Source: Myxococcales bacterium | GTDB lineage: Bacteria; Myxococcota_A; Polyangia; Polyangiales; Houyiibacteriaceae | Direction: 5' to 3' | DNA length: 64,000 bases | NCBI GenBank assembly: GCA_029863605.1 | Contig: JAOTVB010000008.1 | Span: 1 to 64,000 of the forward strand | Shown: one piece after another, positions 1-64,000 of the stretch | Numbering within the stretch: position 1 is the first letter of the stretch | Layout: every line of letters begins with the position of its first letter | Notes under the pieces: generated by a model | Told to the model about the DNA's origin: nothing | What the model saw: the letters and a program-made list of their open reading frames with translations, nothing else | Databases searched by the model: none | Position numbers and translations under genes: made by a program

Positions 1-151
1 CGATGTCTTTGTAGCTCTTGACTTCGCCGCCGTGCTTGTCCGCCATCACCTTCATGATCGCGGCCGTCAGCGTCGTCTTGCCGTGATCGATGTGACCGAT
101 CGTGCCTACGTTGATGTGTGGTTTGTCCCGGACAAACTTTTCTTTAGCCAT
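1..151 (-). CDS. tuf: Elongation factor Tu, N-terminal part (runs off window)
   Basis: The first 50 codons of EF-Tu are present. The protein starts MAKEKF and carries the P-loop of the GTPase domain as [15 protein letters not shown]-Tu brings aminoacyl-tRNA to the ribosome. The ATG at 151-149 is preceded by a weak AGGAAA. The gene lies 46 bases downstream of four tRNA genes on the same strand, the order seen at E. coli thrU-tyrU-glyT-thrT-tufB, so it is probably co-transcribed with them. The rest of the gene is outside the window. Confidence 0.97.
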
Positions 152-197
152 CGTTCGTTTCCTACTTGGTCGTTCTTCTGAGTTGGTGGACTCACGG

Positions 198-269
198 AGC
201 CCAGGATGAGACTTGAACTCACGGCCTCCCCCTTACCAAGGGGGTGCTCTACCACTGAGCTACCTGGGC
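198..269 (-). tRNA. tRNA-Thr (anticodon GGT)
   Basis: The reverse strand folds as a full cloverleaf. The acceptor stem is GCCCAGG/CCTGGGC, the anticodon stem CCCCC/GGGGG encloses the loop TTGGTAA, and the T loop is TTCAAGT. The anticodon GGT reads ACC/ACU threonine codons. It is the last tRNA before tuf. The 3' CCA is not encoded. Confidence 0.95.
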
Positions 270-328
270 ATAGTCTGAATCGCGTCTCTTTTCACCTGTC
301 TTGAGTCGGAGCCCTCGAGGCTAGTCTT

Positions 329-404
329 TGGAGCGGGCGACCGGGGTCGAACCGGCGACATTCAGCTTGGAAGGCTGACGCTCTACCAACTGAGCTACAC
401 CCGC
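329..404 (-). tRNA. tRNA-Gly (anticodon TCC)
   Basis: Reverse-strand cloverleaf with acceptor stem GCGGGTG/CGCCCGC (one G-U pair), anticodon loop CTTCCAA and T loop TTCGACC. The anticodon TCC reads GGA/GGG glycine codons. Discriminator T at 332 is followed by CCA at 331-329, so this is the only tRNA of the four with an encoded CCA end. Confidence 0.95.
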
Positions 405-431
405 AAAATCCTTACGTACTTTCCCTTAGGG

Positions 432-514
432 TGGAGGGTGGTGGGTTCGAACCACCGTAGGCATAAGCCGGCAGATTTACAGTCTGCTCCCTTTGACCGC
501 TCGGGCAACCCTCC
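432..514 (-). tRNA. tRNA-Tyr (anticodon GTA)
   Basis: Reverse-strand class II tRNA with a long variable arm. The acceptor stem is GGAGGGT/ACCCTCC, and the anticodon stem GCAGA/TCTGC encloses the loop CTGTAAA. The anticodon GTA identifies tyrosine, and the 83-base length fits a tRNA-Tyr. The 3' CCA is not encoded. Confidence 0.95.
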
Positions 515-536
515 ATAGTCGTTCCGTTTTCAGTAG

Positions 537-609
537 AGCTGGCGATGAGACTTGAACTCATAACCGCCGGTTTACAAAACCGGTGCTCTACCAGTTGAGC
601 TACGCCAGC
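537..609 (-). tRNA. tRNA-Thr (anticodon TGT)
   Basis: Reverse-strand cloverleaf with acceptor stem GCTGGCG/CGCCAGC, anticodon stem CCGGT/ACCGG and loop TTTGTAA. The anticodon TGT reads ACA/ACG threonine codons. It is the first tRNA of the operon. CCA is not encoded. Confidence 0.95.
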
Positions 610-690
610 ATGATGGTCGTTTCCGCCATCATGTCCCGCGCCGACACACAGACCCACTTTTGGGGTACCACCCACCGCCACGGGGCGGCT

Positions 691-719
691 GTACTACGGT
701 CGGACCCCCTGAAAGTCAA
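691..719 (-). promoter_or_regulatory. Candidate stable-RNA promoter of the tRNA-tuf operon
   Basis: On the reverse strand TTGACT (719-714) and TAGTAC (696-691) are separated by 17 bases. The -10 box is followed by a very GC-rich discriminator (AGCCGCCCCG). A strong -35 with a GC-rich discriminator is typical of stringently controlled stable-RNA promoters. It sits about 80 bases before the first tRNA. No transcription data were used. Confidence 0.5.
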
Positions 720-731
720 GGGAATCGGCCC

Positions 732-1136
732 TCAGGACCCCGACGGGGGCACGCAGACCTTCCGCTCGTCGTTCGGTAGGTCGACGAAGTCAACGGTGCC
801 GCTGCCGTTGCAGTTGGCTTCGTTTGCCGGAGATCGATTGTAATTGCAGTCGGGATACTTGTTCACACAGACCCGAAAACAGTAGTTCGCGCCATCGTCG
901 TGCGTCACGCAGGCCGAGCCCTCTGGGCAATCGACATCGCCGCTGCACCCCTCGAGGCCGCAGTAGCCCCCCGTGAAATCCGGGAGGCATTCGAGCTCGA
1001 AGCCCTCCGGCGACTCGCATTCCGCGCTGGCTGTGCATTGCGCCCCGACCCCGATCCGGTCGGCCTCGGTGCCGTCCCCACATCCGAGCACGAAGAGACT
1101 CATGCCAACCACCCAACCCACCTTGGTGCTCATCAT
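732..1136 (-). CDS. Small cysteine-rich lipoprotein
   Basis: A 134-residue protein of unknown function. The N-terminus is a lipoprotein signal ending in VLGC (Cys19), so the mature protein should be lipidated and exported. The rest has about a dozen cysteines in short loops (CTASAEC, CSGDVDC, CVTHDD), resembling disulfide-rich surface lipoproteins of Myxococcota. Two ATGs lie side by side at 1136 and 1133 without a clear ribosome site. It begins 17 bases after the upstream TPR lipoprotein and is probably its operon partner. Confidence 0.75.
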   Translation of the reverse strand: MMSTKVGWVVGMSLFVLGCGDGTEADRIGVGAQCTASAECESPEGFELECLPDFTGGYCGLEGCSGDVDCPEGSACVTHDDGANYCFRVCVNKYPDCNYNRSPANEANCNGSGTVDFVDLPNDERKVCVPPSGS

Positions 1137-1153
1137 GACTAGAAAATTACATA

Positions 1154-2263
1154 TTAGTCGGGCGGCGGCAACTTTTGGGGGGCTCGCGCCATGATCACCT
1201 TCCGGTGGTCCGCTCGATCCGCAAACTTCCGAAGGCGCGCTCGGGCCGCCTCGAGATCGGCCTCGATCCGGCCGGTCCACTCCGAGCGGACCCCGGTGCG
1301 CTGAACCATCGCCAGCGTGAGCTCCCAATAGCGAATCGCGTGACGAATCAGGGGCTGTGCAAGCTCGGCCAGCCGAAGTCGATACTCCTGCCTGTAGATC
1401 GCAAGCTCGGCGGAGGTCATCGCTCGCCCGGCCGGGGGCACCGGCGCCGTCATGATCGCATCCCAAAAGCGGTCGTACATGGAACCGATTCGGTAGCCGG
1501 CGGCCGAGGCCCAGTACGCGTCGGTGAGTCGAATGGTGTCGAAGTAGGTCCGTTGCGCCTCGAGAAGCAAGCCAGCACGGCGCTCGAGCACTGCACGTTG
1601 CGCTTCGACTGCCGCGGGGGGAATCACGATGCTCTCCGATCTCAGTCGAACCGTCTCGGCCAGCGTATAGCTCGCGGACGCCACGAAGAATGGATCGCGG
1701 ATGCGCTCCTCCTCCGAGCGTGTGCGGTGGTAGAGGAGTGCCTCGCGCGCCTCGGCAGCAGCGGCATCCAACTCTCCTCGGCCGAGCCATGCCTCTGCGC
1801 GACGGGCCATGACTTCAGACCGCTCGTCGCTCGTCAAACCGGTGTGCCCGAGAAGAAGGTCGGTCGTCTCTAACGCTTCGTCGAAACGCCGGGTTTCAAC
1901 GTACAAAAAGGCGAGCTGGAAGCGGGTGTGCTTCGTGTCGCGAGAACCCGGCCGTAATCGAAGAAGGCGTTCGTATCGTTCGGTCGATTCACGCCAACGT
2001 TCCAAACGCTGCAAGCAGAGGCCAGCGTTGTAAAGCGACGCGGAGACGTAGCGACTGTCGGGAAAGATTTCAACGACTCGATCGAACGAAGTCACGGCTC
2101 GATCGCACTCGCCTGTTTTCATCTGTTGGAGCGCATCCGCGAAAGCGACACGGGCTTCGGCAGTCTGGGCCCGTGCGCGCCTCGGCACGGTCGTCTGCTG
2201 CGGACGAGACGCGCATCCCATTCCGAGAAACACGGTAAGCGCTATGACCGACAGCAATCGCAT
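1154..2263 (-). CDS. TPR-repeat lipoprotein
   Basis: A 369-residue exported protein. The lipoprotein signal ends LGMGC (Cys17). Residues about 35-190 form tetratricopeptide-like helical repeats (for example DRAVTSFDRVVEIFPDSR and RESTERYERLLRLRPGS), and the C-terminal half is a long charged helical region. TPR lipoproteins usually act as scaffolds of envelope complexes, but no partner is visible here apart from the small lipoprotein that follows. A specific role cannot be given. Confidence 0.85.
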   Translation of the reverse strand: MRLLSVIALTVFLGMGCASRPQQTTVPRRARAQTAEARVAFADALQQMKTGECDRAVTSFDRVVEIFPDSRYVSASLYNAGLCLQRLERWRESTERYERLLRLRPGSRDTKHTRFQLAFLYVETRRFDEALETTDLLLGHTGLTSDERSEVMARRAEAWLGRGELDAAAAEAREALLYHRTRSEEERIRDPFFVASASYTLAETVRLRSESIVIPPAAVEAQRAVLERRAGLLLEAQRTYFDTIRLTDAYWASAAGYRIGSMYDRFWDAIMTAPVPPAGRAMTSAELAIYRQEYRLRLAELAQPLIRHAIRYWELTLAMVQRTGVRSEWTGRIEADLEAARARLRKFADRADHRKVIMARAPQKLPPPD

Positions 2264-2321
2264 TCCTCCGCTCAGTATAGCGCGCTGGGCGGCGGCGTGG
2301 TTTGCTCCGGTTGGGCCCTAG

Positions 2322-2690
2322 CTACGCCGCGTCGTGGGCACCAAACGGCCGCGCGGTGATCATGAGCTCGCGCACGCGCACCCAGCGACGGAGCGCGCGC
2401 CAATGCGCGTTTGCCATGCACAGAAATCGGAGGGCGGTGTCATTGAACAGCAGCCCGGGTTGGTCGCGTATGATTTCAGCGTCGATCCACAGCGGGTCTG
2501 GTTCACCTGGGAGGGCGAGCTGGACTTGCAGCCGATCGGTTCGACGATTGCCGAGGATCGCGAGCGAATCGAGGTGCAGGCCATGCTCGCTGATACTGGT
2601 CACGAAGGCCGGCAACACTTCGTCGTCTGCTACGAGCTGGGCGTAGAGCGCCACCGGAACATACGTTTCACGGTGAGCACTGAACAACAT
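2322..2690 (-). CDS. PilZ-like domain protein, c-di-GMP motifs degenerate
   Basis: A 122-residue single-domain protein. The pattern FVTSISEHGLHLDS, then LALPGEP, then LRFL resembles a PilZ beta-barrel. The two usual cyclic-di-GMP motifs are not intact: no clear RxxxR is seen, and the (D/N)xSxxG motif reads TSISEHG. Cyclic-di-GMP binding is therefore doubtful. The ATG at 2690 was preferred over an upstream TTG at 2729, which would leave almost no room before divergent plsY. Confidence 0.65.
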   Translation of the reverse strand: MLFSAHRETYVPVALYAQLVADDEVLPAFVTSISEHGLHLDSLAILGNRRTDRLQVQLALPGEPDPLWIDAEIIRDQPGLLFNDTALRFLCMANAHWRALRRWVRVRELMITARPFGAHDAA

Positions 2691-2776
2691 GGTAGTGTCG
2701 AAGCTACGGGGGCGCTTCCGCAGACGCAAGAAAGTTGCGGTATCTATCGCGGGCGCGAGCGCTGTATGATTCGCGG

Positions 2777-3355
2777 ATGGTCGGCCCGACCCTCACGATC
2801 GCCACGTATCTGCTGGGCTCCATATCGTTCGGGCTGATCCTCGCCAAACGACGCGGCGTCGATTTGAGGAGCATCGGCAGCGGCAATATTGGTGCCACCA
2901 ATGTCGGTCGAGCCTTGGGCAAGCGGACTGGCCGGGTCGTCCTCGTCCTCGACATGCTCAAGGGATTCGCGCCCGTTGCGCTCGCACGATGGGTGCTCGA
3001 CCTGCCGTGGCCCTGGATCACCGGCGTCGGCCTCGCCGCTGTCGTCGGGCACGTCTTTCCGATTTGGTACGGCTTTCGCGGTGGAAAAGGGGCGGCGACC
3101 TCCGGCGGCGTTTTATTGGGGGCCCTGCCCCCGATCGGAGCCCTCACGCTGCTCACCTTCATCGTCGCGAAGAAGTGGACGCGCCTGGCAAGCGTTGGCT
3201 CGCTGTCCGCTGCCACGGTGGGCGCGGTGATGACTTTGGCGATCGACGGCCGACAATGGCCGGTGCTCTTGGCGACGGGTTTGTGGTTCCTCGTGGTTCT
3301 GCGCCACTGGGAAAACATCATTCGACTGCTTCGTGGTGAGGAACGGGCCGGCTAA
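2777..3355 (+). CDS. plsY: Acyl-phosphate:glycerol-3-phosphate acyltransferase PlsY
   Basis: PlsY transfers the acyl group from acyl-phosphate to glycerol 3-phosphate, the first step of phospholipid synthesis, in the inner membrane. The 192-residue product has the family's hydrophobic segments and three conserved motifs: LGSISFG near the N-terminus, SGNIGATNVGRALGK, and the glycine-rich phosphate loop FRGGKGAATSGG. The ATG at 2777 matches family length; an in-frame ATG at 2735 would add 14 residues unlike the family. It is divergent from the PilZ-like gene, and the downstream TetR gene is likely involved in lipid metabolism. Confidence 0.95.
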   Translation: MVGPTLTIATYLLGSISFGLILAKRRGVDLRSIGSGNIGATNVGRALGKRTGRVVLVLDMLKGFAPVALARWVLDLPWPWITGVGLAAVVGHVFPIWYGFRGGKGAATSGGVLLGALPPIGALTLLTFIVAKKWTRLASVGSLSAATVGAVMTLAIDGRQWPVLLATGLWFLVVLRHWENIIRLLRGEERAG

Positions 3356-3361
3356 CGCTGT

Positions 3362-3390
3362 TTGACTGCGGCCACCGGGGTGTGATACCA
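3362..3390 (+). promoter_or_regulatory. Candidate promoter of the TetR/FadR-like gene
   Basis: TTGACT (3362-3367), a 17-base spacer and ATACCA (3385-3390) form a plausible sigma-70-type promoter. Transcription would start about 3397, immediately at the ATG at 3398, so the message may be leaderless. No ribosome-binding site is seen at the correct distance. The FadR-like operator at 3395-3412 would cover the start point. Confidence 0.4.
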
Positions 3391-3394
3391 AAAA

Positions 3395-3412
3395 TGAATG
3401 GCGATTCATTCA
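3395..3412 (+). promoter_or_regulatory. FadR-like (TetR family) operator over the start codon
   Basis: The 18 bases TGAATGGCGATTCATTCA form an imperfect palindrome (arms ATGAAT/ATTCAT around GGCG). They match the B. subtilis FadR (YsaA/YsiA type) consensus TGAATGAMTANTCATTCA at 16 of 18 positions as I recall it. The element covers the start codon of the adjacent TetR gene, so autorepression is the simplest reading. I found no second good copy elsewhere in the window by eye. Confidence 0.65.
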
Positions 3413-4015
3413 GCCGCCAACAAGCGAAAAAGCTCGGCTCCAGACAAGCGCGACCGCATCCTCAAGGCCGCGATCAAGGTCTTCGCCAGAAACGGCTTTT
3501 ATGCGACGCGAGTGAGTGAGATCGCGAAGACGGCCGGTGTCGCCGACGGAACCATCTACCTCTACTTCAAGAACAAAGACGACGTGCTGACCTCGATCTT
3601 CGAAGACGGCATCCAGCGACTGCTCGCGATTCTTCGTGAGGTGGCCGCCTCCGATGACCCAGTCGAACAGCGGATCACGCGCATCATCGCGCTTCAGCTC
3701 GGCCTGCTCGAGGACCAACGAGACCTCGCAGAAGTCATCACGGTCAACCTGCGGCAGTCTTCGCGGCTGCTCAAGCAGTACGCCGCGCCTTTGTTCATGG
3801 AGTACATCGAAGTCCTCGCCGGGGTGGTCGACGAGGGTCAGAAGCAGGGCGTCTTTCGAAGAGACCTCAACGCACGCGTCGTCGCTCGTGCTCTGTTCGG
3901 AGCGCTCGATGGAATCTTGCTGACCTGGGCGCTCGGGGAGGCCGATCCACAGGCTTTGCGAAAAGCGGCAGGTCATTGCGCCAGCTTGTTCCTCGAAGGC
4001 CTCAGAGAGCGGTGA
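3398..4015 (+). CDS. TetR-family regulator, FadR-like
   Basis: A 205-residue TetR-type repressor. The N-terminal helix-turn-helix (about residues 18-62, with DRILKAAIKVFARNGFYAT and GTIYLYFKNKDDVL) is followed by an all-helical ligand domain. Its operator-like site, and etfBA 1.5 kb away, point to control of fatty acid beta-oxidation by acyl-CoA. In Bacillus, FadR of this family controls etfBA and acyl-CoA dehydrogenase genes. The link is inferred; no acyl-CoA enzyme lies next to it, and the SDR and SLOG genes intervene. Confidence 0.85.
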   Translation: MAIHSAANKRKSSAPDKRDRILKAAIKVFARNGFYATRVSEIAKTAGVADGTIYLYFKNKDDVLTSIFEDGIQRLLAILREVAASDDPVEQRITRIIALQLGLLEDQRDLAEVITVNLRQSSRLLKQYAAPLFMEYIEVLAGVVDEGQKQGVFRRDLNARVVARALFGALDGILLTWALGEADPQALRKAAGHCASLFLEGLRER

Positions 4016-4037
4016 CGCGTGGCATCGTCGCAGATGT

Positions 4038-4895
4038 TCAGGACACGGCGTCGACCAACTGCTGGCTGACTTCCCATAGGCGCTGCGCCGCGGCTTCGTC
4101 TTGGCACACCGGGCTCGGGGTCACTTCTTTGAACTTGTTGAAGTATCTCCCGGTCACCCCCTCGAGCTCCGAAGCCGTTGCGACGTAGACAGGCGTCTTC
4201 GCGCCAGCCGCCTCGGGCAGGATGAAGACACGCGCGACGGGTGACCGATGCAAGAAATTCAGAAATGCGTTGTTTCGCGTGATTCGGCTTCGCACGTTCC
4301 CAGGATGGACCGCGTTCGAAGTGACGCCGAGACGTCTCCAGCGTCGCGCGAGCTCGTTCGAGAAGAGCACGTTAGCGAGCTTGGAATGCGAATACGCTTT
4401 GAAGCCACGCCAGTCTTTCTCGAACATCAGGTCGTCCCAATTGATCGACTCTGGCCGGCGGTGCATCGATGACGACACGTTGACGACACGTGACGGCGCG
4501 CCCCCAGCGAGCAGATCCTCGAGCTCGGTGGTGAGAAGGAAATGCGCGAGATGATTGACCGCGAAAGTGTCCTCGTAGCCATCTTTGCTGAGAGTTCGAT
4601 CCTTGTGCCAAACGCCGGCGTTGTTGATCAGGACGCTGAGCGAGGGAAACTTCTCTTTGATGTCGCGCGCGAGTCGCCGCACCTCGGCGAGCGAAGAAAA
4701 ATCGGCTTGAAAGGTTTCGATCCGCGCGCCTGTCGCCGCCAAGTCCTCGGCTGCTTTTTCGAGGCGCTCCGGACTGCGAGCCGCGATCCCGACGACGTCG
4801 AAATGAGACGCCAAGCCGCGAGCGGTTTCGAGCCCGATGCCACTGCTGCCGCCGGTTACCAGCGCATATCGGTCGGCTCTTGCGTCTGTGCTCAT
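4038..4895 (-). CDS. Short-chain dehydrogenase/reductase (retinol dehydrogenase-like)
   Basis: A 285-residue NAD(P)-dependent oxidoreductase. Visible are the cofactor-binding motif TGGSSGIG (about residues 15-22), NNAG, the catalytic Ser in VNVSSS and the catalytic YSHSK (YxxxK). The length and the C-terminal layout (HPGNVRS, then LPEAAGAKTPVYVA) resemble the retinol dehydrogenase/WW-oxidoreductase branch. The substrate cannot be deduced. It converges on the TetR gene and is divergent from the SLOG gene, whose start is about 20 bases away. Confidence 0.9.
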   Translation of the reverse strand: MSTDARADRYALVTGGSSGIGLETARGLASHFDVVGIAARSPERLEKAAEDLAATGARIETFQADFSSLAEVRRLARDIKEKFPSLSVLINNAGVWHKDRTLSKDGYEDTFAVNHLAHFLLTTELEDLLAGGAPSRVVNVSSSMHRRPESINWDDLMFEKDWRGFKAYSHSKLANVLFSNELARRWRRLGVTSNAVHPGNVRSRITRNNAFLNFLHRSPVARVFILPEAAGAKTPVYVATASELEGVTGRYFNKFKEVTPSPVCQDEAAAQRLWEVSQQLVDAVS

Positions 4896-4915
4896 CGCGC
4901 GCTTCTATTTCACAC

Positions 4916-5464
4916 GTGGCGCCCGAAAGCCAGAAGTCGCTCCCTATCGTCGGCGTGATGGGCTCCGGCACATCGGCTGACGTCAGCCGTTGCGCGGAGC
5001 TCGGTCGATCACTGGCCGCAGAGCGCGTTCACTTGCTCACCGGAGGCGGGCGGGGCGTCATGGACGCGGTGAGCCGCGCGTTCCATGGCGTCGAGGGCCG
5101 CCAAGGCTTGGTGATCGGCGTTCTACCCGCAGCCGGTCCCGGCGAGGCGAATCCCCCGGCCGGCTATCCAAACCCATGGGTGGAGCTATCGATTCAGACG
5201 CACTTGCATCTCAGCGGAAACGAGGGAACGAACGTCGCGTCTCGCAATCACATCAACGTGCTGAGCTCCGATGTCATCGTCGCGTTGCCGGGAGCACTCG
5301 GCACCCGCAGCGAGGTCGAGCTGGCCCTTCGCTACAGAGTACCGATCGTCGCGTATCTGCAGGACCGCGCTGAAATTCCTCAGCTCCCCGACTCGGTCAC
5401 GGTTGCTGCGCACCTCGAAGACATTATCGCCTTCGTCCGTCGCGCTCTCGGCCGCAGTCCTTGA
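4916..5464 (+). CDS. SLOG/LOG-family nucleotide-binding protein
   Basis: A 182-residue Rossmann-like protein of the TIGR00725/'lysine decarboxylase-like' SLOG group. The motifs GVMGSGTS, LLTGGGRGVMDA and VALPGALGTRSEVELA correspond to the family's nucleotide-binding loops. In canonical LOG proteins the last motif is PGGxGTxxE; here it is PGALGTRSE. The function of this subgroup is not settled. GTG at 4916 is preferred; ATG at 4880 would overlap the divergent SDR gene. The stop overlaps the -35 box of the etf promoter. Confidence 0.75.
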   Translation: MAPESQKSLPIVGVMGSGTSADVSRCAELGRSLAAERVHLLTGGGRGVMDAVSRAFHGVEGRQGLVIGVLPAAGPGEANPPAGYPNPWVELSIQTHLHLSGNEGTNVASRNHINVLSSDVIVALPGALGTRSEVELALRYRVPIVAYLQDRAEIPQLPDSVTVAAHLEDIIAFVRRALGRSP

Positions 5465-5489
5465 CAGTCGTACGAAACGCGCCTAGAAA
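5461..5489 (+). promoter_or_regulatory. Candidate etfBA promoter
   Basis: A perfect -35 TTGACA (5461-5466), a 17-base spacer and TAGAAA (5484-5489) lie about 58 bases ahead of the etfB start. The -35 overlaps the stop codon of the SLOG gene. No FadR-like palindrome is seen at this promoter. Confidence 0.55.
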
Positions 5490-5546
5490 GCCTGCGTTTT
5501 GCAGCCTGTTGTGAGCCTGAGGGGCTCGTCAATCTGAGGAGGAAGC

Positions 5547-6398
5547 GTGAAGATCCTCGTAACCATCAAGCGGGTGGCCGACCCGGATAATGCAAGCAAG
5601 CTCAAGGTGAGTGGCGACGGCACGGCTGTCACATCGGAAGGGCTCGAATGGAAGATGAACCCCTTCGACGACTGGAGCCTCGAAGCCGCACTTCGGCTGA
5701 CCGAAAACGCCGCCGAGAAGAACGCACGCGTCGGCGAGGTCGTGCTGGTTTCAATCGGTCCCAACGACGAGCACACGCAGCGAATCATCCGCGAGGGGCT
5801 CGCGAAGGGGGCTGAGCGCGGCCTCCTCGTCGAAGCGGACGACGCCAACCTCGACGCTTCCGTCGTCTCGCTGATTCTGAAGGCGGTCGTCGACAAGGAA
5901 AACCCGGACCTCGTCGTCATGGGCAAGCAGGCCGCCGACGGCGATTCCAACGTGGCAGGGACCAAATTGGCAGCGCGTCTCGGCTGGCCGATCATCAACT
6001 ACGCGATGAAGATCAGCACCAACGACGATGGCAAGACGCTCGAGGTGAAGCGCGAGCTCGACACAGGCGTCGCGACCGTGAAGGTCACAGGGCCGGCCGT
6101 CATCACCACCTCGGACCGAATCCTCCAGCCGGACTCCGTGAAAAACGGTGTGACTCCCGCAGACCATCAGTACGCGAAGCTCGAGGTCGGGGGCCGCTAC
6201 GCTTCACTCAAGGGCATCATGCAAGCCAAGAAGAAGCCCATCGATCAGACCTCGATCGGAGATCTTGGCGTCGAGGCAAAGACGGCACTCAAGTACACGA
6301 AGTTCGAGTTACCGCCGGCGCGCTCGGGCGACACCACATTCGTCGAATCGGTCGAAGAGTTGGTCGACAAGTTACACAACACGGCCAAGGTCATCTAA
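5547..6398 (+). CDS. etfB: Electron transfer flavoprotein, beta subunit
   Basis: EtfB pairs with EtfA to form the FAD/AMP-containing carrier that takes electrons from acyl-CoA and other dehydrogenases to the quinone pool through ETF:quinone oxidoreductase. The 283-residue product has the beta-subunit features MKILVTIKRV at the start, GPNDEHTQRIIREGLAKGA, and MGKQAADGDSNVAG for AMP binding. The GTG start at 5547 has a strong GAGGAGG ribosome site. It is followed by etfA 33 bases downstream. Confidence 0.97.
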   Translation: MKILVTIKRVADPDNASKLKVSGDGTAVTSEGLEWKMNPFDDWSLEAALRLTENAAEKNARVGEVVLVSIGPNDEHTQRIIREGLAKGAERGLLVEADDANLDASVVSLILKAVVDKENPDLVVMGKQAADGDSNVAGTKLAARLGWPIINYAMKISTNDDGKTLEVKRELDTGVATVKVTGPAVITTSDRILQPDSVKNGVTPADHQYAKLEVGGRYASLKGIMQAKKKPIDQTSIGDLGVEAKTALKYTKFELPPARSGDTTFVESVEELVDKLHNTAKVI

Positions 6399-6431
6399 TG
6401 CCTCTCGAGAGACGGAAAGGAAACATCAGAC

Positions 6432-7394
6432 ATGGCTAATGTTCTCGTCGTTGCGGAGCTGCTCGAGGGCAAGACACGCAAAACCACTCTTTGTGCCGTA
6501 ACCGCCGCAAAACAGATCGCCGATGGTACCGCTGGTTCGTTCGACATTCTCTCGATTGGAGAAGGTGCCGGCGCAGCCGCCGAAGAGCTTGTCGGCTACG
6601 GGGCGGGCAAAGTGCTCAAAGCCGAGATTCCCGGCGGCTACGTCTGCGAGAAGTACGGACCGACGGTTGTCGAGGTCGGCAAGGGCTACGATGTGATCGT
6701 CGCGTGCGCGAGCGCTTTCGGAAAGGATCTCCTGCCATGGGTGGCAGCCAAGCTCGATGCGGGCATGGCGTCCGAAATCGCGGCAGTCCATACCGATGGC
6801 GGAAAGCTCAGGTACACGCGGCCGATGTACGCCGGCAACGTTTCAGGCAACGTGGAAATCCTCACCGAGAAACACGTCATCACAGTTCGGCAGTCGGAGT
6901 TCGAAGCGGCCACGGCGGGTGGCGGTTCGAGCCCGGTCGAAGAGGTGGCGATCGCGACCGACCCTGCCGCTGACAAGGTCGAGTTCATCGGCGTCGAGGT
7001 CATGAAGAGCGAGCGCCCCGAGCTCACGGATGCCGACATCGTCGTATCTGGGGGAAGAGCCCTCAAGAGCGCAGAAAACTTCACCAACGTCATCGAGCCG
7101 CTGGTGGATGCTTTGGGAGCCGCCATGGGCGCCTCCCGTGCGGCTTGTGACGCGGGTTACGTATCGCCGGAGCTCCAGGTCGGTCAAACCGGTAAGGTCG
7201 TCGCGCCTAAGCTCTACGTGGCGATCGGCATCTCGGGGGCGATCCAGCACTTGGCGGGCATGAAGGGCAGCAAGACGATCGTCGCGATCAACAAGGACAA
7301 GGAAGCGCCGATTGCGCAGGTCGCGGACTACTTCCTGGTCGCTGACCTATTCGATGCGGTGCCCGCCCTCACCGAAGAGGTAAAGAAGCTCTGA
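6432..7394 (+). CDS. etfA: Electron transfer flavoprotein, alpha subunit
   Basis: The 320-residue alpha subunit binds FAD with its C-terminal domain. The signatures [32 protein letters not shown] and the C-terminal [17 protein letters not shown] are clear. An AAAGGAAA ribosome site precedes the ATG. It forms a two-gene operon with etfB closed by the terminator at 7420-7451. Confidence 0.97.
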
Positions 7395-7419
7395 GGGGTT
7401 GATCACGCTGAACAAGAGG

Positions 7420-7451
7420 AGCCCGGACGCGGTTGCCGCCCGGGCTTTTTT
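7420..7451 (+). terminator. Intrinsic terminator after etfBA
   Basis: The stem AGCCCGG (7420-7426) pairs with CCGGGCT (7440-7446), enclosing a 13-base loop, and is followed by a run of Ts (7446-7451). It is the clearest rho-independent terminator in the window. Confidence 0.9.
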
Positions 7452-7487
7452 GTGGGCTCCGTAGGCCGAGTCGTGCACAATTCCCAG

Positions 7488-7997
7488 ATGGTTTCAGGGT
7501 TGGTCGCCCTTTTGGGCGCTGGCGTCTTGGTCGGGAGCTTGTGGGTTTTCGCACGACGGCGACGAAGCGCCCGGGTGCTGAGGGCTGCTCACGCTGTCGA
7601 TGGCGTCGAGAGCCGCCCCCCGCCACCGATGCCAGAGGAAGCAACCGGGGAGACGCCCATCGCCGCGAGGAGCTGCCCTGTGTGCCTGACGGAGTATTCC
7701 CCACGAAACCACTTCTGCGTGAGGGACGGCGCTGAGCTGATCGATGGACCGCCATCAGGCCCGTTTTCGCATGGGATGATTTGCCCTACCTGTCGCCGGG
7801 CCTACCCGCACGATGCTGGCTTCTGTCCCGAAGACTCGGACGAGCTGGTGCCATACGGATTGTACGGCGCTGCGAGCTCCACGCGCCCTCTCGCCAAGCT
7901 CGATTCGAGGAAAATCTGCCCAGAATGCGGCGAACGACACACCTCTGCGCACACCTTCTGCAGCCGGGATGGGACCGAGCTGGTGGTCGTCAACTGA
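7488..7997 (+). CDS. Membrane-anchored protein with three zinc ribbons
   Basis: A 169-residue protein with one N-terminal membrane segment (VSGLVALLGAGVLVGSLWVFA), a basic stretch, a proline-rich linker, and three similar zinc-ribbon modules. The modules start CPVC, CPTC and CPEC, and each ends in a short pattern F-C-x-x-D. Function is unknown. ATG 7488 was chosen because earlier starts fall against the etf terminator. It precedes the AgmX-like gene, which also begins with a zinc ribbon. Confidence 0.7.
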   Translation: MVSGLVALLGAGVLVGSLWVFARRRRSARVLRAAHAVDGVESRPPPPMPEEATGETPIAARSCPVCLTEYSPRNHFCVRDGAELIDGPPSGPFSHGMICPTCRRAYPHDAGFCPEDSDELVPYGLYGAASSTRPLAKLDSRKICPECGERHTSAHTFCSRDGTELVVVN

Positions 7998-8094
7998 GAA
8001 CCGTGGCCAGATCGGGGGGCTGGGGGCCCAGAAACCACCCAATGATCCGAGGGGGTATGGGTCCAAGGATGCGGGGAGATGATTCGTGGACTTC

Positions 8095-8124
8095 TTGCTC
8101 GAGAACCGACGGGACGGCTATGAT
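8095..8124 (+). promoter_or_regulatory. Candidate promoter of the AgmX-like gene
   Basis: TTGCTC (8095-8100), an 18-base spacer and TATGAT (8119-8124) lie about 70 bases ahead of the ATG at 8196. The -10 is good (5 of 6) and the -35 weak. Confidence 0.35.
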
Positions 8125-8195
8125 CCCGGTCCTAAAGGGGAATCTTCGATCCGAGGGGCATCGGCCGAGGCTTCGGGAGGAGACGGGGGCGACAG

Positions 8196-9908
8196 ATGAA
8201 GATCGTTTGCGATAGTTGCGGGGCCAAATACTCCATCGCCGACGAGAAGGTGGCGGGGAAGATCTTCAAGATCCGGTGCAAAAAATGCTCATCGGTTCTC
8301 GAAGTGCGAGGCGACCAAACCGCTGCCCAGGCTCTGGAGGGCGCCAGTCATGCGCAGGAGCCAATCCCCGATGGCGGCTGGTATATCGTCGTCGAGGGGG
8401 AGCAGCGCGGGCCGTTACCTCCGATAGAGCTCAGCCAGCTGTTTGCCAAAGGCAGTGTGGCCCTCGACTCCTACGTTTGGAAAGAGGGGTTCGATGATTG
8501 GAGAGTTGCTGGCGATATACCCGAGTTGGTGCAGATCCTCGGCGGCGTGGGATCGACCCGGCCAAGCCAGACGGACGAGCTCGCGACCGACTCGACCACA
8601 TCGATCGGGGGGGGCGGTGATCTCTTCGGCGACACCAATGGCCGCGAACCGACCGGTGAGATCGAAACTCACGGCAATGCGTTCACCGGATTCGACGAAA
8701 GCCCAGCGGGTGTCGACAGCCCTGCAGAAGCATCCCTTGCGGCGTCGCACGAAAGCGACCCGGGGGCCCTCGGTGGCGTGAGCGGTGGACCTGGCGGCGG
8801 AGCCATGGGGGGCGCGCCCGCTCGCATGACGGGCCAACGCAACGAAAACTCCGTGCTCTTTTCCTTGAGCAATCTTCAACAGCTCGCGACTCGCGGAGGC
8901 TCACCGGGCAACGCGTCGCCCGAGCCGGCGCCTGCACAACCCGCGGCCGGCGGTGAGGGCTCGGGATTGATCGACATTCGTGCCCTCGCGAGGTCCACGA
9001 CGCCGGGAACCAAGACGGCGCCTTCGCAGGCGGTTGACGATCTTCTCGCGATTGGGGCCAGCCCGGGTGCCGGCGCGCTCGGAGGACCGCTTCTCGGACC
9101 GGCGCCGATGGAAAGCGCAGACGGCAACCGTTGGCTTTGGATCGCCGGTGCGCTCATTGCCATGATCGCGATCGTGGGCACAGGCTTCGCGGTCGGGATG
9201 GCTTTCGGCGGCTCGGAAGACGACGGGCTCGAGGTGGCCGGCCAAGCCCCGGTAGAGGCGGTTCCCGGTTCGAACGCTGCCGCCACGGCAACGCAGGCAC
9301 CGACTCCGAGCTCCGACACGGCGGCCGCAATCGCGGCGCCCGAGCCCGAGGAAGCGGCTCAGTTCGAAGAACCCCCGGAGGAACCGCTCGAGGCACCCGA
9401 GCTCGAAGAACCGGCCGTGGAGAAGCCCACCACCTCGACCCGGCAGAGCGCGACCACGACGCAGAGGCGCACACGACTCAAGAAAGCGACCGCTGCCCCA
9501 ACCACCACGCCCGCGCCAACCAAGAAGCGCGGCGGCAACAACCTAGACGCCCTCATGGACGAAGTCGTCGGCGGCTCATCGTCCGGCCCGAAGAAGACTG
9601 CAACGACGACCTCGAAGTCGAGCTCCCCTGACTCGAGCCTCCCCGACGCGCCCTCGCGGAACGACGTCAAGACAGCGCTTCAAGGCGTCAGCGGCGGCGT
9701 AAAGACTTGCAGACAAGATTCGGGAGGCACGGCGGCCGTCGACGTCACGTTCAGTGGCAGCACGGGTCGCGTCAGCCGAGCCAAGGTCACGAGCGGGCCA
9801 TTCAAGGGAACGCCCGTCGGTCAATGCGTCGAAAGGGCGGTGAAGCGGGCAAGAGTACCGCGCTTCAAGCAGTCATCGTTCAAAGTGAAGTTCCCGTACC
9901 GCCTCTAG
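8196..9908 (+). CDS. AgmX/GltJ-like protein: zinc ribbon, GYF, membrane span, TonB-like end
   Basis: A 570-residue inner-membrane protein. It opens with an MJ0042-type zinc ribbon (Cys5, Cys8, Cys28, Cys31), followed by a GYF_2 domain (about residues 60-112, GGWYIVVEGEQRGPL). Next come a long low-complexity linker, one membrane span (about 313-335) and an Ala/Pro/Thr/Glu-rich periplasmic stretch. The C-terminal domain (about 485-570) resembles the TonB/AgmX fold. This architecture is that of Myxococcus AgmX/GltJ, a gliding-motility and envelope-complex protein. No other glt or agl genes are nearby, so the role in gliding is not established. Confidence 0.8.
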   Translation: MKIVCDSCGAKYSIADEKVAGKIFKIRCKKCSSVLEVRGDQTAAQALEGASHAQEPIPDGGWYIVVEGEQRGPLPPIELSQLFAKGSVALDSYVWKEGFDDWRVAGDIPELVQILGGVGSTRPSQTDELATDSTTSIGGGGDLFGDTNGREPTGEIETHGNAFTGFDESPAGVDSPAEASLAASHESDPGALGGVSGGPGGGAMGGAPARMTGQRNENSVLFSLSNLQQLATRGGSPGNASPEPAPAQPAAGGEGSGLIDIRALARSTTPGTKTAPSQAVDDLLAIGASPGAGALGGPLLGPAPMESADGNRWLWIAGALIAMIAIVGTGFAVGMAFGGSEDDGLEVAGQAPVEAVPGSNAAATATQAPTPSSDTAAAIAAPEPEEAAQFEEPPEEPLEAPELEEPAVEKPTTSTRQSATTTQRRTRLKKATAAPTTTPAPTKKRGGNNLDALMDEVVGGSSSGPKKTATTTSKSSSPDSSLPDAPSRNDVKTALQGVSGGVKTCRQDSGGTAAVDVTFSGSTGRVSRAKVTSGPFKGTPVGQCVERAVKRARVPRFKQSSFKVKFPYRL

Positions 9909-9930
9909 GCATGCGGCGCGCCGGCCCTAT

Positions 9931-11400
9931 TTACTTCAGATTCTCTAGGAATCTCACGCCGGTCGCCACTCCGAATCCAGTGCCACCCTTCGGCAGCCGT
10001 CCGTGAGCGCTTTCGAGGAATGCGGGACCCGCGATGTCGAGATGCATCCATTTCACCTCTTCGATGAACTCTTCGAGGAATAGCGCGGCCGTGATCGAGC
10101 CACCGTAGCGCCCGCCGATGTGCTTGAGGTCGGCGATGGGGCTTTTGAGCTTTGACTTGAGGTCTTCGTCGAGGGGCATCCGCCAAAACGCTTCGCCTTC
10201 GGTGTCGGCGGCAGCAAGATAGCTCTTCGCTAGGCTGTCATCGTCGGTGTAGAGCGCAGCACGCCACGGGCCGAGTGCCACCATGCATGCACCCGTCAGC
10301 GTGGCATGATCGATCATCACGTCAGGCTTCAGCTTGCGGGCCGTCCATGTCAGCACGTCCGCGAGCACCAACCTGCCCTCCGCGTCGGTGTTGATGACCT
10401 CGACCGTCTTGCCCTGAAGAGACTTGTAGATGTCGCCGGGCCGGTAGGCCTGTGAACCGGTCATGTTCTCAGTCGATCCAACGACCGCATGGACCTCGAC
10501 TGGAAGCTTGAGCCGAGCGGCGGCAAAGACGATCCCGAGCGTCGCCGCGGCTCCGGCCATATCGCACTTCATGTCGATCATGGATGCCGCGGGCTTGATG
10601 CATAGACCGCCCGCATCGAAAGTGAGGCCTTTGCCGACGAAGGCCACCTTTTTCTTGGCGCCTCGGGGCTTGTACGTGACGTGGATCACGCGCGGCTCGA
10701 TCGCGCTTCCTGCATTGACGGCGAGCAGCAGGTTCATCCCTTCCTTCTTGATGCGCGATTTGTTCCAGACGCTACAGGTCAGGCCGAGCTTGCGCGATTC
10801 GGAGGAGGCGGCGCGCGCCAAAGTGATCGGGTTCAGGTCGTTTGGAGGTCGGTTGACCAAGTCGCGGGCGAAGTTGACGCTCTCCGCGAGCGAGCGCCCG
10901 GTCTTGATCGCCGCGGCGAGCCCGCGTCCCGCCTTCGGAGCCTCGAGGATGAGGGCGCTCGTCAATCCAGCGGAAGATTTCTTGTCGCTCTTGTATTCGG
11001 TGTAGCGATAGGCACCCGCGATCAACCCTTGCGACACGGCCCGAACGGACTTTACCGTGACTTTCGGCAGCTCGACTGCAGCGGTCTTCTGCGCACGGGC
11101 GGCCGAAGCGAGCGCGTGTCCCAAGCTCCACGCAACTTTCTCGGTGTCGGTTTCGTCGCCGATCCCGACGAGTAGCAGCCATCGTGCCTTGGTGCGGCCC
11201 CCGGCGGCGACTTTGAGCGTCTGGGAGGCCTTTCCTTCGAAGCGCTCATCGACGGCAAGAGGTTTGATGCTCCCCTTACCAGTGACGGCCTCGATCCGGC
11301 CAATCGCCTTGTTGAACTTCGTCTTCGCAGAAGGGACGGCCACGGCAACGATGTCCGCGATGGATTTGTCCAAGGTGGCGGCGGAAAGTGAAATCTTCAT
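9931..11400 (-). CDS. pepA: Leucyl aminopeptidase (peptidase M17)
   Basis: A 489-residue cytosolic di-metal aminopeptidase that removes N-terminal residues from peptides. The catalytic C-terminal domain carries FVGKGLTFDAGG (metal and catalytic Lys), the DMAGAA segment and the family signature NTDAEGRLVLAD. The ATG at 11400 follows a good AAGGAG site; the reading frame extends further upstream, but that part does not resemble the family. It converges with the AgmX-like gene, 22 bases between stops. Confidence 0.96.
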   Translation of the reverse strand: MKISLSAATLDKSIADIVAVAVPSAKTKFNKAIGRIEAVTGKGSIKPLAVDERFEGKASQTLKVAAGGRTKARWLLLVGIGDETDTEKVAWSLGHALASAARAQKTAAVELPKVTVKSVRAVSQGLIAGAYRYTEYKSDKKSSAGLTSALILEAPKAGRGLAAAIKTGRSLAESVNFARDLVNRPPNDLNPITLARAASSESRKLGLTCSVWNKSRIKKEGMNLLLAVNAGSAIEPRVIHVTYKPRGAKKKVAFVGKGLTFDAGGLCIKPAASMIDMKCDMAGAAATLGIVFAAARLKLPVEVHAVVGSTENMTGSQAYRPGDIYKSLQGKTVEVINTDAEGRLVLADVLTWTARKLKPDVMIDHATLTGACMVALGPWRAALYTDDDSLAKSYLAAADTEGEAFWRMPLDEDLKSKLKSPIADLKHIGGRYGGSITAALFLEEFIEEVKWMHLDIAGPAFLESAHGRLPKGGTGFGVATGVRFLENLK

Positions 11401-11641
11401 CTGTCTCCTTATGGGGTGAAGCCCCGTGGCCAAGGCGAACGTCGTTTTCGCGGGGTTGGCTGGCGGATACTGACAGGAAGATCGAGACGCAACAAACGGA
11501 AGAGGGACCTGTTCCGTCGGCGGACGCCGGCGGATGACGGCAAGACCGCCAAGGTCGCTATGGTAGGTACGCGAGATCAGGCCCTCGGACGTTGGCATCA
11601 CTCGTGCACTGAAGTCCCGCACACATCCAAGAGGAGGATCC

Positions 11642-11866
11642 ATGCTCGAAGACAACAGCCAACGTGGAGTGAAACTCGCCTACACCGTCGTGGAGCGCGA
11701 GAAGGACGGACGGAAGTTTTGGGTGCGCGTGGGCGCCGCTTTCGTCAATCGAGACGGCAGCTTGAACGTCAGGCTCGATGCAATGCCGGTCAACGGCCAG
11801 CTGCACATCCGCGACTACCAACCGCCGGAGAATCGCGACGGCGTTCAGAAGGGGCAAGCCGCATGA
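11642..11866 (+). CDS. Small conserved-looking protein of unknown function
   Basis: A 74-residue soluble protein with a mixed beta pattern (KLAYTVVEREKDG, RVGAAFVNRDGSLNVRLDAMPVNGQL). A strong AGAGGAGG site lies just before the ATG, and its stop overlaps the start of the ComEA-like gene by ATGA, so it is translated. I do not recognise its function. Confidence 0.75.
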   Translation: MLEDNSQRGVKLAYTVVEREKDGRKFWVRVGAAFVNRDGSLNVRLDAMPVNGQLHIRDYQPPENRDGVQKGQAA

Positions 11867-12174
11867 TGCGAGCGGTCCTAGCCCTCGCGATCCTGCTGGG
11901 TATCCTGCACACGGCCCATGCCCTCGCGGCCGGCGCCGAGGCCGGTCCCCCACCCGAACAGGCCCCGGTCGCTTCCGAAAATACGCGGATCAACATCAAC
12001 ACGGCCGATCCCAAGGAGCTCGTGCGGCTTCCGGGGATCGGCCCCACGCGGGCCCAGGCCATCGTCACGGCACGCGAGAAACGACGCTTTCGGCGGATCG
12101 AAGACATTCTGCGGGTCCCTGGCATCGGCCGAAAGACCTTCGGCCGGATACGCAACTCGATCCGCGTGCGGTAG
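11863..12174 (+). CDS. ComEA-like helix-hairpin-helix protein
   Basis: A 103-residue exported protein. An N-terminal signal (RAVLALAILLGILHTAHALA) is followed by a short linker and a ComEA-type tandem helix-hairpin-helix domain with ININTADPKELVRLPGIGP and VPGIGRKTFGRI. ComEA proteins bind double-stranded DNA in the periplasm during natural transformation. Short family members also occur outside competence clusters, so that role is only possible. It is coupled by ATGA overlap to the upstream 74-residue gene. Confidence 0.85.
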   Translation: MMRAVLALAILLGILHTAHALAAGAEAGPPPEQAPVASENTRININTADPKELVRLPGIGPTRAQAIVTAREKRRFRRIEDILRVPGIGRKTFGRIRNSIRVR

Positions 12175-12223
12175 AGAAAGCGCTACCGAACGGCTCGTAC
12201 CGGAGCAGTGCTAGGATGGGTGC

Positions 12224-12712
12224 ATGAGCGCGCCGATCGAGGTTCGCGAAGCCGCGGAAGCCGACCGAGAGACCCTCCTGAGGTTTCACCAAAGTCTTTA
12301 CCAGTCACACCGTGATGAGGTGGTCCCTGCCTACGTACTGCCGCTAATCGAGTACCGCGACTACGAGCAAGTGGTCGAGGACGACGTCAAAGCGCTTCTC
12401 TCCGATCGGAACACCCATATCCTGATCGCCGAGTCGGAGGGAGTGGCGGTCGGCTACATCACGGGCCGAGCGGTAGCCGAGCCACGCCGAGTCCTGCCAC
12501 GGCGGGGTGTGGTGGAGGACTGGTACGTAGACAGGGGACACAGGGGCCAAGGGATCGGCGCGGCGCTTTTGAGGAAGATCGAAGAGCGATTTCGTTCGTT
12601 GGGGTGTGAGGTGATCGAGTCCGGGACCTGGTCCTCGAACCAAGAGGCCCGAAGAGCACATGACGCAATGGGCTTTGAAGAGATCCGAGTCGTCTACCGC
12701 AAGCGAGTGTAA
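12224..12712 (+). CDS. GNAT-family N-acetyltransferase
   Basis: A 162-residue acetyltransferase. The acetyl-CoA-binding motif A reads RGHRGQGIGAALL, and the C-terminal NQEARRAHDAMGFEE fits motif B. The substrate is not predictable. It stands alone, convergent with the miaE gene. Confidence 0.88.
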   Translation: MSAPIEVREAAEADRETLLRFHQSLYQSHRDEVVPAYVLPLIEYRDYEQVVEDDVKALLSDRNTHILIAESEGVAVGYITGRAVAEPRRVLPRRGVVEDWYVDRGHRGQGIGAALLRKIEERFRSLGCEVIESGTWSSNQEARRAHDAMGFEEIRVVYRKRV

Positions 12713-12732
12713 ACGTCCGCATGCGAGGACTA

Positions 12733-13305
12733 TTAGTGAACAGCGGGGCGGAGGGGGAGTGTGTCTATGATCCTTGCTTCCGCTTCGAGCAGCTCGTTTA
12801 GGCGAGCTTCGACGGTCTTGGCCGGGAAGTACTCGCGGGCGAGGCGGACGAAGACCCCGTGGTGGCGGGCTTCGGAGCGGGTGATGTCGAGATAGAAGTC
12901 CTTGAGCGGCCCCGGCTCAAGGGCCTCGGCGACCAAGCCGAAACGCTCGCATCCGCGTGCTTCGACGATCCCCAGCACCAACAGCCGATCGAGGAAGTAC
13001 TGTTCGGGGCCACGCTTGATCAGCCGCATGAGCGAACCGACGTAGGGGTCTTTCTCGTCCGGCCGGGTCGCAAGCCCTCGGTCCAAGATGATCGTCATCA
13101 CGCGGGCGAAATGGTCGAGCTCTTCTTGCGCAAACGGAATGAGCTCTCGAACCAACACGGCACGGTCGGAATAGTGCGACACGAGCTTCAATGCAGTCGC
13201 AGAAGCCTTCCGCTCGCAAGCCGCGTGATCGAGCAGAAATGCATCGAAGTCGGCGCGCACCAGGTCGATCCAGTTTGGGTCGGTTTTTCTGCGAAGCCGC
13301 AACAT
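12733..13305 (-). CDS. miaE: tRNA hydroxylase MiaE
   Basis: A 190-residue di-iron enzyme that hydroxylates the isopentenyl side chain of 2-methylthio-N6-isopentenyladenosine at tRNA position 37. Iron-ligand motifs are visible as EELDHF, EARGCERF and SEARHHG in a ferritin-like four-helix bundle. The ATG at 13305 begins one base after the hisG stop, so translation is probably coupled. A longer in-frame start exists but lies inside hisG. Confidence 0.88.
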   Translation of the reverse strand: MLRLRRKTDPNWIDLVRADFDAFLLDHAACERKASATALKLVSHYSDRAVLVRELIPFAQEELDHFARVMTIILDRGLATRPDEKDPYVGSLMRLIKRGPEQYFLDRLLVLGIVEARGCERFGLVAEALEPGPLKDFYLDITRSEARHHGVFVRLAREYFPAKTVEARLNELLEAEARIIDTLPLRPAVH

Positions 13306-13306
13306 A

Positions 13307-13945
13307 TCACTCGCGAAGCGCGTCCAGGATTGGCTCGATCGCACCTCGGCGGAGCTTGAGCCCAACTCGATTCGCGATCACCACCGAGCTGATGTCTGCG
13401 ATTGGTTCGAGGGTCACCAAACCATTTTGTCGCAGCGTCTCACCTGTTTCAACGAGGTCGACGATCACGTCAGCAAGGCCAGTGATCGCTGCAAGCTCAA
13501 CCGAACCTTGACAAAAGATGAGCTCAACGGGAATTCCGCGAGAACGAAAGTGCTGCTCAGCGATGTGGGGGTACTTGGTGGCGACGCGCAGCGGACGCTC
13601 GCCCCGTCCGGTGATCGGCTCGTCCGGTAACCCACAGACCATCATGCGACATCGACCGATGTCGAGATCCACCGGTGCGAACACGTCATAGTCGCGCTCC
13701 ATCAAGACATCGCGGCCGACGATGCCGAGATCGGCAGCCCCATATTCCACATAAGTCGGAACGTCGTCGGGTTTGAGAAGCAGGAAGCTGAGCCCGGCGG
13801 CCTTGTCTTCGCGGACTAGCTTGCGGCTTTTGGCAGTGAGCGCGCCGGTGGGAATCCCGGCTTTTGCGAAACGCGCGCTCAGCTGCTCGAGAACGCGGCC
13901 CTTGGGGACCGCGATTACGACGGAATCTCGGTTTTGTTTACGCAT
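13307..13945 (-). CDS. hisG: ATP phosphoribosyltransferase, short form
   Basis: HisG condenses ATP and PRPP in the first step of histidine synthesis. The 212-residue product is short-form: it has the catalytic bilobal part, with the motif [15 protein letters not shown], and lacks the C-terminal regulatory domain. Short-form HisG normally needs HisZ, which is not in the window. The start overlaps the murA stop by eight bases. Confidence 0.94.
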
Positions 13946-15203
13946 TGCCAGGGACTCGCTCGATGGTGGCGCCCAGGGGTGCCAGCTTCTTTTCAATTTG
14001 CTCATAGCCGCGATCGAGATGGTACACCCGCCGAACATCGGTCGTCCCATCGGCAACCAGTCCGGCGATGACCAGCGAAGCGCTCGCGCGAAGGTCAGTC
14101 GCCATGACTTCGGCGCCCTCGAGCCGCTTGACTCCGTGGACGGTCGCGGTGCGCCCATTGACCTGAATGTCGGCGCCCATTCGGTTCAGCTCGGAGACGT
14201 GCATGAACCGGTTCTCGAACACCGTTTCGGTGATGCGACTGGTACCATCGGCCAAGGCCATGAGAACCATGAACTGCGCCTGCATGTCAGTCGGGAAACC
14301 TGGGTGCGGCTGAGTGATGACGTCCGCAGGGTAGACCGGACGCGCGCCAACGACTCGAATTCCACTTCCCTCGCGCTCGACCGTGGTGCCAACCTCGCGG
14401 AGCTTGGCTATCAGAGCCTCGAGGGGCTCGAACCCGATGCCCTCGAGGAGCAGGTTTCCCGCGGTTGCGGCAGCGGCCACCATGAAGGTTCCCGCTTCGA
14501 TTCGATCGGGAATGATGGCGTGGTCGATCGGATGAAGCGTCTCGACGCCTTCGATCACAATCACCGACGTGCCCGCACCTTCGATGCGCGCCCCCATCTT
14601 GTTCAGTACATGGGCGAGCTCCTGGACCTCGGGCTCGCGCGCGACGTTGGTGATCGTCGTACGCCCATTAGCCAGAACGGCCGCACACATCAGGTTTTCT
14701 GTACCGGTATGAGTCGGGAAATCGAGCGCGATGTCGGAGCCGCGAAGCCGCCCTCCGGGGACTGTAACCTCGACGTAACCGTGCTTCAGTTCGATCTCCG
14801 CTCCCATCGCGGCGAGACCTTTGAGGTGCTGATCGATTGGACGAGCGCCGATCGCGCAGCCACCGGGAAGCGAAACGATCGCCCGTCCGCAGCGGGCAAC
14901 CAACGGTCCCAGCACGAGCACCGACGCCCGCATCTCTTTTACCAAATCGTACGGCGCGGTGGGATCGAGCGGCCCCGAGAGATTCACCTCGACCCTGCCT
15001 TCTTTGTAGATCGGATTCGCGCCCAGGCGCTCGAGCAGTTTCGTCATCGTGTGCACGTCACGAAGGTTCGGAACGTTGCGGAACACGTGCTCGCCGTCGG
15101 CCAGCAGAGCTGCGGTCAGGATCGGCAGCGCGGCATTCTTTGCGCCGCTGATCTGCACGTTTCCAGCGAGAGTCGCCCCGCCCACGATTCGGATGTTGTC
15201 CAC
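13938..15203 (-). CDS. murA: UDP-N-acetylglucosamine 1-carboxyvinyltransferase
   Basis: MurA transfers enolpyruvate from PEP to UDP-GlcNAc, the first committed step of peptidoglycan synthesis. The 421-residue length is normal. The N-terminal [12 protein letters not shown] (with the active-site Lys) and the loop [11 protein letters not shown] are present. The loop cysteine (Cys116), alkylated by fosfomycin, is retained. GTG 15203 gives the family start; a longer reading frame starts at 15239. murA, hisG and miaE overlap or touch and form an operon. Confidence 0.96.
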
Positions 15204-15260
15204 GCCGCCCCTGTTACCCCGCGCCCGCCCTGCGAGCAAGTTCGATCAATGAAACGACGC

Positions 15261-15914
15261 TCAGGCCAAGAGCATTCCCAAGACGAACGCAGCGAACCCG
15301 ACCAAGGCGCCTGAAAGTGGTGCCCGAGCGGTTGCCCATCGGAGGCGTCCGGTCGCGTCGAAACCCCGCGACGCGGTGAGCACGAGGCCACCGATCCACG
15401 CAGCGAAGCCGACGAGCAGAACGGTTCCCCAGAATGGATCGGGCGAAGCGTCCTTGGCAAAGAGCGCCCGATGCTCAGCGGCAAGCTGCTCCACGTCAGC
15501 TCCAACGTCGAACCCCGTGCCCTGGTGGGCGGCCATGAGACGAGCGATCTCGTCCTGTGCTTCCTCGCGCGCGGGATTCGTCGTGCTGTAGAGAAAACGT
15601 GTCGCGGCCGAGCTGCCGGCGATCGACCGCCAAGCCAGAAGCGCATCATCGATCCGCCCCTGACCCTCGAGAGCCGTAGCTAAGTCTCGAAGGGCAGCGG
15701 CAGCGCGCGCTGGGTATGGGTTTAGGGGGAACGACCAACGTACAGCGCGCCGGTAATGCTCGATCGCCCGCGTCACCTCACCGCTTTGATCGTAGGCGTC
15801 GGCGGTCATTAGCTCCGACCGCGATTCGGAAACCGTTCGCGCGGCCACCAGCACTAAGAGAATCAGGGCAACCAGCGTGCCGAACAGCCAAGGGTGCTTT
15901 CGAAGCCTCGTCAC
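15261..15914 (-). CDS. TPR-like membrane protein
   Basis: A 217-residue membrane protein. An N-terminal span (WLFGTLVALILLVLVAA) is followed by a helical repeat region with YDQSGEVTRAIEHYRRAVRW, resembling TPR helices, and two C-terminal spans. GTG 15914 overlaps the stop of the upstream permease as GTGA, the strongest evidence for the start. It may work with that permease; function is unknown. Confidence 0.75.
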   Translation of the reverse strand: MTRLRKHPWLFGTLVALILLVLVAARTVSESRSELMTADAYDQSGEVTRAIEHYRRAVRWSFPLNPYPARAAAALRDLATALEGQGRIDDALLAWRSIAGSSAATRFLYSTTNPAREEAQDEIARLMAAHQGTGFDVGADVEQLAAEHRALFAKDASPDPFWGTVLLVGFAAWIGGLVLTASRGFDATGRLRWATARAPLSGALVGFAAFVLGMLLA

Positions 15915-16846
15915 AAAAAGTCTCTTCGGCGAAAGACTAGCGCTGCGATGAAAAGCGTGACCATTGCGTAGAGGACCGCGTATCCCATCGAAGTCGCCAC
16001 GTAGGCGAGCGGTGTGCCGTACTCGGTGCCGTAGGTCACCAGCGTGGTGCGCCCGGGAACGAATAGATTGAAGTTTGGTACGACTTCCGCCAGCCAACTG
16101 AGAACAGTCTTGACACCGGGACTCAACACGCGGGTCTTCATGGCGACCATGTCATGCGCCGCGCGGCCAACCAACCAGACGCCGAAAGTGAATGCTCCGG
16201 TCAAGAAGGGTGTCGAAAACGACGAAAAGAGGAGCGCCACGGCCGTGAGGATCGTCACTTCTCCGAAGTTCAGAACCAGCGAAGCCAGCAGTCGAAACAA
16301 CTCGACGTCCACGGTCGAGCAGATCCAAGCACACGCAGCAAGAGCGACCACCGACCAAATCGGCACTACGGTCGTTCGGTCCGTCGCAACGAGTAGCGCA
16401 ACACCCAAAATCAGCAGAAGGGCAGCCGGCACCGTCACGACGAGCACGGTGGACGCCCCTGCTTGGATCGCGGTGACCAACAATTGGAGCGCTCCCATGA
16501 TGGCGATGAACACCGCGCATGTCATGACGATCCCAAAGTACTTTCCCAACAGAAACTCGTAGCGGGCGATCGGCTTTGGAAGGATGACGTAGAGTGTTTT
16601 CCGCTCGATCTCCTTGTAGAGAAGTGACGATCCGAGAAAGATCGCAACCACCACGGAAAACAGTGAGATCGATGCTAGTCCAAGATCAGTAACTACCCGC
16701 ATCTGCTGGTCTAGAGAAAGCTCTGCTAGAGCAAGTGTCAGTGCGAGGAGACCAGCCGCGAGGAGGATCACGCCGAAGAGGATTCGGTCTCTTACGGCTT
16801 CGCGATAGGTGTTGAGGGCAATTGCGTAAATTCGTGGGATGCTCAT
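15911..16846 (-). CDS. ABC-2 type transporter permease (NosY-like)
   Basis: A 311-residue inner-membrane protein with about six spans and the ABC-2 signature LYKEIERKTLYVILPKPI followed by YEFLLGKYFG. Such permeases work with a separate ATPase, but none is encoded within this operon. The ATG at 16846 overlaps the upstream stop (ATGA). Its neighbours are an SdhC-like protein and a TPR-like protein. Confidence 0.85.
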   Translation of the reverse strand: MSIPRIYAIALNTYREAVRDRILFGVILLAAGLLALTLALAELSLDQQMRVVTDLGLASISLFSVVVAIFLGSSLLYKEIERKTLYVILPKPIARYEFLLGKYFGIVMTCAVFIAIMGALQLLVTAIQAGASTVLVVTVPAALLLILGVALLVATDRTTVVPIWSVVALAACAWICSTVDVELFRLLASLVLNFGEVTILTAVALLFSSFSTPFLTGAFTFGVWLVGRAAHDMVAMKTRVLSPGVKTVLSWLAEVVPNFNLFVPGRTTLVTYGTEYGTPLAYVATSMGYAVLYAMVTLFIAALVFRRRDFL

Positions 16847-17493
16847 TTTGTCGGGCTTCCGTCGGCACTGCTCACCGGAGGCGGTGAGCTCGACCAATAG
16901 GCTCGTCCCGTAGCGAAATGGCTCAGGACGTTGATCGCCATCAGCAACATCATTGCGGACAGTAAGGTACAACCGACTTCGAGCCACCGTGAACTTTCGG
17001 GCCCTTCCGCAAAGCCCCACGCCCGGACCGAGGCAGCGATCCCCTGCGACAAGTAGAGCCCTAGGGCGCCAAGCCCCACGACGTAAAGGCCGAGAGCAAC
17101 CGGCGTGGAGAGAACACCGCGCAAGATCTCATAGTGGCTGAGCGCCACTGGGCCGGCCGAGATGAACATGAACCATTCGAGACCGAGATGGCCGAGCACG
17201 AGACCCCACGCCAGGGCGCCGGCCCATCGCTGAAGCCCTCTACATCCTTCCGACCGGTACGGCCCCGGCCCGTCGGGCGCCTCCCGACGGAGCGTGGCCC
17301 AGCCCCGGGCGTAGGCCAACACAAAGGCGATGACCACGGCCGTGCAGGCGGCTTGGGAAAGCCAGCTCACAGGCGATGCTGCGGCGAATGCGCGTGCCCC
17401 CTCGAGTGCGGGCCAGAGGTGTGCAAGCTCGTACGCGAAAAGCGCCGTGATCGGCCACACGGTCAATGCGAGATGAGTTCGATGCCGAGGCAC
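16843..17493 (-). CDS. Membrane protein resembling SdhC cytochrome b subunit
   Basis: A 216-residue protein with five hydrophobic segments. The segment spacing and the piece SHYEILRGVLSTPVALGLYV resemble the type B succinate dehydrogenase/fumarate reductase cytochrome b. Histidines lie at membrane faces (ELAHLW, LGHLGLEW, ALSHYE, LSHFAT), as haem ligands would. No sdhA or sdhB is nearby, and similarity is low, so this assignment is tentative. It starts 38 bases after nadK. Confidence 0.5.
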   Translation of the reverse strand: MPRHRTHLALTVWPITALFAYELAHLWPALEGARAFAAASPVSWLSQAACTAVVIAFVLAYARGWATLRREAPDGPGPYRSEGCRGLQRWAGALAWGLVLGHLGLEWFMFISAGPVALSHYEILRGVLSTPVALGLYVVGLGALGLYLSQGIAASVRAWGFAEGPESSRWLEVGCTLLSAMMLLMAINVLSHFATGRAYWSSSPPPVSSADGSPTK

Positions 17494-17530
17494 GGGTACT
17501 ACCTACCGTTGCGATCTTCGCGTGGTCAAT

Positions 17531-18442
17531 CTACTTCCTGAGCTCGGTCACGCCGCTGCCACCATTTGGATGCCGCCTGAGGCCGAGAAGAGTGAGTGGC
17601 TCCTCCGACAGGGTGAGGCGAATCTGCTGGCCGATGGAAACCGAATGCACCTTCTGGGTCCCATCCAGAAAGATCTGCCCTCTGGTCATCCGACTGGTAA
17701 TTCGGAGATCGTCGCCCGGACCCACTAGTCCTTTGACAAGAAGATACTTGTTGGCGGTGCCGCGATACGGCTCGCGGACCACAAACTGAATCTTTTGCGA
17801 CCCGATCGGAAGCACTTTTCCACCGGCCGATCGAATGGCGGCCGTCGAGCCAGCTGCTGGGCTTACCCAAACGCCGCTCGACATCTGCCGCTCCTTCTCG
17901 CCGCCATGCTCGAGCACGTATCGTGAAGTCGCAGCGGGGCTCTGGTGACAATAGAGCGCGTCGTTGAGAACGCGCGTCGAAACTACCTGCTCTCCCATCT
18001 CTACCCGCATCCGGCAGAGGCGATGTGTCTTCAAACGCCCCGCCAAGGCCGCCGCAAGCACCTCGCCGACGTCATGGCCGTCGCCGGCGCAGAAGTACCC
18101 TACGCTGGTATCTGGCGCGCTGTTGATCGCAAGCATCGGTGTCCCGGCTCCGGCGAGGTGAGACGCCCAGAGCAGTGTCCCATCTCCCCCGAGGGTGACG
18201 ATCAGATCCCACGGCTCTTCGGGCATCGGCTCTGGGCGGTATCGAAGGACTGCACGCGCACCGAGCTCGCGCAGTGCTTTCTTGGCGCGCCGGAGTGTCT
18301 CCTGATGAATCTGGTGCTCTTCGAGAAGACCTTCCACGGAGACATCGCGGTTGTCGATGAGCTCCTGGAGCCGCTCTTGGTCGCGTCCGGCGTACCTCTG
18401 GTACGTGCTTTTCTTGTATACGACGAGGACTCGTGGGCGCAT
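17531..18442 (-). CDS. nadK: NAD kinase
   Basis: NadK phosphorylates NAD to NADP in the cytosol. The 303-residue protein has the diacylglycerol-kinase-like catalytic motif TLGGDGTLLWAS (about residue 83) and the following substrate region INSAPDTSVGYFC; a further conserved segment is WVSPAAGSTAAIRSAGG. It has an N-terminal extension relative to short NadK proteins. It lies 35 bases after fsa. Confidence 0.9.
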   Translation of the reverse strand: MRPRVLVVYKKSTYQRYAGRDQERLQELIDNRDVSVEGLLEEHQIHQETLRRAKKALRELGARAVLRYRPEPMPEEPWDLIVTLGGDGTLLWASHLAGAGTPMLAINSAPDTSVGYFCAGDGHDVGEVLAAALAGRLKTHRLCRMRVEMGEQVVSTRVLNDALYCHQSPAATSRYVLEHGGEKERQMSSGVWVSPAAGSTAAIRSAGGKVLPIGSQKIQFVVREPYRGTANKYLLVKGLVGPGDDLRITSRMTRGQIFLDGTQKVHSVSIGQQIRLTLSEEPLTLLGLRRHPNGGSGVTELRK

Positions 18443-18477
18443 TCGTTGCTTTCAGCCGCGTCCGCGGGTGCTGGCGC

Positions 18478-19125
18478 CTAGCTCGAGGGAATCTTCTTGG
18501 CGTCCGCCAGGAACCGCTCGAGCCCAATATCCGTGAGTGGATGTCTTACCAGCTGGTGGATCACTTTGTGCGGAACCGTCGCGACGTCGGCGCCGATGAG
18601 CGAAGCTTGAACGACATGTACGGGGTGACGGATGCTCGCCACTAAGACTCGTGTTTCGAGCCCATAGTTTCGATAGATGGTGACGAGCTGCTCGACCAGC
18701 TCCATCCCGTTCCCACTGATGTCGTCGATCCGACCGATGAAGGGGCTGATGTACGTCGCGCCAGCCTTGGCGGCCAACAGCCCTTGGGTCGGACTGAAGC
18801 AAAGTGTGACGTTCGTGCGGATGCCTTCGTCGGTGAGAGTACGCACCGCTTTGAGGCCCTCGGCGATCAGGGGAACCTTGACCACGATGTTCTCGTGCAT
18901 CTTCGCGAGCTCTCGCGCTTCGCCGAGGATTCCATCATAGTCGGTCGAGACCACTTCCGCGCTTATCGGACCATCGACTACCTCGCAGATATCGACGAGG
19001 ACGTCCTTGAAAGGCCGCCCCGTCTTCGCCACGAGCGATGGATTCGTCGTCACCCCATCGACGACCCCCATGGCCGCGGCATCACGAATCTCCTCGATGT
19101 CTGCGGAGTCGATGAAAATCTGCAT
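18478..19125 (-). CDS. fsa: Transaldolase/fructose-6-phosphate aldolase family protein
   Basis: A 215-residue TIM-barrel enzyme of the short TalC/FSA class. The family features [25 protein letters not shown] and the Schiff-base lysine in ENIVVKVPL are present. It either transfers dihydroxyacetone (transaldolase) or cleaves fructose 6-phosphate; sequence inspection does not separate the two. It heads the fsa-nadK-permease run. Confidence 0.92.
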
Positions 19126-19193
19126 GACTCCAAGTAAAGGGCGGTGGGGCGGCGGGGTCAAGCAGAGTGTCGGCTGGCGGACAAAGCGCCCGA

Positions 19194-19349
19194 TCACTCG
19201 ACGGTTTCGACCTCGAACTCGATCTCTGCCGGCCCCTTCGGCCGCGCGTCGGGCGGCCGAGTCCGATTACAGACCACGAGGGTCGCGACGACCGCCGCGA
19301 TGAGCCATAATATGATGCCCGAAGGGGTCCACTTGGTGTGCACGCGCAT
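19194..19349 (-). CDS. 51-residue single-span membrane protein
   Basis: A very short gene that starts [11 protein letters not shown]. It has one strongly hydrophobic segment ([17 protein letters not shown]), then a basic, proline-rich stretch and an acidic tail (IEFEVETVE). The predicted topology is one membrane span, orientation uncertain. It lies between fsa and a divergent START-like gene. No clear ribosome site is seen, so reality depends on conservation. Confidence 0.5.
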
Positions 19350-19416
19350 GATTCAGCTCGCTCCGAACCTCTTGAATCTGGATTGAAGATCGGGCAACCG
19401 AGAGCGTCCAACGGAC

Positions 19417-20658
19417 ATGCCTAGATTTCTGCTGGTTTTCGTCCTTTTCACGGCGTGGAACGCCACAGCGCTCGCCGAGACCCGAACTGAACGAGTCGAC
19501 GCTTCGCGGGCCCGACTAGGCACGTTCAGCGAGCGCGAAAGAGAGTTGCTTGCCCCCTACCTCGACAGGGGCCCTGTGGTTCTCACTGAGTTTCAAAACC
19601 GTCAGACCGACCTACCGGCGGTCATCTACGCCGCGCGCGTCGAGGCGCCAGCTCGGACGGTCGCCGGCGTTATCGCGCACCCGCAAGAGTACCCGAGCTT
19701 CATGCAGGCGTTGGAATCAGTGAACGTCAAGTCGGTACGCGGTCAGATGATGGCGTTCGATTGGACCTGGGGGGTGACCTTGTTCTCACTGACAGGTCAC
19801 AACGTGTTGACGGCCTTCCCGGCTGACCCAGAGCGAGGATACCGTTACGACATCCGAACCACCGGCGGCGAGCTAGGCATTGGTCGGGTGGTTTGGCGCA
19901 TCTATCCAGATGGCCCTGAGCGATCATTGGTTGTGTTTTCCTCGCGCCTCGACATGCGCAATGCGAACTACATCACCCGTCAGTTAGCATCGGAAGGCAA
20001 TGCGGTGAATCGAACGATCAACGTCGCAGTCGCAGCGGTAACCCTGCTCGAAGTCAAGGCCGAGGCCGAACGACGCGCCGGAGGAAGCAGCACGAAAAAG
20101 GCAAAAAGGAAGACGCTCACGCGACCCGACGTCAACATGCAGGCCCTATCCGGAATGCTTCGTAGAGGCGACCTGGTGTTGATGGACCTCGACGGCGACA
20201 CCCTCCAGCAAGTCGCCGTCGTGGGGCGGGCAGGTGCGAGTATCAGTCGCGTTCGGCGGGTGATGCTCGATCCAGAAGAGTTTGGCCAGTCGATACTCCA
20301 CGGAAGCTGCGCCGAGGTCGTCGAGCGCAGCGATAAGGGGCTCCGATTCGAGTGGGAGATTCCAATGCCGTTACTTCACGTCGGCGGCGAAATGATCCTG
20401 CGGCCAAGTCCGACCATCATCGCAGTCGACGGTATCTCAGGCACTCTGTCGAAGGGCCGCTGGCGCTTCGACACTCACCGTTACCCAGGCGGCGAGGCAG
20501 GCGTCATCGGTTGGGCGACCTTCGACCCGGCGGATTCGCCAAAGCTCATTCGAAAGCTGATCGCCGGCAATACTCAGTTCTCACACGGATTCGTTGCGGC
20601 AACGCAGCTGGCGGTGATGCGGTCTTTGAGATCGCGGGTACACCGACTGCGACGCTAA
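19417..20658 (+). CDS. Exported protein with two START-like (SRPBCC) domains
   Basis: A 413-residue protein with a signal peptide (cleavage after ALA, about residue 20). Residues about 65-220 and 255-405 look like two copies of a lipid-binding SRPBCC/START-like fold, with VEAPARTVAGVIAHPQEYPSFM matching the usual opening. A Lys-rich linker joins them. The ligand is unknown; periplasmic START-like proteins may bind lipids. Its stop codon shares CTAA with the stop of the convergent lipoprotein. Confidence 0.75.
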   Translation: MPRFLLVFVLFTAWNATALAETRTERVDASRARLGTFSERERELLAPYLDRGPVVLTEFQNRQTDLPAVIYAARVEAPARTVAGVIAHPQEYPSFMQALESVNVKSVRGQMMAFDWTWGVTLFSLTGHNVLTAFPADPERGYRYDIRTTGGELGIGRVVWRIYPDGPERSLVVFSSRLDMRNANYITRQLASEGNAVNRTINVAVAAVTLLEVKAEAERRAGGSSTKKAKRKTLTRPDVNMQALSGMLRRGDLVLMDLDGDTLQQVAVVGRAGASISRVRRVMLDPEEFGQSILHGSCAEVVERSDKGLRFEWEIPMPLLHVGGEMILRPSPTIIAVDGISGTLSKGRWRFDTHRYPGGEAGVIGWATFDPADSPKLIRKLIAGNTQFSHGFVAATQLAVMRSLRSRVHRLRR

Positions 20659-20909
20659 CCGCCGCTCCCGCCGGCCATACCTCCGGCGCCACCGCCCGAG
20701 CCACTGCCCCCATCAGTCGCCGCGGAACCACCGACGCCGCCGGTGCCATTGACGCCTCCGGTTCCACCGTCGGCGCCGGCGTCGGATAACAGCGAGCGAT
20801 CGAACTCGACGGCCAGCTGACAGCCCGCCAACGCAACGCAGACGACAAGGCCAAACGAACGCAAGCTCCGTCGGAGTGACAGCTCAGAACCGCAACGTCG
20901 CCGACGCAC
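20655..20909 (-). CDS. Small Gly-rich lipoprotein
   Basis: An 84-residue protein. The lipoprotein signal ends ALAGC (Cys30), followed by about 20 acidic residues and a glycine-rich tail of GGTGGVNGTGG type. It overlaps the upstream PEGA gene by 26 bases; a later TTG start in the same frame is also possible. It is the last gene of a three-gene cluster. Confidence 0.6.
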   Translation of the reverse strand: MRRRRCGSELSLRRSLRSFGLVVCVALAGCQLAVEFDRSLLSDAGADGGTGGVNGTGGVGGSAATDGGSGSGGGAGGMAGGSGG

Positions 20910-21846
20910 CCGGACCTCGTGTTTCGAAGCGCAGGCGTGCGGTCGCTCGTTCTCGTCGCTTCTTCTTATTCTTGGTCGTGAGAAACACCGTCAGTGCGGT
21001 GACTGCAGAAAGTGCGGCGATGCCGAAGGACACGTCTGCGAACAATGCCAGCCTCTCGCCTTTGTCGGCGATCTCGAGCGTCGGGTCGTTACGGTAATCC
21101 TGTTCTTGCTTGAAGGCGGTAAACCCGAGCACGGTTCCCGTCAAAAGAGCTGCCGCAGCTACACCGGACAGTGCCCACACGGCTCGTCTCGCCGTGCGCT
21201 CTTCTCGTGCGAAGTCATCCTCTGCTTTGGCCTCTTCCACCACCTCGCTCTCCGGAGCCGCGTTGAAGTCGAGCTCTTTTCGTTCGCCGAAGCCGAGTTG
21301 AACGCTCTTTTCGCCGACCCGCTGCCCATCCCCAACGACGATTAGCGTGTGCATGCCCGGTTCGAGCTCGATCTCAGCCGGAGTCTTTTCGTCGATGGGC
21401 TTGCCGTCGACGAGGATCGCCTGGCCCGCTTCGTCGGCGCGTATGACGACCGTCGCTGGAGTCTCGAGGAGGGTAGCGATCCGTGCCTCTACCGCAAGCT
21501 TGTCCGGCGCGTCGGGACGTTCCCTGAGGTACCGTTCGAGGATGGCGACGGTGCCCGGTTCGTCCCCACGGCGTTGGCGGATGTCGGCGATGGCGATCAG
21601 AAGCGTCGGGTTGGGGCTCAACGCATGGGAGCGCGTCCAAGCGCGCTCGGCGCCCTCATAGCGTTCTGCGCCGAACAAGCGTACGCCAAGCTCGTAAGCG
21701 TCTTGCGGCGTCATCGTCGGGCTTTCGAGGAGGATGGTCAGTTCCTCGTCTGATGGGAGTGCGTTGGTTTCAGCGGGTGCCGGCGGTTGTGCGTGCGCCC
21801 CTCCAGCAAGACAAAGCATCGACAGAGCCAGCCCGATCGGCTTCAT
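20884..21846 (-). CDS. PEGA-domain protein with TPR-like region and two membrane spans
   Basis: A 320-residue exported protein. A signal peptide ends at AHA. A TPR-like part (about residues 45-125) is followed by a PEGA domain (about 130-190, with VVIRADEAGQAILVDGKPI). Two hydrophobic segments follow (about 220-240 and 265-285), with a basic tail. PEGA domains are short beta folds common in surface-linked and kinase proteins of Myxococcota. The ATG at 21846 overlaps the upstream stop (ATGA). Confidence 0.75.
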   Translation of the reverse strand: MKPIGLALSMLCLAGGAHAQPPAPAETNALPSDEELTILLESPTMTPQDAYELGVRLFGAERYEGAERAWTRSHALSPNPTLLIAIADIRQRRGDEPGTVAILERYLRERPDAPDKLAVEARIATLLETPATVVIRADEAGQAILVDGKPIDEKTPAEIELEPGMHTLIVVGDGQRVGEKSVQLGFGERKELDFNAAPESEVVEEAKAEDDFAREERTARRAVWALSGVAAAALLTGTVLGFTAFKQEQDYRNDPTLEIADKGERLALFADVSFGIAALSAVTALTVFLTTKNKKKRRERATARLRFETRGPGASATLRF

Positions 21847-22232
21847 ATGGCGGATCCGCCTCCGCCGCCCGTGCCGCCAACTCCGGCGGTGCCGCCCGCA
21901 CCGCTCATGCCGCCTCCGCCGCCAGCTCCGCCGGTGCCCCCGACACCGCCTGCACCGCCGGTGCCCCCGATACCGCTCGTACCGCCGGCGCCGCCCATCC
22001 CACCTGGGCCCTGTCGGAGCTCGTCGCAGACCGGCTGGGTCTCGCACGTGCCTTGGGTGAACTGGCTCCCAACATGGCAGCAGATCAACTCACCGTCGCA
22101 CTCGTCGGTTTGAAAGCAGGTAGTGCCGATGCCCCCCACGCAGCCGACAAGCGACGAGCCCGCGAACGACAAGCCGACGAACAGCAAGAGACAAATCCAG
22201 GGAAAACCAAGGCGAGATGAAACAATGTGGCG
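21843..22232 (-). CDS. Lipoprotein with Gly-Thr repeat tail
   Basis: A 129-residue protein. A signal peptide ends SLVGC (Cys32), then a six-cysteine region (CFQTDEC, ICC, CETQPVC) and a glycine-rich tail of repeated GGxGG units. The start ATG 22232 was preferred over 22250. The tail resembles those of other lipoproteins in this window and may be an extended spacer on the cell surface. Confidence 0.65.
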   Translation of the reverse strand, partial: RHIVSSRLGFPWICLLLFVGLSFAGSSLVGCVGGIGTTCFQTDECDGELICCHVGSQFTQGTCETQPVCDELRQGPGGMGGAGGTSGIGGTGGAGGVGGTGGAGGGGGMSGAGGTAGVGGTGGGGGSAI

Positions 22233-22321
22233 CATGAGCGCGGCGAGCATAGCTCAGAGGTGTTCGGAGGGCCATGGTTCCGGCTCGATCGAAAGGCCGC
22301 CCCCGCTACACTCCGGCCCGC

Positions 22322-23260
22322 ATGTCGGAAGGCGGAAATCAGGATCAGCAGTCCCGCGCAGGTCGATGCGCGATCATCGGGCGTCCGAACGTCGGAAAGT
22401 CCACTCTTTTGAACGCACTCCTCGGTCAGAAGTTGGTGATCACGACGCCGCGACCGGGCACAACCCGCTCATGCGTGCTGGGCGTGTATGCGTCCGACAA
22501 TCCGCCCACCCAGATCGCCTTCGTCGACACTCCGGGGTTGGAACGACCGAGGGGCGCACTTGGTCGAGTGCTCAGCGACAGCGCTAAACGGGGCTTGACC
22601 GACTCGGATGTGACGGTGCTCGTGACGGAGGCCCCGAAGGCGACGGGCACCGCCGAGGTCAACGACCAGGACCGCACCGTGTTGCAGACGCTCGAGGCCT
22701 TCGAGATACCGGTGATCCTCGCGATCAACAAAGTCGACCTGCTGAAAGACAAAGACAAGTTGCTGCCCTTCATCGACGCCTATCGAAAAGCTCGGGCGTT
22801 CGAGGCGGTGATTCCAATTTCGGCGACACGTGGAATCAATCTCGATGCGCTGGTGAGCGAAATCCGGAACAACCTTCCCGAGGGACTGCTCTATGACGCC
22901 GACTTTCTGACGGACCGTCCGGAGCGGTTCTTCGTCAGCGAGCTCATTCGGGAGGCCGCCATGCTCAACACGAGGCAGGAAGTTCCCCACGGAATCGCGT
23001 GCGAGCTGGAGAGCTATCAGGAGGAGCCGGAGATCGTGCGAATCGAAGGCACGCTCATCGTCGAGAAGGCGAGCCACAAGGCGATCGTCATCGGAAACCA
23101 GGGGGAGACGATCAAGCGGATCAGCACCGAAGCTAGGGAACGGATCGAAGCGCTTCTAGGTCGCAAGGTGTACCTTCGACTATGGGTAAAGGCCGTCCCG
23201 GGGTGGACCCGCGATCCGGTCAAAGCGCGTGAGCTCGCTATCAAGGAGGGCGACGCGTGA
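22322..23260 (+). CDS. era: GTPase Era
   Basis: Era binds the 3' end of 16S rRNA and assists 30S maturation. The 312-residue protein has the G1 motif GRPNVGKS, G3 DTPG, G4 NKVD and G5 SA, followed by a KH domain (VEKASHKAIVIGNQGETIKR). ATG 22322 fits family length; earlier in-frame codons lack similarity. The stop overlaps the start of der as GTGA. Confidence 0.97.
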   Translation: MSEGGNQDQQSRAGRCAIIGRPNVGKSTLLNALLGQKLVITTPRPGTTRSCVLGVYASDNPPTQIAFVDTPGLERPRGALGRVLSDSAKRGLTDSDVTVLVTEAPKATGTAEVNDQDRTVLQTLEAFEIPVILAINKVDLLKDKDKLLPFIDAYRKARAFEAVIPISATRGINLDALVSEIRNNLPEGLLYDADFLTDRPERFFVSELIREAAMLNTRQEVPHGIACELESYQEEPEIVRIEGTLIVEKASHKAIVIGNQGETIKRISTEARERIEALLGRKVYLRLWVKAVPGWTRDPVKARELAIKEGDA

Positions 23261-24627
23261 CCGACCGTCGAAATCAAGCGCGTCGACCGGCTGGTTCGGT
23301 CCGTGGCAAGCCTCTGGTGGCCATCGTGGGACGACCCAACGTCGGCAAGAGCACGCTCTTCAACCGTCTCGCGGGCCAACGCATCGCGATTGTCGAGGAC
23401 ATTCCCGGTGTGACGAGAGACCGCCACTATGCCGACGCCTTCGTGCTCGGGCGAGAGTTCGTATTGATCGATACGGGCGGGTTTGATCCCGATAGCGACG
23501 ACCCAATGAAGGTCGGGATCACGTCCCAAGTTCGTTTGGCCCTAGAGGAATGTGACCTGGTGATTTGCGTCGTGGACGCGACTGCCGAACCGTTGGCGGC
23601 GGATCGAGAGGCGGTCGCGCTGCTCCGAGGGGCGGGGAAGCCCGTGATCTTCGTCGCCAACAAGGCCGACTCCGAGCAAAAGTCGCATGCGTCCGTCTCG
23701 TACTACGAGCTGGGACTGAGCGCGATCATGCCAATCTCGGCGTTGCACGGACGAGGTATCGGAGACCTCGAAGATGCAATCGCCGATCAGCTTCCCGAAG
23801 CACTCGAAGAGTCGGGCCCAGATCTCGACGTCCCACGCGTGGCGATCATCGGTCGGCCGAACGCGGGCAAGTCATCTCTGGTCAATCAACTCTGCGGAGA
23901 GGAACGTCAACTCGTCGACAATCGCCCCGGAACCACGGTGGACAGTATTGACACGCTCATCGAACGCGACGGCCAGCGGTTGATCTTGATCGACACCGCC
24001 GGCATCCGCCGCAAGCGCAGTGTGCAAAAGCGAGGAGTCGAGGCTTTGAGCGTCTTGCAGGCGATTCGATCGATCGAGCGGAGTGACGTCGTGGTGTTGA
24101 TGATCGATGCACAAGCTGGTGTCGGCGAGCAAGACGCCAAGATCGCAGGCCTGGCGAACGATCGAGGGCGAGCTTTGATCCTCGCGTTGAACAAGGTCGA
24201 CCTCCTTTCGCGAGAGGCGCAGAGGAAGGTCATCGACCGCACACGCGAGATCCTGGCTTTCGTCCCGTGGGCACCGCTCGTGACTGTGAGCGCCCTTAAG
24301 GGGACCGGTGTGAGCGCACTACTCGGCCGAATCGAGGACGCCGTCACGGAGCACCGCAAACGAGTCACCACTGCGGAGCTCAATCGCTTTTTCGAGCAGG
24401 TGCTCGAGCGTCACCCGCCACCGACGATGCACCATCGGGCGGTTCGACTCTACTACATCACCCAGGTGGCCGCGGCCCCCCCGACATTCGTCATCATGAC
24501 CAACGAGCCCAAGGACGTGCACTTCAGCTACCAGCGTTATGTAGTCAACCAGATCCGGAAACGTTTTGGCTTTCGAGGAACCCCGATCCGCGTTCGTTAT
24601 CGCGGAAAGAAGAAACGCACGAAATGA
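23257..24627 (+). CDS. der: GTPase Der (EngA)
   Basis: Der is a 50S ribosome-assembly factor with two tandem GTPase domains. The 456-residue product has GRPNVGKSTL at about residue 26 and GRPNAGKSSL at about 200, plus a C-terminal KH-like domain ending GTPIRVRYRGKKK. The GTG start overlaps the era stop. The stop is directly followed by the stop of convergent rlmN. Confidence 0.97.
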   Translation: MTDRRNQARRPAGSVRGKPLVAIVGRPNVGKSTLFNRLAGQRIAIVEDIPGVTRDRHYADAFVLGREFVLIDTGGFDPDSDDPMKVGITSQVRLALEECDLVICVVDATAEPLAADREAVALLRGAGKPVIFVANKADSEQKSHASVSYYELGLSAIMPISALHGRGIGDLEDAIADQLPEALEESGPDLDVPRVAIIGRPNAGKSSLVNQLCGEERQLVDNRPGTTVDSIDTLIERDGQRLILIDTAGIRRKRSVQKRGVEALSVLQAIRSIERSDVVVLMIDAQAGVGEQDAKIAGLANDRGRALILALNKVDLLSREAQRKVIDRTREILAFVPWAPLVTVSALKGTGVSALLGRIEDAVTEHRKRVTTAELNRFFEQVLERHPPPTMHHRAVRLYYITQVAAAPPTFVIMTNEPKDVHFSYQRYVVNQIRKRFGFRGTPIRVRYRGKKKRTK

Positions 24628-25707
24628 CTAAACACGGAGCGTACGTAGCGAACGACGGTCCAGACGCGCTGAAGGGTTGCCGAGCTGACCACACGCGGCC
24701 ATCACGCTGCGGCCCTTGGTCACGCGTTGACGAACCGGCAGCCCCTCTTCGCGTAGCCAACCGATGAACTGCTCCACTTCATGCTCACTGGGCGCCCTCG
24801 CAATGGGGATCGAACCCGGATTGTAGCCAATGACATTCACCAATACGCGACCGAGCGGTTCACAGAAGTCGGCGATCGCACGCGCATCGGTGCGGGCATC
24901 GTTCAGTCCGGGCAGGAGGCAGTAGTTGACCCCCAACGCGAAGTTCCTCCGGGGCCGATAAGAGGCCAATGTGCGTTGGAGCGTTGGCAGATCAGTGCGT
25001 CTGTTGATCGGCATCAGCTCACTGCGAAGCGAATCCACCGCTGAGTTGAGGCTGATTGAGAGGTTGAGCCTCTTCATTCCTTCTTGGTGAAGGCGCTCGA
25101 TCCCTGGCACGTGCCCGACCGTGCAAATCGTGATGCGTTCTTGCGCGATCGCGAGTCCACCAGGGTCGTTGAGCACACGGAGTGCTCGAAAAACGTTGTC
25201 CGCGTTGTCGAATGCCTCGCCCATTCCCATGAAAACGATGTTGCGAATCGGCCATCCGAGACGGTGCTTGGCTGCCAGCAGCTGCCCGATGATCTCGGAG
25301 GTGCTGAGGTGGCGTAGCAAACCCATGCGACCGGTCTCGCAAAAACCGCAGCCCATCTTGCAGCCGACCTGACTCGAAACGCAGAGGGTGTAGCGCCCGC
25401 GACCCATCGGAATGCATACCGACTCGGCTTCGAGGCCGTCGTGCAACCGAAGGCTGACCTTCGAGGTGGTGCCTTGAGGTCCCTCGTCGGTTTCGAGCGC
25501 AACGACTTCGGGAAGCTCGAACGAAAACTCCGACCGCCAGGCTTCACACGCAGCGGCACCCAACCCCAAAGACTCTGGCTCGAAACGCCCCTCGAGCATG
25601 ACCATTCGGTGAACGCGGCGAGCAAACCCATGGCCACGTGCCAGACTTCGACGGGCATGCTCCATCAACTCGTCGTTGGTGAGGCCGTGTATCGCGCGCT
25701 TGGACAT
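24628..25707 (-). CDS. rlmN: RlmN-like 23S rRNA/tRNA adenosine C2-methyltransferase
   Basis: A 359-residue radical SAM enzyme that methylates A2503 of 23S rRNA and A37 of some tRNAs. The radical SAM motif CX3CX2C is present as CKMGCGFC (Cys116, 120, 123), with MGMGEAFDN downstream. The conserved C-terminal cysteine required for methyl transfer is seen in MAACGQLG. It ends directly against der, with no room for a terminator. Confidence 0.92.
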   Translation of the reverse strand: MSKRAIHGLTNDELMEHARRSLARGHGFARRVHRMVMLEGRFEPESLGLGAAACEAWRSEFSFELPEVVALETDEGPQGTTSKVSLRLHDGLEAESVCIPMGRGRYTLCVSSQVGCKMGCGFCETGRMGLLRHLSTSEIIGQLLAAKHRLGWPIRNIVFMGMGEAFDNADNVFRALRVLNDPGGLAIAQERITICTVGHVPGIERLHQEGMKRLNLSISLNSAVDSLRSELMPINRRTDLPTLQRTLASYRPRRNFALGVNYCLLPGLNDARTDARAIADFCEPLGRVLVNVIGYNPGSIPIARAPSEHEVEQFIGWLREEGLPVRQRVTKGRSVMAACGQLGNPSARLDRRSLRTLRV

Positions 25708-25716
25708 CGGAGTCGC

Positions 25717-26157
25717 TCAGTCTGGCACGAGTAAGAAGTGGGCGGAAGCCACAGCGACTGGTCGCGCTGGATCCCTCTGCCATGCAAACACCCGCACGTT
25801 GGCCACGCGGCGGCCGTGCCTCGTGAACTCGGCGCGCGCAAGGACATCCTCAGGATCGGCTCCGCGCAGGTACTCTACCGTAATGTTGATCGTCTTAGGC
25901 ACGGCGTTCGTCTCCCCGTGCCACAACAGCTTGAAGATCGCGGTAGACTCCAGGAGTGCGCCCAACGTGCCGCCGTGAAGCTTTTGTGCCAAGGCGTTAC
26001 CGATCAAGTGTTCTGAGTAACGCATGGTCCCGAGGACGTCGTCATCGACGATCTTCGCGGTGATGCCCATGAAGCGCGCGTACGGAATCGCTTTCTGTAA
26101 CGCGGTGCAGTCTCCGGTGGAGCGCAGCTCGTCAACCGCGTCACGCATCTTCGTCAT
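25717..26157 (-). CDS. Hotdog-fold thioesterase (PaaI-like)
   Basis: A 146-residue protein of the PaaI/acyl-CoA thioesterase type. The hotdog segment KLHGGTLGALLESTAIF and the long helix-strand pattern are typical. The usual catalytic Asp/Glu lies in the GxLxxLLE region. The substrate is unknown. The ATG at 26157 overlaps the upstream hotdog stop (ATGA), so the pair is co-translated. Confidence 0.85.
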   Translation of the reverse strand: MTKMRDAVDELRSTGDCTALQKAIPYARFMGITAKIVDDDVLGTMRYSEHLIGNALAQKLHGGTLGALLESTAIFKLLWHGETNAVPKTINITVEYLRGADPEDVLARAEFTRHGRRVANVRVFAWQRDPARPVAVASAHFLLVPD

Positions 26158-26618
26158 GACTCTCCCTTGTCGGGGTCGCGGAACACGACGAACGTACCCG
26201 AAGCGGAAGCGATCGGGCTCACTTGGTCGCCGTGATGGGCGATCGCCCGAACGAACGCTACATGTCGCGTGATCTTGTAACAGTGGGCGTCGCAAATCAC
26301 CTCCTGCTCGGGAAGCGCAGGCCGCACGTAGTCGATTCGGAGGTCGAGAGTCGCGATCCGCCGAGGGGCCGTCAACGACAGGATCACCGCTCCGCCACAG
26401 GTCGCATCGATCAGGCTCGTGATGCAGCCGCCATGAAGCACCCCCGTCTCCGGATTGCCGACTAAGTCGTCCCGGTAGGGTAGAGATAGCGACAAGTGCT
26501 CCGGTCGGTAGTCCACCACGCGCAAGTCGAGCGCGCGGTTGTGCGGGACGGCGCCCACGTAGCGCCCCTCCAAGCGTCGTTTGATTTCATCCTTCTGGGG
26601 AAGAAACGAGTCCGACAT
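26154..26618 (-). CDS. Hotdog-fold thioesterase (PaaI-like)
   Basis: A 154-residue paralogue-like hotdog protein. The segment GVLHGGCITSLIDATCGGAV holds the conserved HGG and Asp of the PaaI family. It heads the two-hotdog unit. Tandem hotdog pairs can form heteromers, but whether these two do is unknown. Confidence 0.88.
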   Translation of the reverse strand: MSDSFLPQKDEIKRRLEGRYVGAVPHNRALDLRVVDYRPEHLSLSLPYRDDLVGNPETGVLHGGCITSLIDATCGGAVILSLTAPRRIATLDLRIDYVRPALPEQEVICDAHCYKITRHVAFVRAIAHHGDQVSPIASASGTFVVFRDPDKGES

Positions 26619-26665
26619 CGAGCAAGCTGTAGCAGCCGACAGCCGATTTGCTCAAGCTGTAGTTT

Positions 26666-27079
26666 TCAGATGCGGGGCGGTGGTGGCGGGGTCGCCTGTT
26701 CCACCAGCCATTTGTCCGAGGAGACGAACTCCACCCCGTGATGGAGCCCCGCCGCCAAAAGATCAGGATGGTCGGTCAGCACGCGGTTGACCCCTGCGGC
26801 CTTGGCCAGCGCGACGAGCGCCTGGTTCCAATCCTCGATGAAGAACTCGTCCGTTTCGACGAGATCCACCAAACCTCGAATCGTGGTCATCTGTTGCGCA
26901 ACCGCATCGTCTTTGAAGTCGGGAAGCGCACGGAGCATCGATTCGACTCGTTCCAAGACCCATTTGGAGGCCTTGGTGCGGGCGGGCCCTCCGAGCGCGC
27001 GACGAACGACATGCTCGGGCGCAGAGCCGAGAGAGACCGAAGCGTTGACGTAGATGTCAGGGGCCAGAACGACGTCCAT
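26666..27079 (-). CDS. PIN-domain-like protein
   Basis: A 137-residue protein with a PIN-like layout: an N-terminal strand ending in Asp8 (VVLAPDIYVNASV), a helical middle with acidic residues (TDEFFIEDW), and a C-terminal VLTDHPDLL and SSDKWL. PIN domains are RNases. No antitoxin gene is beside it, so a toxin role is not supported. The catalytic residues should be checked in an alignment. Confidence 0.65.
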   Translation of the reverse strand: MDVVLAPDIYVNASVSLGSAPEHVVRRALGGPARTKASKWVLERVESMLRALPDFKDDAVAQQMTTIRGLVDLVETDEFFIEDWNQALVALAKAAGVNRVLTDHPDLLAAGLHHGVEFVSSDKWLVEQATPPPPPRI

Positions 27080-27142
27080 GAGATGATTCTAACACGTCGA
27101 TGCGGCCCTTGACATCGAATGGCGCGGCGGTACTGCTCGACT

Positions 27143-28162
27143 ATGAGGGCGGTATGGATTCCGAGGTACGGGAGGCCCGACGTGTTGGAGGTGCGCGAGG
27201 CACCAGATCCTACCCCTGCGCGGGGGGAGGTGAGGATCCGCGTCCGAGGGTCCGGGATCAATTTCGCGGAGATCATGGCGAGGCAGGGGCTGTACAAAGA
27301 CGCGCCGAAACCCCCGATGGTCGTCGGCTACGAGATCTCAGGCGTGATCGACGCCGTCGGCCCAGGGGTGAGTGAACGAACCGAGGGAGAGCGCGTGCTG
27401 GCGGTGACGCGGTTCGGCGGATACTCGGACACGGTTTGCGTCCCAGCGATTCAAGCGTTTCCCATGCCCGAGAAAATGACATTCGAGGAAGGCGCGGCAC
27501 TTCCCGTCAGCTACCTCACGGCGTATCACATCCTTTTTCGGGTGTTTCGTCTGAGGGACGGAGACCACGTGTTGATTCATCAGGCGGCCGGAGGGGTCGG
27601 CACCGCGGCGAGCCAGCTTTGCGCGTCCGTCAAAGGCGTCGTGAGCTATGGAACGGCATCGGCGCGCAAACACGACCACGTGCGTGAAAACGGATGCAAA
27701 CACCCGATCGATTACCACTCGGTCGACTACGAAAACGTCATTCGTGAACTCACGAATGGTCGCGGCGTCGACGTGGTTTTGGATCCTCTCGGGGGCGCGG
27801 ATTGGAAGAAGGGGTACTCGCTGCTACGCCCGGCTGGAATGCTGATCATGTTCGGCTGGGCCAATATGGTCAGAGACGGAAAACGCAAGATCACTCGCGT
27901 GCTCGGCCAAGTGGCGCGCATGCCATGGTGGGCCCCTTTGAAACTGATGAACGAGAACAAGGGAATCGCGGGGGTGAACATGGGGCAGTTGTGGGGCAAC
28001 GTCGAGATGCTCACCGAAGAACTTGTTGCGCTTCTGCACCTTTACGAGCAGGGGTCTATCACGCCTCGCGTCGATCGAACCTTCACCTTCGAGCAAGCCG
28101 GCGACGCACATGCCTACATCGAAGCGGGCAAGAACGTCGGCAAGGTCTTGCTCACGCCATAG
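27143..28162 (+). CDS. Zinc-free medium-chain reductase (quinone reductase/VAT-1-like)
   Basis: A 339-residue NAD(P)H-dependent enzyme. The N-terminal GroES-like domain (MRAVWIPRYG, SGINFAEIMARQGLY) is followed by a Rossmann domain with HQAAGGVGTAASQL. The zinc ligands of alcohol dehydrogenases are missing. The VAT-1-like segment LWGNVEMLTEEL suggests that branch. The stop is two bases ahead of the LMW-PTP start, so the two are probably one transcript with the kinase. Confidence 0.9.
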   Translation: MRAVWIPRYGRPDVLEVREAPDPTPARGEVRIRVRGSGINFAEIMARQGLYKDAPKPPMVVGYEISGVIDAVGPGVSERTEGERVLAVTRFGGYSDTVCVPAIQAFPMPEKMTFEEGAALPVSYLTAYHILFRVFRLRDGDHVLIHQAAGGVGTAASQLCASVKGVVSYGTASARKHDHVRENGCKHPIDYHSVDYENVIRELTNGRGVDVVLDPLGGADWKKGYSLLRPAGMLIMFGWANMVRDGKRKITRVLGQVARMPWWAPLKLMNENKGIAGVNMGQLWGNVEMLTEELVALLHLYEQGSITPRVDRTFTFEQAGDAHAYIEAGKNVGKVLLTP

Positions 28163-28164
28163 CC

Positions 28165-28647
28165 ATGCCGGTCCGCGTTTGCTTCGTTTGTCTCGGAAAC
28201 ATTTGCCGCTCTCCAACGGCGGAGGCCACGATGCGTCAGCTAGTCGCAACCGCGAGGTTGTCCCATACGATCGAGATCGAAAGCGCCGGGATTGGTGATT
28301 GGCATGTCGGCGAGCCACCAGACCGGCGCGCAAGAGGGGCCGGAAAGCGCAGAGGCCTCGAGATCGACGGCCGCGCCCGTCGTTTCACTTCGAAAGACTT
28401 CCTACGCTTCGAATATGTCGTCGCCATGGATCGGCAAAACCGAAAGGACCTGTTGCGCCTCGCGCCTGACGACACTGGTCAACGAAAGGTCTTTCTCATT
28501 CGAGACTTCGACCCCGACGGACCACGCAACGCAGACGTGCCTGACCCATACTACGGGCAGGGAGACGGCTTCGAGACGGTGCTCGACATCTGTGACGCCG
28601 CGTGTCGAGGCTTGCTCGACCACATCCGGAAACACCACGGTCTATGA
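28165..28647 (+). CDS. Low-molecular-weight protein tyrosine phosphatase
   Basis: A 160-residue phosphatase. The P-loop CLGNICRS (catalytic Cys9 and Arg15) and the general-acid segment DPYYG are intact. The stop overlaps the start of the fructosamine-kinase-like gene as ATGA. Related phosphatases have been reported as ribulosamine/erythrulosamine 5-phosphatases acting with the neighbouring kinase, so a role in protein deglycation is likely, with phosphotyrosine as the alternative substrate. Confidence 0.93.
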   Translation: MPVRVCFVCLGNICRSPTAEATMRQLVATARLSHTIEIESAGIGDWHVGEPPDRRARGAGKRRGLEIDGRARRFTSKDFLRFEYVVAMDRQNRKDLLRLAPDDTGQRKVFLIRDFDPDGPRNADVPDPYYGQGDGFETVLDICDAACRGLLDHIRKHHGL

Positions 28648-29504
28648 TCCCCAACTTACGTGCGGCCCTTGAGCGACGCCTCGGCACGACGGTCCAGGCA
28701 GCACGGGCGCTGAGTGGCGGCGACATCAACGACGCGTTCGAAGTCTCATTGGAGAGCGGCGAGCGAATCTTCGTGAAGACGCATCCGAACCCTCCGCGTG
28801 GCATGTTCGAAGCGGAGGCGTGCGGGCTTCGCTGGTTGGACGAAGCCGGGGCCGTTCGGGTGCCTCAGGTGCTCGCGCTCTCCGACGAGGGTCCTGCCTA
28901 TCTCGCTCTCGAGCTGCTCACTCCGGGCAAGCGAGTAGATGGCTTCGACGAGGAGCTCGGACGCGGGCTCGCGGCCTTGCATGCCCACGGAGCTCCGTCG
29001 TTCGGACTCGATCGCGATAACTTCATCGGACGGCTTCCCCAAAGCAACGCAGCCGCGGGCGATTGGCCGTCCTTCTATTGGCGACGACGCCTCGAGGCCC
29101 AGCTACGGCTGGCGATCAACCGCGGATTGATCGACTCTGGAACGGGGCGCGAATTTACGGCGCTGGAGCGAGTGCTTGCGGACCGCGTAGGACCCGCCGA
29201 GCCACCCTCCCGGTTGCATGGCGATCTCTGGGGCGGGAACCTGCACGTGGATGATGGTGGACGCCCATGCCTCATCGATCCGGCAGCGTACGGCGGACAC
29301 CGAGAAGTCGATCTCGCGATGATGAGACTCTTCGGTGGCTTCGGGCCGCGTGTATTCGCTGCCTACGAAGAGGCATGGCCGCTCTCGCCTGGGGCCGAGG
29401 AGCGCATTCCACTCTATCAACTCTATCCGCTTCTCGTGCACGTAAACCTATTTGGCGGTGCCTATGTCGCCTCGGTCAAACGCGCCCTATCAAAGTGCGT
29501 ATAG
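28644..29504 (+). CDS. Fructosamine/ribulosamine kinase family protein
   Basis: A 286-residue small-molecule kinase of the FN3K family. The nucleotide-binding FVKTHP (Lys) and the catalytic motif LHGDLWGGN, then LIDPAAYGGHREVD, are present. FN3K-type enzymes phosphorylate sugar amines on proteins so that they fall off. Bacterial forms often prefer ribulosamines and erythrulosamines. It overlaps the phosphatase gene and is followed by the SirB-like gene. Confidence 0.93.
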   Translation: MIPNLRAALERRLGTTVQAARALSGGDINDAFEVSLESGERIFVKTHPNPPRGMFEAEACGLRWLDEAGAVRVPQVLALSDEGPAYLALELLTPGKRVDGFDEELGRGLAALHAHGAPSFGLDRDNFIGRLPQSNAAAGDWPSFYWRRRLEAQLRLAINRGLIDSGTGREFTALERVLADRVGPAEPPSRLHGDLWGGNLHVDDGGRPCLIDPAAYGGHREVDLAMMRLFGGFGPRVFAAYEEAWPLSPGAEERIPLYQLYPLLVHVNLFGGAYVASVKRALSKCV

Positions 29505-29563
29505 GTCCAACCAGAGCCTGGCCGTTCTTGACACGCGAGCATTGGAGTCCCAGATCACGGTTT

Positions 29564-29962
29564 GTGAGCGAGACGTACGCGGTTCTTTTGATCGACCATG
29601 GCAGCCGACGCGCCGAGGCGAATCAATTGATCGAGCGCGTTGCCGATTTGGTGCGGGCTCAAATGGACGACCATCGCATCGTCGAGGTAGCCCACATGGA
29701 GCTAGCTGAACCGACGATTGGGCATGGGTTCAGTCGATGCGTCGAACAGGGCGCAACGATCGTGGTCGCCCATCCCTTCATGCTGGCACCCGGTAGACAT
29801 GTCGTGGAGGACCTGCCGCGTTTGATCGCGGCTGCTGCGGAGTCTCACCCAGGCACCAGGTACGTCATTGCGGAGCCCTTGGGTGTGCACCGCGGCATCG
29901 CCGAAGCCGTCGTCGATCGCTGCGCCAGCGCGCTTTCCGATCGCACCCCGGAAGGCTCTTAG
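29564..29962 (+). CDS. Sirohydrochlorin chelatase (CbiX/SirB-like)
   Basis: A 132-residue single-domain chelatase. The conserved LLIDHGSR with the catalytic His lies at the N-terminus, and VAHPFMLAPGRHVVEDLP matches the second conserved region. Small CbiX/SirB proteins insert cobalt, iron or nickel into tetrapyrroles. Which metal cannot be told. A GTG start is used at 29564. The stop shares TTAG with the convergent reductase. Confidence 0.82.
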   Translation: MSETYAVLLIDHGSRRAEANQLIERVADLVRAQMDDHRIVEVAHMELAEPTIGHGFSRCVEQGATIVVAHPFMLAPGRHVVEDLPRLIAAAAESHPGTRYVIAEPLGVHRGIAEAVVDRCASALSDRTPEGS

Positions 29963-30933
29963 GGGATCAACACGATCTTGCCGCTCGTTTTGCGTGAACC
30001 GAGCGCAGCGAGTGCCGCTTGGGCCTCCTCGAGCGGGAACGTCCGGGAAACGACGGGCCGGATCTTGCCCTCCGCAAACATCGTCGAAAGTGCCAGCTGC
30101 GACCGACGGAGCACATCTGGATTTTCGTCGAAGTACAGACCCCAGTGGATACCCACGAGTGAAAAGTTCTTGAGGAGGACACGGTTCATCGCGACTGTCG
30201 GGATCCGGCCGCTCGCGAAGCCCACGATGAGGATCCTGCCTTCGAAGGCGATGCATTTGGTGGAGGCATCGAAAGTGTCCCCCCCGACAGGGTCATAGAT
30301 CACGTCCGCGCCGTGTTGATCGGTGAGCTCGTTGACGCGGGCAACCCAGTCTTCCTCGCGATAGTTCACGACGAAATCTGCACCGTTCTGCAGAGCAAGC
30401 TTGAGTTTGTCTTTCGTCCCGGCGGTACCGATGACGCGCGCGCCTAGCGCAGCACCGATCTGAACGGCCGCAAGACCGACCCCTCCCGCGGCCGCATGCA
30501 CCAACAGTGTCTCGCCTGCGCGAAGATTGGCTCGATGGACGAGCGCAACGTGGGAAGTCTGGTACACGAGACCCGCCGCCGCCGCATCTTGGAACGACAT
30601 CTCGGTTGGCATTGAAAACACGCGTTCGGCAGGTGCCGAGACCGCAGACGCGTAGCCTCCGTACGTCAAGAGGGCACTGACCCGGTCCCCCCGAGAAAAC
30701 TGCTCGACGTTTTCTCCGACATCGGTCACGACTCCTGCCACTTCCGCGCCGGGGGCAAATGGTAGCTCGGGGCGAACCTGATACTTCCCCTGCGTGATCA
30801 GGATGTCGAAGAAGTTGCAGCCGACGGCCTTTACGTCGATGCCGACTTCATCTGGTCCGACCTTGAGACTCTCCAGCTCTTCGACTTCGAGAGCATCGGG
30901 GCCACCTAGCTCACGAACGACCATCCGATACAT
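29959..30933 (-). CDS. NADPH:quinone reductase-like protein (medium-chain, zinc-free)
   Basis: A 324-residue enzyme with a GroES-like domain (VGCNFFDILITQGKYQ) and the cofactor motif HAAAGGVGLAAVQIG. It resembles quinone oxidoreductases and NADPH-dependent enoyl reductases. Zinc-binding Cys clusters are absent. Two in-frame ATGs (30933, 30924) are possible starts. Confidence 0.9.
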   Translation of the reverse strand: MYRMVVRELGGPDALEVEELESLKVGPDEVGIDVKAVGCNFFDILITQGKYQVRPELPFAPGAEVAGVVTDVGENVEQFSRGDRVSALLTYGGYASAVSAPAERVFSMPTEMSFQDAAAAGLVYQTSHVALVHRANLRAGETLLVHAAAGGVGLAAVQIGAALGARVIGTAGTKDKLKLALQNGADFVVNYREEDWVARVNELTDQHGADVIYDPVGGDTFDASTKCIAFEGRILIVGFASGRIPTVAMNRVLLKNFSLVGIHWGLYFDENPDVLRRSQLALSTMFAEGKIRPVVSRTFPLEEAQAALAALGSRKTSGKIVLIP

Positions 30934-30997
30934 GATCCGTGAGTTTGCACGTGAAAACGCTCGTCGACTAGGCAAACGCCCAAAACGCACAGCTGCC

Positions 30998-31006
30998 TGG
31001 TATAAG
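30998..31006 (+). promoter_or_regulatory. Candidate extended -10 promoter of HEAT gene
   Basis: TGGTATAAG (TG at 30998-30999, TATAAG at 31001-31006) is an extended -10 motif. No good -35 is present. A start point near 31013 would coincide with the GTG codon, giving a leaderless message. Confidence 0.35.
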
Positions 31007-31012
31007 CGGGGG

Positions 31013-32023
31013 GTGGATGGGCTCAAGCGACGGCACTCACTCCCCGCCGGGGTACTCCCTACCGAAACCCAGGGCGGCACTGAGGACGGGGGCTCACGCG
31101 TTCGAGCCAAAGCTCCGCCGGCCGAGTCCAGGCTCACGAATAGCGTGGGCCCCCCGCCACCTGCGCGTCGCGCCCGACTACTCGTCGACGAGCTCATCGC
31201 GTTGGGTCCGCACGAGATAACGTCGGTGGTGAGACGACTGCTTCCTCTCGGCAACTTCGCCCTCGAGGAGTTGGTCAAGAGCTTCCCTGGCCCCCTGTGG
31301 CGCCCTTCACTCGCGACGGACTCCCGGTTGCTTCGTCCGAACGAAATCTCTGCGTCAGCCGCCGCGATTGCAGCCTTCGCAAGTGAGGCGGTTCCGTACG
31401 TGGCCCGCCTCATGCGACACCCGAGTGGGCAGGTACGTTACTACGCTATCGTCATGTCCGGCGCGTTCGCGGAGACCGATCTCATCGGGCCCCTGGCCAG
31501 GGCCGCACTCGACGAAGACCGGGATTGTCGACGGGTCGCACTCCACATCCTGAGCACCTACCAGCACGAACCCACATATCGTGATGCGCTTGCCGGCCTT
31601 CGACGATCCGCATCCAACGAGGCTGGAGCCCTAGTGGTGCGGCGGCATGCGATCTCGGCACTTACGCAGCTGAGGGACGAAGCATCTGCATCGCTTTTCG
31701 TGGATTTGCTCGGAGATCCCGACAGGGGCATCGCCACTGCGTGTCGCGTCGGCCTACGCGTTCTAACCGCTCACGACTTTGGTTTTTCGCGGGAGCAATG
31801 GCTTCGATGGCTGGCCGAGCGGGGGCAGGAGTCTCGCATCGAATGGCTGATCGAAGGGCTCGGCGATGCGCGTACGAACATTCGCCTTCTGGCGTCGCGG
31901 GAGCTCTGGCGCTTCACCCGCTTCCTTCAGCCGCTACCAGAAACTGCGCATCGCGATGAGTTTCTAACCGCACGGCGCAACTATGAGCGGTGGTGGTCGA
32001 AGCGGAACCCACATCAGGATTGA
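31013..32023 (+). CDS. HEAT-repeat protein, paralogue of the gene at 35001-37013
   Basis: A 336-residue helical repeat protein. The shared segments RYYAI(V), DLLGDPD, the DFG-Ser/x-W-L-W-L core (HDFGFSREQWLRWL) and the ending YERWW match the C-terminal half of the GspE-N/HEAT protein encoded at 35001-37013. HEAT repeats act as protein-binding scaffolds. The start is uncertain: GTG 31013 or ATG 30932. It converges with the HAD gene one base from its stop. Confidence 0.7.
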   Translation: MDGLKRRHSLPAGVLPTETQGGTEDGGSRVRAKAPPAESRLTNSVGPPPPARRARLLVDELIALGPHEITSVVRRLLPLGNFALEELVKSFPGPLWRPSLATDSRLLRPNEISASAAAIAAFASEAVPYVARLMRHPSGQVRYYAIVMSGAFAETDLIGPLARAALDEDRDCRRVALHILSTYQHEPTYRDALAGLRRSASNEAGALVVRRHAISALTQLRDEASASLFVDLLGDPDRGIATACRVGLRVLTAHDFGFSREQWLRWLAERGQESRIEWLIEGLGDARTNIRLLASRELWRFTRFLQPLPETAHRDEFLTARRNYERWWSKRNPHQD

Positions 32024-32024
32024 C

Positions 32025-32603
32025 TCAAATCATCCCGCTCTCCGTGAGATATCGGCGCACGGAATCAAAGCCTTCGAACCTCACTGCATCGATACCGCTC
32101 TGTCTGGCCACGAGGCAGTTCGTCTGCCGATCGTCGACCAGCACGATTTGCTCGGCGGGAATAGCGAGCTCATTGAGCACACGCGCGTACGCAGCCGGAT
32201 CCGGTTTCCGTAACCCCGTGCGGCACGAGACGAACGTCCAGTCGAGGAAGCGGGATAGCCCGAGGCGCTGTTCGATCAGCTCGTACCATACGGGATAGTT
32301 CGAGAACGCGTGCATCGTTACGTCGGCTCCCCGTAGATCCGCTAGGAGCTCCTCCATGCCCGGCAGCCACCGATACGCCGTACGCACCGCATCGACGAAA
32401 CCCCGATGGTCGAAGTCGCGACGGTCCGCGAAAAAATCGTGCAGAAACTCGCTCTCGGTGCGCCGACCCACCTCGAACTCGACCCAGGCGGTCGGATGCT
32501 TCGCGGCGTACATCGCGTCGAAACTCATCCCGAAAAACTCAGGCATCTCCGAAAAGAAGGGGTCGTGGACCAGGGTCCCCATGACATCCCAAAGCAGAAC
32601 CAT
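32025..32603 (-). CDS. HAD-superfamily protein with DxM variant motif
   Basis: A 192-residue HAD-fold protein. The N-terminal motif is WDVMGTLV: the nucleophile Asp6 is present, but the second Asp (Asp+2), the usual acid/base of HAD phosphatases, is Met8. Motif II lies in AFSNYP, Lys in RTGLRKPDP, and the acidic pair in VDDRQTN. The variant may act like dehalogenase-type HADs or be a specialised phosphatase. It lies four bases after the NtrC-like gene. Confidence 0.85.
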   Translation of the reverse strand: MVLLWDVMGTLVHDPFFSEMPEFFGMSFDAMYAAKHPTAWVEFEVGRRTESEFLHDFFADRRDFDHRGFVDAVRTAYRWLPGMEELLADLRGADVTMHAFSNYPVWYELIEQRLGLSRFLDWTFVSCRTGLRKPDPAAYARVLNELAIPAEQIVLVDDRQTNCLVARQSGIDAVRFEGFDSVRRYLTESGMI

Positions 32604-32607
32604 CGCC

Positions 32608-35004
32608 TCACCCCACCGCAGAGCCGCCCACGCTATCCGACGCCTGTTTTTCGAGATCGTGACGCCGCAGCTTGTCGAGGAAGGTCGTTCGCTTGAGGCC
32701 GAGCATCCGGGCTGCCTCGCTCTTGTTACCTCCTGCACGGAAGAGTGCGCGCTCGAGCAGTCGGCGCTCGACTTCCACGTACGTGCCGCTGAGTGAGTCG
32801 TCCGCTCCCCCCGCGGGCCAACCGAGCGGCGGAAGATCCACGAGGCGGATCGACTTGCCCTGCACGCGAGAAACAGCCAACTCGACCATGAACTCCAACT
32901 CCGCGACATCACCGGGCCAGTCATGCGCCACCAGCTCGGCCATGGCCGCTTGCTCGATCCCGACGGGCTCTGAGGCCAACACCCGGCAAGCCCGATCGAT
33001 CGCGAGAAGCACCAAGGAGGGCACGTCCTCACGTCTCTCTCGCAGGGATGGGATCGCGAGGTTGGATCCCGCAAACACATCGACCAGGGTGGGGTCGAGG
33101 GCGCCGCGTCTCTCGAGCTCTTTCAACGGCGTGCGCGCGGTCGCGATGATGCGCACGTCTGCAGAGTCTGCGCTGTGCTCGACGAACACCGTTGCGAGGC
33201 GTGCCTGCGCAGCGAACGGGAGCGCGGGCAAGTCTCGGAGCAGCAGGGTTCCGCCGGTTGCTGACTGGAGCCAGCCTTTGCGGTGGCTCTCTTCTGAGCC
33301 GAACAACAGGCTCATGACGAGGTCCGGCGTCGCAGACGAACAGTCGGCCACCACGAACGGCGCCTCCCATCGCGGCCCTCGATCATGAATGAAGCGCGAT
33401 ATCGGAAGGACGGGGGCACCCGCCGTAGCGATCAGCAAGATCGGTCGGTTGCTCGGCGCGAGCTCGATTGCATGCGTTTGTATGCGCCGCATCGAAGGGC
33501 TGTAAGCTACGTGCAGCGTTTGGTCTTCAGCGAGGCCGCGACCTAGGACGGCAAATTGTCCACGAAGTTCCTCGAGCTCGCCCTCGAGTGCCATGACCCG
33601 GTCTTCGGCGTCGCGTCGAAGCGCCGAAAGCTCGTGGATGTGGGTCTGGGCGCGACGCTGTGCGAGCGCTGACGAGAGTGCCCCTCCTAGTGAGCCGCCC
33701 AAACGTGACAGCGCCGCGAGCTCGATTCGCGACAAAGGCTCCATGCGGTCTCCAATCGGCAGGAGGAGCACGGCCTCGACCTCGTCGAGGTGCGTGCACG
33801 GAACGACTACCCCGATCCCACCGCTCTCCATCGTGTCGACCAGCGCGCGAATCTCGGGCTCGCGCACCACCTCGCTCCGCAGGCTCGCGAGGTCGAGCAC
33901 TCCCGTCCCGGGGCCGCTAAATACGGCATGAACGATGGCGGGGGGTGCATTTCCAGACCGAATCGAAGCGCGGTTGCCGACCTCGAGTCGGATTCGAAGC
34001 GGCGGCTGAATGGTAAAAAGCGCCGGATATCCCTTGTCCTGCCGAAACACTCTCATCAAGGGAGCGAGCGACTCAGTCGCGATCTCCTCGAGGGTCGCAC
34101 CCGCAGCGAGCTCCTTCCGCGCGGCGTGCGCCCCCTCTACGAGTCGGCCCGAGCTCGTCCACACGAGACGGTTTCCGAGTCTCCTCGTACCGGCGAACGT
34201 GATCCACCAAAGTGCACCGATGCCCGCAGCCGCAACCCCGACTGTCCAGGCTGCATCGGAAAGTCTTGGCGCGAAAAAGAATCCCGCACCAAAGGAAACC
34301 GAACACGCCGCGAGAAACGGAACGCCGATGCGCCGCAATGACCTCCATTGCGGATCGATCCACGCCAAGTGGCCTAGCCACAGCAACGCGGCTACGGAAA
34401 ACTCGACGCAAACCCCCAATAGACCGACGAACGGTCCGAACCAAGCGTACGCTAACGCGACCCCGAGCCCGGCCAACGCAATGCCGGAGAGCGCCCCTTC
34501 GAGGGCATGGCCGCGCTCCACCAGGAAGACTTGGTGAAGTGCTCCTGTTGCGATCATCCCGGCCACGACGACGAAGCCGAGGGTCGCATCGGGCAAGAGG
34601 CCCGCCTCAGCGAAGGTCGCGGCCGCCAGAGCAGCGGTGGCGAAGGCGGCCAGAATCGCGTACCGAACGCCAGCCCTGAGCGATCTCGGCAGCACGAGAT
34701 CGAGCATGACCATGGCGGCGCTCAGCCAGGCGAGCCCATGGGTCCACATGAGCGCGCCCGAAGGCGCATCGGCGGTCGCAACTGCGAGCGCGAGCGATGC
34801 GCCCATCCACGCCAAACGCGCAGTGCCGCGCATTGGGGGGGCCGTCAGCAGCAGAACAGGCGTGAGAGATAGGGCCATCGAAAGAACTGCGATCACACCT
34901 CCATACGATGGCGTGACGTGCAACGATGCCCGGGCCGCCAGAACGTAAAGGACGGCCGCCGGACCCAAAATGGTGAAGAGTCTCGGGATTCGGCAGTCTA
35001 TCAC
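32608..35004 (-). CDS. Membrane-bound NtrC-like protein with defective AAA+ domain
   Basis: A 798-residue protein. Residues about 8-285 are about ten membrane spans; about 300-465 resembles a GAF domain; a coiled coil follows. Then comes a sigma-54-activator-like AAA+ domain, and a Fis-type helix-turn-helix at the C-terminus (GGNKSEAARMLGLKRTTFLD). In the AAA+ part the Walker A is replaced by ATAGAPVL, the Walker B reads GGTLLLRDL instead of GGTLFLDE, and GAFTGA is missing. The Arg-rich SLRERREDVP is retained. GTG 35004 overlaps the upstream stop (GTGA). It cannot be a normal sigma-54 activator. Confidence 0.8.
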   Translation of the reverse strand: MIDCRIPRLFTILGPAAVLYVLAARASLHVTPSYGGVIAVLSMALSLTPVLLLTAPPMRGTARLAWMGASLALAVATADAPSGALMWTHGLAWLSAAMVMLDLVLPRSLRAGVRYAILAAFATAALAAATFAEAGLLPDATLGFVVVAGMIATGALHQVFLVERGHALEGALSGIALAGLGVALAYAWFGPFVGLLGVCVEFSVAALLWLGHLAWIDPQWRSLRRIGVPFLAACSVSFGAGFFFAPRLSDAAWTVGVAAAGIGALWWITFAGTRRLGNRLVWTSSGRLVEGAHAARKELAAGATLEEIATESLAPLMRVFRQDKGYPALFTIQPPLRIRLEVGNRASIRSGNAPPAIVHAVFSGPGTGVLDLASLRSEVVREPEIRALVDTMESGGIGVVVPCTHLDEVEAVLLLPIGDRMEPLSRIELAALSRLGGSLGGALSSALAQRRAQTHIHELSALRRDAEDRVMALEGELEELRGQFAVLGRGLAEDQTLHVAYSPSMRRIQTHAIELAPSNRPILLIATAGAPVLPISRFIHDRGPRWEAPFVVADCSSATPDLVMSLLFGSEESHRKGWLQSATGGTLLLRDLPALPFAAQARLATVFVEHSADSADVRIIATARTPLKELERRGALDPTLVDVFAGSNLAIPSLRERREDVPSLVLLAIDRACRVLASEPVGIEQAAMAELVAHDWPGDVAELEFMVELAVSRVQGKSIRLVDLPPLGWPAGGADDSLSGTYVEVERRLLERALFRAGGNKSEAARMLGLKRTTFLDKLRRHDLEKQASDSVGGSAVG

Positions 35005-37013
35005 TGGCCGCGGGCTTGACCAGAACCATTGTGTTCCGGTGGGATGAACATGCGACTCCCCACCTGTTGCCACCAACGACGATACTTCTGCCTCGCTACT
35101 TCCCGTTCACGTTTCGGAAGGCCCGGGTGATATCCGAAATACTCTTGTGTCAGGTGCTTGAGCTCGTCGCTCGCTCGGCGACGAAGGCGCTCGTCCGAGT
35201 GCATGAGCGCGTCGATCAACCATTCCACGCGGTGGAGGGAATCGTTCTTATCGAGCCAAGCGAGCCACTTCTTCTTCGAAGTTCCGAAGTCTTGGCAGCT
35301 CAGTCGCACCAAGCTCGCGTGTGCTGCTCGAGCGACCTCGACTTGGGGACTATCGAGGAGCGACACCAAGAACTCAAACGATTCCGCATCCCGCAAGCGA
35401 CCCAGCGCTTCGATCGAGGTGATCTGGGATCGAAGCTTACGTCCGTCGCGCGCGCCGGCCCGGAGACGGTCGATCAACTCCGTGAATTCTGCTTCGCAAG
35501 CATAGAGCACGCTCAGCGCTCGGTATGCCCCGCTCCGTACCCCAGGATCCGAATCGTAAAGCCGCTGTCCAATCGGCTCAACCAGGCGCGGATCGACGAA
35601 CTCCGATGCAACTAGGGTGGCGTAGTAGCGAACGTCTGGATCCGCGTGGTCGAGTAGAGGAATCAGGTAGGCTACGGAGCGCTGTCCGAACGCGACAAAG
35701 GTCCGAGCGACCGACGAGACATCTCGGCCGGCAGGAATCCGCGCATGCGGCTCGTTGCGATCGAACCACAGCCTCCCAGGGAACTCGCGCGCAAGGGCCG
35801 GCAGAGCTCCCTCTCCTGCCGCGAGCAGCGGCAGGATCAGCATTTCGTCCTCAGGTCCGGCGACTCGCAATGCCGCGATGAGCTGCTCCACGTCTTCGCC
35901 GACGTCGACGATGACGCTCGGGAGTGATCCTTCCGAAGTGTTTGGCGGGGGTGCGGGCGCCCATCGCACCTTGCCAACGCGCTCGGCCGGCTCGCTTGGA
36001 GGCGCGGAGCTCGGCACCGTCGGGCCGAGGGTGACCACATCGTGGGTGACCGCGCTTCCATCGTTGTCACGTCGGTCATCCGAAGGCACCGACCGCCGCC
36101 GCGCTCCGCGAGGTTTGGAATCCTGAGCGGTCGGCTGGGGCGCCGGCTTCCAGCCCGAGGGTGGCTCGGCGTGCGGGTCTGAAGATCGCGCTGTTTCTGG
36201 GGGGGCCCGCCGCGAAGCGCGAGGAACTGGAGTCGGTTGCCCGAGGACCTCCGCTGGACGAGGCGGCAAGCTGTAACGAGTCGCGTCGATGAAACCGGAC
36301 GTGGCCTTCGCGCGTTTGCGCCGAGGCGAGGCGGGATCCGAATCTCGGAAGGTCCCCGCAGGCACCGACGATCCGAGTTGAGGGGGGGTCGCCGGTGGAG
36401 GCTCCGTGTCCGCGATGGCTGCTGGAGCGGGAATGGAGGAGTCGACTCGTGGATACGAGCCGGAGACCTTTTTGCGCGGTGGCAGTGAGCTACGCTTTCC
36501 CGCGCCTTCAAACGGTGCGACATAGGGAACGGCGCCCTCTTCGGCACGATCCAGCTCCGCTGCGAGCTTGCGCATGCGGGCGGTCATTTCGATGTCGTAG
36601 TGCTTTGCCAAGCCGGCCTCGACGCGGACGGAGCACACCACGCGTTGCACCGGATCGACGCCCAGCTCGAATGCGATCTCGCGCAAGATGGCATCGGGCA
36701 GTGGTCGGTCGACCGCAAGTACGATGGCATCTTCGGTGCGGGCGAGGGGGACTAGACGGTGTCGAACCGCAAACTCGCGGGGTAGCATGCGAATCGTCGC
36801 CAGCCTGACCTGCATGACCTCTGCCCGTGTCGCGGGCATGAGCCCATAAACTGCGGCGCAATAGGCGCTCATCTGATTCTCGCTGACGCACCCGAGCTCG
36901 AGCAACACCGTGTCCAAGTTGCCGCCCCGAATGACCTGCTCCTGAATCGCCTCCTGGACGCGATCGACCGCGAGGAGCTGATCGCGGACCAAGAGCGAGG
37001 CGAGCACGGACAT
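35001..37013 (-). CDS. GspE N-terminal-like domain plus HEAT-repeat protein
   Basis: A 670-residue protein. Residues 1-150 resemble the N-terminal domain of GspE/PilB ATPases (MshEN-type), with the helix pair around LLELGCVSENQ and the strand segment HRLVPLARTEDAIVLAVDRPLPD. No ATPase domain follows. Residues about 165-365 are a proline-rich, charged linker, and about 375-640 are HEAT repeats (LLDHADPDVRYYATL). The RLG pattern that binds cyclic-di-GMP in MshEN is not intact. The stop overlaps the NtrC-like gene (GTGA). The end is paralogous to 31013-32023. Confidence 0.75.
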   Translation of the reverse strand: MSVLASLLVRDQLLAVDRVQEAIQEQVIRGGNLDTVLLELGCVSENQMSAYCAAVYGLMPATRAEVMQVRLATIRMLPREFAVRHRLVPLARTEDAIVLAVDRPLPDAILREIAFELGVDPVQRVVCSVRVEAGLAKHYDIEMTARMRKLAAELDRAEEGAVPYVAPFEGAGKRSSLPPRKKVSGSYPRVDSSIPAPAAIADTEPPPATPPQLGSSVPAGTFRDSDPASPRRKRAKATSGFIDATRYSLPPRPAEVLGQPTPVPRASRRAPPETARSSDPHAEPPSGWKPAPQPTAQDSKPRGARRRSVPSDDRRDNDGSAVTHDVVTLGPTVPSSAPPSEPAERVGKVRWAPAPPPNTSEGSLPSVIVDVGEDVEQLIAALRVAGPEDEMLILPLLAAGEGALPALAREFPGRLWFDRNEPHARIPAGRDVSSVARTFVAFGQRSVAYLIPLLDHADPDVRYYATLVASEFVDPRLVEPIGQRLYDSDPGVRSGAYRALSVLYACEAEFTELIDRLRAGARDGRKLRSQITSIEALGRLRDAESFEFLVSLLDSPQVEVARAAHASLVRLSCQDFGTSKKKWLAWLDKNDSLHRVEWLIDALMHSDERLRRRASDELKHLTQEYFGYHPGLPKREREVARQKYRRWWQQVGSRMFIPPEHNGSGQARGQ

Positions 37014-37050
37014 CCCAGGCGCCTATGTTGGCGTCGTGGCGCTCTACGTG

Positions 37051-37788
37051 TCAACGAGCTTGTACGAGATGTGCCACGCGATCTCGCACCAATGCCATGG
37101 CGGCCGGAACTGCTGTTTCGACGCGTAGTACCAGGTCCCCGAGGCCGACGATGGCGAACCCGGCGCCTCGAAACGCCTCGAGCTCAGGGACGGTGAACCC
37201 CCCTTCGGGCCCGATCGCACACCATATCTGTTCAGGCAGCTCGGTCAGCGCATCGAGACGTGCCCTGGCCCGCGCAGCAAAGGCGACGCCGAGCGCGCTA
37301 TGAGGAACCTGGTCGAGCCAAGCGCGACACGGCTTGGGAGGGTGAATGACGGGCACGTCCCTTCGCTCGGACTGTGCGGCGGCTTCGCTCGCGATTCGGG
37401 TGAGGCGATCGACCCTCGACTTGGCGCGCTCCGGATCCCAACGAGCAACCGTGCGTTCCGTTTGCATGAGAGCCACTTCGTGGACTCCGAGCTCGGTGGC
37501 CATGCGAACGCAGTCGTCGACTTTCGATCCTTTCGGGACGGCGAGCATCAAGACGAGACGCGTCCCTCCGGGCTCAGCCTTGCTCGGCGGCTCGGCTTGG
37601 CAAACGACCTCGTCCTCGCCGATCGTTCGAATGCGCGCCGATGCTTCCCTGCCTCGACCGTCGAAAAGCACCACTTGGTCGCCGACCTTCAATCGTAGGA
37701 CGTGCACGTGTCGACTTGGTGCTTCAGAGAGCGAGACCATACCGCCGGCATCGGGAAGCAAGGGTGCGTAGAGCCTCCGTGCGGTCAT
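37051..37788 (-). CDS. rsmE: 16S rRNA m3U1498 methyltransferase
   Basis: RsmE methylates N3 of U1498 of 16S rRNA. The 245-residue SPOUT protein has the N-terminal PUA-like part and the C-terminal knot with IGPEGGFTVPELE and the loop LVLRVETAVPAA. The ATG at 37788 overlaps the prmA stop (ATGA). It begins downstream of prmA and precedes the GspE-N/HEAT gene by 37 bases. Confidence 0.95.
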   Translation of the reverse strand: MTARRLYAPLLPDAGGMVSLSEAPSRHVHVLRLKVGDQVVLFDGRGREASARIRTIGEDEVVCQAEPPSKAEPGGTRLVLMLAVPKGSKVDDCVRMATELGVHEVALMQTERTVARWDPERAKSRVDRLTRIASEAAAQSERRDVPVIHPPKPCRAWLDQVPHSALGVAFAARARARLDALTELPEQIWCAIGPEGGFTVPELEAFRGAGFAIVGLGDLVLRVETAVPAAMALVRDRVAHLVQAR

Positions 37789-38645
37789 GGGGCTTCGGGC
37801 TCCATCACGCAGGCACACCAAGCGTTTTCTTCGAGCCATTCGACGAGATGCATCGACGCATACGCAGCGGCGATGGCTCCGTATTCCTCTCGCAAAATGC
37901 CGCTCAAGACGAGAAAGCCGCCAGGCGCGATACACGAGCAGAGCTCGTCTACCTCGTCGACCAGGACGCGGGTCTCGATGTTGGCAAGCACAACGTCATA
38001 CACACCCTCCATCTGTGCCAGTGGCGTCGTCGACGCCTCGAAACCAACGTCCACACCGTTTAGCCTGGCGTTGCGGGATGCGACCTTCACGGCGTCCTCG
38101 TCGATGTCGACGCCCACAGCGGAGGTCGCGCCTAGCCGGAGGGCGGCAATCGAGAGGACACCGCTCCCACATCCCACGTCCAGGAGTCGTTCGCCGCCGC
38201 GGATCCGATGGTCGAGAACGCCGAGCACGAGTCGTGTCGTTTCGTGGTCACCGCTGCCAAAGGCGTTCTCTGGATCGATTGTCACGACGACTCGGCCTAC
38301 AGCGCCATCGGTGGTCTCCCAAGAAGGTTGCAGCAGAAGTCGGCGCCCGATTCGCTGTGGTCCGAAGCCTCGCCGCCACTCGACTGCCCAATCGACATCC
38401 GCAAGGTGAGAGAGCTCCGCGTCGAAATCCTCCTTTACTTCGTCGAGCGCTCGCTTTGCCACCACGTCGTTTGCGAACGACGCGACGAGCGTAACGCGCT
38501 CGTCATCGGAGCCAAGCCCGAGCGTCGTGCGGTCGCGCTCTTCGAGACCAGTCGCACCAAGCTCCCAGAGTCGGAGCTGTGCAAGCTCGAGCTCCTCTGG
38601 TGTGACGCGCATGCTCACGAACGGATGGCGTTTTGATCGCGACAT
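37785..38645 (-). CDS. prmA: Ribosomal protein L11 methyltransferase
   Basis: PrmA trimethylates ribosomal protein L11. The 286-residue product has the N-terminal substrate domain, then the SAM-binding domain with DVGCGSGVLSIAALRLGA. The DPENAFGSGDHETT segment is a family signature. The ATG at 38645 overlaps the upstream TGA (TGATG). Followed by rsmE. Confidence 0.95.
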   Translation of the reverse strand: MSRSKRHPFVSMRVTPEELELAQLRLWELGATGLEERDRTTLGLGSDDERVTLVASFANDVVAKRALDEVKEDFDAELSHLADVDWAVEWRRGFGPQRIGRRLLLQPSWETTDGAVGRVVVTIDPENAFGSGDHETTRLVLGVLDHRIRGGERLLDVGCGSGVLSIAALRLGATSAVGVDIDEDAVKVASRNARLNGVDVGFEASTTPLAQMEGVYDVVLANIETRVLVDEVDELCSCIAPGGFLVLSGILREEYGAIAAAYASMHLVEWLEENAWCACVMEPEAP

Positions 38646-38881
38646 CAGACCTCGACCATGCGCGCGGAAAGATAGATGACCAGGAACAGCACCCAAGTGA
38701 TGGGACCAAGGCGGTTCCCTCCTCGCCAAGCGACCAGCGGGGTCGTAAAGGGAATCAGAAAGCCTAGGTAACGCCAAGTCGGGGCGAGCGGACCCGTCAG
38801 CACTCGCCAAGCCATCAGCAGGTGCGTAAACAGAAGCGCGGCGCCCGAGACGGACCAAAGCGCAAGCAACCAGAGTTCCAC
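38645..38881 (-). CDS. Small membrane protein (78 residues)
   Basis: A 78-residue protein with two membrane spans and a short middle. Its stop and the prmA start share TGATG, supporting translation. It heads the prmA-rsmE run. Function is unknown; it has a charged central loop (WRGGNRLGP). Confidence 0.7.
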   Translation of the reverse strand: MELWLLALWSVSGAALLFTHLLMAWRVLTGPLAPTWRYLGFLIPFTTPLVAWRGGNRLGPITWVLFLVIYLSARMVEV

Positions 38882-39456
38882 ACCCCACTTCTAGCCCATT
38901 GTCACCAGTCTCCCAACGGAACAGCTAGACAGGAGTGGCGTGGATCGGATGGTCAGTCTGCTACCAGCCTCGGCGAAGGAGGTTCGGTTGTCGTCGAAAA
39001 CAATTCGTATCGGGTTCGTAGGCTGCGGCGTCGTTGGCACCGGGGTTGGAGATCTTGCGTTCTCATGCGGAGACGATTGAAAAGCGCTTCGGCTCAACGC
39101 CGGCAAGCTCAGCGAACTCACGATCTCGATCGAAAACATGTTCCAAAACGTCGACCGGGAGAACCACCGTACGGCCACTGCCGTGACGCTCACCCCCCAG
39201 GCTCAAGAACGGACGGTCCGAGAGGCCCTCGAACATGCCGATGCGCTCCCGAATACGCTGGCGTCCGCGCGTCTCCTTCGCATCCTGGGTTGAAAAAAAG
39301 GGCGATAGTTCGCTTTTTTCCAGCCTTAAGTGGGCTCCTCATTTGTGCTTTCCCCAACAAATTGGGCGTTCTGTGTTTACTGGGCACTTGAGTCCAGGGT
39401 AACCTCGCCGTTCTTACCCTGCCCGGGTATTTTGGACTTGGACGGAAGGATCGACC
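38882..39456. other. 575-base stretch without intact genes
   Basis: This interval holds the homoserine dehydrogenase remnant (38988-39293) and, after it, A/T-rich sequence with a weak hairpin (GCGA/TTCGC flanked by A and T runs near 39293-39328) that could act as a weak terminator in either direction. Nothing else is recognised before the lipoprotein at 39457. Confidence 0.6.
38988..39293 (+). pseudogene. Homoserine dehydrogenase remnant with internal deletion
   Basis: A TTG start follows a strong GAAGGAGG site. The first 30 codons read like the NAD-binding start of homoserine dehydrogenase (IRIGFVGCGVVGTGV). An in-frame TGA at 39078 follows. The same frame then continues with an ACT-like piece, GKLSELTISIENMFQ and AVTLTPQAQERTVREALEH, ending at TGA 39291. 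The catalytic middle, roughly 300 residues, is gone. This is inferred from family patterns; an alignment is needed. No frame shift is seen. A functional copy must lie elsewhere if the pathway is kept. Confidence 0.6.
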
Positions 39457-40491
39457 GTGCTGAACCGTGGACTGACGTTGTCGTGGATGCTTGGCGTCGC
39501 CCTGCTCGTGGCCGGGTGCGGAGACAGCTCATCCCAGATCGATGAGTGCTCTTCTGCGCTCCGAATCGACCTTGATATCGTGAGCAACATCGTGCTGGAG
39601 GTCGAACCCCCGGAGGTCGTGATCAACGAGGTCATCTGGGAGATCAGCGGCCCAATGCTCCATGAGCCCAAGACGGGGACGATCGACACCAGCGATCCGA
39701 ACGCGACCGCATCTGTCGAAGTGTACGGGCTTCTTCCGGGTAACTACACGGTCGATCTCGAAGCCACCTCCGAAGACGGGGAAACCACTTGTCGCGGCTC
39801 GGCGAGCTTTGATGTGACGGTCGGCGTAGCTACCGAGGTAGCGGTCCTCCTGCGATGCTCTCCCGGAGAGCATCTCGGCGCTGTTCGGGCCGACGGTTGG
39901 ACCAACATCTGCACTGAGCTGGCCTGGGCGGTGGTGGCACCGCTCGAGACCTCGGTCGGGAACGCGATCATCGTCAGCGCCGTGGCGGAAGACCACGAAG
40001 GTCACGGCATCGAGTTCGGCTGGACCGCCTTGAGCGGCAGCTTCTCGGACGCCTCCGCAAAGGCGACCTTCTACACATGTGAGCAAACGGGAAGCGACAC
40101 GATTACGATCACGGTGTCTGACGACGGCTTCGAGTACTGCACCGACAGCTGGAGCGTCCTGGTCGAATGCGTGGACGACGACGGCACCGGTGGTACCGGT
40201 GGCAACGGAGCCGGCGGCGCTGCGGGAGGTGGCGGTGCTGGTGGCTCTGGTGGCAACGGCTCGGGCGGCGTCGGTGGTAACGGCACAGGCGGCGTCGGTG
40301 GCAACGGCACAGGCGGCGTCGGTGGCAACGGCACAGGCGGCGTCGGTGGCAACGGCACAGGCGGCGTCGGTGGTAACGGCACAGGCGGCGTCGGTGGTAA
40401 CGGCACAGGCGGTGCGGGCGGCAGCGGCACAGGCGGCACGGGCAACAGCTCAGGCAGCCCAGAGTGCCTGGTCTCGCTGACCGTCAACTAG
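39457..40491 (+). CDS. Lipoprotein with Gly-rich 8-residue repeat tail
   Basis: A 344-residue exported protein. The lipoprotein signal ends LVAGC (Cys21). A first immunoglobulin-like or beta-rich region (about 30-130, with LLPGNYTVDLEATSEDGE) is followed by a second beta-rich region (about 150-225). The tail is made of 8-residue units GGVGGNGT, coded by 24-base repeats. The GTG start has a GGAAGGA site. It is probably a cell-surface protein; no function is known. Confidence 0.8.
   Translation: MLNRGLTLSWMLGVALLVAGCGDSSSQIDECSSALRIDLDIVSNIVLEVEPPEVVINEVIWEISGPMLHEPKTGTIDTSDPNATASVEVYGLLPGNYTVDLEATSEDGETTCRGSASFDVTVGVATEVAVLLRCSPGEHLGAVRADGWTNICTELAWAVVAPLETSVGNAIIVSAVAEDHEGHGIEFGWTALSGSFSDASAKATFYTCEQTGSDTITITVSDDGFEYCTDSWSVLVECVDDDGTGGTGGNGAGGAAGGGGAGGSGGNGSGGVGGNGTGGVGGNGTGGVGGNGTGGVGGNGTGGVGGNGTGGVGGNGTGGAGGSGTGGTGNSSGSPECLVSLTVN
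40264..40431 (+). repeat. 24-base tandem repeat in lipoprotein gene
   Basis: Six almost perfect copies of GGCGGCGTCGGTGGYAACGGCACA in a row, then one degenerate copy (GGTGCGGGCGGCAGC core). They keep the reading frame, each encoding GGVGGNGT. Only T/C changes in one position separate the copies. Such arrays can change copy number by slippage. Confidence 0.9.
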
Positions 40492-40545
40492 GACGGCCTC
40501 CGGCGGCCTCGGTTTTTGTCCCGCCCCAGTCTGCAGGCCGGGAAT

Positions 40546-41313
40546 ATGCCCTGTAGCCCAGTCATCGAGCTCGAGCAGATCAGCAAGGCGTTCGAAACCA
40601 CACGGGCGCTCGAACGAGTCGACCTCCGCGTAGAGCCCGGCCAAACCACGGTCTTGATCGGGCCGAGCGGTTGCGGAAAGTCGACCCTTTTGCGCGTCCT
40701 GGTGGGGCTGATCGAACCCGACGGTGGAACGGCGACTTTCGAGGGGAGCGCAATCACGCCTCGGAGCGTTCATGCGCTTAGACGACGCATGGGGTACGTG
40801 ATCCAGGAGGGGGGTTTGTTCCCGCACCTGACCGCAACGGAAAACGTCGTACTGATGGCTAGGGAGCTAGGGTGGCCGGAGCCCAAATGGCGCAGCCGAC
40901 TCGGAGCGCTCGCCGAGCTGACACGACTTCCGACCGACGCGTTGGATCGCTACCCGGTGGAGCTCTCTGGGGGACAAAGGCAACGCGTGAGCCTGATGCG
41001 GGCGCTGATGCTCGACCCCGATGTGCTCCTCATGGATGAGCCGCTCGGCGCGCTCGACTCGATGATCCGTTTCGAGCTCCAGGTCGAGCTTCGCGCCATC
41101 TTTCGAAGACTCGGCAAGACGGTCCTGCTCGTGACGCATGATCTCGACGAGGCAGGCTTCTTTGGGGATGTCATCGTATTGCTTCGGAAAGGGCGGATCG
41201 AGCAACGAGGAACGCTCGAAGAGCTCGTGCATGACCCTCGAAACGAGTTCGTACGCGCCTTTGTCAACGCTCAACGCAGCGCGCTAGCGCCGCTGCGAGA
41301 AAAGTCACGGTGA
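40546..41313 (+). CDS. Osmoprotectant-type ABC transporter ATPase
   Basis: A 255-residue ATPase. Walker A GPSGCGKST, signature LSGGQRQRVS, Walker B LLMDEPLGALD and the H-loop VTHD are intact. The OpuA/OpuC-type segments FEGSAITP and YVIQEGGLFPHLTATEN are present. The C-terminal CBS domains of many ProV/OpuAA proteins are missing. It overlaps the next gene by four bases and supplies energy to it. Confidence 0.92.
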   Translation: MPCSPVIELEQISKAFETTRALERVDLRVEPGQTTVLIGPSGCGKSTLLRVLVGLIEPDGGTATFEGSAITPRSVHALRRRMGYVIQEGGLFPHLTATENVVLMARELGWPEPKWRSRLGALAELTRLPTDALDRYPVELSGGQRQRVSLMRALMLDPDVLLMDEPLGALDSMIRFELQVELRAIFRRLGKTVLLVTHDLDEAGFFGDVIVLLRKGRIEQRGTLEELVHDPRNEFVRAFVNAQRSALAPLREKSR

Positions 41314-42815
41314 TGAACGGCATCACCCGTCATTCGCTCCGCGCGCTGGCGCTCGTGCTCTTTGCACAGACTGCGCTCGCACAAGAGCCGATTGTCACGG
41401 TAGGCTCGAAGAAGTTCACCGAATCAGTGATCCTGGGTGAGCTCCTAACGCAATTAGCGGCCTCGACGGGGGCTCAGGTGGAGCATCGTTCGGAGCTCGG
41501 AGGAACGCGCATCCTATGGAGTGCGTTGAAGCGCGGTGAAATCGACGCCTACCCAGAGTACACGGGAACGATATCGAAAGAGATCCTGACGACAGGCGAA
41601 GCGGCGACGATCGACGAAATACGGGACGCTTTGAAGGCTCGAGGGATGGTCGTGAGTGAGCCCCTAGGCTTCAACAACACGTATATCCTCGGGATGAAGA
41701 AAGACCTGGCCGACGAACGCGGGATTCGAACGATCTCCGATCTAGCGCGACACCCCGATCTCCGCTTTGGGTTTTCCAGTGAGTTCATGGATCGGGAGGA
41801 CGGCTGGCCTGGTCTGCGCCGCGACTACGATCTTCCGCAGCGCGATATCCGCGGCATGGACCATGACCTGGCATACCGGGGGCTGGCAGCGGGGTCGATC
41901 GATGTCGTGGATTTCTACTCGACAGACGCCGAGATCGAGTATTACGGACTGCGCGCGCTCGAAGACGACCGAGCACATTTCCCGCGATACGACTCGGTGA
42001 TCGTGTATCGGGATGATCTCGAGGGGCGCGCACCCGAAGTAGTGGCGGCATTTTCCGCACTCGAGCACGCGATCACGGCGGCCGACATGACTGCGATGAA
42101 CGCAGCGGCCAAGATCGAGAGCGTCTCCGAGGCGCGGATCGCGTCCGAGTTCTTGGAACGACACTTGGGCGTGCAGAGCAACCGGCGCGATGTCGGCGCG
42201 TGGGAGAGATTTTGGGTCAACACGGCCGAGCACTTGTTTCTCGTGGCGGTGTCGCTCGCAGGCGCAATCCTGGTCTCGATCCCGCTCGGCGTGATTGCGG
42301 CGCGTTTCAGCCGAGTCGGTCAGGCGATCTTGGGAACGGTGGGGATCATTCAGACGATCCCGGCCCTTGCGCTTCTCGTCTTCATGATTCCACTGCTCGG
42401 CATCGGGGCTGCCCCTGCGATCGTAGCCTTGTTTCTATACAGCCTGCTGCCGATCGTCAGGAACACTTATGCGGGGCTTCACGACATCCCGCGGCCGATC
42501 GTCGAATCCGCCATCGCTTTGGGATTGTCGCCGTCACGGAGGTTGCGACTCGTCGAGCTCCCACTTGCGGCGCGATCGATCCTCGCGGGGATCAAGACAT
42601 CTGCGGTGATCAACGTAGGCACCGCTACGCTTGGCGCCCTGATAGGCACCGGAGGCTACGGCCAGCCAATTCTGACTGGGATTCGACTCGATGACCTCGG
42701 ACTCATCATGCAAGGAGCCGTACCCGCCGCGGGGTTGGCGCTATTGTGCCAAGCCGCATTCGAGATTGCCGAAAGGCGATTCGTCTCGAAGGGTTTGCGA
42801 ATCAAAGCGAGCTGA
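41310..42815 (+). CDS. Osmoprotectant ABC transporter: binding protein fused to permease
   Basis: A 501-residue fusion. A signal peptide (to ALAQ, about residue 25) leads into an OpuBC/ProX-type binding domain (about 28-285, with VGSKKFTESVILGELL and YTGTISKE). A five-helix OpuCB-type permease follows (about 305-495, with GIIQTIPALALLVFMIPLLG). The binding domain comes first; the better-known fusions have the permease first. The first codon is GTG 41310, or ATG 41313. Substrate could be betaine, choline, ergothioneine or another osmolyte. Confidence 0.9.
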   Translation: MMNGITRHSLRALALVLFAQTALAQEPIVTVGSKKFTESVILGELLTQLAASTGAQVEHRSELGGTRILWSALKRGEIDAYPEYTGTISKEILTTGEAATIDEIRDALKARGMVVSEPLGFNNTYILGMKKDLADERGIRTISDLARHPDLRFGFSSEFMDREDGWPGLRRDYDLPQRDIRGMDHDLAYRGLAAGSIDVVDFYSTDAEIEYYGLRALEDDRAHFPRYDSVIVYRDDLEGRAPEVVAAFSALEHAITAADMTAMNAAAKIESVSEARIASEFLERHLGVQSNRRDVGAWERFWVNTAEHLFLVAVSLAGAILVSIPLGVIAARFSRVGQAILGTVGIIQTIPALALLVFMIPLLGIGAAPAIVALFLYSLLPIVRNTYAGLHDIPRPIVESAIALGLSPSRRLRLVELPLAARSILAGIKTSAVINVGTATLGALIGTGGYGQPILTGIRLDDLGLIMQGAVPAAGLALLCQAAFEIAERRFVSKGLRIKAS

Positions 42816-42837
42816 CCCACCGCCCCCACACTAGCGC

Positions 42838-43698
42838 CTAAAACTCGACGAAAGAAGTCACGGGCTCGGGGTCTTTGCCACAACTCGCCGGGCGTGAGAC
42901 GCCGGTCTGCTCAAGATGAACACGCACGCTTTCGGTACGTTGCGAGACGCGAAACTGCACCTCCCACGTATCAGCGGCCGAGGCGGTGGTCGAGACCCAT
43001 GCGACCGCATCGTCCGACGGTTCGTTGAAACGACTCCGTAGGAGGATCTCTGCGGCCTGGGTTGGTCGATCGTACGAACACCGACCGCGGAATCTGGTCA
43101 AGTCGCCCAGCGCACCATTCGCTCGCGCGGAAACCCATGCATCGGCATGCTCTGGTCGAAGCCTCCCGTACATCAAGCCTTCAGGAAGCCAGAGCGCGCA
43201 AGCGGCGAAGCGATGGCCCCCGAGATGGCTCGTTTGCCATACGTCTAGTCCTCGACCCTGTAGTGCCCTGAAGAATGCGCTGCCGTGTTGCCCACAGCAG
43301 CGGTCCCTGCGCCCATGAACGCACACTAGACAGATGGGCTTGGTGGCAGGCGTCGACTGCTCGAACATGCCCTCGATACTCAAGCCAAGGAGGTCTTCGT
43401 AGCGATCCACCTCGACTTCGGAAACCACGCCTCGATCGCACGACACCACGATGAATTTCGATTTTCGACCTGTATGCCCCGGTCTGCGGATCAGCTGCAG
43501 TCGGGAGCGAGGGATTTCTTTGAGCCACCGGCCGAGCCGTGCGTGGACTTGCCCGGAGAGTGCCTCGGTCTCGATAGCGTCAGGCGCCCACGGATCGGTC
43601 ACCTCGAGCAACAACCAGCGATCGACCGACTCGACTGCGGTACCCGCGAGAGACTCTCCCACTTCCTCCGACGCCACCGAGCAGTGGGGCAGAGTCAC
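42838..43698 (-). CDS. Sucrase/ferredoxin-like family protein
   Basis: A 286-residue protein of the sucrase/ferredoxin-like family (thioredoxin-like ferredoxin fold, Apd1-like). The conserved stretch CVHGRRDRCC and SHLGGHRFAAC are visible; they hold Cys and His residues proposed to bind a [2Fe-2S] cluster. The name sucrase is historical. ATGA overlap with the downstream-coded 107-residue protein (its upstream neighbour on this strand) supports the start. Confidence 0.75.
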   Translation of the reverse strand: MTLPHCSVASEEVGESLAGTAVESVDRWLLLEVTDPWAPDAIETEALSGQVHARLGRWLKEIPRSRLQLIRRPGHTGRKSKFIVVSCDRGVVSEVEVDRYEDLLGLSIEGMFEQSTPATKPICLVCVHGRRDRCCGQHGSAFFRALQGRGLDVWQTSHLGGHRFAACALWLPEGLMYGRLRPEHADAWVSARANGALGDLTRFRGRCSYDRPTQAAEILLRSRFNEPSDDAVAWVSTTASAADTWEVQFRVSQRTESVRVHLEQTGVSRPASCGKDPEPVTSFVEF

Positions 43699-44018
43699 CG
43701 CTGGTCCGCTGCCAGAGGAAGCGGTCTCGCCATTTCCTCCCCGGCCTGATCGATCGTCTGCTGCCGGCGCGCTGCGATCGCCGATCGCCAGGCGGCCAAT
43801 TGCGACTGGAGGTCGGCCAAGAGCTCTTCCGCACGCGCGAGTTGACGCTCGGTGCGCGCGCGACGCGCGGGGTCCGTCTGGCTTGCAAGCGACTTTTGGA
43901 TCGACTCTCTCACGAGTCGCATCCTAGCCACCGCATCGGTGTAGTTCTCTCGTTTGGCGAAATGGCGCGCCTGCACCATCCAGACGCCCCAGCGTTCCTC
44001 GTCACTTTCGAGACTCAT
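43695..44018 (-). CDS. Helical protein of unknown function
   Basis: A 107-residue soluble, probably coiled-coil protein (RRARTERQLARAEELLADLQ). It starts 17 bases inside the upstream membrane-protein gene and its stop overlaps the next start by ATGA, which supports it as a real gene in the operon. Function is unknown. Confidence 0.65.
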   Translation of the reverse strand: MSLESDEERWGVWMVQARHFAKRENYTDAVARMRLVRESIQKSLASQTDPARRARTERQLARAEELLADLQSQLAAWRSAIAARRQQTIDQAGEEMARPLPLAADQR

Positions 44019-45621
44019 CGAGATCCAATTTAGGGGGTTTCACCTCAGGGTCCAGCCGAGTGCCCCGTCGATGGTAAAGCCACCAATCTTCGAAGTGGGC
44101 CACCCTCTGGATCGACGGGTCCGCTGCAAAGAGGCTATCAGGCGAAGACATCCGCCTGACGAGAAACCAATCGAAAAAGCTCCCGTGCTGCTCGAGCTGG
44201 AACAACTGCGGGCTCCATTCCCATCGGACCGGCACACGGGGCGGCACGACCGCGTTGGGATCTTCGCGCGAGCGATAGCGGAGGGGCGAATAGCCGAACT
44301 CGGCAAAGTGGAAGCTGATCCAGCCCCCGCGCTCCGCCTGCACGTAGGCGGGCAGATGAACATAGGGGCTACTCTTCGCCCGGGACCCATGGTGGTCGTA
44401 GATGAGGTAGAGGAGCTTTGGGCTGCGCGGAAGCTCGCTGACAATCTCGCGGAAGTGCGTCGTGGTGGTCCCAAACTCGCGGTGAGCCTCGGCGGTCACC
44501 TCGCTGATCGGCGCAATCGCGATTGCGGTCCAGATGACGAATCCGAGATGGGCCCAGGTCTTTCGGGGAAGATTCGGAAGCAGCGCAGGTACAAAGAAGA
44601 CAGCCACCGTGAGCTCGCGTGGGTAGACGTACCACCAGGATCCGATTTCCATGGGCATGGTCACGTAAAGAGCCAACGATATCAAAATGACGGCGAGGAC
44701 CACCCCGTGGGCCCCGAGGACCCAGCTGTTGTTGGGCCAACCTCGAAGGCGAGCAACGGCGATCGCGAAGAGCACGGCGGCCGTGAGCAAAAAGAAAATA
44801 CCCGTACGGCGAAACGCCCTCGCATCGTCGTCGCTGACGAAGACGTCGAAGAGATACGTCCCGGCCTCGGAGAACCGCCACCAGGCAGGCGGCCAGACCC
44901 ATTGAATGTCCAAGGAGATTTCGCCTGCGCGCCCGAACCACCAAAAGACGAATAGAACCGTGCCGATGGAAAAAGGGATGATCAGCCCTTTGAGGCTGTC
45001 GGCCTGATTGTACATGACGAGCGCGACAATCAACAAAGCTCCGAGTGCAAAAGGGAACCTAAACACGTGGGTGAAGAACAAGCACAGCAAACAAGCGACG
45101 AGCCAGACCTGAAGCGTCGGGGACGGGCGATCGACTAGGCGCAATGCCAGGCCGATGCTCATCGCGAAAAGGCCGATCGCACCCAAGAAGCCGACGAAAC
45201 CCCAGTGCGAGAGCACGCCCCAAACCGGAACGAGCCCCCATAAGCCGAGAAAAGGGGATTTTCGCATCCCCCAGCACAGCACCATCAGCCCGATGGGCAT
45301 CAACGCCAACAAGAGAGCCGCCGCGAGCTTGGTCGCCGCGACCGGCGAAAGCACGAGCATAAAGAGCGCGGACAAGGCGTACAGGCTCACATAGGGAACC
45401 GCGAACGGCTGAAGCACGAACTGCTCTTCGAAGTGCCAGCCCGCGTCGGCGTAGTGTCTAAAGGCGGAAGCCGACGCCGCGTGAAACGGAAAGTCGGTCA
45501 TCATCGGGTAGTCTGCGATCCAGAACGGAAAACCAACTACGTACACGATGGCCGCGGCTGCACAAACCCACGCCAGCCAAAGTAAGGGCTGCGGGCCAGT
45601 GACCCGCTCCACCGGCCTCAT
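44002..45621 (-). CDS. Multi-pass membrane protein, about 10 spans
   Basis: A 539-residue protein. About ten to eleven hydrophobic spans cover residues 10-420, followed by a soluble C-terminal part (SELPRSPKLLYLIYDHHGS) rich in aromatic residues. The layout, with the segment TDFPFHAASAS after span 1, recalls lipid-linked sugar transferases and PMT-like proteins with an acidic first loop, but no certain catalytic motif is seen. ATG 45621 has a GGGGG site; 45636 is an alternative. Confidence 0.75.
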   Translation of the reverse strand: MRPVERVTGPQPLLWLAWVCAAAAIVYVVGFPFWIADYPMMTDFPFHAASASAFRHYADAGWHFEEQFVLQPFAVPYVSLYALSALFMLVLSPVAATKLAAALLLALMPIGLMVLCWGMRKSPFLGLWGLVPVWGVLSHWGFVGFLGAIGLFAMSIGLALRLVDRPSPTLQVWLVACLLCLFFTHVFRFPFALGALLIVALVMYNQADSLKGLIIPFSIGTVLFVFWWFGRAGEISLDIQWVWPPAWWRFSEAGTYLFDVFVSDDDARAFRRTGIFFLLTAAVLFAIAVARLRGWPNNSWVLGAHGVVLAVILISLALYVTMPMEIGSWWYVYPRELTVAVFFVPALLPNLPRKTWAHLGFVIWTAIAIAPISEVTAEAHREFGTTTTHFREIVSELPRSPKLLYLIYDHHGSRAKSSPYVHLPAYVQAERGGWISFHFAEFGYSPLRYRSREDPNAVVPPRVPVRWEWSPQLFQLEQHGSFFDWFLVRRMSSPDSLFAADPSIQRVAHFEDWWLYHRRGTRLDPEVKPPKLDLDESRK

Positions 45622-45662
45622 GTCGACCCCCCGCATTTCCCTAAAGTAACACGCGGGCGCGC

Positions 45663-46532
45663 CTAGGCCTTGAGAGCTTCCGCGCCACCGATGATTTCCA
45701 TCAATTCCTTGGTGATGGCAGCCTGGCGAGCGCGGTTGTACTGCAGGGTCAACCGGTCGATCATGTCGCTCGCGTTGTTGGTGGCGGCGTCCATGGCCGT
45801 CATTCGAGCGCCGTGCTCCGATGCAACCGACTCGAGGAGCGAGCGGTAGATTTCGATCTCGACGTACATCGGGAGAAGCCTGTCGAGGAGCGCCTCCTGG
45901 CTCGGCTCGTAGATGAAATCGCCGAGTCGGTCGTCCGCTAGATGCAATGGCGTGATGGGCAGGAACGGCTCCACCACCACTTGTTGACTGATCGCGCTTT
46001 TGAACTCGTTGTAAACGAGGTAGCACGCATCGAGGTGCAGAGCGGTGTAATCGTCGACGATGTAGCGGCCGATCTCACCAGCCTTCTCGACGCTGAGCTC
46101 TTCGAAGACCCCTAGGAAATCGTGGCGGATATTCGCGTTGCGGCGCGTGAAGTAGTCGCGACCCTTGCGACCGATGATGCCGAAGCTAACGTTGCTGCCT
46201 TGCGCCTCCAGCTCTTCCCAGCGCTTGTACGCCACCTTGTTGATGTTCGAGTTGAATGCCCCGGCTAGGCCACGGTCGCTGGTGAGAACCACCAACATCA
46301 CATTCTTCGGATCACGCCGCGCAAGCAGGGGATGCACATCCTCGTCGGCACCCACGCGCGCGGCCACTCCACTCAAGACTTCGTGAGTCTTGAGCGCATA
46401 CGGGCGAAGGCGCTCGATGTTCTCCTGTGCCTTACGCAACCGAGCCCCGGCGACCAATTTCATCGCGCGAGTGATCTTCTGCGTGCTCTTGACGCTTCCG
46501 ATGCGCTTTCGAATGTCCTTGAGGTTGGCCAC
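45663..46532 (-). CDS. atpG: ATP synthase gamma subunit
   Basis: The gamma subunit is the central rotor stalk of F1. The 289-residue product has the N-terminal MANLKDIRKRIGSVKSTQKI and the conserved C-terminal helix AITKELMEIIGGAEAL. It ends the leftward atp block; atpD and atpC, normally next, are found 6.1 kb away in the opposite direction. Confidence 0.97.
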   Translation of the reverse strand: MANLKDIRKRIGSVKSTQKITRAMKLVAGARLRKAQENIERLRPYALKTHEVLSGVAARVGADEDVHPLLARRDPKNVMLVVLTSDRGLAGAFNSNINKVAYKRWEELEAQGSNVSFGIIGRKGRDYFTRRNANIRHDFLGVFEELSVEKAGEIGRYIVDDYTALHLDACYLVYNEFKSAISQQVVVEPFLPITPLHLADDRLGDFIYEPSQEALLDRLLPMYVEIEIYRSLLESVASEHGARMTAMDAATNNASDMIDRLTLQYNRARQAAITKELMEIIGGAEALKA

Positions 46533-46538
46533 CTGACG

Positions 46539-48191
46539 CTAGTCTTCCTGTGTGGGCTCGAAGATGCCGCCGAAGACCTGCAGCGCATCGTCGATTTGCT
46601 TCTCGAGAGCGTCGTCGATTTTGCCCTTCGTCGCGATATCCTCGAGGATCGAAGGGCGCTCGGCCTTGAGCCAGGAGATGAGCTCCTGCTGGTAGCGGCC
46701 AATCGAGTCGGTTGGCAGTGGATCCAAATAGCCGTGCGTGCCGGCAAAAATCGAAATGACCTGCTCCTCGACCGGCCACGGCACGTACTGGCCCTGTTTG
46801 AGCACCTCGACCAGTCGCTCACCGCGAGAGAGCTGTTGCTGGGTGGCCTCGTCTAGGTCTGATGCAAACTGTGCAAACGCGGCCATCTCGCGGAACTGTG
46901 CAAGCTCGAGACGAAGCGTGCCCGCGACTTGCTTCATCGCCTTGATCTGCGCGTTGCCGCCGACTCGCGAAACCGAGATGCCGACGTTGATCGCAGGCCG
47001 AACACCTGAGTAGAACAAATCGGACTCGAGAAAGATCTGCCCATCGGTGATCGAAATGACGTTGGTCGGAATGTATGCTGAAACGTCGCCGGCCTGTGTT
47101 TCGATGATGGGAAGCGCAGTGAGAGAGCCCCCAGAATCAGGGAGCTTCTTCGCGACGAAACCATCGCCCTTGTCTTTGGCGGCAGCTTCGGCCTCGTGGC
47201 GCGACCCTGGACCCGAAAAGACCTGATTGCCAAGTCGGCTCGGTGCCTGATCGGACTTCACCACGACCCAGTCCTCGGCCATCTTTGCGGCGCGTTCGAG
47301 AAGGCGGCTGTGAAGGTAGAAGACGTCGCCCGGATAGGCCTCACGACCGGGAGGACGACGAAGAAGAAGGGAAAGCTGACGATAAGCGACGGCCTGCTTT
47401 GAAAGGTCGTCGTAGATGAGGAGCGCATGCTGCCCGTTGTCGCGGAAGTATTCGCCCATCGTGACGCCGGTATAAGGCGCGATGAACTGCAGTGGGGCCG
47501 GCTCCGAGGCACCCGCCATGACGACGGTCGTGTACTCCATCGCTCCGAAGGACGAGAGCTTGTCCACGACTTGAGCGACCGTGGATTGTTTCTGACCAAT
47601 CGCGACGTATACGCAGAAGACGTCTTTGCCCTTCTGGTTGATGATCGTGTCGAGTGCGACAGCGGTCTTACCGGTCTGACGATCCCCGATGATCAGCTCT
47701 CGCTGACCACGACCGATGGGGATCATCGAGTCGATCGCTTTGAGGCCGGTCTGAAGCGGTTCGCTCACCGGCTGGCGAGCCACGATGCCCGGGGCCTTGA
47801 CCTCGACGCGCCGCGTGAGCTTGCTCTCGATGGGACCCTTCCCGTCGACGGGTTGCCCGAGGGCGTTCACGACACGGCCGACGAGGGCCGGGCCGACTGA
47901 GACCTCGACGATGCGGCCAGTACGCTTTACCGTATCCCCCTCCTTGATGCCGACATCGGAGCCGAAAATCGCGCAGCCGACGTTGTCCTCCTCGAGGTTG
48001 AGCACCATCCCGAAGACGCCGCCGGGGAACTCCAGGAGCTCTCCCGCCATGGCGCTCTCGAGACCGTAAATCCGGGCGATACCGTCGCCGACAGTCAATA
48101 CGGTGCCCGTCTCGACCACGTCGACCGACTTTTCGTAGGACGCGATCTGCTGCTTGATGATGCTGGAAATCTCTTCGGCGCGAAGCTGCAT
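46539..48191 (-). CDS. atpA: ATP synthase alpha subunit
   Basis: A 550-residue F1 alpha subunit, longer than the usual 505-515. Walker A GDRQTGKT and the conserved [20 protein letters not shown] are present. An insertion of about 30-40 residues (following [15 protein letters not shown]) accounts for the extra length. The insertion is rich in Lys and Ala and is unusual compared with E. coli. Confidence 0.97.
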
Positions 48192-48214
48192 TTGGAATGC
48201 TCCTAATTACGCGG

Positions 48215-48763
48215 TTACGGCGTTTCGCCGTTCGCAAGCAATGTCTCCCTCAACTCGCTCAGCCGGTTGCTTATGCTCCCATCGAATACGAGGTCACCGA
48301 TGCGTGTGACCACGCCACCGATCAGTGAGGGATCTTCTTTCCTTACGAGCACGACCCGTTGACCGGTTGCTCGTTGGAGTTTGTCTCGAAGCCGGTTGTA
48401 GTACTCATCGTCGAGCGGCTTGGCGCTGATCACTTCAGCGCGAACCCGACCGGTCTCGGCCTCGGAGAGCTCTTCGAAAGCGCTCAAGATATCGGGGAGG
48501 TACGGTAGCCTTCTGCGGTCGGCGAGCAGGGCGATGGTGTTGCGGACGAGCTTGGAGGTCCCGAGCTCTTCCATGATCGCGTCGATGGTCGCCCGAAGTG
48601 CTGGCTTCGGCACTACGGGATTGCGTATGAGCTCTCGAAGCTCGGAGCTCTCCTTCCAAGCATCGGACATAGCCCCGACGTCACGCACGACTTGGTCGGT
48701 TAGATTCTGCTCGCGAGCAAGCTCCAGAAGAGCCTTTGCATAGCGACGTCCGACCGCGCTCAT
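48215..48763 (-). CDS. atpH: ATP synthase delta subunit
   Basis: A 182-residue peripheral-stalk subunit (OSCP type). The N-terminal RRYAKALLELAREQ and the C-terminal LIGGVVTRIGDLVFDGSI are family features. It overlaps atpF by four bases and is followed by atpA. Confidence 0.95.
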   Translation of the reverse strand: MSAVGRRYAKALLELAREQNLTDQVVRDVGAMSDAWKESSELRELIRNPVVPKPALRATIDAIMEELGTSKLVRNTIALLADRRRLPYLPDILSAFEELSEAETGRVRAEVISAKPLDDEYYNRLRDKLQRATGQRVVLVRKEDPSLIGGVVTRIGDLVFDGSISNRLSELRETLLANGETP

Positions 48764-49386
48764 GCGTCACGCTCCTTAACCACATCGTCGAGCCTGGCGA
48801 GATACGCCTCGGCAAGCTGCTCCTGGTCGGCATCCGTCGTGCGCTCGCGCAAGAGGTCCTGGGCTGCCGCGACTGCGGCGGTGGCTGCTTGCTCGGTCAG
48901 CTCTTTGCGAAGCTGCTTCATCTGTTGCTCGATGAGAAAGTTGGTGTCCTTGCGCATCCGGGCCGCCTTCTCTTCGGCCTGAGCGACGATTCGATCGCGC
49001 TCGGCCTCCCCCGCCTTGACCATGTCGGCGCGGATCTGGATCATCTCTTGGTCGAGCTTTTCCAAGCGAGTAGCGGTTGCCATGTGACTCGCTTCGGCTT
49101 CTGCGCGAAGCCGTTGGGCTTCGGCGAGCTCCTTTTCGACCTCCGCCCGACGCGCGGCCAAAGCAGGATTGCCTTTGGTTCGAATCGCCCACCCGATGAT
49201 CAGAAGCAGGACGCCGAAGTTGACGAGGGTTCCTAGGAACTCGGTGTTGAGAACATCGGAAAAGTGAAGCTCGCCATGTGCGTCGTGGCCTTCCTGCTCA
49301 GCGGCGACCTCGTGGGCGCTCTCCGCGAACGTAACCGTAGGCGATACGAACCAAAGACCGAGCAGAAGTATCGAGATCGCGCGCAT
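48760..49386 (-). CDS. atpF: ATP synthase b subunit with signal-like N-terminus
   Basis: A 208-residue b subunit. It begins with a signal-peptide-like segment (RAISILLLGLWFVSPTVTFA). A true membrane span follows at about 50-70 (FLGTLVNFGVLLLIIGWAI), and a long charged helix (about 75-200) that forms the stator. The start overlaps the b' stop (TGATG). The extra segment is unusual for b subunits but would place the mature N-terminus in the periplasm. Confidence 0.9.
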   Translation of the reverse strand: MRAISILLLGLWFVSPTVTFAESAHEVAAEQEGHDAHGELHFSDVLNTEFLGTLVNFGVLLLIIGWAIRTKGNPALAARRAEVEKELAEAQRLRAEAEASHMATATRLEKLDQEMIQIRADMVKAGEAERDRIVAQAEEKAARMRKDTNFLIEQQMKQLRKELTEQAATAAVAAAQDLLRERTTDADQEQLAEAYLARLDDVVKERDA

Positions 49387-49853
49387 CAGGCGACCTCCCG
49401 ATCGAGCATCTTCGAGGCGATCTGCTTCGCGAGCACAGAGATGCCTTGATCGAGTTGGCTGCGAAGGCGCGCAGACTCCGTTGCGAGCTTCGCGTCGGCG
49501 TCGGCGAGCTGCTTATTCGTTTCGTCGCGGACCCGGTCGAGCAAGGTACGCTCGAGCCTCTTGCCCTCGGCACGAAGCCGGTCCCGTTCCTCGCCGGCCT
49601 GAAGTCGAATGCGGCGCATTTCCTCTTCGAATTCCTCGCTCTCGGCGGCAGCCTCGTCTTGAAGACGAAGCGCCTCGAGCTTGGCGCCCTCGATGGCGTT
49701 CTCGCGTGCCTCGAACAGAGCGATCATCGGTCGGAAGATCAGCGGACGAAACACGAGAAACGCCACGGCGAAGATCCCGAGTTGAATCCAGATCGTACCG
49801 TCGAGGTCGATGATGGAGCCCTCGGAGAGTAGGGCTGTGAAAAGCACGGTCAT
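49386..49853 (-). CDS. atpF': ATP synthase b' subunit
   Basis: A 155-residue second b-type subunit with one span (IQLGIFAVAFLVFRPLIFRPM) and a long charged helix. Paired b and b' subunits occur in photosynthetic bacteria and in delta-proteobacteria. It starts the leftward block. atpB and atpE are not in this window. Confidence 0.9.
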   Translation of the reverse strand: MTVLFTALLSEGSIIDLDGTIWIQLGIFAVAFLVFRPLIFRPMIALFEARENAIEGAKLEALRLQDEAAAESEEFEEEMRRIRLQAGEERDRLRAEGKRLERTLLDRVRDETNKQLADADAKLATESARLRSQLDQGISVLAKQIASKMLDREVA

Positions 49854-50005
49854 CGCAGCGGTATCCCTGAGCGGCCGAAGCGGCGTCCCATTAGGCGCCT
49901 GGGGCCGAATCGCACGTCCGACAAGGAGAAATCCCTAGCGGCGCGCTTTGGTAGCACGGGCCCGAACCCAGTCAAGGACGTCGAAGTCGGGCTTGAGCTG
50001 CGAGC

Positions 50006-50593
50006 TCAGGTGGAACCTTGGGGCGCCTGCGCGACCCGGGAACGGAGGGCCCGAAGCGTGCGTCCGGCGGCTCGCTCGTTCTCTCGACTGAAGATCGAGG
50101 ACGGCAGGGGGATGTCCGGATCGACATAGATCTTGAACCCCACCCGGGTTCGGGCACCGCCATCGATCGGCGTCAGCTCCCACCGCGCGTTGAATGCGTC
50201 GATATTGCCCTCCAGCAAACTCGCCTCGATGACGCGTCCCGGGTCCGACTCGGCCCGTTCGGCGATGTTGAGCTGGCCCCAGAGCGTGAAGGCACCCTTG
50301 GCGATGCTGACCTCCATGTAGACCCGCGCTCGGGTTCCGCGCTGAGCGAGAACCCTAGACCTAGTGAAATTCGGCATGAATTGAACGTAGTTTGCATAAT
50401 CGAGGACGATCGGGAGGACCTCATCGATCGGCTGATCCAGCTCGACGACCGCCTGACCCCAAGCGATGCTCGACCCCTCCTCGGCGATCTGCGCGGTGAG
50501 AACCGCGTCCGCCTCCTCGGCGCGGACATCGGTCGCGGTGGTGCTCGCGATCCAACCGATTGTCAAAGCTCCAATGAAGAATGTCTTGCTCAT
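50006..50593 (-). CDS. Exported START-like (SRPBCC) protein
   Basis: A 195-residue protein with a signal peptide (MSKTFFIGALTIGWIAS, cleavage after VRA, about residue 25). One SRPBCC domain follows (about 55-185, VELDQPIDEVLPIVLDYANY). It resembles one half of the tandem protein at 19417-20658. ATG 50593 was chosen because the longer frame would include the inverted repeat at 50633-50651. Confidence 0.8.
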   Translation of the reverse strand: MSKTFFIGALTIGWIASTTATDVRAEEADAVLTAQIAEEGSSIAWGQAVVELDQPIDEVLPIVLDYANYVQFMPNFTRSRVLAQRGTRARVYMEVSIAKGAFTLWGQLNIAERAESDPGRVIEASLLEGNIDAFNARWELTPIDGGARTRVGFKIYVDPDIPLPSSIFSRENERAAGRTLRALRSRVAQAPQGST

Positions 50594-50632
50594 GCCTATT
50601 GTCTCTCTTGCCCCAGCAGTACGGGACGACCC

Positions 50633-50651
50633 GGGTGACGTTACGTCACCC
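50633..50651 (-). promoter_or_regulatory. Perfect inverted repeat upstream of START-like gene
   Basis: GGGTGACG (50633-50640) and CGTCACCC (50644-50651) are exact inverted copies around TTA. It is 40-58 bases ahead of the ATG at 50593 and about 100 bases ahead of the divergent outer-membrane gene. It lacks a T run, so it looks like an operator rather than a terminator. The protein that binds is unknown. Confidence 0.55.
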
Positions 50652-50756
50652 AGGCGAGACCCCTCAAAAAGAAAGGTAGCATTCATGGATACCTTTACCG
50701 ACATATTGGCGTAGAAAAATGCGTCTCAGGCGGAACAGTTGCTAGATTGAACGCGG

Positions 50757-52127
50757 ATGTTCCAGATGGACCAAGCCTATTTTTTCGCAGCGATTCTAAC
50801 GGTAACCGCGATCGCCAACGGCGCGCAGGCCCAACAACCGAAAGTCGTGGTGCTGAGCTTCACCGGAGCCGGGGGCTCGACTGCACGCGTGCAGGTGGTC
50901 CGGGCGCTCAAGGGGCAAGCCGACTTTGCAACGAAAAGCGATGCCGACCGCGTCATCGACGATCGCGGGTTGCGCCTCGAAACGGCAGGGGGCCGTGCAG
51001 AGCTGACCGACGCTCTCGACGTCGACTATATCTTCTGGGGCCGCGTGAAAGGCAAAGGCAGCAGCGCCCGCACCGAGATTCGGGTGGCAGGCCGATCGGG
51101 CGAGACACTCACTGGTTACGAGGCAGGAGCTCCGGGCACCTCCAAAGGCAATCGGTTGATTCAAGAAGCGGCTCGTACGGCTCTTGCCGAAGTGTTGGAG
51201 CTCGCGCCGCCAGGGAAGCGGAAACGCAAAGAGACCGCCGTAGTTGTGACGGCTGAAGCTTCGGTGCCGACAGGGGCGGCGGCAGCAACCACCTCGACCG
51301 CCCCCGCGCCACCGAAGACCAAGCCGCGCCAAGACAGCAAGGCGGACGCCAAGAAGCAATCCAAAAAGAAGAAGAACAAGGAGACCGATGGGGCAACGAA
51401 GCTACCGGTCTTCGAGATTTTCGTCGGGGGTGGTCCGCGGCTCCGCAACATCGACTTCAACGTCGGCGACGGGTCGGGCGGAACCGAAAACAGAAACTTC
51501 GACTCAGGCGCGTACGCGGACGTGGGCGGCTATTTTCTCGTGCGTCCCCTCGGAAGATCCGACAACCCGGCCCTTCAAGGCATCGTCATTCAGGGCGATG
51601 GTGGCGTCGGCTTCGGTCTCAATGCGCAGCCGCAAGGCACCGGAATCACCAACAACGTCACCACCTGGAGGGCTCTCGGTCAGGTGGGCTACCTCTACCC
51701 GCTCATCAAGGGCCTGCAGGTCGGCGGGCTGGTGGGCGCCGGCGTGGATACCTTCGATATCGATGTGAACTCCGTGTTGCCGTCGATCCAGTACATCTAC
51801 GTTCGAGTAGGAGCGGCCCTCTCTTATATGGTCTTCAAAGACTTTCTCGGGTTTCGAGTGGATGGAGGCTTTCGGAAGCCCTTTTCATTCGGGGATCTCG
51901 AAGCAGCCTTCGGCAACAACAGCTCGGCGATCGGCTTTGACGCGACCGCCATGGTGGGAGGGAAGCTCGACATCGGATTCACCTACGGCTTCCGCTTCAT
52001 CTGGGAGTACTACAAGCTGGACTTCAGCGGGGCGACCGACCCACAGCAGCCCTCTTTCAGCGGTGGTCCCGGCAGCGGTACCGACAGTGCGATGACCTAT
52101 CAGTTCTTGGTCGGCTGGTCCCTGTAA
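50757..52127 (+). CDS. Outer-membrane beta-barrel protein with Lys-rich linker
   Basis: A 456-residue exported protein. Signal peptide to AQAQ (about 25). Residues 28-145 form an alpha/beta domain (VVVLSFTGAGGSTARVQVVRAL) resembling PEGA-associated or lipoprotein-like periplasmic domains. A Lys/Ala-rich linker follows (about 180-210), then a beta-barrel-like C-terminus (about 215-456, ending in LVGWSL with an aromatic/hydrophobic C-terminal strand). It probably sits in the outer membrane. Function is unknown. Confidence 0.75.
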   Translation: MFQMDQAYFFAAILTVTAIANGAQAQQPKVVVLSFTGAGGSTARVQVVRALKGQADFATKSDADRVIDDRGLRLETAGGRAELTDALDVDYIFWGRVKGKGSSARTEIRVAGRSGETLTGYEAGAPGTSKGNRLIQEAARTALAEVLELAPPGKRKRKETAVVVTAEASVPTGAAAATTSTAPAPPKTKPRQDSKADAKKQSKKKKNKETDGATKLPVFEIFVGGGPRLRNIDFNVGDGSGGTENRNFDSGAYADVGGYFLVRPLGRSDNPALQGIVIQGDGGVGFGLNAQPQGTGITNNVTTWRALGQVGYLYPLIKGLQVGGLVGAGVDTFDIDVNSVLPSIQYIYVRVGAALSYMVFKDFLGFRVDGGFRKPFSFGDLEAAFGNNSSAIGFDATAMVGGKLDIGFTYGFRFIWEYYKLDFSGATDPQQPSFSGGPGSGTDSAMTYQFLVGWSL

Positions 52128-52492
52128 GCAGGGTCCGCGCCGCTGTCTAGGGGGTGGACCTCACCCATGACACATGAGCCGTCGAAGACCGCACCTTTGT
52201 CGATGAAAAGGGCGGGCGTGTGGATATCGCCTTGCACTCGTCCGGGGGCGTGAAGCTCGACGAGCTCCGAAGCGTAGATCTCGGCCTGCACCGTGCCTCC
52301 GAGTACGATCAGGGTGCTGACGCGAACGGTCCCGCGGACCCTGGCGCCCTCCCCGACCACCAGAACGCCCTCGCTCAAGACCTGGCCTTCGAAATCGCCG
52401 TCGATCCGTACTCGCCCATCGAAGAACAGCTTGCCCTCGTAGCGGGTTCCTGCCCCGAGAAGTGCGTGAATGACGGTGTCGTCGTGTTGCAT
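52100..52492 (-). CDS. Bactofilin
   Basis: A 130-residue polymer-forming cytoskeletal protein. The core is a right-handed beta helix with the family rhythm (IDGDFEGQVLSEGVLVVGEGA, VELHAPGRVQGDI). It could anchor envelope or chromosome machinery. The start may be ATG 52492, or ATG 52561 with 23 more residues. The 3' end overlaps the convergent outer-membrane gene by 28 bases. Confidence 0.85.
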   Translation of the reverse strand: MQHDDTVIHALLGAGTRYEGKLFFDGRVRIDGDFEGQVLSEGVLVVGEGARVRGTVRVSTLIVLGGTVQAEIYASELVELHAPGRVQGDIHTPALFIDKGAVFDGSCVMGEVHPLDSGADPAYRDQPTKN

Positions 52493-52575
52493 CGAGGCTC
52501 GGAGCGTAGAAAGCGCGGCCGAAGGGGTCAATCGTCGTCGCCGCAAGTACTTGCCTGACATGATTGTGACCCTAG

Positions 52576-54114
<1,539 letters not shown>

Positions 54115-54117
54115 TTC

Positions 54118-54546
54118 ATGGTGAGCACCGAACAGCTCCAACTCGACGTGGTCACCCCGACGGGTTCGGTGCTTTCGGTGAAGGTCGACTCGGTTCAGGC
54201 GCCGAGCGTCGAGGGCGAGTTTGGCGTGCTCCCAAACCATCTTCCCCTGTTGGCAGCTTTGAAATGCGGCCTGCTCGTTTGGGAAGTCGACGGCAAGCGC
54301 AAAGTTGCGGCCATCGGCCCAGGCTTCGTGGAGGGCGGACCCGACAAAGTGCTTTTGCTAACCGACCTTTACGCCAGCCCCGAAGAGATCAAACCTGAGA
54401 GGGTGCGCCAAGAGCTCGCGAAAGCCGAAGAGGCGCTCCGACAATTCGACGAGCTTTACGAAGGCCCAGAATACACCGAGCTTCAACGCGATGTCGATTG
54501 GGCGATCGCCCGGCTCGACGCGTACTCCGCTGCGCGTGCGGTCTAG
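54118..54546 (+). CDS. atpC: ATP synthase epsilon subunit
   Basis: A 142-residue epsilon subunit with the N-terminal beta sandwich (QLDVVTPTGSVLSVKVDS) and a C-terminal helical pair. It lies three bases after atpD. The final stop TAG is shared with the rnc stop in the tetramer CTAG. Confidence 0.95.
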   Translation: MVSTEQLQLDVVTPTGSVLSVKVDSVQAPSVEGEFGVLPNHLPLLAALKCGLLVWEVDGKRKVAAIGPGFVEGGPDKVLLLTDLYASPEEIKPERVRQELAKAEEALRQFDELYEGPEYTELQRDVDWAIARLDAYSAARAV

Positions 54547-55256
54547 TCTTCCGCCGACCACGCTTCGAGCGCGGCTTTCGCCGCGGCCTGCTCTGCATCG
54601 AGCTTCGAGCGGCCCTCTCCGAGCGCGACGCGGCTACCCTTGAGCTCAAGTGCGATCACGAATTCTCGCGCGTGGTCGGGGCCTTCGCTTCGAACCAACT
54701 CGTAGCTCGGCGTATCGCCAAGCCGCGCTTGCGCCCATTCCTGTGCACGCGACTTGAAATCGCGGTGCCCCGGCTCACCCACATGAAGCCACGGCTCGAA
54801 GATCCGGCGGGTCACTTCGACTGCGGCATCGACCCCTGCGTCCTTGTATATCGCCCCGATGCACGCTTCGAGAGCGCTCGATAAAAGCCTTGGCTTTTCG
54901 CGGCCCCCTGACTTTTCCTCGCCCTTCCCCAGGCGCATGGCGGGCCCCAATCTGACGCTGTCGGCGATCGCAGCAAGCCCTTTTTCGCTGACCAAGTCTG
55001 CCCGCCGCTGGGTGAGCTCTCCTTCGGCTACTTCCGGAAACTGCTCGCTCAGAAGGGAGGCAACCACGAGCCCCACCACCGCATCACCAAGAAACTCCAG
55101 ACGCTCGTTGTCGTTGGGCGCGAGATCAGGTCGTTCGTTCTTAAAGGAACGGTGCGTCAGCGCGTCGCGTAGCAAGCTTTGATCCGCGAACTCGTAGCCA
55201 AGCGCATCACAGAGCTCCAACGCCGCCGGATCGAGCAGCTGTTCCTGGTGGGACAT
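54543..55256 (-). CDS. rnc: Ribonuclease III
   Basis: RNase III cuts double-stranded RNA, including rRNA precursors. The 237-residue product has the catalytic signature NERLEFLGDAVVG and a C-terminal double-stranded RNA-binding domain (SKLDAEQAAAKAALEAW). It is convergent with atpC, overlapping by four bases. Confidence 0.96.
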   Translation of the reverse strand: MSHQEQLLDPAALELCDALGYEFADQSLLRDALTHRSFKNERPDLAPNDNERLEFLGDAVVGLVVASLLSEQFPEVAEGELTQRRADLVSEKGLAAIADSVRLGPAMRLGKGEEKSGGREKPRLLSSALEACIGAIYKDAGVDAAVEVTRRIFEPWLHVGEPGHRDFKSRAQEWAQARLGDTPSYELVRSEGPDHAREFVIALELKGSRVALGEGRSKLDAEQAAAKAALEAWSAED

Positions 55257-55324
55257 CCTGGAAACGGTACCAGCTGCCGGGTCGTGAAGCCATCATCGGC
55301 CCGGTGCCGTGCTATACGAGCCCC

Positions 55325-55870
55325 GTGGAGTTTCCGCCCGAGGAGTTGGAGACCGCGAGACTTCGGCTTCGACGCCCCAGGATCGAGGACTCAGAAGCCG
55401 CATTCGACTCGTACACCAGCGACGAAAACATCACGCGCTATCTCACGTGGTCCGCCCACACCACCGTGGCACAAACGCGCGAGTATTTTCAGCAGACCAT
55501 CGACGCTTGGGACCTTCGAATGGGGCATCGGGTCTGGCTTATCGAGCGAAAACACGATCGCGTGTTGACTGGCACGATCGGCTGCACGGTGCACTTCCAT
55601 CGTGTCGAAGTCGGCTTTGCCCTTGGCAGTCGTTTTTGGGGTCTCGGGTACATGCCCGAAGCGCTTCAGCGGGTCTGCGAGGCGGCGTTCGAGGACCCTC
55701 GAATCTATCGGGTCCAGGCACTGTGCGACGAAGAAAATCGGCGTTCTTCGCGGGTGATGGAGAAAGTCGGGATGGAGCTCGAGGGAACACTGAAAGGGTA
55801 TGGCTCCCATCCGAACCGGTCGGATACCCCGCGCGATTGTTTGATGTACGCCAGGATTCGCGGCGATTGA
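55325..55870 (+). CDS. RimJ/RimL-type N-acetyltransferase
   Basis: A 181-residue GNAT protein. The opening ETARLRLRRPRIEDSEAAF and the acetyl-CoA-binding GYMPEALQRVCEAAFE are typical of the RimJ/RimL group, which acetylates N-termini or small molecules. GTG 55325 was chosen; GTG 55304 is possible. Confidence 0.88.
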   Translation: MEFPPEELETARLRLRRPRIEDSEAAFDSYTSDENITRYLTWSAHTTVAQTREYFQQTIDAWDLRMGHRVWLIERKHDRVLTGTIGCTVHFHRVEVGFALGSRFWGLGYMPEALQRVCEAAFEDPRIYRVQALCDEENRRSSRVMEKVGMELEGTLKGYGSHPNRSDTPRDCLMYARIRGD

Positions 55871-55904
55871 ATCGAGGATCGAAGCCGCTACACTCGCCCG
55901 TCCC

Positions 55905-56813
55905 ATGCGCCTCTTGACCACCGTAACGAAAGGCGAGGAAGCCAAGACGCTTGCCGATGCACTCTACGCGGACGGCGTACCCACGACGGTTAAAGAGACG
56001 CGCGACGGACAGTACGCGATCTGGGTACAGGACGAAGACCGGATGGAACAGGCGCGCGCATTCCTGAGCGGCTTTGATCCCGAATCGGCACACTTCGAGG
56101 AGATGGCAAAGCAAGCGCGTGCACAACGCCGCCACGCAACCAAGGCCGACGAGAAGCTCAGAGCGCGAACCAACAAGATCCGAAGTCAGATCGAGGCACG
56201 CCAGAACATGCGCATCGGTCCGGTGACGGCAGTCTTGATGGCGATTTGCGTGCTCGTGTTCATCTACACGGGCATGGGCGAGAAAACGCAGGCGGTCGCG
56301 CTTTTTACGTTCACACCTTTGGAGTTCGTGAAGGGGCGAGTGTATCCCGGTGATGTCAGCGCGATTTGGCAGGGGCAGCCGTGGCGGCTTCTCACGCCGA
56401 TGTTTCTGCACTTCGGGTTCCTACACATCTTGTTCAACCTCTGGTGGCTCAAAGATCTCGGCACGGCGATCGAGCGCGTGTTTTCGTCGCGCTACCTGCT
56501 GACGCTCGTTCTTTGCATCGCGCTGTTCTCGCACATGCTCGAGTACGCGATATCAGGTCCGCGTGTATTCGGCGGCATGTCCGGCGTGGTGTACGGGCTC
56601 TTCGCGTTTATCTGGATTCGCGGCCGCCTCGACCTCAGCTTTCCGTACCGCATCCCGCAACAATTGGTCACGTTCATGCTGATCTGGCTCGCGCTCGGAT
56701 TCACGGGCTGGGTCGGCCCCATCGCGAACTGGGTCCACTCGGGCGGATTGATCGTAGGCGCAGCGTGGGGCGTGATCTCCTCGGGCTACCTACAACGCAA
56801 ACTCGGACGCTAG
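55905..56813 (+). CDS. Rhomboid-family intramembrane protease
   Basis: A 302-residue GlpG-like protease. Residues 1-75 resemble the GlpG cytosolic domain, followed by six spans (about 105-300). The catalytic Ser226 lies in GGMSGVVYG and His278 in WVHSGGLIVG; the HFGFLHILFNLWWL segment matches span 2. It cleaves membrane proteins within the bilayer; its substrates are unknown. Confidence 0.93.
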   Translation: MRLLTTVTKGEEAKTLADALYADGVPTTVKETRDGQYAIWVQDEDRMEQARAFLSGFDPESAHFEEMAKQARAQRRHATKADEKLRARTNKIRSQIEARQNMRIGPVTAVLMAICVLVFIYTGMGEKTQAVALFTFTPLEFVKGRVYPGDVSAIWQGQPWRLLTPMFLHFGFLHILFNLWWLKDLGTAIERVFSSRYLLTLVLCIALFSHMLEYAISGPRVFGGMSGVVYGLFAFIWIRGRLDLSFPYRIPQQLVTFMLIWLALGFTGWVGPIANWVHSGGLIVGAAWGVISSGYLQRKLGR

Positions 56814-56834
56814 CATCAGTGCCAATGCCAGCGC

Positions 56835-57482
56835 CTACTGTGCCGGCAGCAACGGCATCAGCTTGGCGTACGTGCGGTCTCGGTCCGCGTAGATGTCGTC
56901 GAGGATCGCCTGTAGCGTCTGACGTCCTTGACTCTCGAGCACACGCTCGTTGTGTTCGATCACCGAGGCTGCCACCGTCTTGACGGGGCGCTCCGCCTGG
57001 AGATCCCTTAGGCTCACCGTGAAAATGTCCTTGTAGTGGGGCGGGTCTTGGGCTCTGACTTCTTCGAGCCGGCAGCGTCGGATCAGCTGCACGGTAGGGT
57101 CGGGAGTCTGACGGAAAAAACGAACGGAACCTGCGACTTCGTTCACGCCCGGGTGAAAGGGAGCGGAAAGGAAGCGGTCCTCGACGAGCGCAGCCAGCGA
57201 CGACGCCCATCGTGCCAAGGCTTCGGGCCCGTCCTCGAACCTCGGTGCGATGACGAAGCAGACGTCGACGGATTCGTCGGTGTCCCAGTGTTCGAGCACG
57301 GGCGCGAGCGCGTTTGGAAGACAGGGCGTGTCCAGCACCACGTGCGTGCGTGTACGATTCCCGTCGCGGGCTTGCCTAGCCCAAGGACAAAGCGCAAACC
57401 GTTCGATGATCTCGATCTGATAGCGATCGTGAAGACGAATGGCTTCGCGAGCCAGGCGCTCGCGTGGGCTCACCGGACTCAA
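56835..57482 (-). CDS. DUF1415-family protein
   Basis: A 215-residue soluble protein. The family segments CPWARQAR, FHPGVNEV and DPTVQLIRR are visible. Function is unknown. The start overlaps the upstream Nudix stop by ATGA, so both are coupled. Confidence 0.85.
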   Translation of the reverse strand: MSPVSPRERLAREAIRLHDRYQIEIIERFALCPWARQARDGNRTRTHVVLDTPCLPNALAPVLEHWDTDESVDVCFVIAPRFEDGPEALARWASSLAALVEDRFLSAPFHPGVNEVAGSVRFFRQTPDPTVQLIRRCRLEEVRAQDPPHYKDIFTVSLRDLQAERPVKTVAASVIEHNERVLESQGRQTLQAILDDIYADRDRTYAKLMPLLPAQ

Positions 57483-57949
57483 GCGGCCTCTCGGGCCCCG
57501 CGCTGCGCCAAGTACTCTTGGAGGTGCGGTACGATGGACATTTCGAGCGCTTTGGCCGGCGGCAGAAACTCTGCGCGCACTACCTCGCGTTCGTCTACCC
57601 GAACGTTCGGTGCAGCATCGACTTCGAGCTCGTAGATATCGAGTGTGTCCTGTCGATTCTCGAACAAGTGAGTCCCGTGGTAAGCGTGTACGAGGCGCTT
57701 GGGTTGGACATTGATGCCGACTTCCTCGCGAAGCTCGCGCGCCGCCGTGGTGCGGCGATCTTCGCGGGGCCTGACGTAGCCGCCGGGCAGCGTCATCTGT
57801 GCCCGATACGAGTTCTGCACCAGAAGAACCCGCCCCTCGTACCAGACCGCAACCAACGCGCCTGTCGTCTCTGGTCTACGAATGAACCAAAGAAGACGTA
57901 ACCCCCAGTGCGCAACCCGATACACCGCCCGTATCAAGGCGTTGATCAT
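57479..57949 (-). CDS. Nudix hydrolase
   Basis: A 156-residue hydrolase. The Nudix box GGYVRPREDRRTTAARELRE continues EVGI with all required Glu residues. An N-terminal basic segment (LIRAVYRVAHWGLRLLW) could bind membranes. The substrate is not known. It overlaps the DUF1415 gene. Confidence 0.92.
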   Translation of the reverse strand: MINALIRAVYRVAHWGLRLLWFIRRPETTGALVAVWYEGRVLLVQNSYRAQMTLPGGYVRPREDRRTTAARELREEVGINVQPKRLVHAYHGTHLFENRQDTLDIYELEVDAAPNVRVDEREVVRAEFLPPAKALEMSIVPHLQEYLAQRGAREAA

Positions 57950-58003
57950 GCCCCGAGTTTACCAAAATCGTCGGGGACAGAGAAACCCCAACGTTCGACG
58001 ACC

Positions 58004-59383
58004 TCAAACCGAGGCGCCGGCCTTGGCCCAGCCCCCGAGCCGATAGGCCCAGATTCCTAAGCACATCCTCACAAAAAAGGAGATTGGGAGGGCGACCCAG
58101 ATCCCGAAGGCGCCCCACCCCACGACGAAGCCGAGGAACCAACTGAGGGGCACCTGGACCACTAGGGTCCCGACGACGTTGATCAGGAGGCTCGTGTTGG
58201 TGGCTCCAGCGCCGCGGAGCATCCCGACGAGCGCGATGTGCACTCCGACGATAGGCATCCCCCACCCGAGGATCCGCATCCAGGTCACCGCGTAACGACC
58301 GAGCTCGGTGGTGGGGTCGACATCGAAGATTGCAATGATCGGCTCGGCACCGACGATGATTGTGAGCCCGATGGTCGTCATGATGATCGTCGAAAGGATC
58401 ACCCCGGCCCGAACGACATGGCGAGCCTCTGGGATGTTGCTCGCTCCGAGCGCATTGCCGACCATCGCGCCCGTAGCCTGCGACACGCCAAGCCCAGGAA
58501 CGAATGCCAACGATTGGATGCGCAGACCGATCCCGTGCGCGGCCACGGTGACCTGTGCGACCCGCGCCAACATTCCCACAATCGACAAGAAAGCCACGTT
58601 CAGGATCACCATGTCCAATGCGGCAGGCGCGCCCACGCGGAACAAGTCGTTTGCGAGCGGGCGGTCGATTCGAGCGGGCCCGAGGAATGCACGCATGCCC
58701 GGCACGACGTCGCGCCGAAGAATCAGAACCATCATCGCGACGGCCGCGGCTTGGGCGATGACCGTTCCCCACGCTGCGCCTTTGACCCCCAAGGCGGGGA
58801 GGCCGAGGCGCCCCAGAATCAATCCATAGTTGAGAACGATGTTGAGCAGGTTGCTCACGACAGCGATAGCCAACGGCACCATCGTGTTTCCGACGGCACG
58901 TAGAGCCGCCGCAAAGAGCATGTTCAGATAGTAGAAGACGGTGAATGTGAAGAGCGGTCGAAGGTAGCCAACGCCCAAATCCCGCACCTCGGTGTCGGCA
59001 CCGAGCCACTCCATCGCCACGCTCGCGCCGAGATTGCCGACCACTGCCACTACGATCGACACCAAGTACGTAAGCAAGATGCTCTGGTGGAGCACGTGGT
59101 TGATGCGATCCGTTTCGCCCGCGCCGTGCGCGCGTGCAACGAAGGCGACCGTTCCGACGGTGAGCCCCAACATCGCCACCATCAGCAAGAAGATCAGCTG
59201 ACTCGCAAAACCAAGGGCGGTGAGCGCCTCCTCGGCATCGACCAAGCGACCGCACATGGCGGTGTCGACCGCGAGCGTGATCACGCTCAGCACGTTCAAT
59301 CCGACGATGGGCATCGCCAGATCGAAAAGACGTCGGAAGATGGTGCGATCGACGCCGAACGGTGGACCGGCATGCGCCTTCAT
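58004..59383 (-). CDS. MATE-family multidrug/metabolite exporter
   Basis: A 459-residue, 12-span membrane protein with the NorM-like opening (LFDLAMPIVGLNVLSVITLAVDT). It exports cationic compounds using Na+ or H+. The second half repeats the fold (LFRVGAPAALDMVILNVAFL). Substrate is unknown. It is divergent from the kinase gene. Confidence 0.93.
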   Translation of the reverse strand: MKAHAGPPFGVDRTIFRRLFDLAMPIVGLNVLSVITLAVDTAMCGRLVDAEEALTALGFASQLIFLLMVAMLGLTVGTVAFVARAHGAGETDRINHVLHQSILLTYLVSIVVAVVGNLGASVAMEWLGADTEVRDLGVGYLRPLFTFTVFYYLNMLFAAALRAVGNTMVPLAIAVVSNLLNIVLNYGLILGRLGLPALGVKGAAWGTVIAQAAAVAMMVLILRRDVVPGMRAFLGPARIDRPLANDLFRVGAPAALDMVILNVAFLSIVGMLARVAQVTVAAHGIGLRIQSLAFVPGLGVSQATGAMVGNALGASNIPEARHVVRAGVILSTIIMTTIGLTIIVGAEPIIAIFDVDPTTELGRYAVTWMRILGWGMPIVGVHIALVGMLRGAGATNTSLLINVVGTLVVQVPLSWFLGFVVGWGAFGIWVALPISFFVRMCLGIWAYRLGGWAKAGASV

Positions 59384-59487
59384 TTATGGCGGTGGAGGGT
59401 GTATCGCGAGAGGTGAGCGCGCCAGTGCTTTAAGGTTGCAGTCGTGCGAGTCCCCTACCGTCGGACGAAATGGTAGGCTGCGCAGAG

Positions 59488-60948
59488 ATGTCGGGTGAGC
59501 CTCGAGAGTTCGGATCCTACCGCCTCGTCCGCCGTCTCGGCGTCGGCGGCATGGCAGAAACGTTCGAGGCGGCGCGTGCAGGCACCGGCGGGTTCGAGCA
59601 GAGGGTTTGCCTGAAACGCGTGCTGCCGGCGTACAGCCATGATCCAGAGTTCATCGGTCGCTTCCACAGAGAAGCAAAGCTTGCCGCTCAACTTCGGCAT
59701 GGCAACATCGTGGGCGTCACGGACTTTGGTGAAGTCGAAGGCGTCAGCTACATGGCGCTCGAGCTCGTCGATGGTGTGGATCTCAGGTCGCTCTTGAGGT
59801 CGTTGGCAGACGAGAAGCTGCCCCCGGAAATGGTAGTGTTAATCGGCCTCGACCTCGCCTATGCGCTGGAGCACGCCCACCAAAGCATCATCCACCGTGA
59901 TGTTTCGCCTGCGAACGTGTTGATCAGCCGGGCCGGCGAGACCAAGCTCGCGGACTTCGGGATCGCCAAAGCGATCGAGAGCGCCGCCGCTACCGCGAGT
60001 AAGATCGTGCAAGGCAAGATCCCCTACATGTCTCCTGAACAGATGCGCGGCGAGGCGGTCGATGCACGCTCGGATCTGTTTTCGCTTGGCGTGGTGCTGT
60101 TCGAAGCCGTCGCCGGTGTTCGCCCGTTCGACGGAGCTCACGATGTCGAGACCATGCAACGCATCGTCGAAGGGCAGCGGAGATCTCTTAGCGAGACCGC
60201 ACCGGACCTGCCCATCGAGTTGCAGGCAGTCATCGACGGTCTGATCGCGACCGACCCCGAGGACCGCACACCGAGCGCGTCGCGACTCGTCGAGGAGCTC
60301 GCCGTTCTAGCGCCGACCCCGCAGGTTCGACGAGAGCTCGCATCGATGGTCGAGACGCAACGCGGTGGCCCGAGCACGAGGATGCACGTGCGGGCACGGG
60401 GTGAAGATCCGGACACGGAGCTGAGCCGTGCTCAAGAGCTTCCGTCCCCGGCCGGTTTCGACGAAAATCCGAACAAGGGGACCCGCCGCGGGCTTCGAGC
60501 CGCGCTTGCTCTACTGACTGTGATCGCCTTGGCCGCCGGCATCGCCGCCACCGAGTCGTTCGGTCTATTTGGCTCTTCAGGAATCCATCAACCGGCCGCG
60601 AACGCTCCCGACACGGTCGCACCCACCACTCCGACGGACCCCGTTGAGGTCGCCGCGCGCGCTGCGATACGGATCGAAGACAGCGCACCCACAACTTCGA
60701 AAGACGAAGATACTGTTGATCCCGTGCCGCCTGTCGCCGTCCCGAGCCGTGGTTGGATTCACGTAGTCGTGCAACCGTGGGGCAATGTTTGGATCGATGG
60801 TGTCTGGATGGGGCGCGCTCCCGTGAAGGCGCGAGTGGCCAAAGGCCGCCACACCGTCGAAGTGGGACGCGATCTTCCGTCCAAGAAGCAGGTAGTCAAA
60901 GTCGAGGCTGGTGCGCGAAAAGAGCTCGAGATCAGCCTCTCCGATTGA
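59488..60948 (+). CDS. Membrane Ser/Thr kinase with PEGA domain
   Basis: A 486-residue Hanks-type kinase. The glycine loop GVGGMAETFEA, catalytic HRDVSPANVLIS (about residue 135) and DFGIAKAIE are intact. A membrane span follows at about 340-360, then an extracytoplasmic linker and a PEGA domain (about 425-486). The ATG at 59488 is preferred over 59470. It ends three bases from the convergent VWA lipoprotein. Confidence 0.93.
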   Translation: MSGEPREFGSYRLVRRLGVGGMAETFEAARAGTGGFEQRVCLKRVLPAYSHDPEFIGRFHREAKLAAQLRHGNIVGVTDFGEVEGVSYMALELVDGVDLRSLLRSLADEKLPPEMVVLIGLDLAYALEHAHQSIIHRDVSPANVLISRAGETKLADFGIAKAIESAAATASKIVQGKIPYMSPEQMRGEAVDARSDLFSLGVVLFEAVAGVRPFDGAHDVETMQRIVEGQRRSLSETAPDLPIELQAVIDGLIATDPEDRTPSASRLVEELAVLAPTPQVRRELASMVETQRGGPSTRMHVRARGEDPDTELSRAQELPSPAGFDENPNKGTRRGLRAALALLTVIALAAGIAATESFGLFGSSGIHQPAANAPDTVAPTTPTDPVEVAARAAIRIEDSAPTTSKDEDTVDPVPPVAVPSRGWIHVVVQPWGNVWIDGVWMGRAPVKARVAKGRHTVEVGRDLPSKKQVVKVEAGARKELEISLSD

Positions 60949-60951
60949 TCG

Positions 60952-62187
60952 CTATTCGACGACGATCGCGCCGCAGGGGAACACGGCGGTAAACGTAGCG
61001 GCACCGCTCTTAAACGTGTCGCACGCGCTGCCAACCAGCTCGATGATGTCGTCGGCTCCCGGCTTGACGCGCCAATCGCTCGGGCAGCTCAGAGGAGTGC
61101 CGTTGAGCCGAACATCGCTTGCGGGATCATTGCAGGCCTTCTCTTTGTCGTCGAACGGCTTGTCGATCTGCACCTCACACGAGATGCTGTCGCCGATGAT
61201 CTGGTTGAAAGCGTCTTCCAGTTCTTGAGGGTTGTTGCCGACCCAGAACGGCGCATTGCCCTCCGAGCCGTCTTCCGCGAGCCCGATGCCGACGTTCGCC
61301 ATGTCTTGAAGGTGCGGCGCGCCAACCTGGTCACCTACGCTCAAGATGAAAACATCGATGCCGGCGGCATGCGCTGCCGTAGCGGCCGCCACCGACTCCG
61401 ACTGACCGTTTTGCGGGTTCGGAACTGCGCAAGTGTCCGGCTCACCATCCGTGGCCAACACAACGATCGTCGGTCCCTCCGCGGGCGGCGGACTAGCTTG
61501 AATGCTGCTCACCAGCGCATCCAGACTCTCGCCGGTCGGCGTTTCGCCGCCATCAGCAGTCGGGTACGTTGGGCTGTAGACCATTGAATCGCCGATCGTG
61601 CTCGAGTTGTTCAACGCGAAGTCGACCTGCGTCGGCAGCCGAGGACAGGGAGGATTGGCGTTTCCATCATCGGAAGTGTATGTGGTCAAACCGAACCGAA
61701 CGATCGAATCGAGTGAGCTGACAATGCCGGTAATCGCGCCGTGTGCCGCCTCCCAGCGGTTCTGGCCGCCGAAACCCGCGGTCATGGAACCGCTCTGGTC
61801 GACGAGGAACATGACGTTCGGAATGCTTCGGGTAGGAGTGACCTGCACGGACTGACAACCGGTGCTTCCGCCGGTGCCGCCGCTGCCGCCCGTTCCCGTG
61901 AAGACAGGGATGCAACGCCCCCGGGAGTTGCAGTCGTAATCCTGACCGCAACCTTGTTCCGCTGTGCATTGAGCACTGCAGACGCCGTTGAAACAATACG
62001 TTCCGAGCTCACACTCGGAGTCGCTTCCACTCGGGCAGGGCGAATCGCAGCCGGGCGGCGGTGTTACGAAGTCCTCGCACGCAAGGGGCTTCCCGCCATT
62101 GAACGGGTTCCCAGTACCACCACCTCCACAAGCGCTGATCCCAAACGCCCCCACCGCAACGAGCACAATCGAAAGCCAACGATGCAT
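60952..62187 (-). CDS. von Willebrand factor A-domain lipoprotein
   Basis: A 411-residue lipoprotein (Cys20 in ISAC). A cysteine-rich stretch (about 35-95) is followed by a short GGTGGS linker and a VWA domain (about 120-350) with the metal-binding DxSxS as LVDQSGSM. VWA domains hold metal and bind protein partners. The C-terminus (about 350-411) has more cysteines. Likely a cell-surface protein. Confidence 0.88.
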   Translation of the reverse strand: MHRWLSIVLVAVGAFGISACGGGGTGNPFNGGKPLACEDFVTPPPGCDSPCPSGSDSECELGTYCFNGVCSAQCTAEQGCGQDYDCNSRGRCIPVFTGTGGSGGTGGSTGCQSVQVTPTRSIPNVMFLVDQSGSMTAGFGGQNRWEAAHGAITGIVSSLDSIVRFGLTTYTSDDGNANPPCPRLPTQVDFALNNSSTIGDSMVYSPTYPTADGGETPTGESLDALVSSIQASPPPAEGPTIVVLATDGEPDTCAVPNPQNGQSESVAAATAAHAAGIDVFILSVGDQVGAPHLQDMANVGIGLAEDGSEGNAPFWVGNNPQELEDAFNQIIGDSISCEVQIDKPFDDKEKACNDPASDVRLNGTPLSCPSDWRVKPGADDIIELVGSACDTFKSGAATFTAVFPCGAIVVE

Positions 62188-62229
62188 TACAAACTCCCCA
62201 GAGGATTCAAAAAAGCCAACTATGTCAAC

Positions 62230-62258
62230 ATTCTACACCCAGTGTGTACAGTCCGCAA
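62230..62258 (-). promoter_or_regulatory. Candidate promoter of VWA lipoprotein
   Basis: On the reverse strand TTGCGG (62258-62253), 17 bases and TAGAAT (62235-62230). Expected start point about 62223, 36 bases ahead of the ATG at 62187. The -10 is a 5 of 6 match. Confidence 0.45.
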
Positions 62259-62329
62259 ATCAACATGCTCGGCTTTCCTGACGAATTAGCTTTTGCTTTC
62301 GTGTGTTTACAAAATTACGCTCGACTCCC

Positions 62330-62343
62330 CATAGCCCTATGGT
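62330..62343. promoter_or_regulatory. 14-base perfect palindrome CCATAG-CC-CTATGG
   Basis: CCATAG (62330-62335) and CTATGG (62338-62343) are exact inverted copies around CC. It lies in the glnA upstream region. It may be a regulator site or chance. Confidence 0.35.
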
Positions 62344-62591
62344 CTCGCGACGGACCGGAAACGGGAAAAAACTCACGAGATCTTGCCGCCTAGCGCCGAC
62401 GGCGACTTGCCGACCAGTAGTCGGAGTCTTTTTGCAATGAGGAAAGCGGTCCGAAACCTTCCGGAAACAACCGCAGGCCAGAGATGGTATCTGGCCATTT
62501 GCCCAGCCCGCGCACCGCAGCCGGGCGAGCGACGAGGCCACATGATACAACGCGCACCTGCTCCCGTCTCGCCTCGCAAAGGAATCGTCTC

Positions 62592-64000
62592 ATGGACGCC
62601 AAAGATGTTCTGGATCTAGCCAACAAGAACAACGTCGTCATGGTGGACCTCCGGTTCACCGACTGGCCGGGGATGTGGCAGCACTTCTCCGTTCCGATCT
62701 CGGAGCTTGACGAGAAGGCCCTGCAACAAGGCTTCGGTTTCGACGGATCATCGATCCGCGGATGGCAGTCGATCGAGGTGAGCGACATGCTAGTAGTTCC
62801 GGACGCGGACACCGCACTCATCGACCCGTTCTGTGAAGCGCCGACGCTCTCAATGATCTGCGACATCGTCGATCCACTTACGCGGGAGCGCTACAGCCGG
62901 GACCCTCGGTGGATAGCCACGAAGGCCGCCAATTACGTGAAGAGCTCGGGCGTTGGCGACACGATTTACTTCGGCCCGGAGGCGGAGTTTTTCATCTTCA
63001 ACTCCGCGCGCTTCGATACGCGGGAGAACTGTGGCTACTATTACGTCGATTCAGATGAGGCCAAGTGGAACTCGGGCGCCGAAACAAACATCGACGGAAG
63101 TCCGAACCTCGCTTACAAGCCACGATACAAGGAAGGCTACTTCCCGGTTCCGCCGAGCGACAGCCAGCAAGACATCCGGACAGAAATGGTCCTCGAAATG
63201 GAAAAGCTGGGAATTAGGGTCGAGGCGCAACACCACGAGGTAGCGACCGCCGGCCAAGCGGAGATCGACATGCGATTCGCGCCGATCGTGAAGATGGCGG
63301 ACCAGCTGATGCTCTATAAGTACGTCATCAAGAATGTGGCCCGTCGTCATGGCTTGACGGTCACCTTCATGCCTAAGCCGCTCTTCAACGACAATGGCTC
63401 CGGCATGCACTGTCATCAATCGATCTGGAAGGGAGAGAAACCGACCTTCGCGGGTGACGGCTATGCCGGCCTGTCAGATACCGCGCTCCATTACATCGGG
63501 GGCATCATCCAGCACTCCAAAGCCATCGCCGCCTTTACCAACCCGACGACCAACTCGTACCGACGGCTCGTTCCGGGCTTCGAGGCCCCCGTGTACGTCG
63601 CTTACTCAGCGCGAAATCGCTCCGCGGCGTGTCGCATCCCGACATACTCGGATGACCCGAGGGCAAAGCGAGTCGAAGTCCGTTTCCCCGATCCTTCGTG
63701 CAACCCCTACTTGGCCTTCACGGCAATGACGATGGCGGGCATCGACGGGATCGAGAACAAGATCGACCCGGGTGAGCCGCTCGAGAAGAACACCTACGCA
63801 TTGAGCGGTGCCGAGCAGTCCGAGCTCAAGGTCATGCCCGCCAGCCTCGGGGAAGCGCTCGACGCCTTGGAAGCCGACAAGGGCTTCTTGCTCAAGGGCG
63901 ACGTGATGACCGAAGATGCGGTGCAGACCTGGATCGACTACAAGCGCGAAAACGAGATCGCGCCGGTCGCATTGCGACCCCACCCACACGAATTCGAACT
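62592..64000 (+). CDS. glnA: Glutamine synthetase type I (3' end beyond window)
   Basis: GlnA makes glutamine from glutamate, ammonia and ATP. The 469 codons present cover nearly the whole type I protein. The signatures GFGFDGSS near the start, [21 protein letters not shown] and [17 protein letters not shown] are intact. The tyrosine that is adenylylated in proteobacteria seems to lie in [12 protein letters not shown] rather than the usual NLYDLPPEE. It starts [10 protein letters not shown] after an AAAGGAA site. No stop is reached before the window ends. Confidence 0.96.

Follow-up and report, generated by a model that had tools for sequence, protein, structure and literature searches.

A conserved myxobacterial gene neighbourhood joins an MshEN-HEAT protein and a putative membrane-anchored pseudo-enhancer-binding protein to prmA and rsmE

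The locus and its conservation within the genus

The window analysed here is a 64,000-nucleotide stretch of contig JAOTVB010000008.1. Its source genome (4.2 Mb in 54 contigs) belongs to an uncultured genus of myxobacteria that includes 'Myxococcales bacterium SG8_38' (Myxococcota). Within the window, six minus-strand genes follow one another closely, among them the genes for two methyltransferases, PrmA and RsmE. From the upstream end, the features of the locus are:

38889..38919, minus strand: promoter-like block immediately 5′ of the first gene, CCGTTGGGAGACTGGTGACAATGGGCTAGAA, with a conserved GCTAGAA core
38645..38881, minus strand: small membrane protein of 78 aa, first gene of the operon, with a GTG start and two hydrophobic segments
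37785..38645, minus strand: prmA, ribosomal protein L11 methyltransferase (PF06325, 1.9e-61; TIGR00406, 1.2e-50, 172.6 bits, slightly below the cut-off of 183.15)
37051..37788, minus strand: rsmE, 16S rRNA (uracil1498-N3)-methyltransferase (PF04452, 4.1e-41; TIGR00046, 134.6 bits, cut-off 41)
35001..37013, minus strand: MshEN-linker-HEAT adaptor-like protein of 670 aa (PF05157, PF13646; AlphaFold2 model)
32608..35004, minus strand: NtrC-like gene, encoding a predicted membrane-anchored pseudo-enhancer-binding protein of 798 aa (membrane helices, GAF-like domain, long coiled coil, dead AAA+ domain with lid, Fis-type helix-turn-helix)
32025..32603, minus strand: HAD-superfamily IA hydrolase, last gene of the operon (PF00702, 6.2e-13; TIGR01509 above cut-off)
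31109..32023, plus strand: convergent HEAT paralogue (PF13646, 1.4e-12; start codon uncertain, homology extending to the stop at 32023)
29959..30933, minus strand: zinc-type alcohol dehydrogenase / quinone oxidoreductase-like gene, on the operon strand and a neighbour only, its family named by eye

The six minus-strand genes lie where the initial annotation had placed them, and the spacings measured in the window are identical to those it gave: TGATG (-1), ATGA (-4), 37 bases, GTGA (-4) and 4 bases. The HEAT paralogue does converge on the operon end, as had been claimed, with 1 base between its stop at 32023 and the HAD stop starting at 32025. The genes show the marks of a single operon (location on one strand, overlaps or short gaps, and retention in relatives), whose common transcript is predicted; a consensus scan of the operon found no internal promoters or terminators above chance. 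Only the window species and its nearest relative have the GTGA overlap between the HEAT and NtrC-like genes. Elsewhere in the genus the NtrC-like gene mostly starts 19-49 bases past the HEAT stop, with some uncertainty in the start codons. By their family matches, PrmA and RsmE are ordinary representatives of their respective families.

The order prmA, rsmE, MshEN-HEAT, NtrC-like gene, HAD gene and convergent HEAT paralogue is kept in every genome of the genus with a contig covering the site, with two exceptions: the HAD gene is cleanly lost in L141, and the locus of assembly G015 is split in two places. Wherever a contig of the genus spans the site, the HEAT paralogue converges on the operon. 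In this genus the genes thus stay together as far as contigs permit the test, as the initial annotation had required of a real unit. The dN/dS ratios of eight genes, including two flanking ones, are 0.04-0.20 in the comparison with the nearest relative and 0.07-0.21 with a more distant relative, values indicating that all genes of the locus are under purifying selection; those of the convergent HEAT paralogue are 0.09-0.13. Because these ratios are low and gene order is kept throughout the genus, the locus is more than a chance arrangement. Its most conserved product is the 78-aa membrane protein (dN/dS 0.04-0.13), which shares 97% and 88% identity with its counterparts in two genus relatives, the value for the nearest relative exceeding that of prmA; this protein has no Pfam match above cut-off and no known family. 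The source genome encodes a further HEAT protein, L002 (G000:C28:322027-322890), which is kept across the genus. It is 42% identical to the operon HEAT domain and nearer to it than the convergent paralogue is.

Upstream of the operon, the GCTAGAA core is present in 13/13 aligned genus genomes and the remaining DNA aligns poorly. The GTG start of the small membrane protein gene lies a few bases 3′ of the block. As no consensus sigma70 site scored within 29800-39500, a promoter role is one that we infer from the likeness of the block to the -10 element of a leaderless transcript. The genus upstream alignment yielded no conserved operator, its sole conserved non-coding block being this promoter-like core. 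An inverted repeat, CCRTTG-N12-CAATGG, was considered as an operator for the helix-turn-helix protein and set aside, since it is found, overlapping the promoter-like block, in some members of the genus and is absent from others; it is a weak lead, and the block occurs once in the whole genome. Divergent from the operon, positions 38940-39300 (plus strand) hold a decayed remnant that resembles, by eye, the start of a homoserine dehydrogenase. It is decayed also in the nearest relative (L135), and a longer open copy occupies the same place in L136. A lipoprotein-like open reading frame at 39457-40491 (plus strand) has at its end a tandem repeat, GGVGGNGTG, that is rich in Gly and differs in L135.

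The MshEN-HEAT and NtrC-like proteins

The product of the fourth gene has two folded parts:

36534..37013, minus strand: MshEN domain (residues 1-160), c-di-GMP motif lost
35046..35915, minus strand: HEAT solenoid (residues 367-656), PF13646, confidently modelled

In the AlphaFold2 model, residues 1-160 and 370-656 have pLDDT values of about 90-98, and residues 175-366 are disordered, forming a linker of about 200 residues between the MshEN and HEAT parts. The initial annotation had labelled the protein 'GspE-N/HEAT'; the HEAT part of that label stands, and the GspE-N part is refined to an MshEN domain (PF05157, 3.3e-10). The protein occurs class-wide, with matches in 50/59 sampled genomes (E below 1e-15). 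Outside the genus it is mostly 835-1430 residues long and contains an extra middle region, which is absent from the window genus and matches Pfam GAF in one or two members.

The fold of the MshEN domain is intact, with PF05157 in 49/49 sequences and a fold match to MshE (5htl). An MshEN receptor for c-di-GMP is expected to carry two RLGxx...LxxxLxxQ motifs with conserved R, G and Q, the residues that hold the ligand in MshE (PMC5013675). Among the same 49 sequences, motif I retains R in 0/49, G in 0/49 and Q in 47/49, and motif II retains R in 2/49, G in 0/49 and Q in 2/49. Comparable residue changes are found in Xanthomonas XpsE, in which c-di-GMP binding is lost (PMC5013675). Canonical c-di-GMP control through the MshEN domain is rejected on the basis of these lost binding residues. 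The protein resembles the N-terminus of MshE and PilB in fold and by a clear sequence match, however it lacks their ATPase and is fused instead to HEAT repeats (plus GAF in some relatives).

The NtrC-like gene encodes a more elaborate protein:

34165..35004, minus strand: hydrophobic region with about 10 predicted membrane helices (residues 1-280), from family-averaged hydropathy and model helices
33745..34047, minus strand: GAF-like sensor domain (residues about 320-420), from model strands and helices
33532..33729, minus strand: 66-residue helix, a probable dimerising coiled coil (residues 426-491), from the model
32827..33507, minus strand: degenerate AAA+ domain and lid (residues 500-726), bEBP fold, Z about 27
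32662..32775, minus strand: Fis-type helix-turn-helix (HTH; residues 744-781), PF02954 5.7e-11

Family-averaged hydropathy gives 11 peaks within residues 9-273, two of them overlapping. For the GAF-like domain, a few orthologues match Pfam GAF or GAF_2. A class-wide search with the sensor half of the protein, a single-sequence search of limited reach, found matches in that sample only within the window's own family. The AAA+ domain and lid are of the NtrC type (PF00158, PF14532 and PF25601), matching FlrC with a Z of about 27 over 230 residues.

A functional enhancer-binding protein is recognised by a Walker A motif (GxxxxGK), a Walker B motif (hhhhDE), a GAFTGA loop and a Fis-type HTH. Counts of these motifs come from an alignment of 42 sequences, which represent eight families within a single myxobacterial order. 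The Walker A lysine is replaced (by V/L/I or another residue) in 42/42 and the Walker B aspartate in 42/42; GAFTGA is found in 0/42, and the L1 loop is deleted in the alignment to ZraR. Residues of the HTH are nearly invariant in the family; the HTH pattern is kept in 34/42, with individual core residues in 35-38/42, and PF02954 is matched in 23/24. A few distant members (e.g. L101, L108 and L109) have an eroded HTH or none. The protein is therefore described here as a pseudo-enhancer-binding protein whose DNA-binding part is under constraint. Of the original 'NtrC-like' label, the fold, the predicted membrane anchor and the HTH survive, and a working AAA+ domain does not, the domain being catalytically dead by sequence. 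Residues for ATP binding, hydrolysis and sigma54 contact are lost, and the predicted DNA-binding helices, membrane anchor and coiled coil are kept. A sigma54 activator is rejected, with all three elements missing in 42/42; to judge from these residues, the pseudo-regulator cannot act as an ATP-driven activator of that kind.

Under the identical motif test, canonical enhancer-binding proteins encoded near HEAT loci score as intact: Walker A is present in them, and GAFTGA in several. Those convergent with HEAT in other Polyangia families were considered as the same gene and rejected because Walker A is kept. A canonical receiver-type NtrC gene is recurrently convergent with MshEN-HEAT in Polyangiaceae-type loci (L178, L183, L185, L187, L190, L192, L195, L197, L199 and L206); its Walker A is intact and it has no match to the GAFTGA pattern.

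The pseudo-regulator shares the AAA+ fold with lid and the Fis-type HTH with NtrC, ZraR, PspF and FlrC, and its family profile matches ZraR with 221 bits. In contrast to these proteins it lacks the Walker A lysine, the Walker B aspartate and GAFTGA, is predicted to be membrane-anchored and has a GAF-like rather than a receiver domain. NtrC proteins without GAFTGA act on sigma70 promoters in Caulobacter and Rhodobacter (PMC10274813). The Caulobacter protein requires its Walker motifs, whereas the pseudo-regulator has neither. The Caulobacter and Rhodobacter proteins and VpsR, whose AAA+ domain is among the fold matches of the pseudo-regulator, also differ in having a receiver-type domain where the latter is a predicted membrane protein. 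The NtrC proteins so described are reportedly soluble two-component regulators.

Gene associations outside the genus

Outside the genus, 39 MshEN-HEAT loci have enough upstream sequence for comparison. In 16 of these rsmE lies upstream on the same strand, mostly adjoining, and prmA is present as well in 14. Because 16/39 loci keep rsmE in this position, gene order indicates that the link between the methyltransferases and HEAT is ancient yet often broken. In several genera the HEAT and pseudo-regulator genes occur with neither prmA nor rsmE nearby.

Wherever a clear pseudo-regulator orthologue is found, MshEN-HEAT is also present, and the converse is false, among the genomes searched for both. 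The expectation that the genes would co-occur beyond the genus is borne out in part. The HEAT and pseudo-regulator genes are less than 7 kb apart in 9 of the 27 non-genus genomes that have both, four of these pairs being within about 200 bases; in the remaining 18 no single contig has both within 7 kb, in some cases perhaps because of contig ends. A naive binomial probability for this proximity is 5e-18, but with genomes that are related and contigs that end, this value shows no more than that inheritance or selection, and not chance, lies behind the proximity. The HAD gene adds four further loci: in L092, L124 and L126 it lies 3′ of a pseudo-regulator gene that is itself away from HEAT, and in L100, from a genome without a clear pseudo-regulator, it lies directly 3′ of HEAT. 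In one locus of another genus (L165), a quinone-oxidoreductase-like gene directly follows the pseudo-regulator gene. The HAD placement and the co-presence outside the genus support an association of HEAT, pseudo-regulator and HAD that would be partly independent of the methyltransferases. By gene order, the MshEN-HEAT and NtrC-like genes are conserved, constrained partners.

These patterns bear on the plainest alternative, that six proteins with unrelated functions are hitchhiking on a common promoter and that the HEAT protein and the pseudo-regulator form no physical pair. The associations do dissolve in many genera, and MshEN-HEAT is class-wide without the pseudo-regulator. In several families a ligA gene (named by eye) lies on the opposite strand between the two partners (L171, L163, L157, L168 and L119), and in some loci a kinase gene does so instead, so co-transcription of HEAT and pseudo-regulator is not obligatory. 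However, the proximity of the pair recurs in arrangements with and without intervening genes, and the HAD gene stays 3′ of the pseudo-regulator even at relocated sites. We regard hitchhiking alone as doubtful.

The initial annotation had instead raised a stress or envelope-signal response tied to translation, in which the membrane regulator and HEAT adaptor would tune prmA/rsmE or respond to the state of the ribosome. The age of the prmA-rsmE-HEAT order and the tight packing in the genus, with likely translational coupling, favour such a unit, however prmA-rsmE adjacency by itself is common in bacteria and thus needs no regulator. Elsewhere prmA is co-regulated with heat-shock genes: in Staphylococcus it belongs to the heat-shock regulon with grpE, dnaK and dnaJ (PMC2687450). 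The likeness to that set is the expression of prmA among stress-response genes; the window operon differs in having no chaperone gene, and prmA is accompanied there by a HEAT adaptor and a DNA-binding membrane protein. Across most other genera of the window's family, moreover, HEAT lies apart from prmA/rsmE and the pseudo-regulator often elsewhere, away from both and sometimes with the HAD gene. The tie to translation is not supported by this distribution, and a translation-linked unit is unlikely.

A predicted membrane regulator and its probable adaptor

The reading we favour, with confidence evenly divided, is a DNA-binding regulator that is tethered to the membrane, independent of ATP and served by a HEAT adaptor, and whose gene rides in a prmA/rsmE housekeeping operon. 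A myxobacterial regulatory pair would have become attached to the housekeeping pair. For the pseudo-regulator we infer DNA binding, partnership with the HEAT protein and action at sigma70. The protein would dimerise through its coiled coil, and its Fis-type HTH would bind DNA close to the membrane. It may act without ATP at sigma70-type promoters as a repressor, anchor or recruiter, with a signal received by way of its membrane helices or GAF-like domain. MshEN-HEAT is a probable cytosolic adaptor that would dock by protein-protein contact and not by c-di-GMP. The methyltransferases are presumed to be on the same transcript, their link to the regulator being most likely gene-order inheritance and not common function.

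It is very unlikely that the dead AAA+ domain instead joins the rings formed by intact enhancer-binding proteins and keeps these proteins inactive at the membrane. Although its fold and lid are constrained despite lost catalysis and these genomes encode many intact enhancer-binding proteins, the conserved private HTH and coiled coil suggest that the pseudo-regulator has a DNA target of its own, and in the window genus it has no linked partner regulator. An extended form of the favoured reading is quite improbable: a membrane regulator derived from a dead enhancer-binding protein, ATP-independent and worked by an MshEN-HEAT adaptor that no longer senses c-di-GMP, would be co-expressed with ribosome methyltransferases and set membrane state and ribosome modification together.

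The gene set had been called a combination not previously known, and this holds: it is a real conserved unit for which the literature searched, which included few subscription journals, gave no description. Within that same literature, no description was found of a protein joining membrane helices, a GAF-like domain, a dead AAA+ domain and a live HTH, with an MshEN-HEAT partner. The individual domains are known.

Across eight families of one order, an NtrC-type family has given up its ATP and sigma54 residues, kept its HTH and, by prediction, resides in the membrane. Its members still exceed the Pfam thresholds of the sigma54-interaction domain, so automatic annotation would name them sigma54 regulators and mislead regulon prediction, which matters in a group famous for enhancer-binding proteins. 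These pseudo-regulators would show a route from a motor-type activator to a one-component membrane regulator, and gene order provides a strong clue to the MshEN-HEAT protein, which is conserved across the class and uncharacterised.

Follow-up and report, generated by a model that had tools for sequence, protein, structure and literature searches.

What would an NtrC-type protein do without its motor? Few AAA+ machines have been studied as thoroughly as the NtrC-type activators, and the ATPase is regarded as the reason these activators exist. The window analyzed here (the whole 64,000-nucleotide stretch from a Myxococcales bacterium) contains an open reading frame, running from a GTG start to a TGA stop (32608..35004, reverse strand, as are all features within it), which encodes a pseudo-NtrC membrane protein of 798 amino acids. 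The domain order set out in the original prediction (about ten membrane spans, a GAF domain, a coiled coil, an AAA+ domain, and a Fis-type helix-turn-helix [HTH]) was borne out by Pfam, hydropathy, structural models, and the GAF matches of relatives. Residues 1 to 280 (34165..35004) make up the putative membrane domain, with nine hydropathy windows above 1.4 across residues 6 to 273 and ten helices within residues 7 to 271 of a low-confidence single-sequence model of the whole protein (pLDDT, 43.6), a poor model that served for helices alone; a Pfam search found no family for this domain. Nor did the GAF-like domain (residues about 290 to 415; 33760..34137) give a Pfam match in the window protein; among 29 relatives, however, 10 matched PF01590 (best E value, 1.6e-4), and an AlphaFold model has a well-predicted domain at this position. 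It is followed by a long coiled-coil helix (residues 426 to 492; 33529..33729), seen in both models as a single helix of about 66 residues. The AAA+ core (residues 497 to 652; 33049..33516) was identified by Pfam (PF14532 [Sigma54_activ_2], 9.8e-16; PF00158 [Sigma54_activat], 1.7e-13), by alignment, and by fold comparison, and the lid (residues 655 to 726; 32827..33042) by AAA_lid_14 (1.3e-12) and by its conservation in the family. A Fis-type HTH (residues 744 to 781; 32662..32775; HTH_8, 5.7e-11) comes last, so that, by hydropathy and the HTH_8 match, membrane spans and a DNA-binding domain are predicted to lie on one chain.

The ATPase motifs of this AAA+ core have been lost rather than shifted. 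When the protein was aligned with 19 canonical activators from the same genome, ATAGAPVL (residues 526 to 533; 33406..33429) fell without a gap exactly on GESGTGKE, the Walker A motif, and GGTLLLRDL (residues 584 to 592; 33229..33255) fell exactly on GGTLFLDEI, the Walker B motif, with the Asp lost and the Glu replaced by a conserved Asp (Asp591). The GAFTGA loop L1 was represented by a deletion (LFGSEESHRKGW) at residues 569 to 578 (33271..33300). All three changes had been predicted, and all three proved to be shared with the relatives: among 62 aligned family members, none kept the Walker A Lys, the Walker B Asp, or GAFTGA (the last mostly through deletion), and the position of the Walker B Glu was occupied by Asp in 57. 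The first R-finger Arg was likewise found in 0 of 62, and the second was retained in 26 and lost in 36, including the window protein. The arginine-rich end that the prediction regarded as kept consists of the LRERRED stretch of the lid and the LKRTTFLDKLRR helix of the HTH; the catalytic arginines (the R-fingers and those of FREDLYYRL) are gone from this protein. Where the lid begins, by contrast, 61 of the 62 members retain the second Arg of LRER, and all 62 retain the Asp after it.

These counts exclude fragments (L031, L046, L066, L070, L074, L078, L219, and L227) and a duplicate (L022). Controls were drawn from two sources. The 19 canonical sequences are phmmer matches in the same genome, not counting the weak hits L023 to L028; L018, whose motifs are intact by eye, and L021 were not matched by phmmer and thus fall outside the 19. 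Walker A and Walker B were present in all 19 and GAFTGA was present in 18. On 57 activators from other groups, the initial patterns turned out to be too strict (Walker A, 53; Walker B, 14), and relaxed patterns recovered Walker A in 57 and Walker B as written in 50, with GAFTGA in 56. Because every one of the 62 members in the tree set shows it, the pattern of motif loss exceeds chance. The same genome also offers a less severe form of this loss in a second activator-like protein (L017; G000 contig 49, 18529-19032), which keeps Walker A and Walker B and has GPGGHSTA in place of GAFTGA.

Structure prediction and comparison with NtrC and PspF, which had been suggested as a check, matched the NtrC-type fold and did not reveal motifs that had merely moved. 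The AlphaFold model, of residues 290 to 786 (497 residues; 20 sequences), reached a mean pLDDT of 84.4 and a pTM of 0.49, and the comparison covers mainly its AAA+ part. This part matched NtrC1 (1ny5; VIA Z, 27.0; 1.9 Å over 234 aligned residues), PspF (2c9c; VIA Z, 26.5; 2.9 Å over 231), and VpsR (7v2b; Z, 25.6; 2.4 Å over 230), as well as structures of FlrC and LuxO, while several Foldseek matches to longer chains had a large root mean square deviation. In the model, the predicted AAA+ fold is thus intact and the active site alone is gone. Alignment, fold comparison, and the pattern tests with their controls together ruled out shifted or hidden Walker motifs, the finding that would have spoken against the prediction.

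Is the gene simply decaying? Apart from the motif loss itself, we found no support either for decay or for a wrong alignment hiding intact motifs, and we consider this explanation extremely improbable: against misalignment stand the gapless alignment of the motifs and the agreement of the folds, and against decay stand both conservation and selection. Within the genus, the gene was found in 17 of the 18 other genomes, the exception (G002) being 80% complete, and the matches in these 17 exceeded 58% identity, except for split or partial copies. In six closely related pairs drawn from 16 sequences of the genus, dN/dS was below 0.4 in every domain, at 0.10 to 0.22 for the membrane domain, 0.14 to 0.39 for GAF, 0.07 to 0.25 for the coil, 0.13 to 0.24 for the AAA core, 0.07 to 0.13 for the lid, and 0 to 0.08, the lowest range, for the HTH. 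These ratios indicate that every domain is under purifying selection and that the gene is not decaying, a candidate explanation that they rule out. The dead P-loop itself appears to be constrained within the genus, its former Walker A stretch (16 residues) having undergone no amino acid change in four of the six pairs. In one genome (G015), the gene lies in two halves on contig 1 (206426-207463, reverse strand, and 2286591-2287955, forward strand), about 2 Mb apart, a split that resembles a break by inversion or misassembly; L046 holds the second half.

The loss also appears to be old. With a profile of the membrane-GAF half, matches were obtained in 75 of 96 genomes of relatives and in 29 of 282 genomes across the phylum, every one of the latter in the same order; the relatives that carry names are Sandaracinus, Sandaracinaceae, and Myxococcales metagenome-assembled genomes, which puts the window in or near Sandaracinaceae. 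An ancestor with this N-terminal half and an intact motor was sought with the same profile, which matched nothing outside the order in the 282 sampled genomes (E value, 1e-8), nor did any family member prove to have an intact motor. In FastTree phylogenies, the AAA+ cores of the family grouped together as one clade, separate from the canonical activators (support for the split, 1.0; length of the stem, 1.0), with some deeper nodes within the family weak (0.14 and 0.58). Given that our searches turned up no intact motor in the family, the motif loss most likely preceded the spread of the family within the order. What had been described for this one protein is real as a loss, but it is not peculiar to it; it is seemingly an ancient, order-wide trait, common to 62 of 62 members.

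Compared with activators of the NtrC/PspF type, to which it is homologous by sequence and structure, the protein shares the AAA+ fold, the lid, and the Fis-type HTH in the same order, but it lacks the Walker A Lys, the Walker B Asp-Glu pair, the GAFTGA loop, and the R-fingers, and its AAA+ core is preceded by about ten predicted membrane spans and a GAF-like domain. According to a review, the activity of PspF and NtrC1 is tied to the residues that are missing here (PMC7175178). As judged from the sequence, activation of sigma-54 by the known mechanism is very unlikely because the residues needed for that activity are gone; with the essential motifs absent from all 62 members, the original conclusion that the protein must work in some way other than the sigma-54 ATPase mechanism is supported. 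An indirect effect on sigma-54, in which the protein would enter dimers or rings together with an intact activator of the cell and so poison or tune activation, is unlikely in our judgment. The retained AAA+ fold and lid would suit such a subunit, and the genome has one rpoN gene and 19 tested activators in which the Walker motifs are intact, but the first R-finger, which would reach into the site of the neighboring subunit, was lost in 62 of 62 members and the second in 36.

Degenerate NtrC relatives without GAFTGA are already known as a kind, and the window protein shares with those of the VpsR, TyrR, and HupR kind the activator fold and a Fis HTH without GAFTGA. To our knowledge, none of VpsR, TyrR, DhaR, HupR, and the NtrC proteins of Rhodobacter capsulatus and Caulobacter is a ten-span membrane protein. 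In all of these, the sigma-54 contact loop is substituted or deleted, and such relatives are taken not to act through sigma-54 and are described as acting at sigma-70 promoters (PMC3162934, PMC10274813). Caulobacter NtrC is reported to need its Walker A and Walker B residues (PMC10274813), whereas the pseudo-NtrC family has neither the Walker A Lys nor the Walker B Asp. What is new here is the predicted membrane anchor, the order-wide loss of the active site, and the repeated loss of the HTH described below; in the literature searched, from which most subscription journals were absent, we recognized no description of the family.

The within-genus near-constancy of the former P-loop raises the question of whether the altered pocket has kept the ability to bind a nucleotide or cyclic dinucleotide, with this stretch in the ligand site. 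The near absence of change there, the Asp at the Walker B Glu position in 57 of 62 members, and the precedent of FleQ, which is reported to bind c-di-GMP next to its Walker A (PMC9303241), would all fit. Nevertheless, we regard such binding as quite improbable, given that the Walker A Lys and the Walker B Asp are absent in all members and that the former Walker A sequence varies widely across the order.

The C-terminal HTH points in another direction. Its consensus, GNKSEAARLLGLKRTTFLDKLRRHGL, is near-invariant among 29 HTH-bearing sequences, and a family HTH profile scored at least 36 bits in 46 of the 62 members. In the other 16, this profile gave no real match, nor was an HTH found in the forward frames of up to 900 bases downstream of these genes (less at contig ends, as for L081). 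Parsimony on the tree, some inner nodes of which are weak, required three changes from an HTH-bearing ancestor, suggesting that the HTH was lost in about three events. Several HTH-less members of one lineage (L217 to L225) end in an arginine-rich tail. A shared binding site was sought upstream of 20 relatives, in stretches of 380 bases (the 350 ahead of the start and 30 of the gene), and no shared palindrome or word rose above shuffled sequences; two palindromes with 7-base half-sites each occurred in two sequences (shuffle maximum, one) of a set that includes close relatives. The proposal of a membrane-tethered DNA-binding protein fits the conserved HTH on a predicted membrane protein and is the best reading for the window member, but it is incomplete: with 16 of 62 relatives lacking the HTH, DNA binding is not what lies at the core of the family and cannot account for all that the family does, and the membrane-GAF-pseudo-AAA part therefore probably has an additional, DNA-independent role.

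A candidate partner in such a role is suggested by the neighboring genes. Immediately upstream, on the same strand (35001..37013), lies a gene for a 670-amino-acid protein with an MshEN domain and HEAT repeats (Pfam), the stop codon of which overlaps the GTG start of the pseudo-NtrC gene by 4 bp (GTGA). Four bases past the pseudo-NtrC stop, a gene for a HAD-family hydrolase follows (32025..32603, reverse strand), and it adjoins the pseudo-NtrC gene in most genus loci. A further HEAT-repeat protein (window 30794-32023, forward strand), the C-terminal part of which is similar to MshEN-HEAT, is present in most genus loci as well. MshEN-HEAT was adjacent in all 18 gene-bearing genomes of the genus (in G011 across a contig break and in G015 beside a split half). 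Among the 29 other genomes that had a strong match, the two genes lay no more than 15 kb apart in 13; in two of the remaining 16, a single long contig carried both at a distance of about 0.5 Mb, and in the others they were on different contigs. Because relatives of MshEN-HEAT were present in 94 of 96 genomes, against 75 of 96 for the membrane-GAF half, it is a neighbor and not an obligate partner. The idea of c-di-GMP acting through the MshEN neighbor was set aside: against the NCBIfam c-di-GMP motif model, the neighbor scored 26.7 (cutoff, 38), and by eye it departs from the MshEN binding motif. In other genera of the order, MshEN-HEAT has an extra middle domain that is absent from the window genus, and at several loci there (L060, L073, L092, L093, L094, L096, L098, and L101) the pseudo-NtrC gene lies near the gene for NAD-dependent DNA ligase (ligA) and/or a Ser/Thr kinase gene whose product has a conserved domain at its C terminus.

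The proximity of MshEN-HEAT and, in several relatives, of the Ser/Thr kinase gene, together with the fact that the membrane, GAF, and pseudo-AAA parts stayed while the HTH was dropped about three times, favors the main rival to a DNA-binding regulator: the protein could be a membrane scaffold or adapter, with the pseudo-AAA domain mainly a module for interaction with MshEN-HEAT, the kinase, or another protein and with the HTH secondary. Serious as it is, we find this reading rather doubtful, since the HTH is the most constrained part in the window genus and near-invariant across HTH-bearing relatives, unlike a leftover, and since no MshEN-HEAT gene was found flanking any of the 16 HTH-less loci (some of the flanks being short). 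A scaffold or docking role and a dimeric regulator are compatible and not mutually exclusive.

For the HTH-bearing members, the explanation that we prefer, with about even confidence, is a membrane-anchored, ATP-independent, dimeric one-component regulator, derived from an NtrC-type activator, in which the AAA+ motor is dead. The analysis shows the sequence anatomy, the loss of the motifs and its age, the selection, the gene linkage, and the HTH losses; membrane insertion, dimerization, DNA binding, action with sigma-70, a partner, and a signal are all elements that we infer. The ten-span domain, along with the GAF domain, would sense the signal, which would travel through the 66-residue coiled coil, the part that would keep two chains together as a dimer; the AAA+ domain, devoid of ATPase activity in this view, would serve with its lid as a rigid scaffold and docking surface, and the Fis-type HTH would bind DNA at promoters of the sigma-70 type, needing neither ATP nor contact with sigma-54. 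The docking surface would probably also bind a cytoplasmic partner, for which the coencoded MshEN-HEAT protein is the first candidate, and such binding would explain why the HTH was dispensable in several lineages that kept the rest. CadC and ToxR are membrane one-component transcription factors in which a winged HTH precedes a single span. The logic proposed here, sensing at the membrane and DNA binding from the membrane, would be similar to theirs, but many spans come first in the pseudo-NtrC protein and the AAA+ scaffold and Fis HTH come last.

In this family, which gained a membrane domain of many spans, what was once a motor seems to serve now as a passive component of a membrane signaling protein. 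That the catalytic residues were dropped while the fold and the lid were kept under selection across an order shows that the AAA+ fold has uses of its own, and the natural split into HTH-bearing and HTH-less members allows one to ask what an AAA+ scaffold does without ATP. Only tentatively, we propose a broader possibility, that this order turned a sigma-54 activator into a receptor chassis, in which the dead AAA+ domain would relay the ten-span signal to DNA or to a protein partner depending on the lineage, with the HTH kept or lost. If that is true, a single family would switch between gene regulation and protein signaling by way of its HTH.
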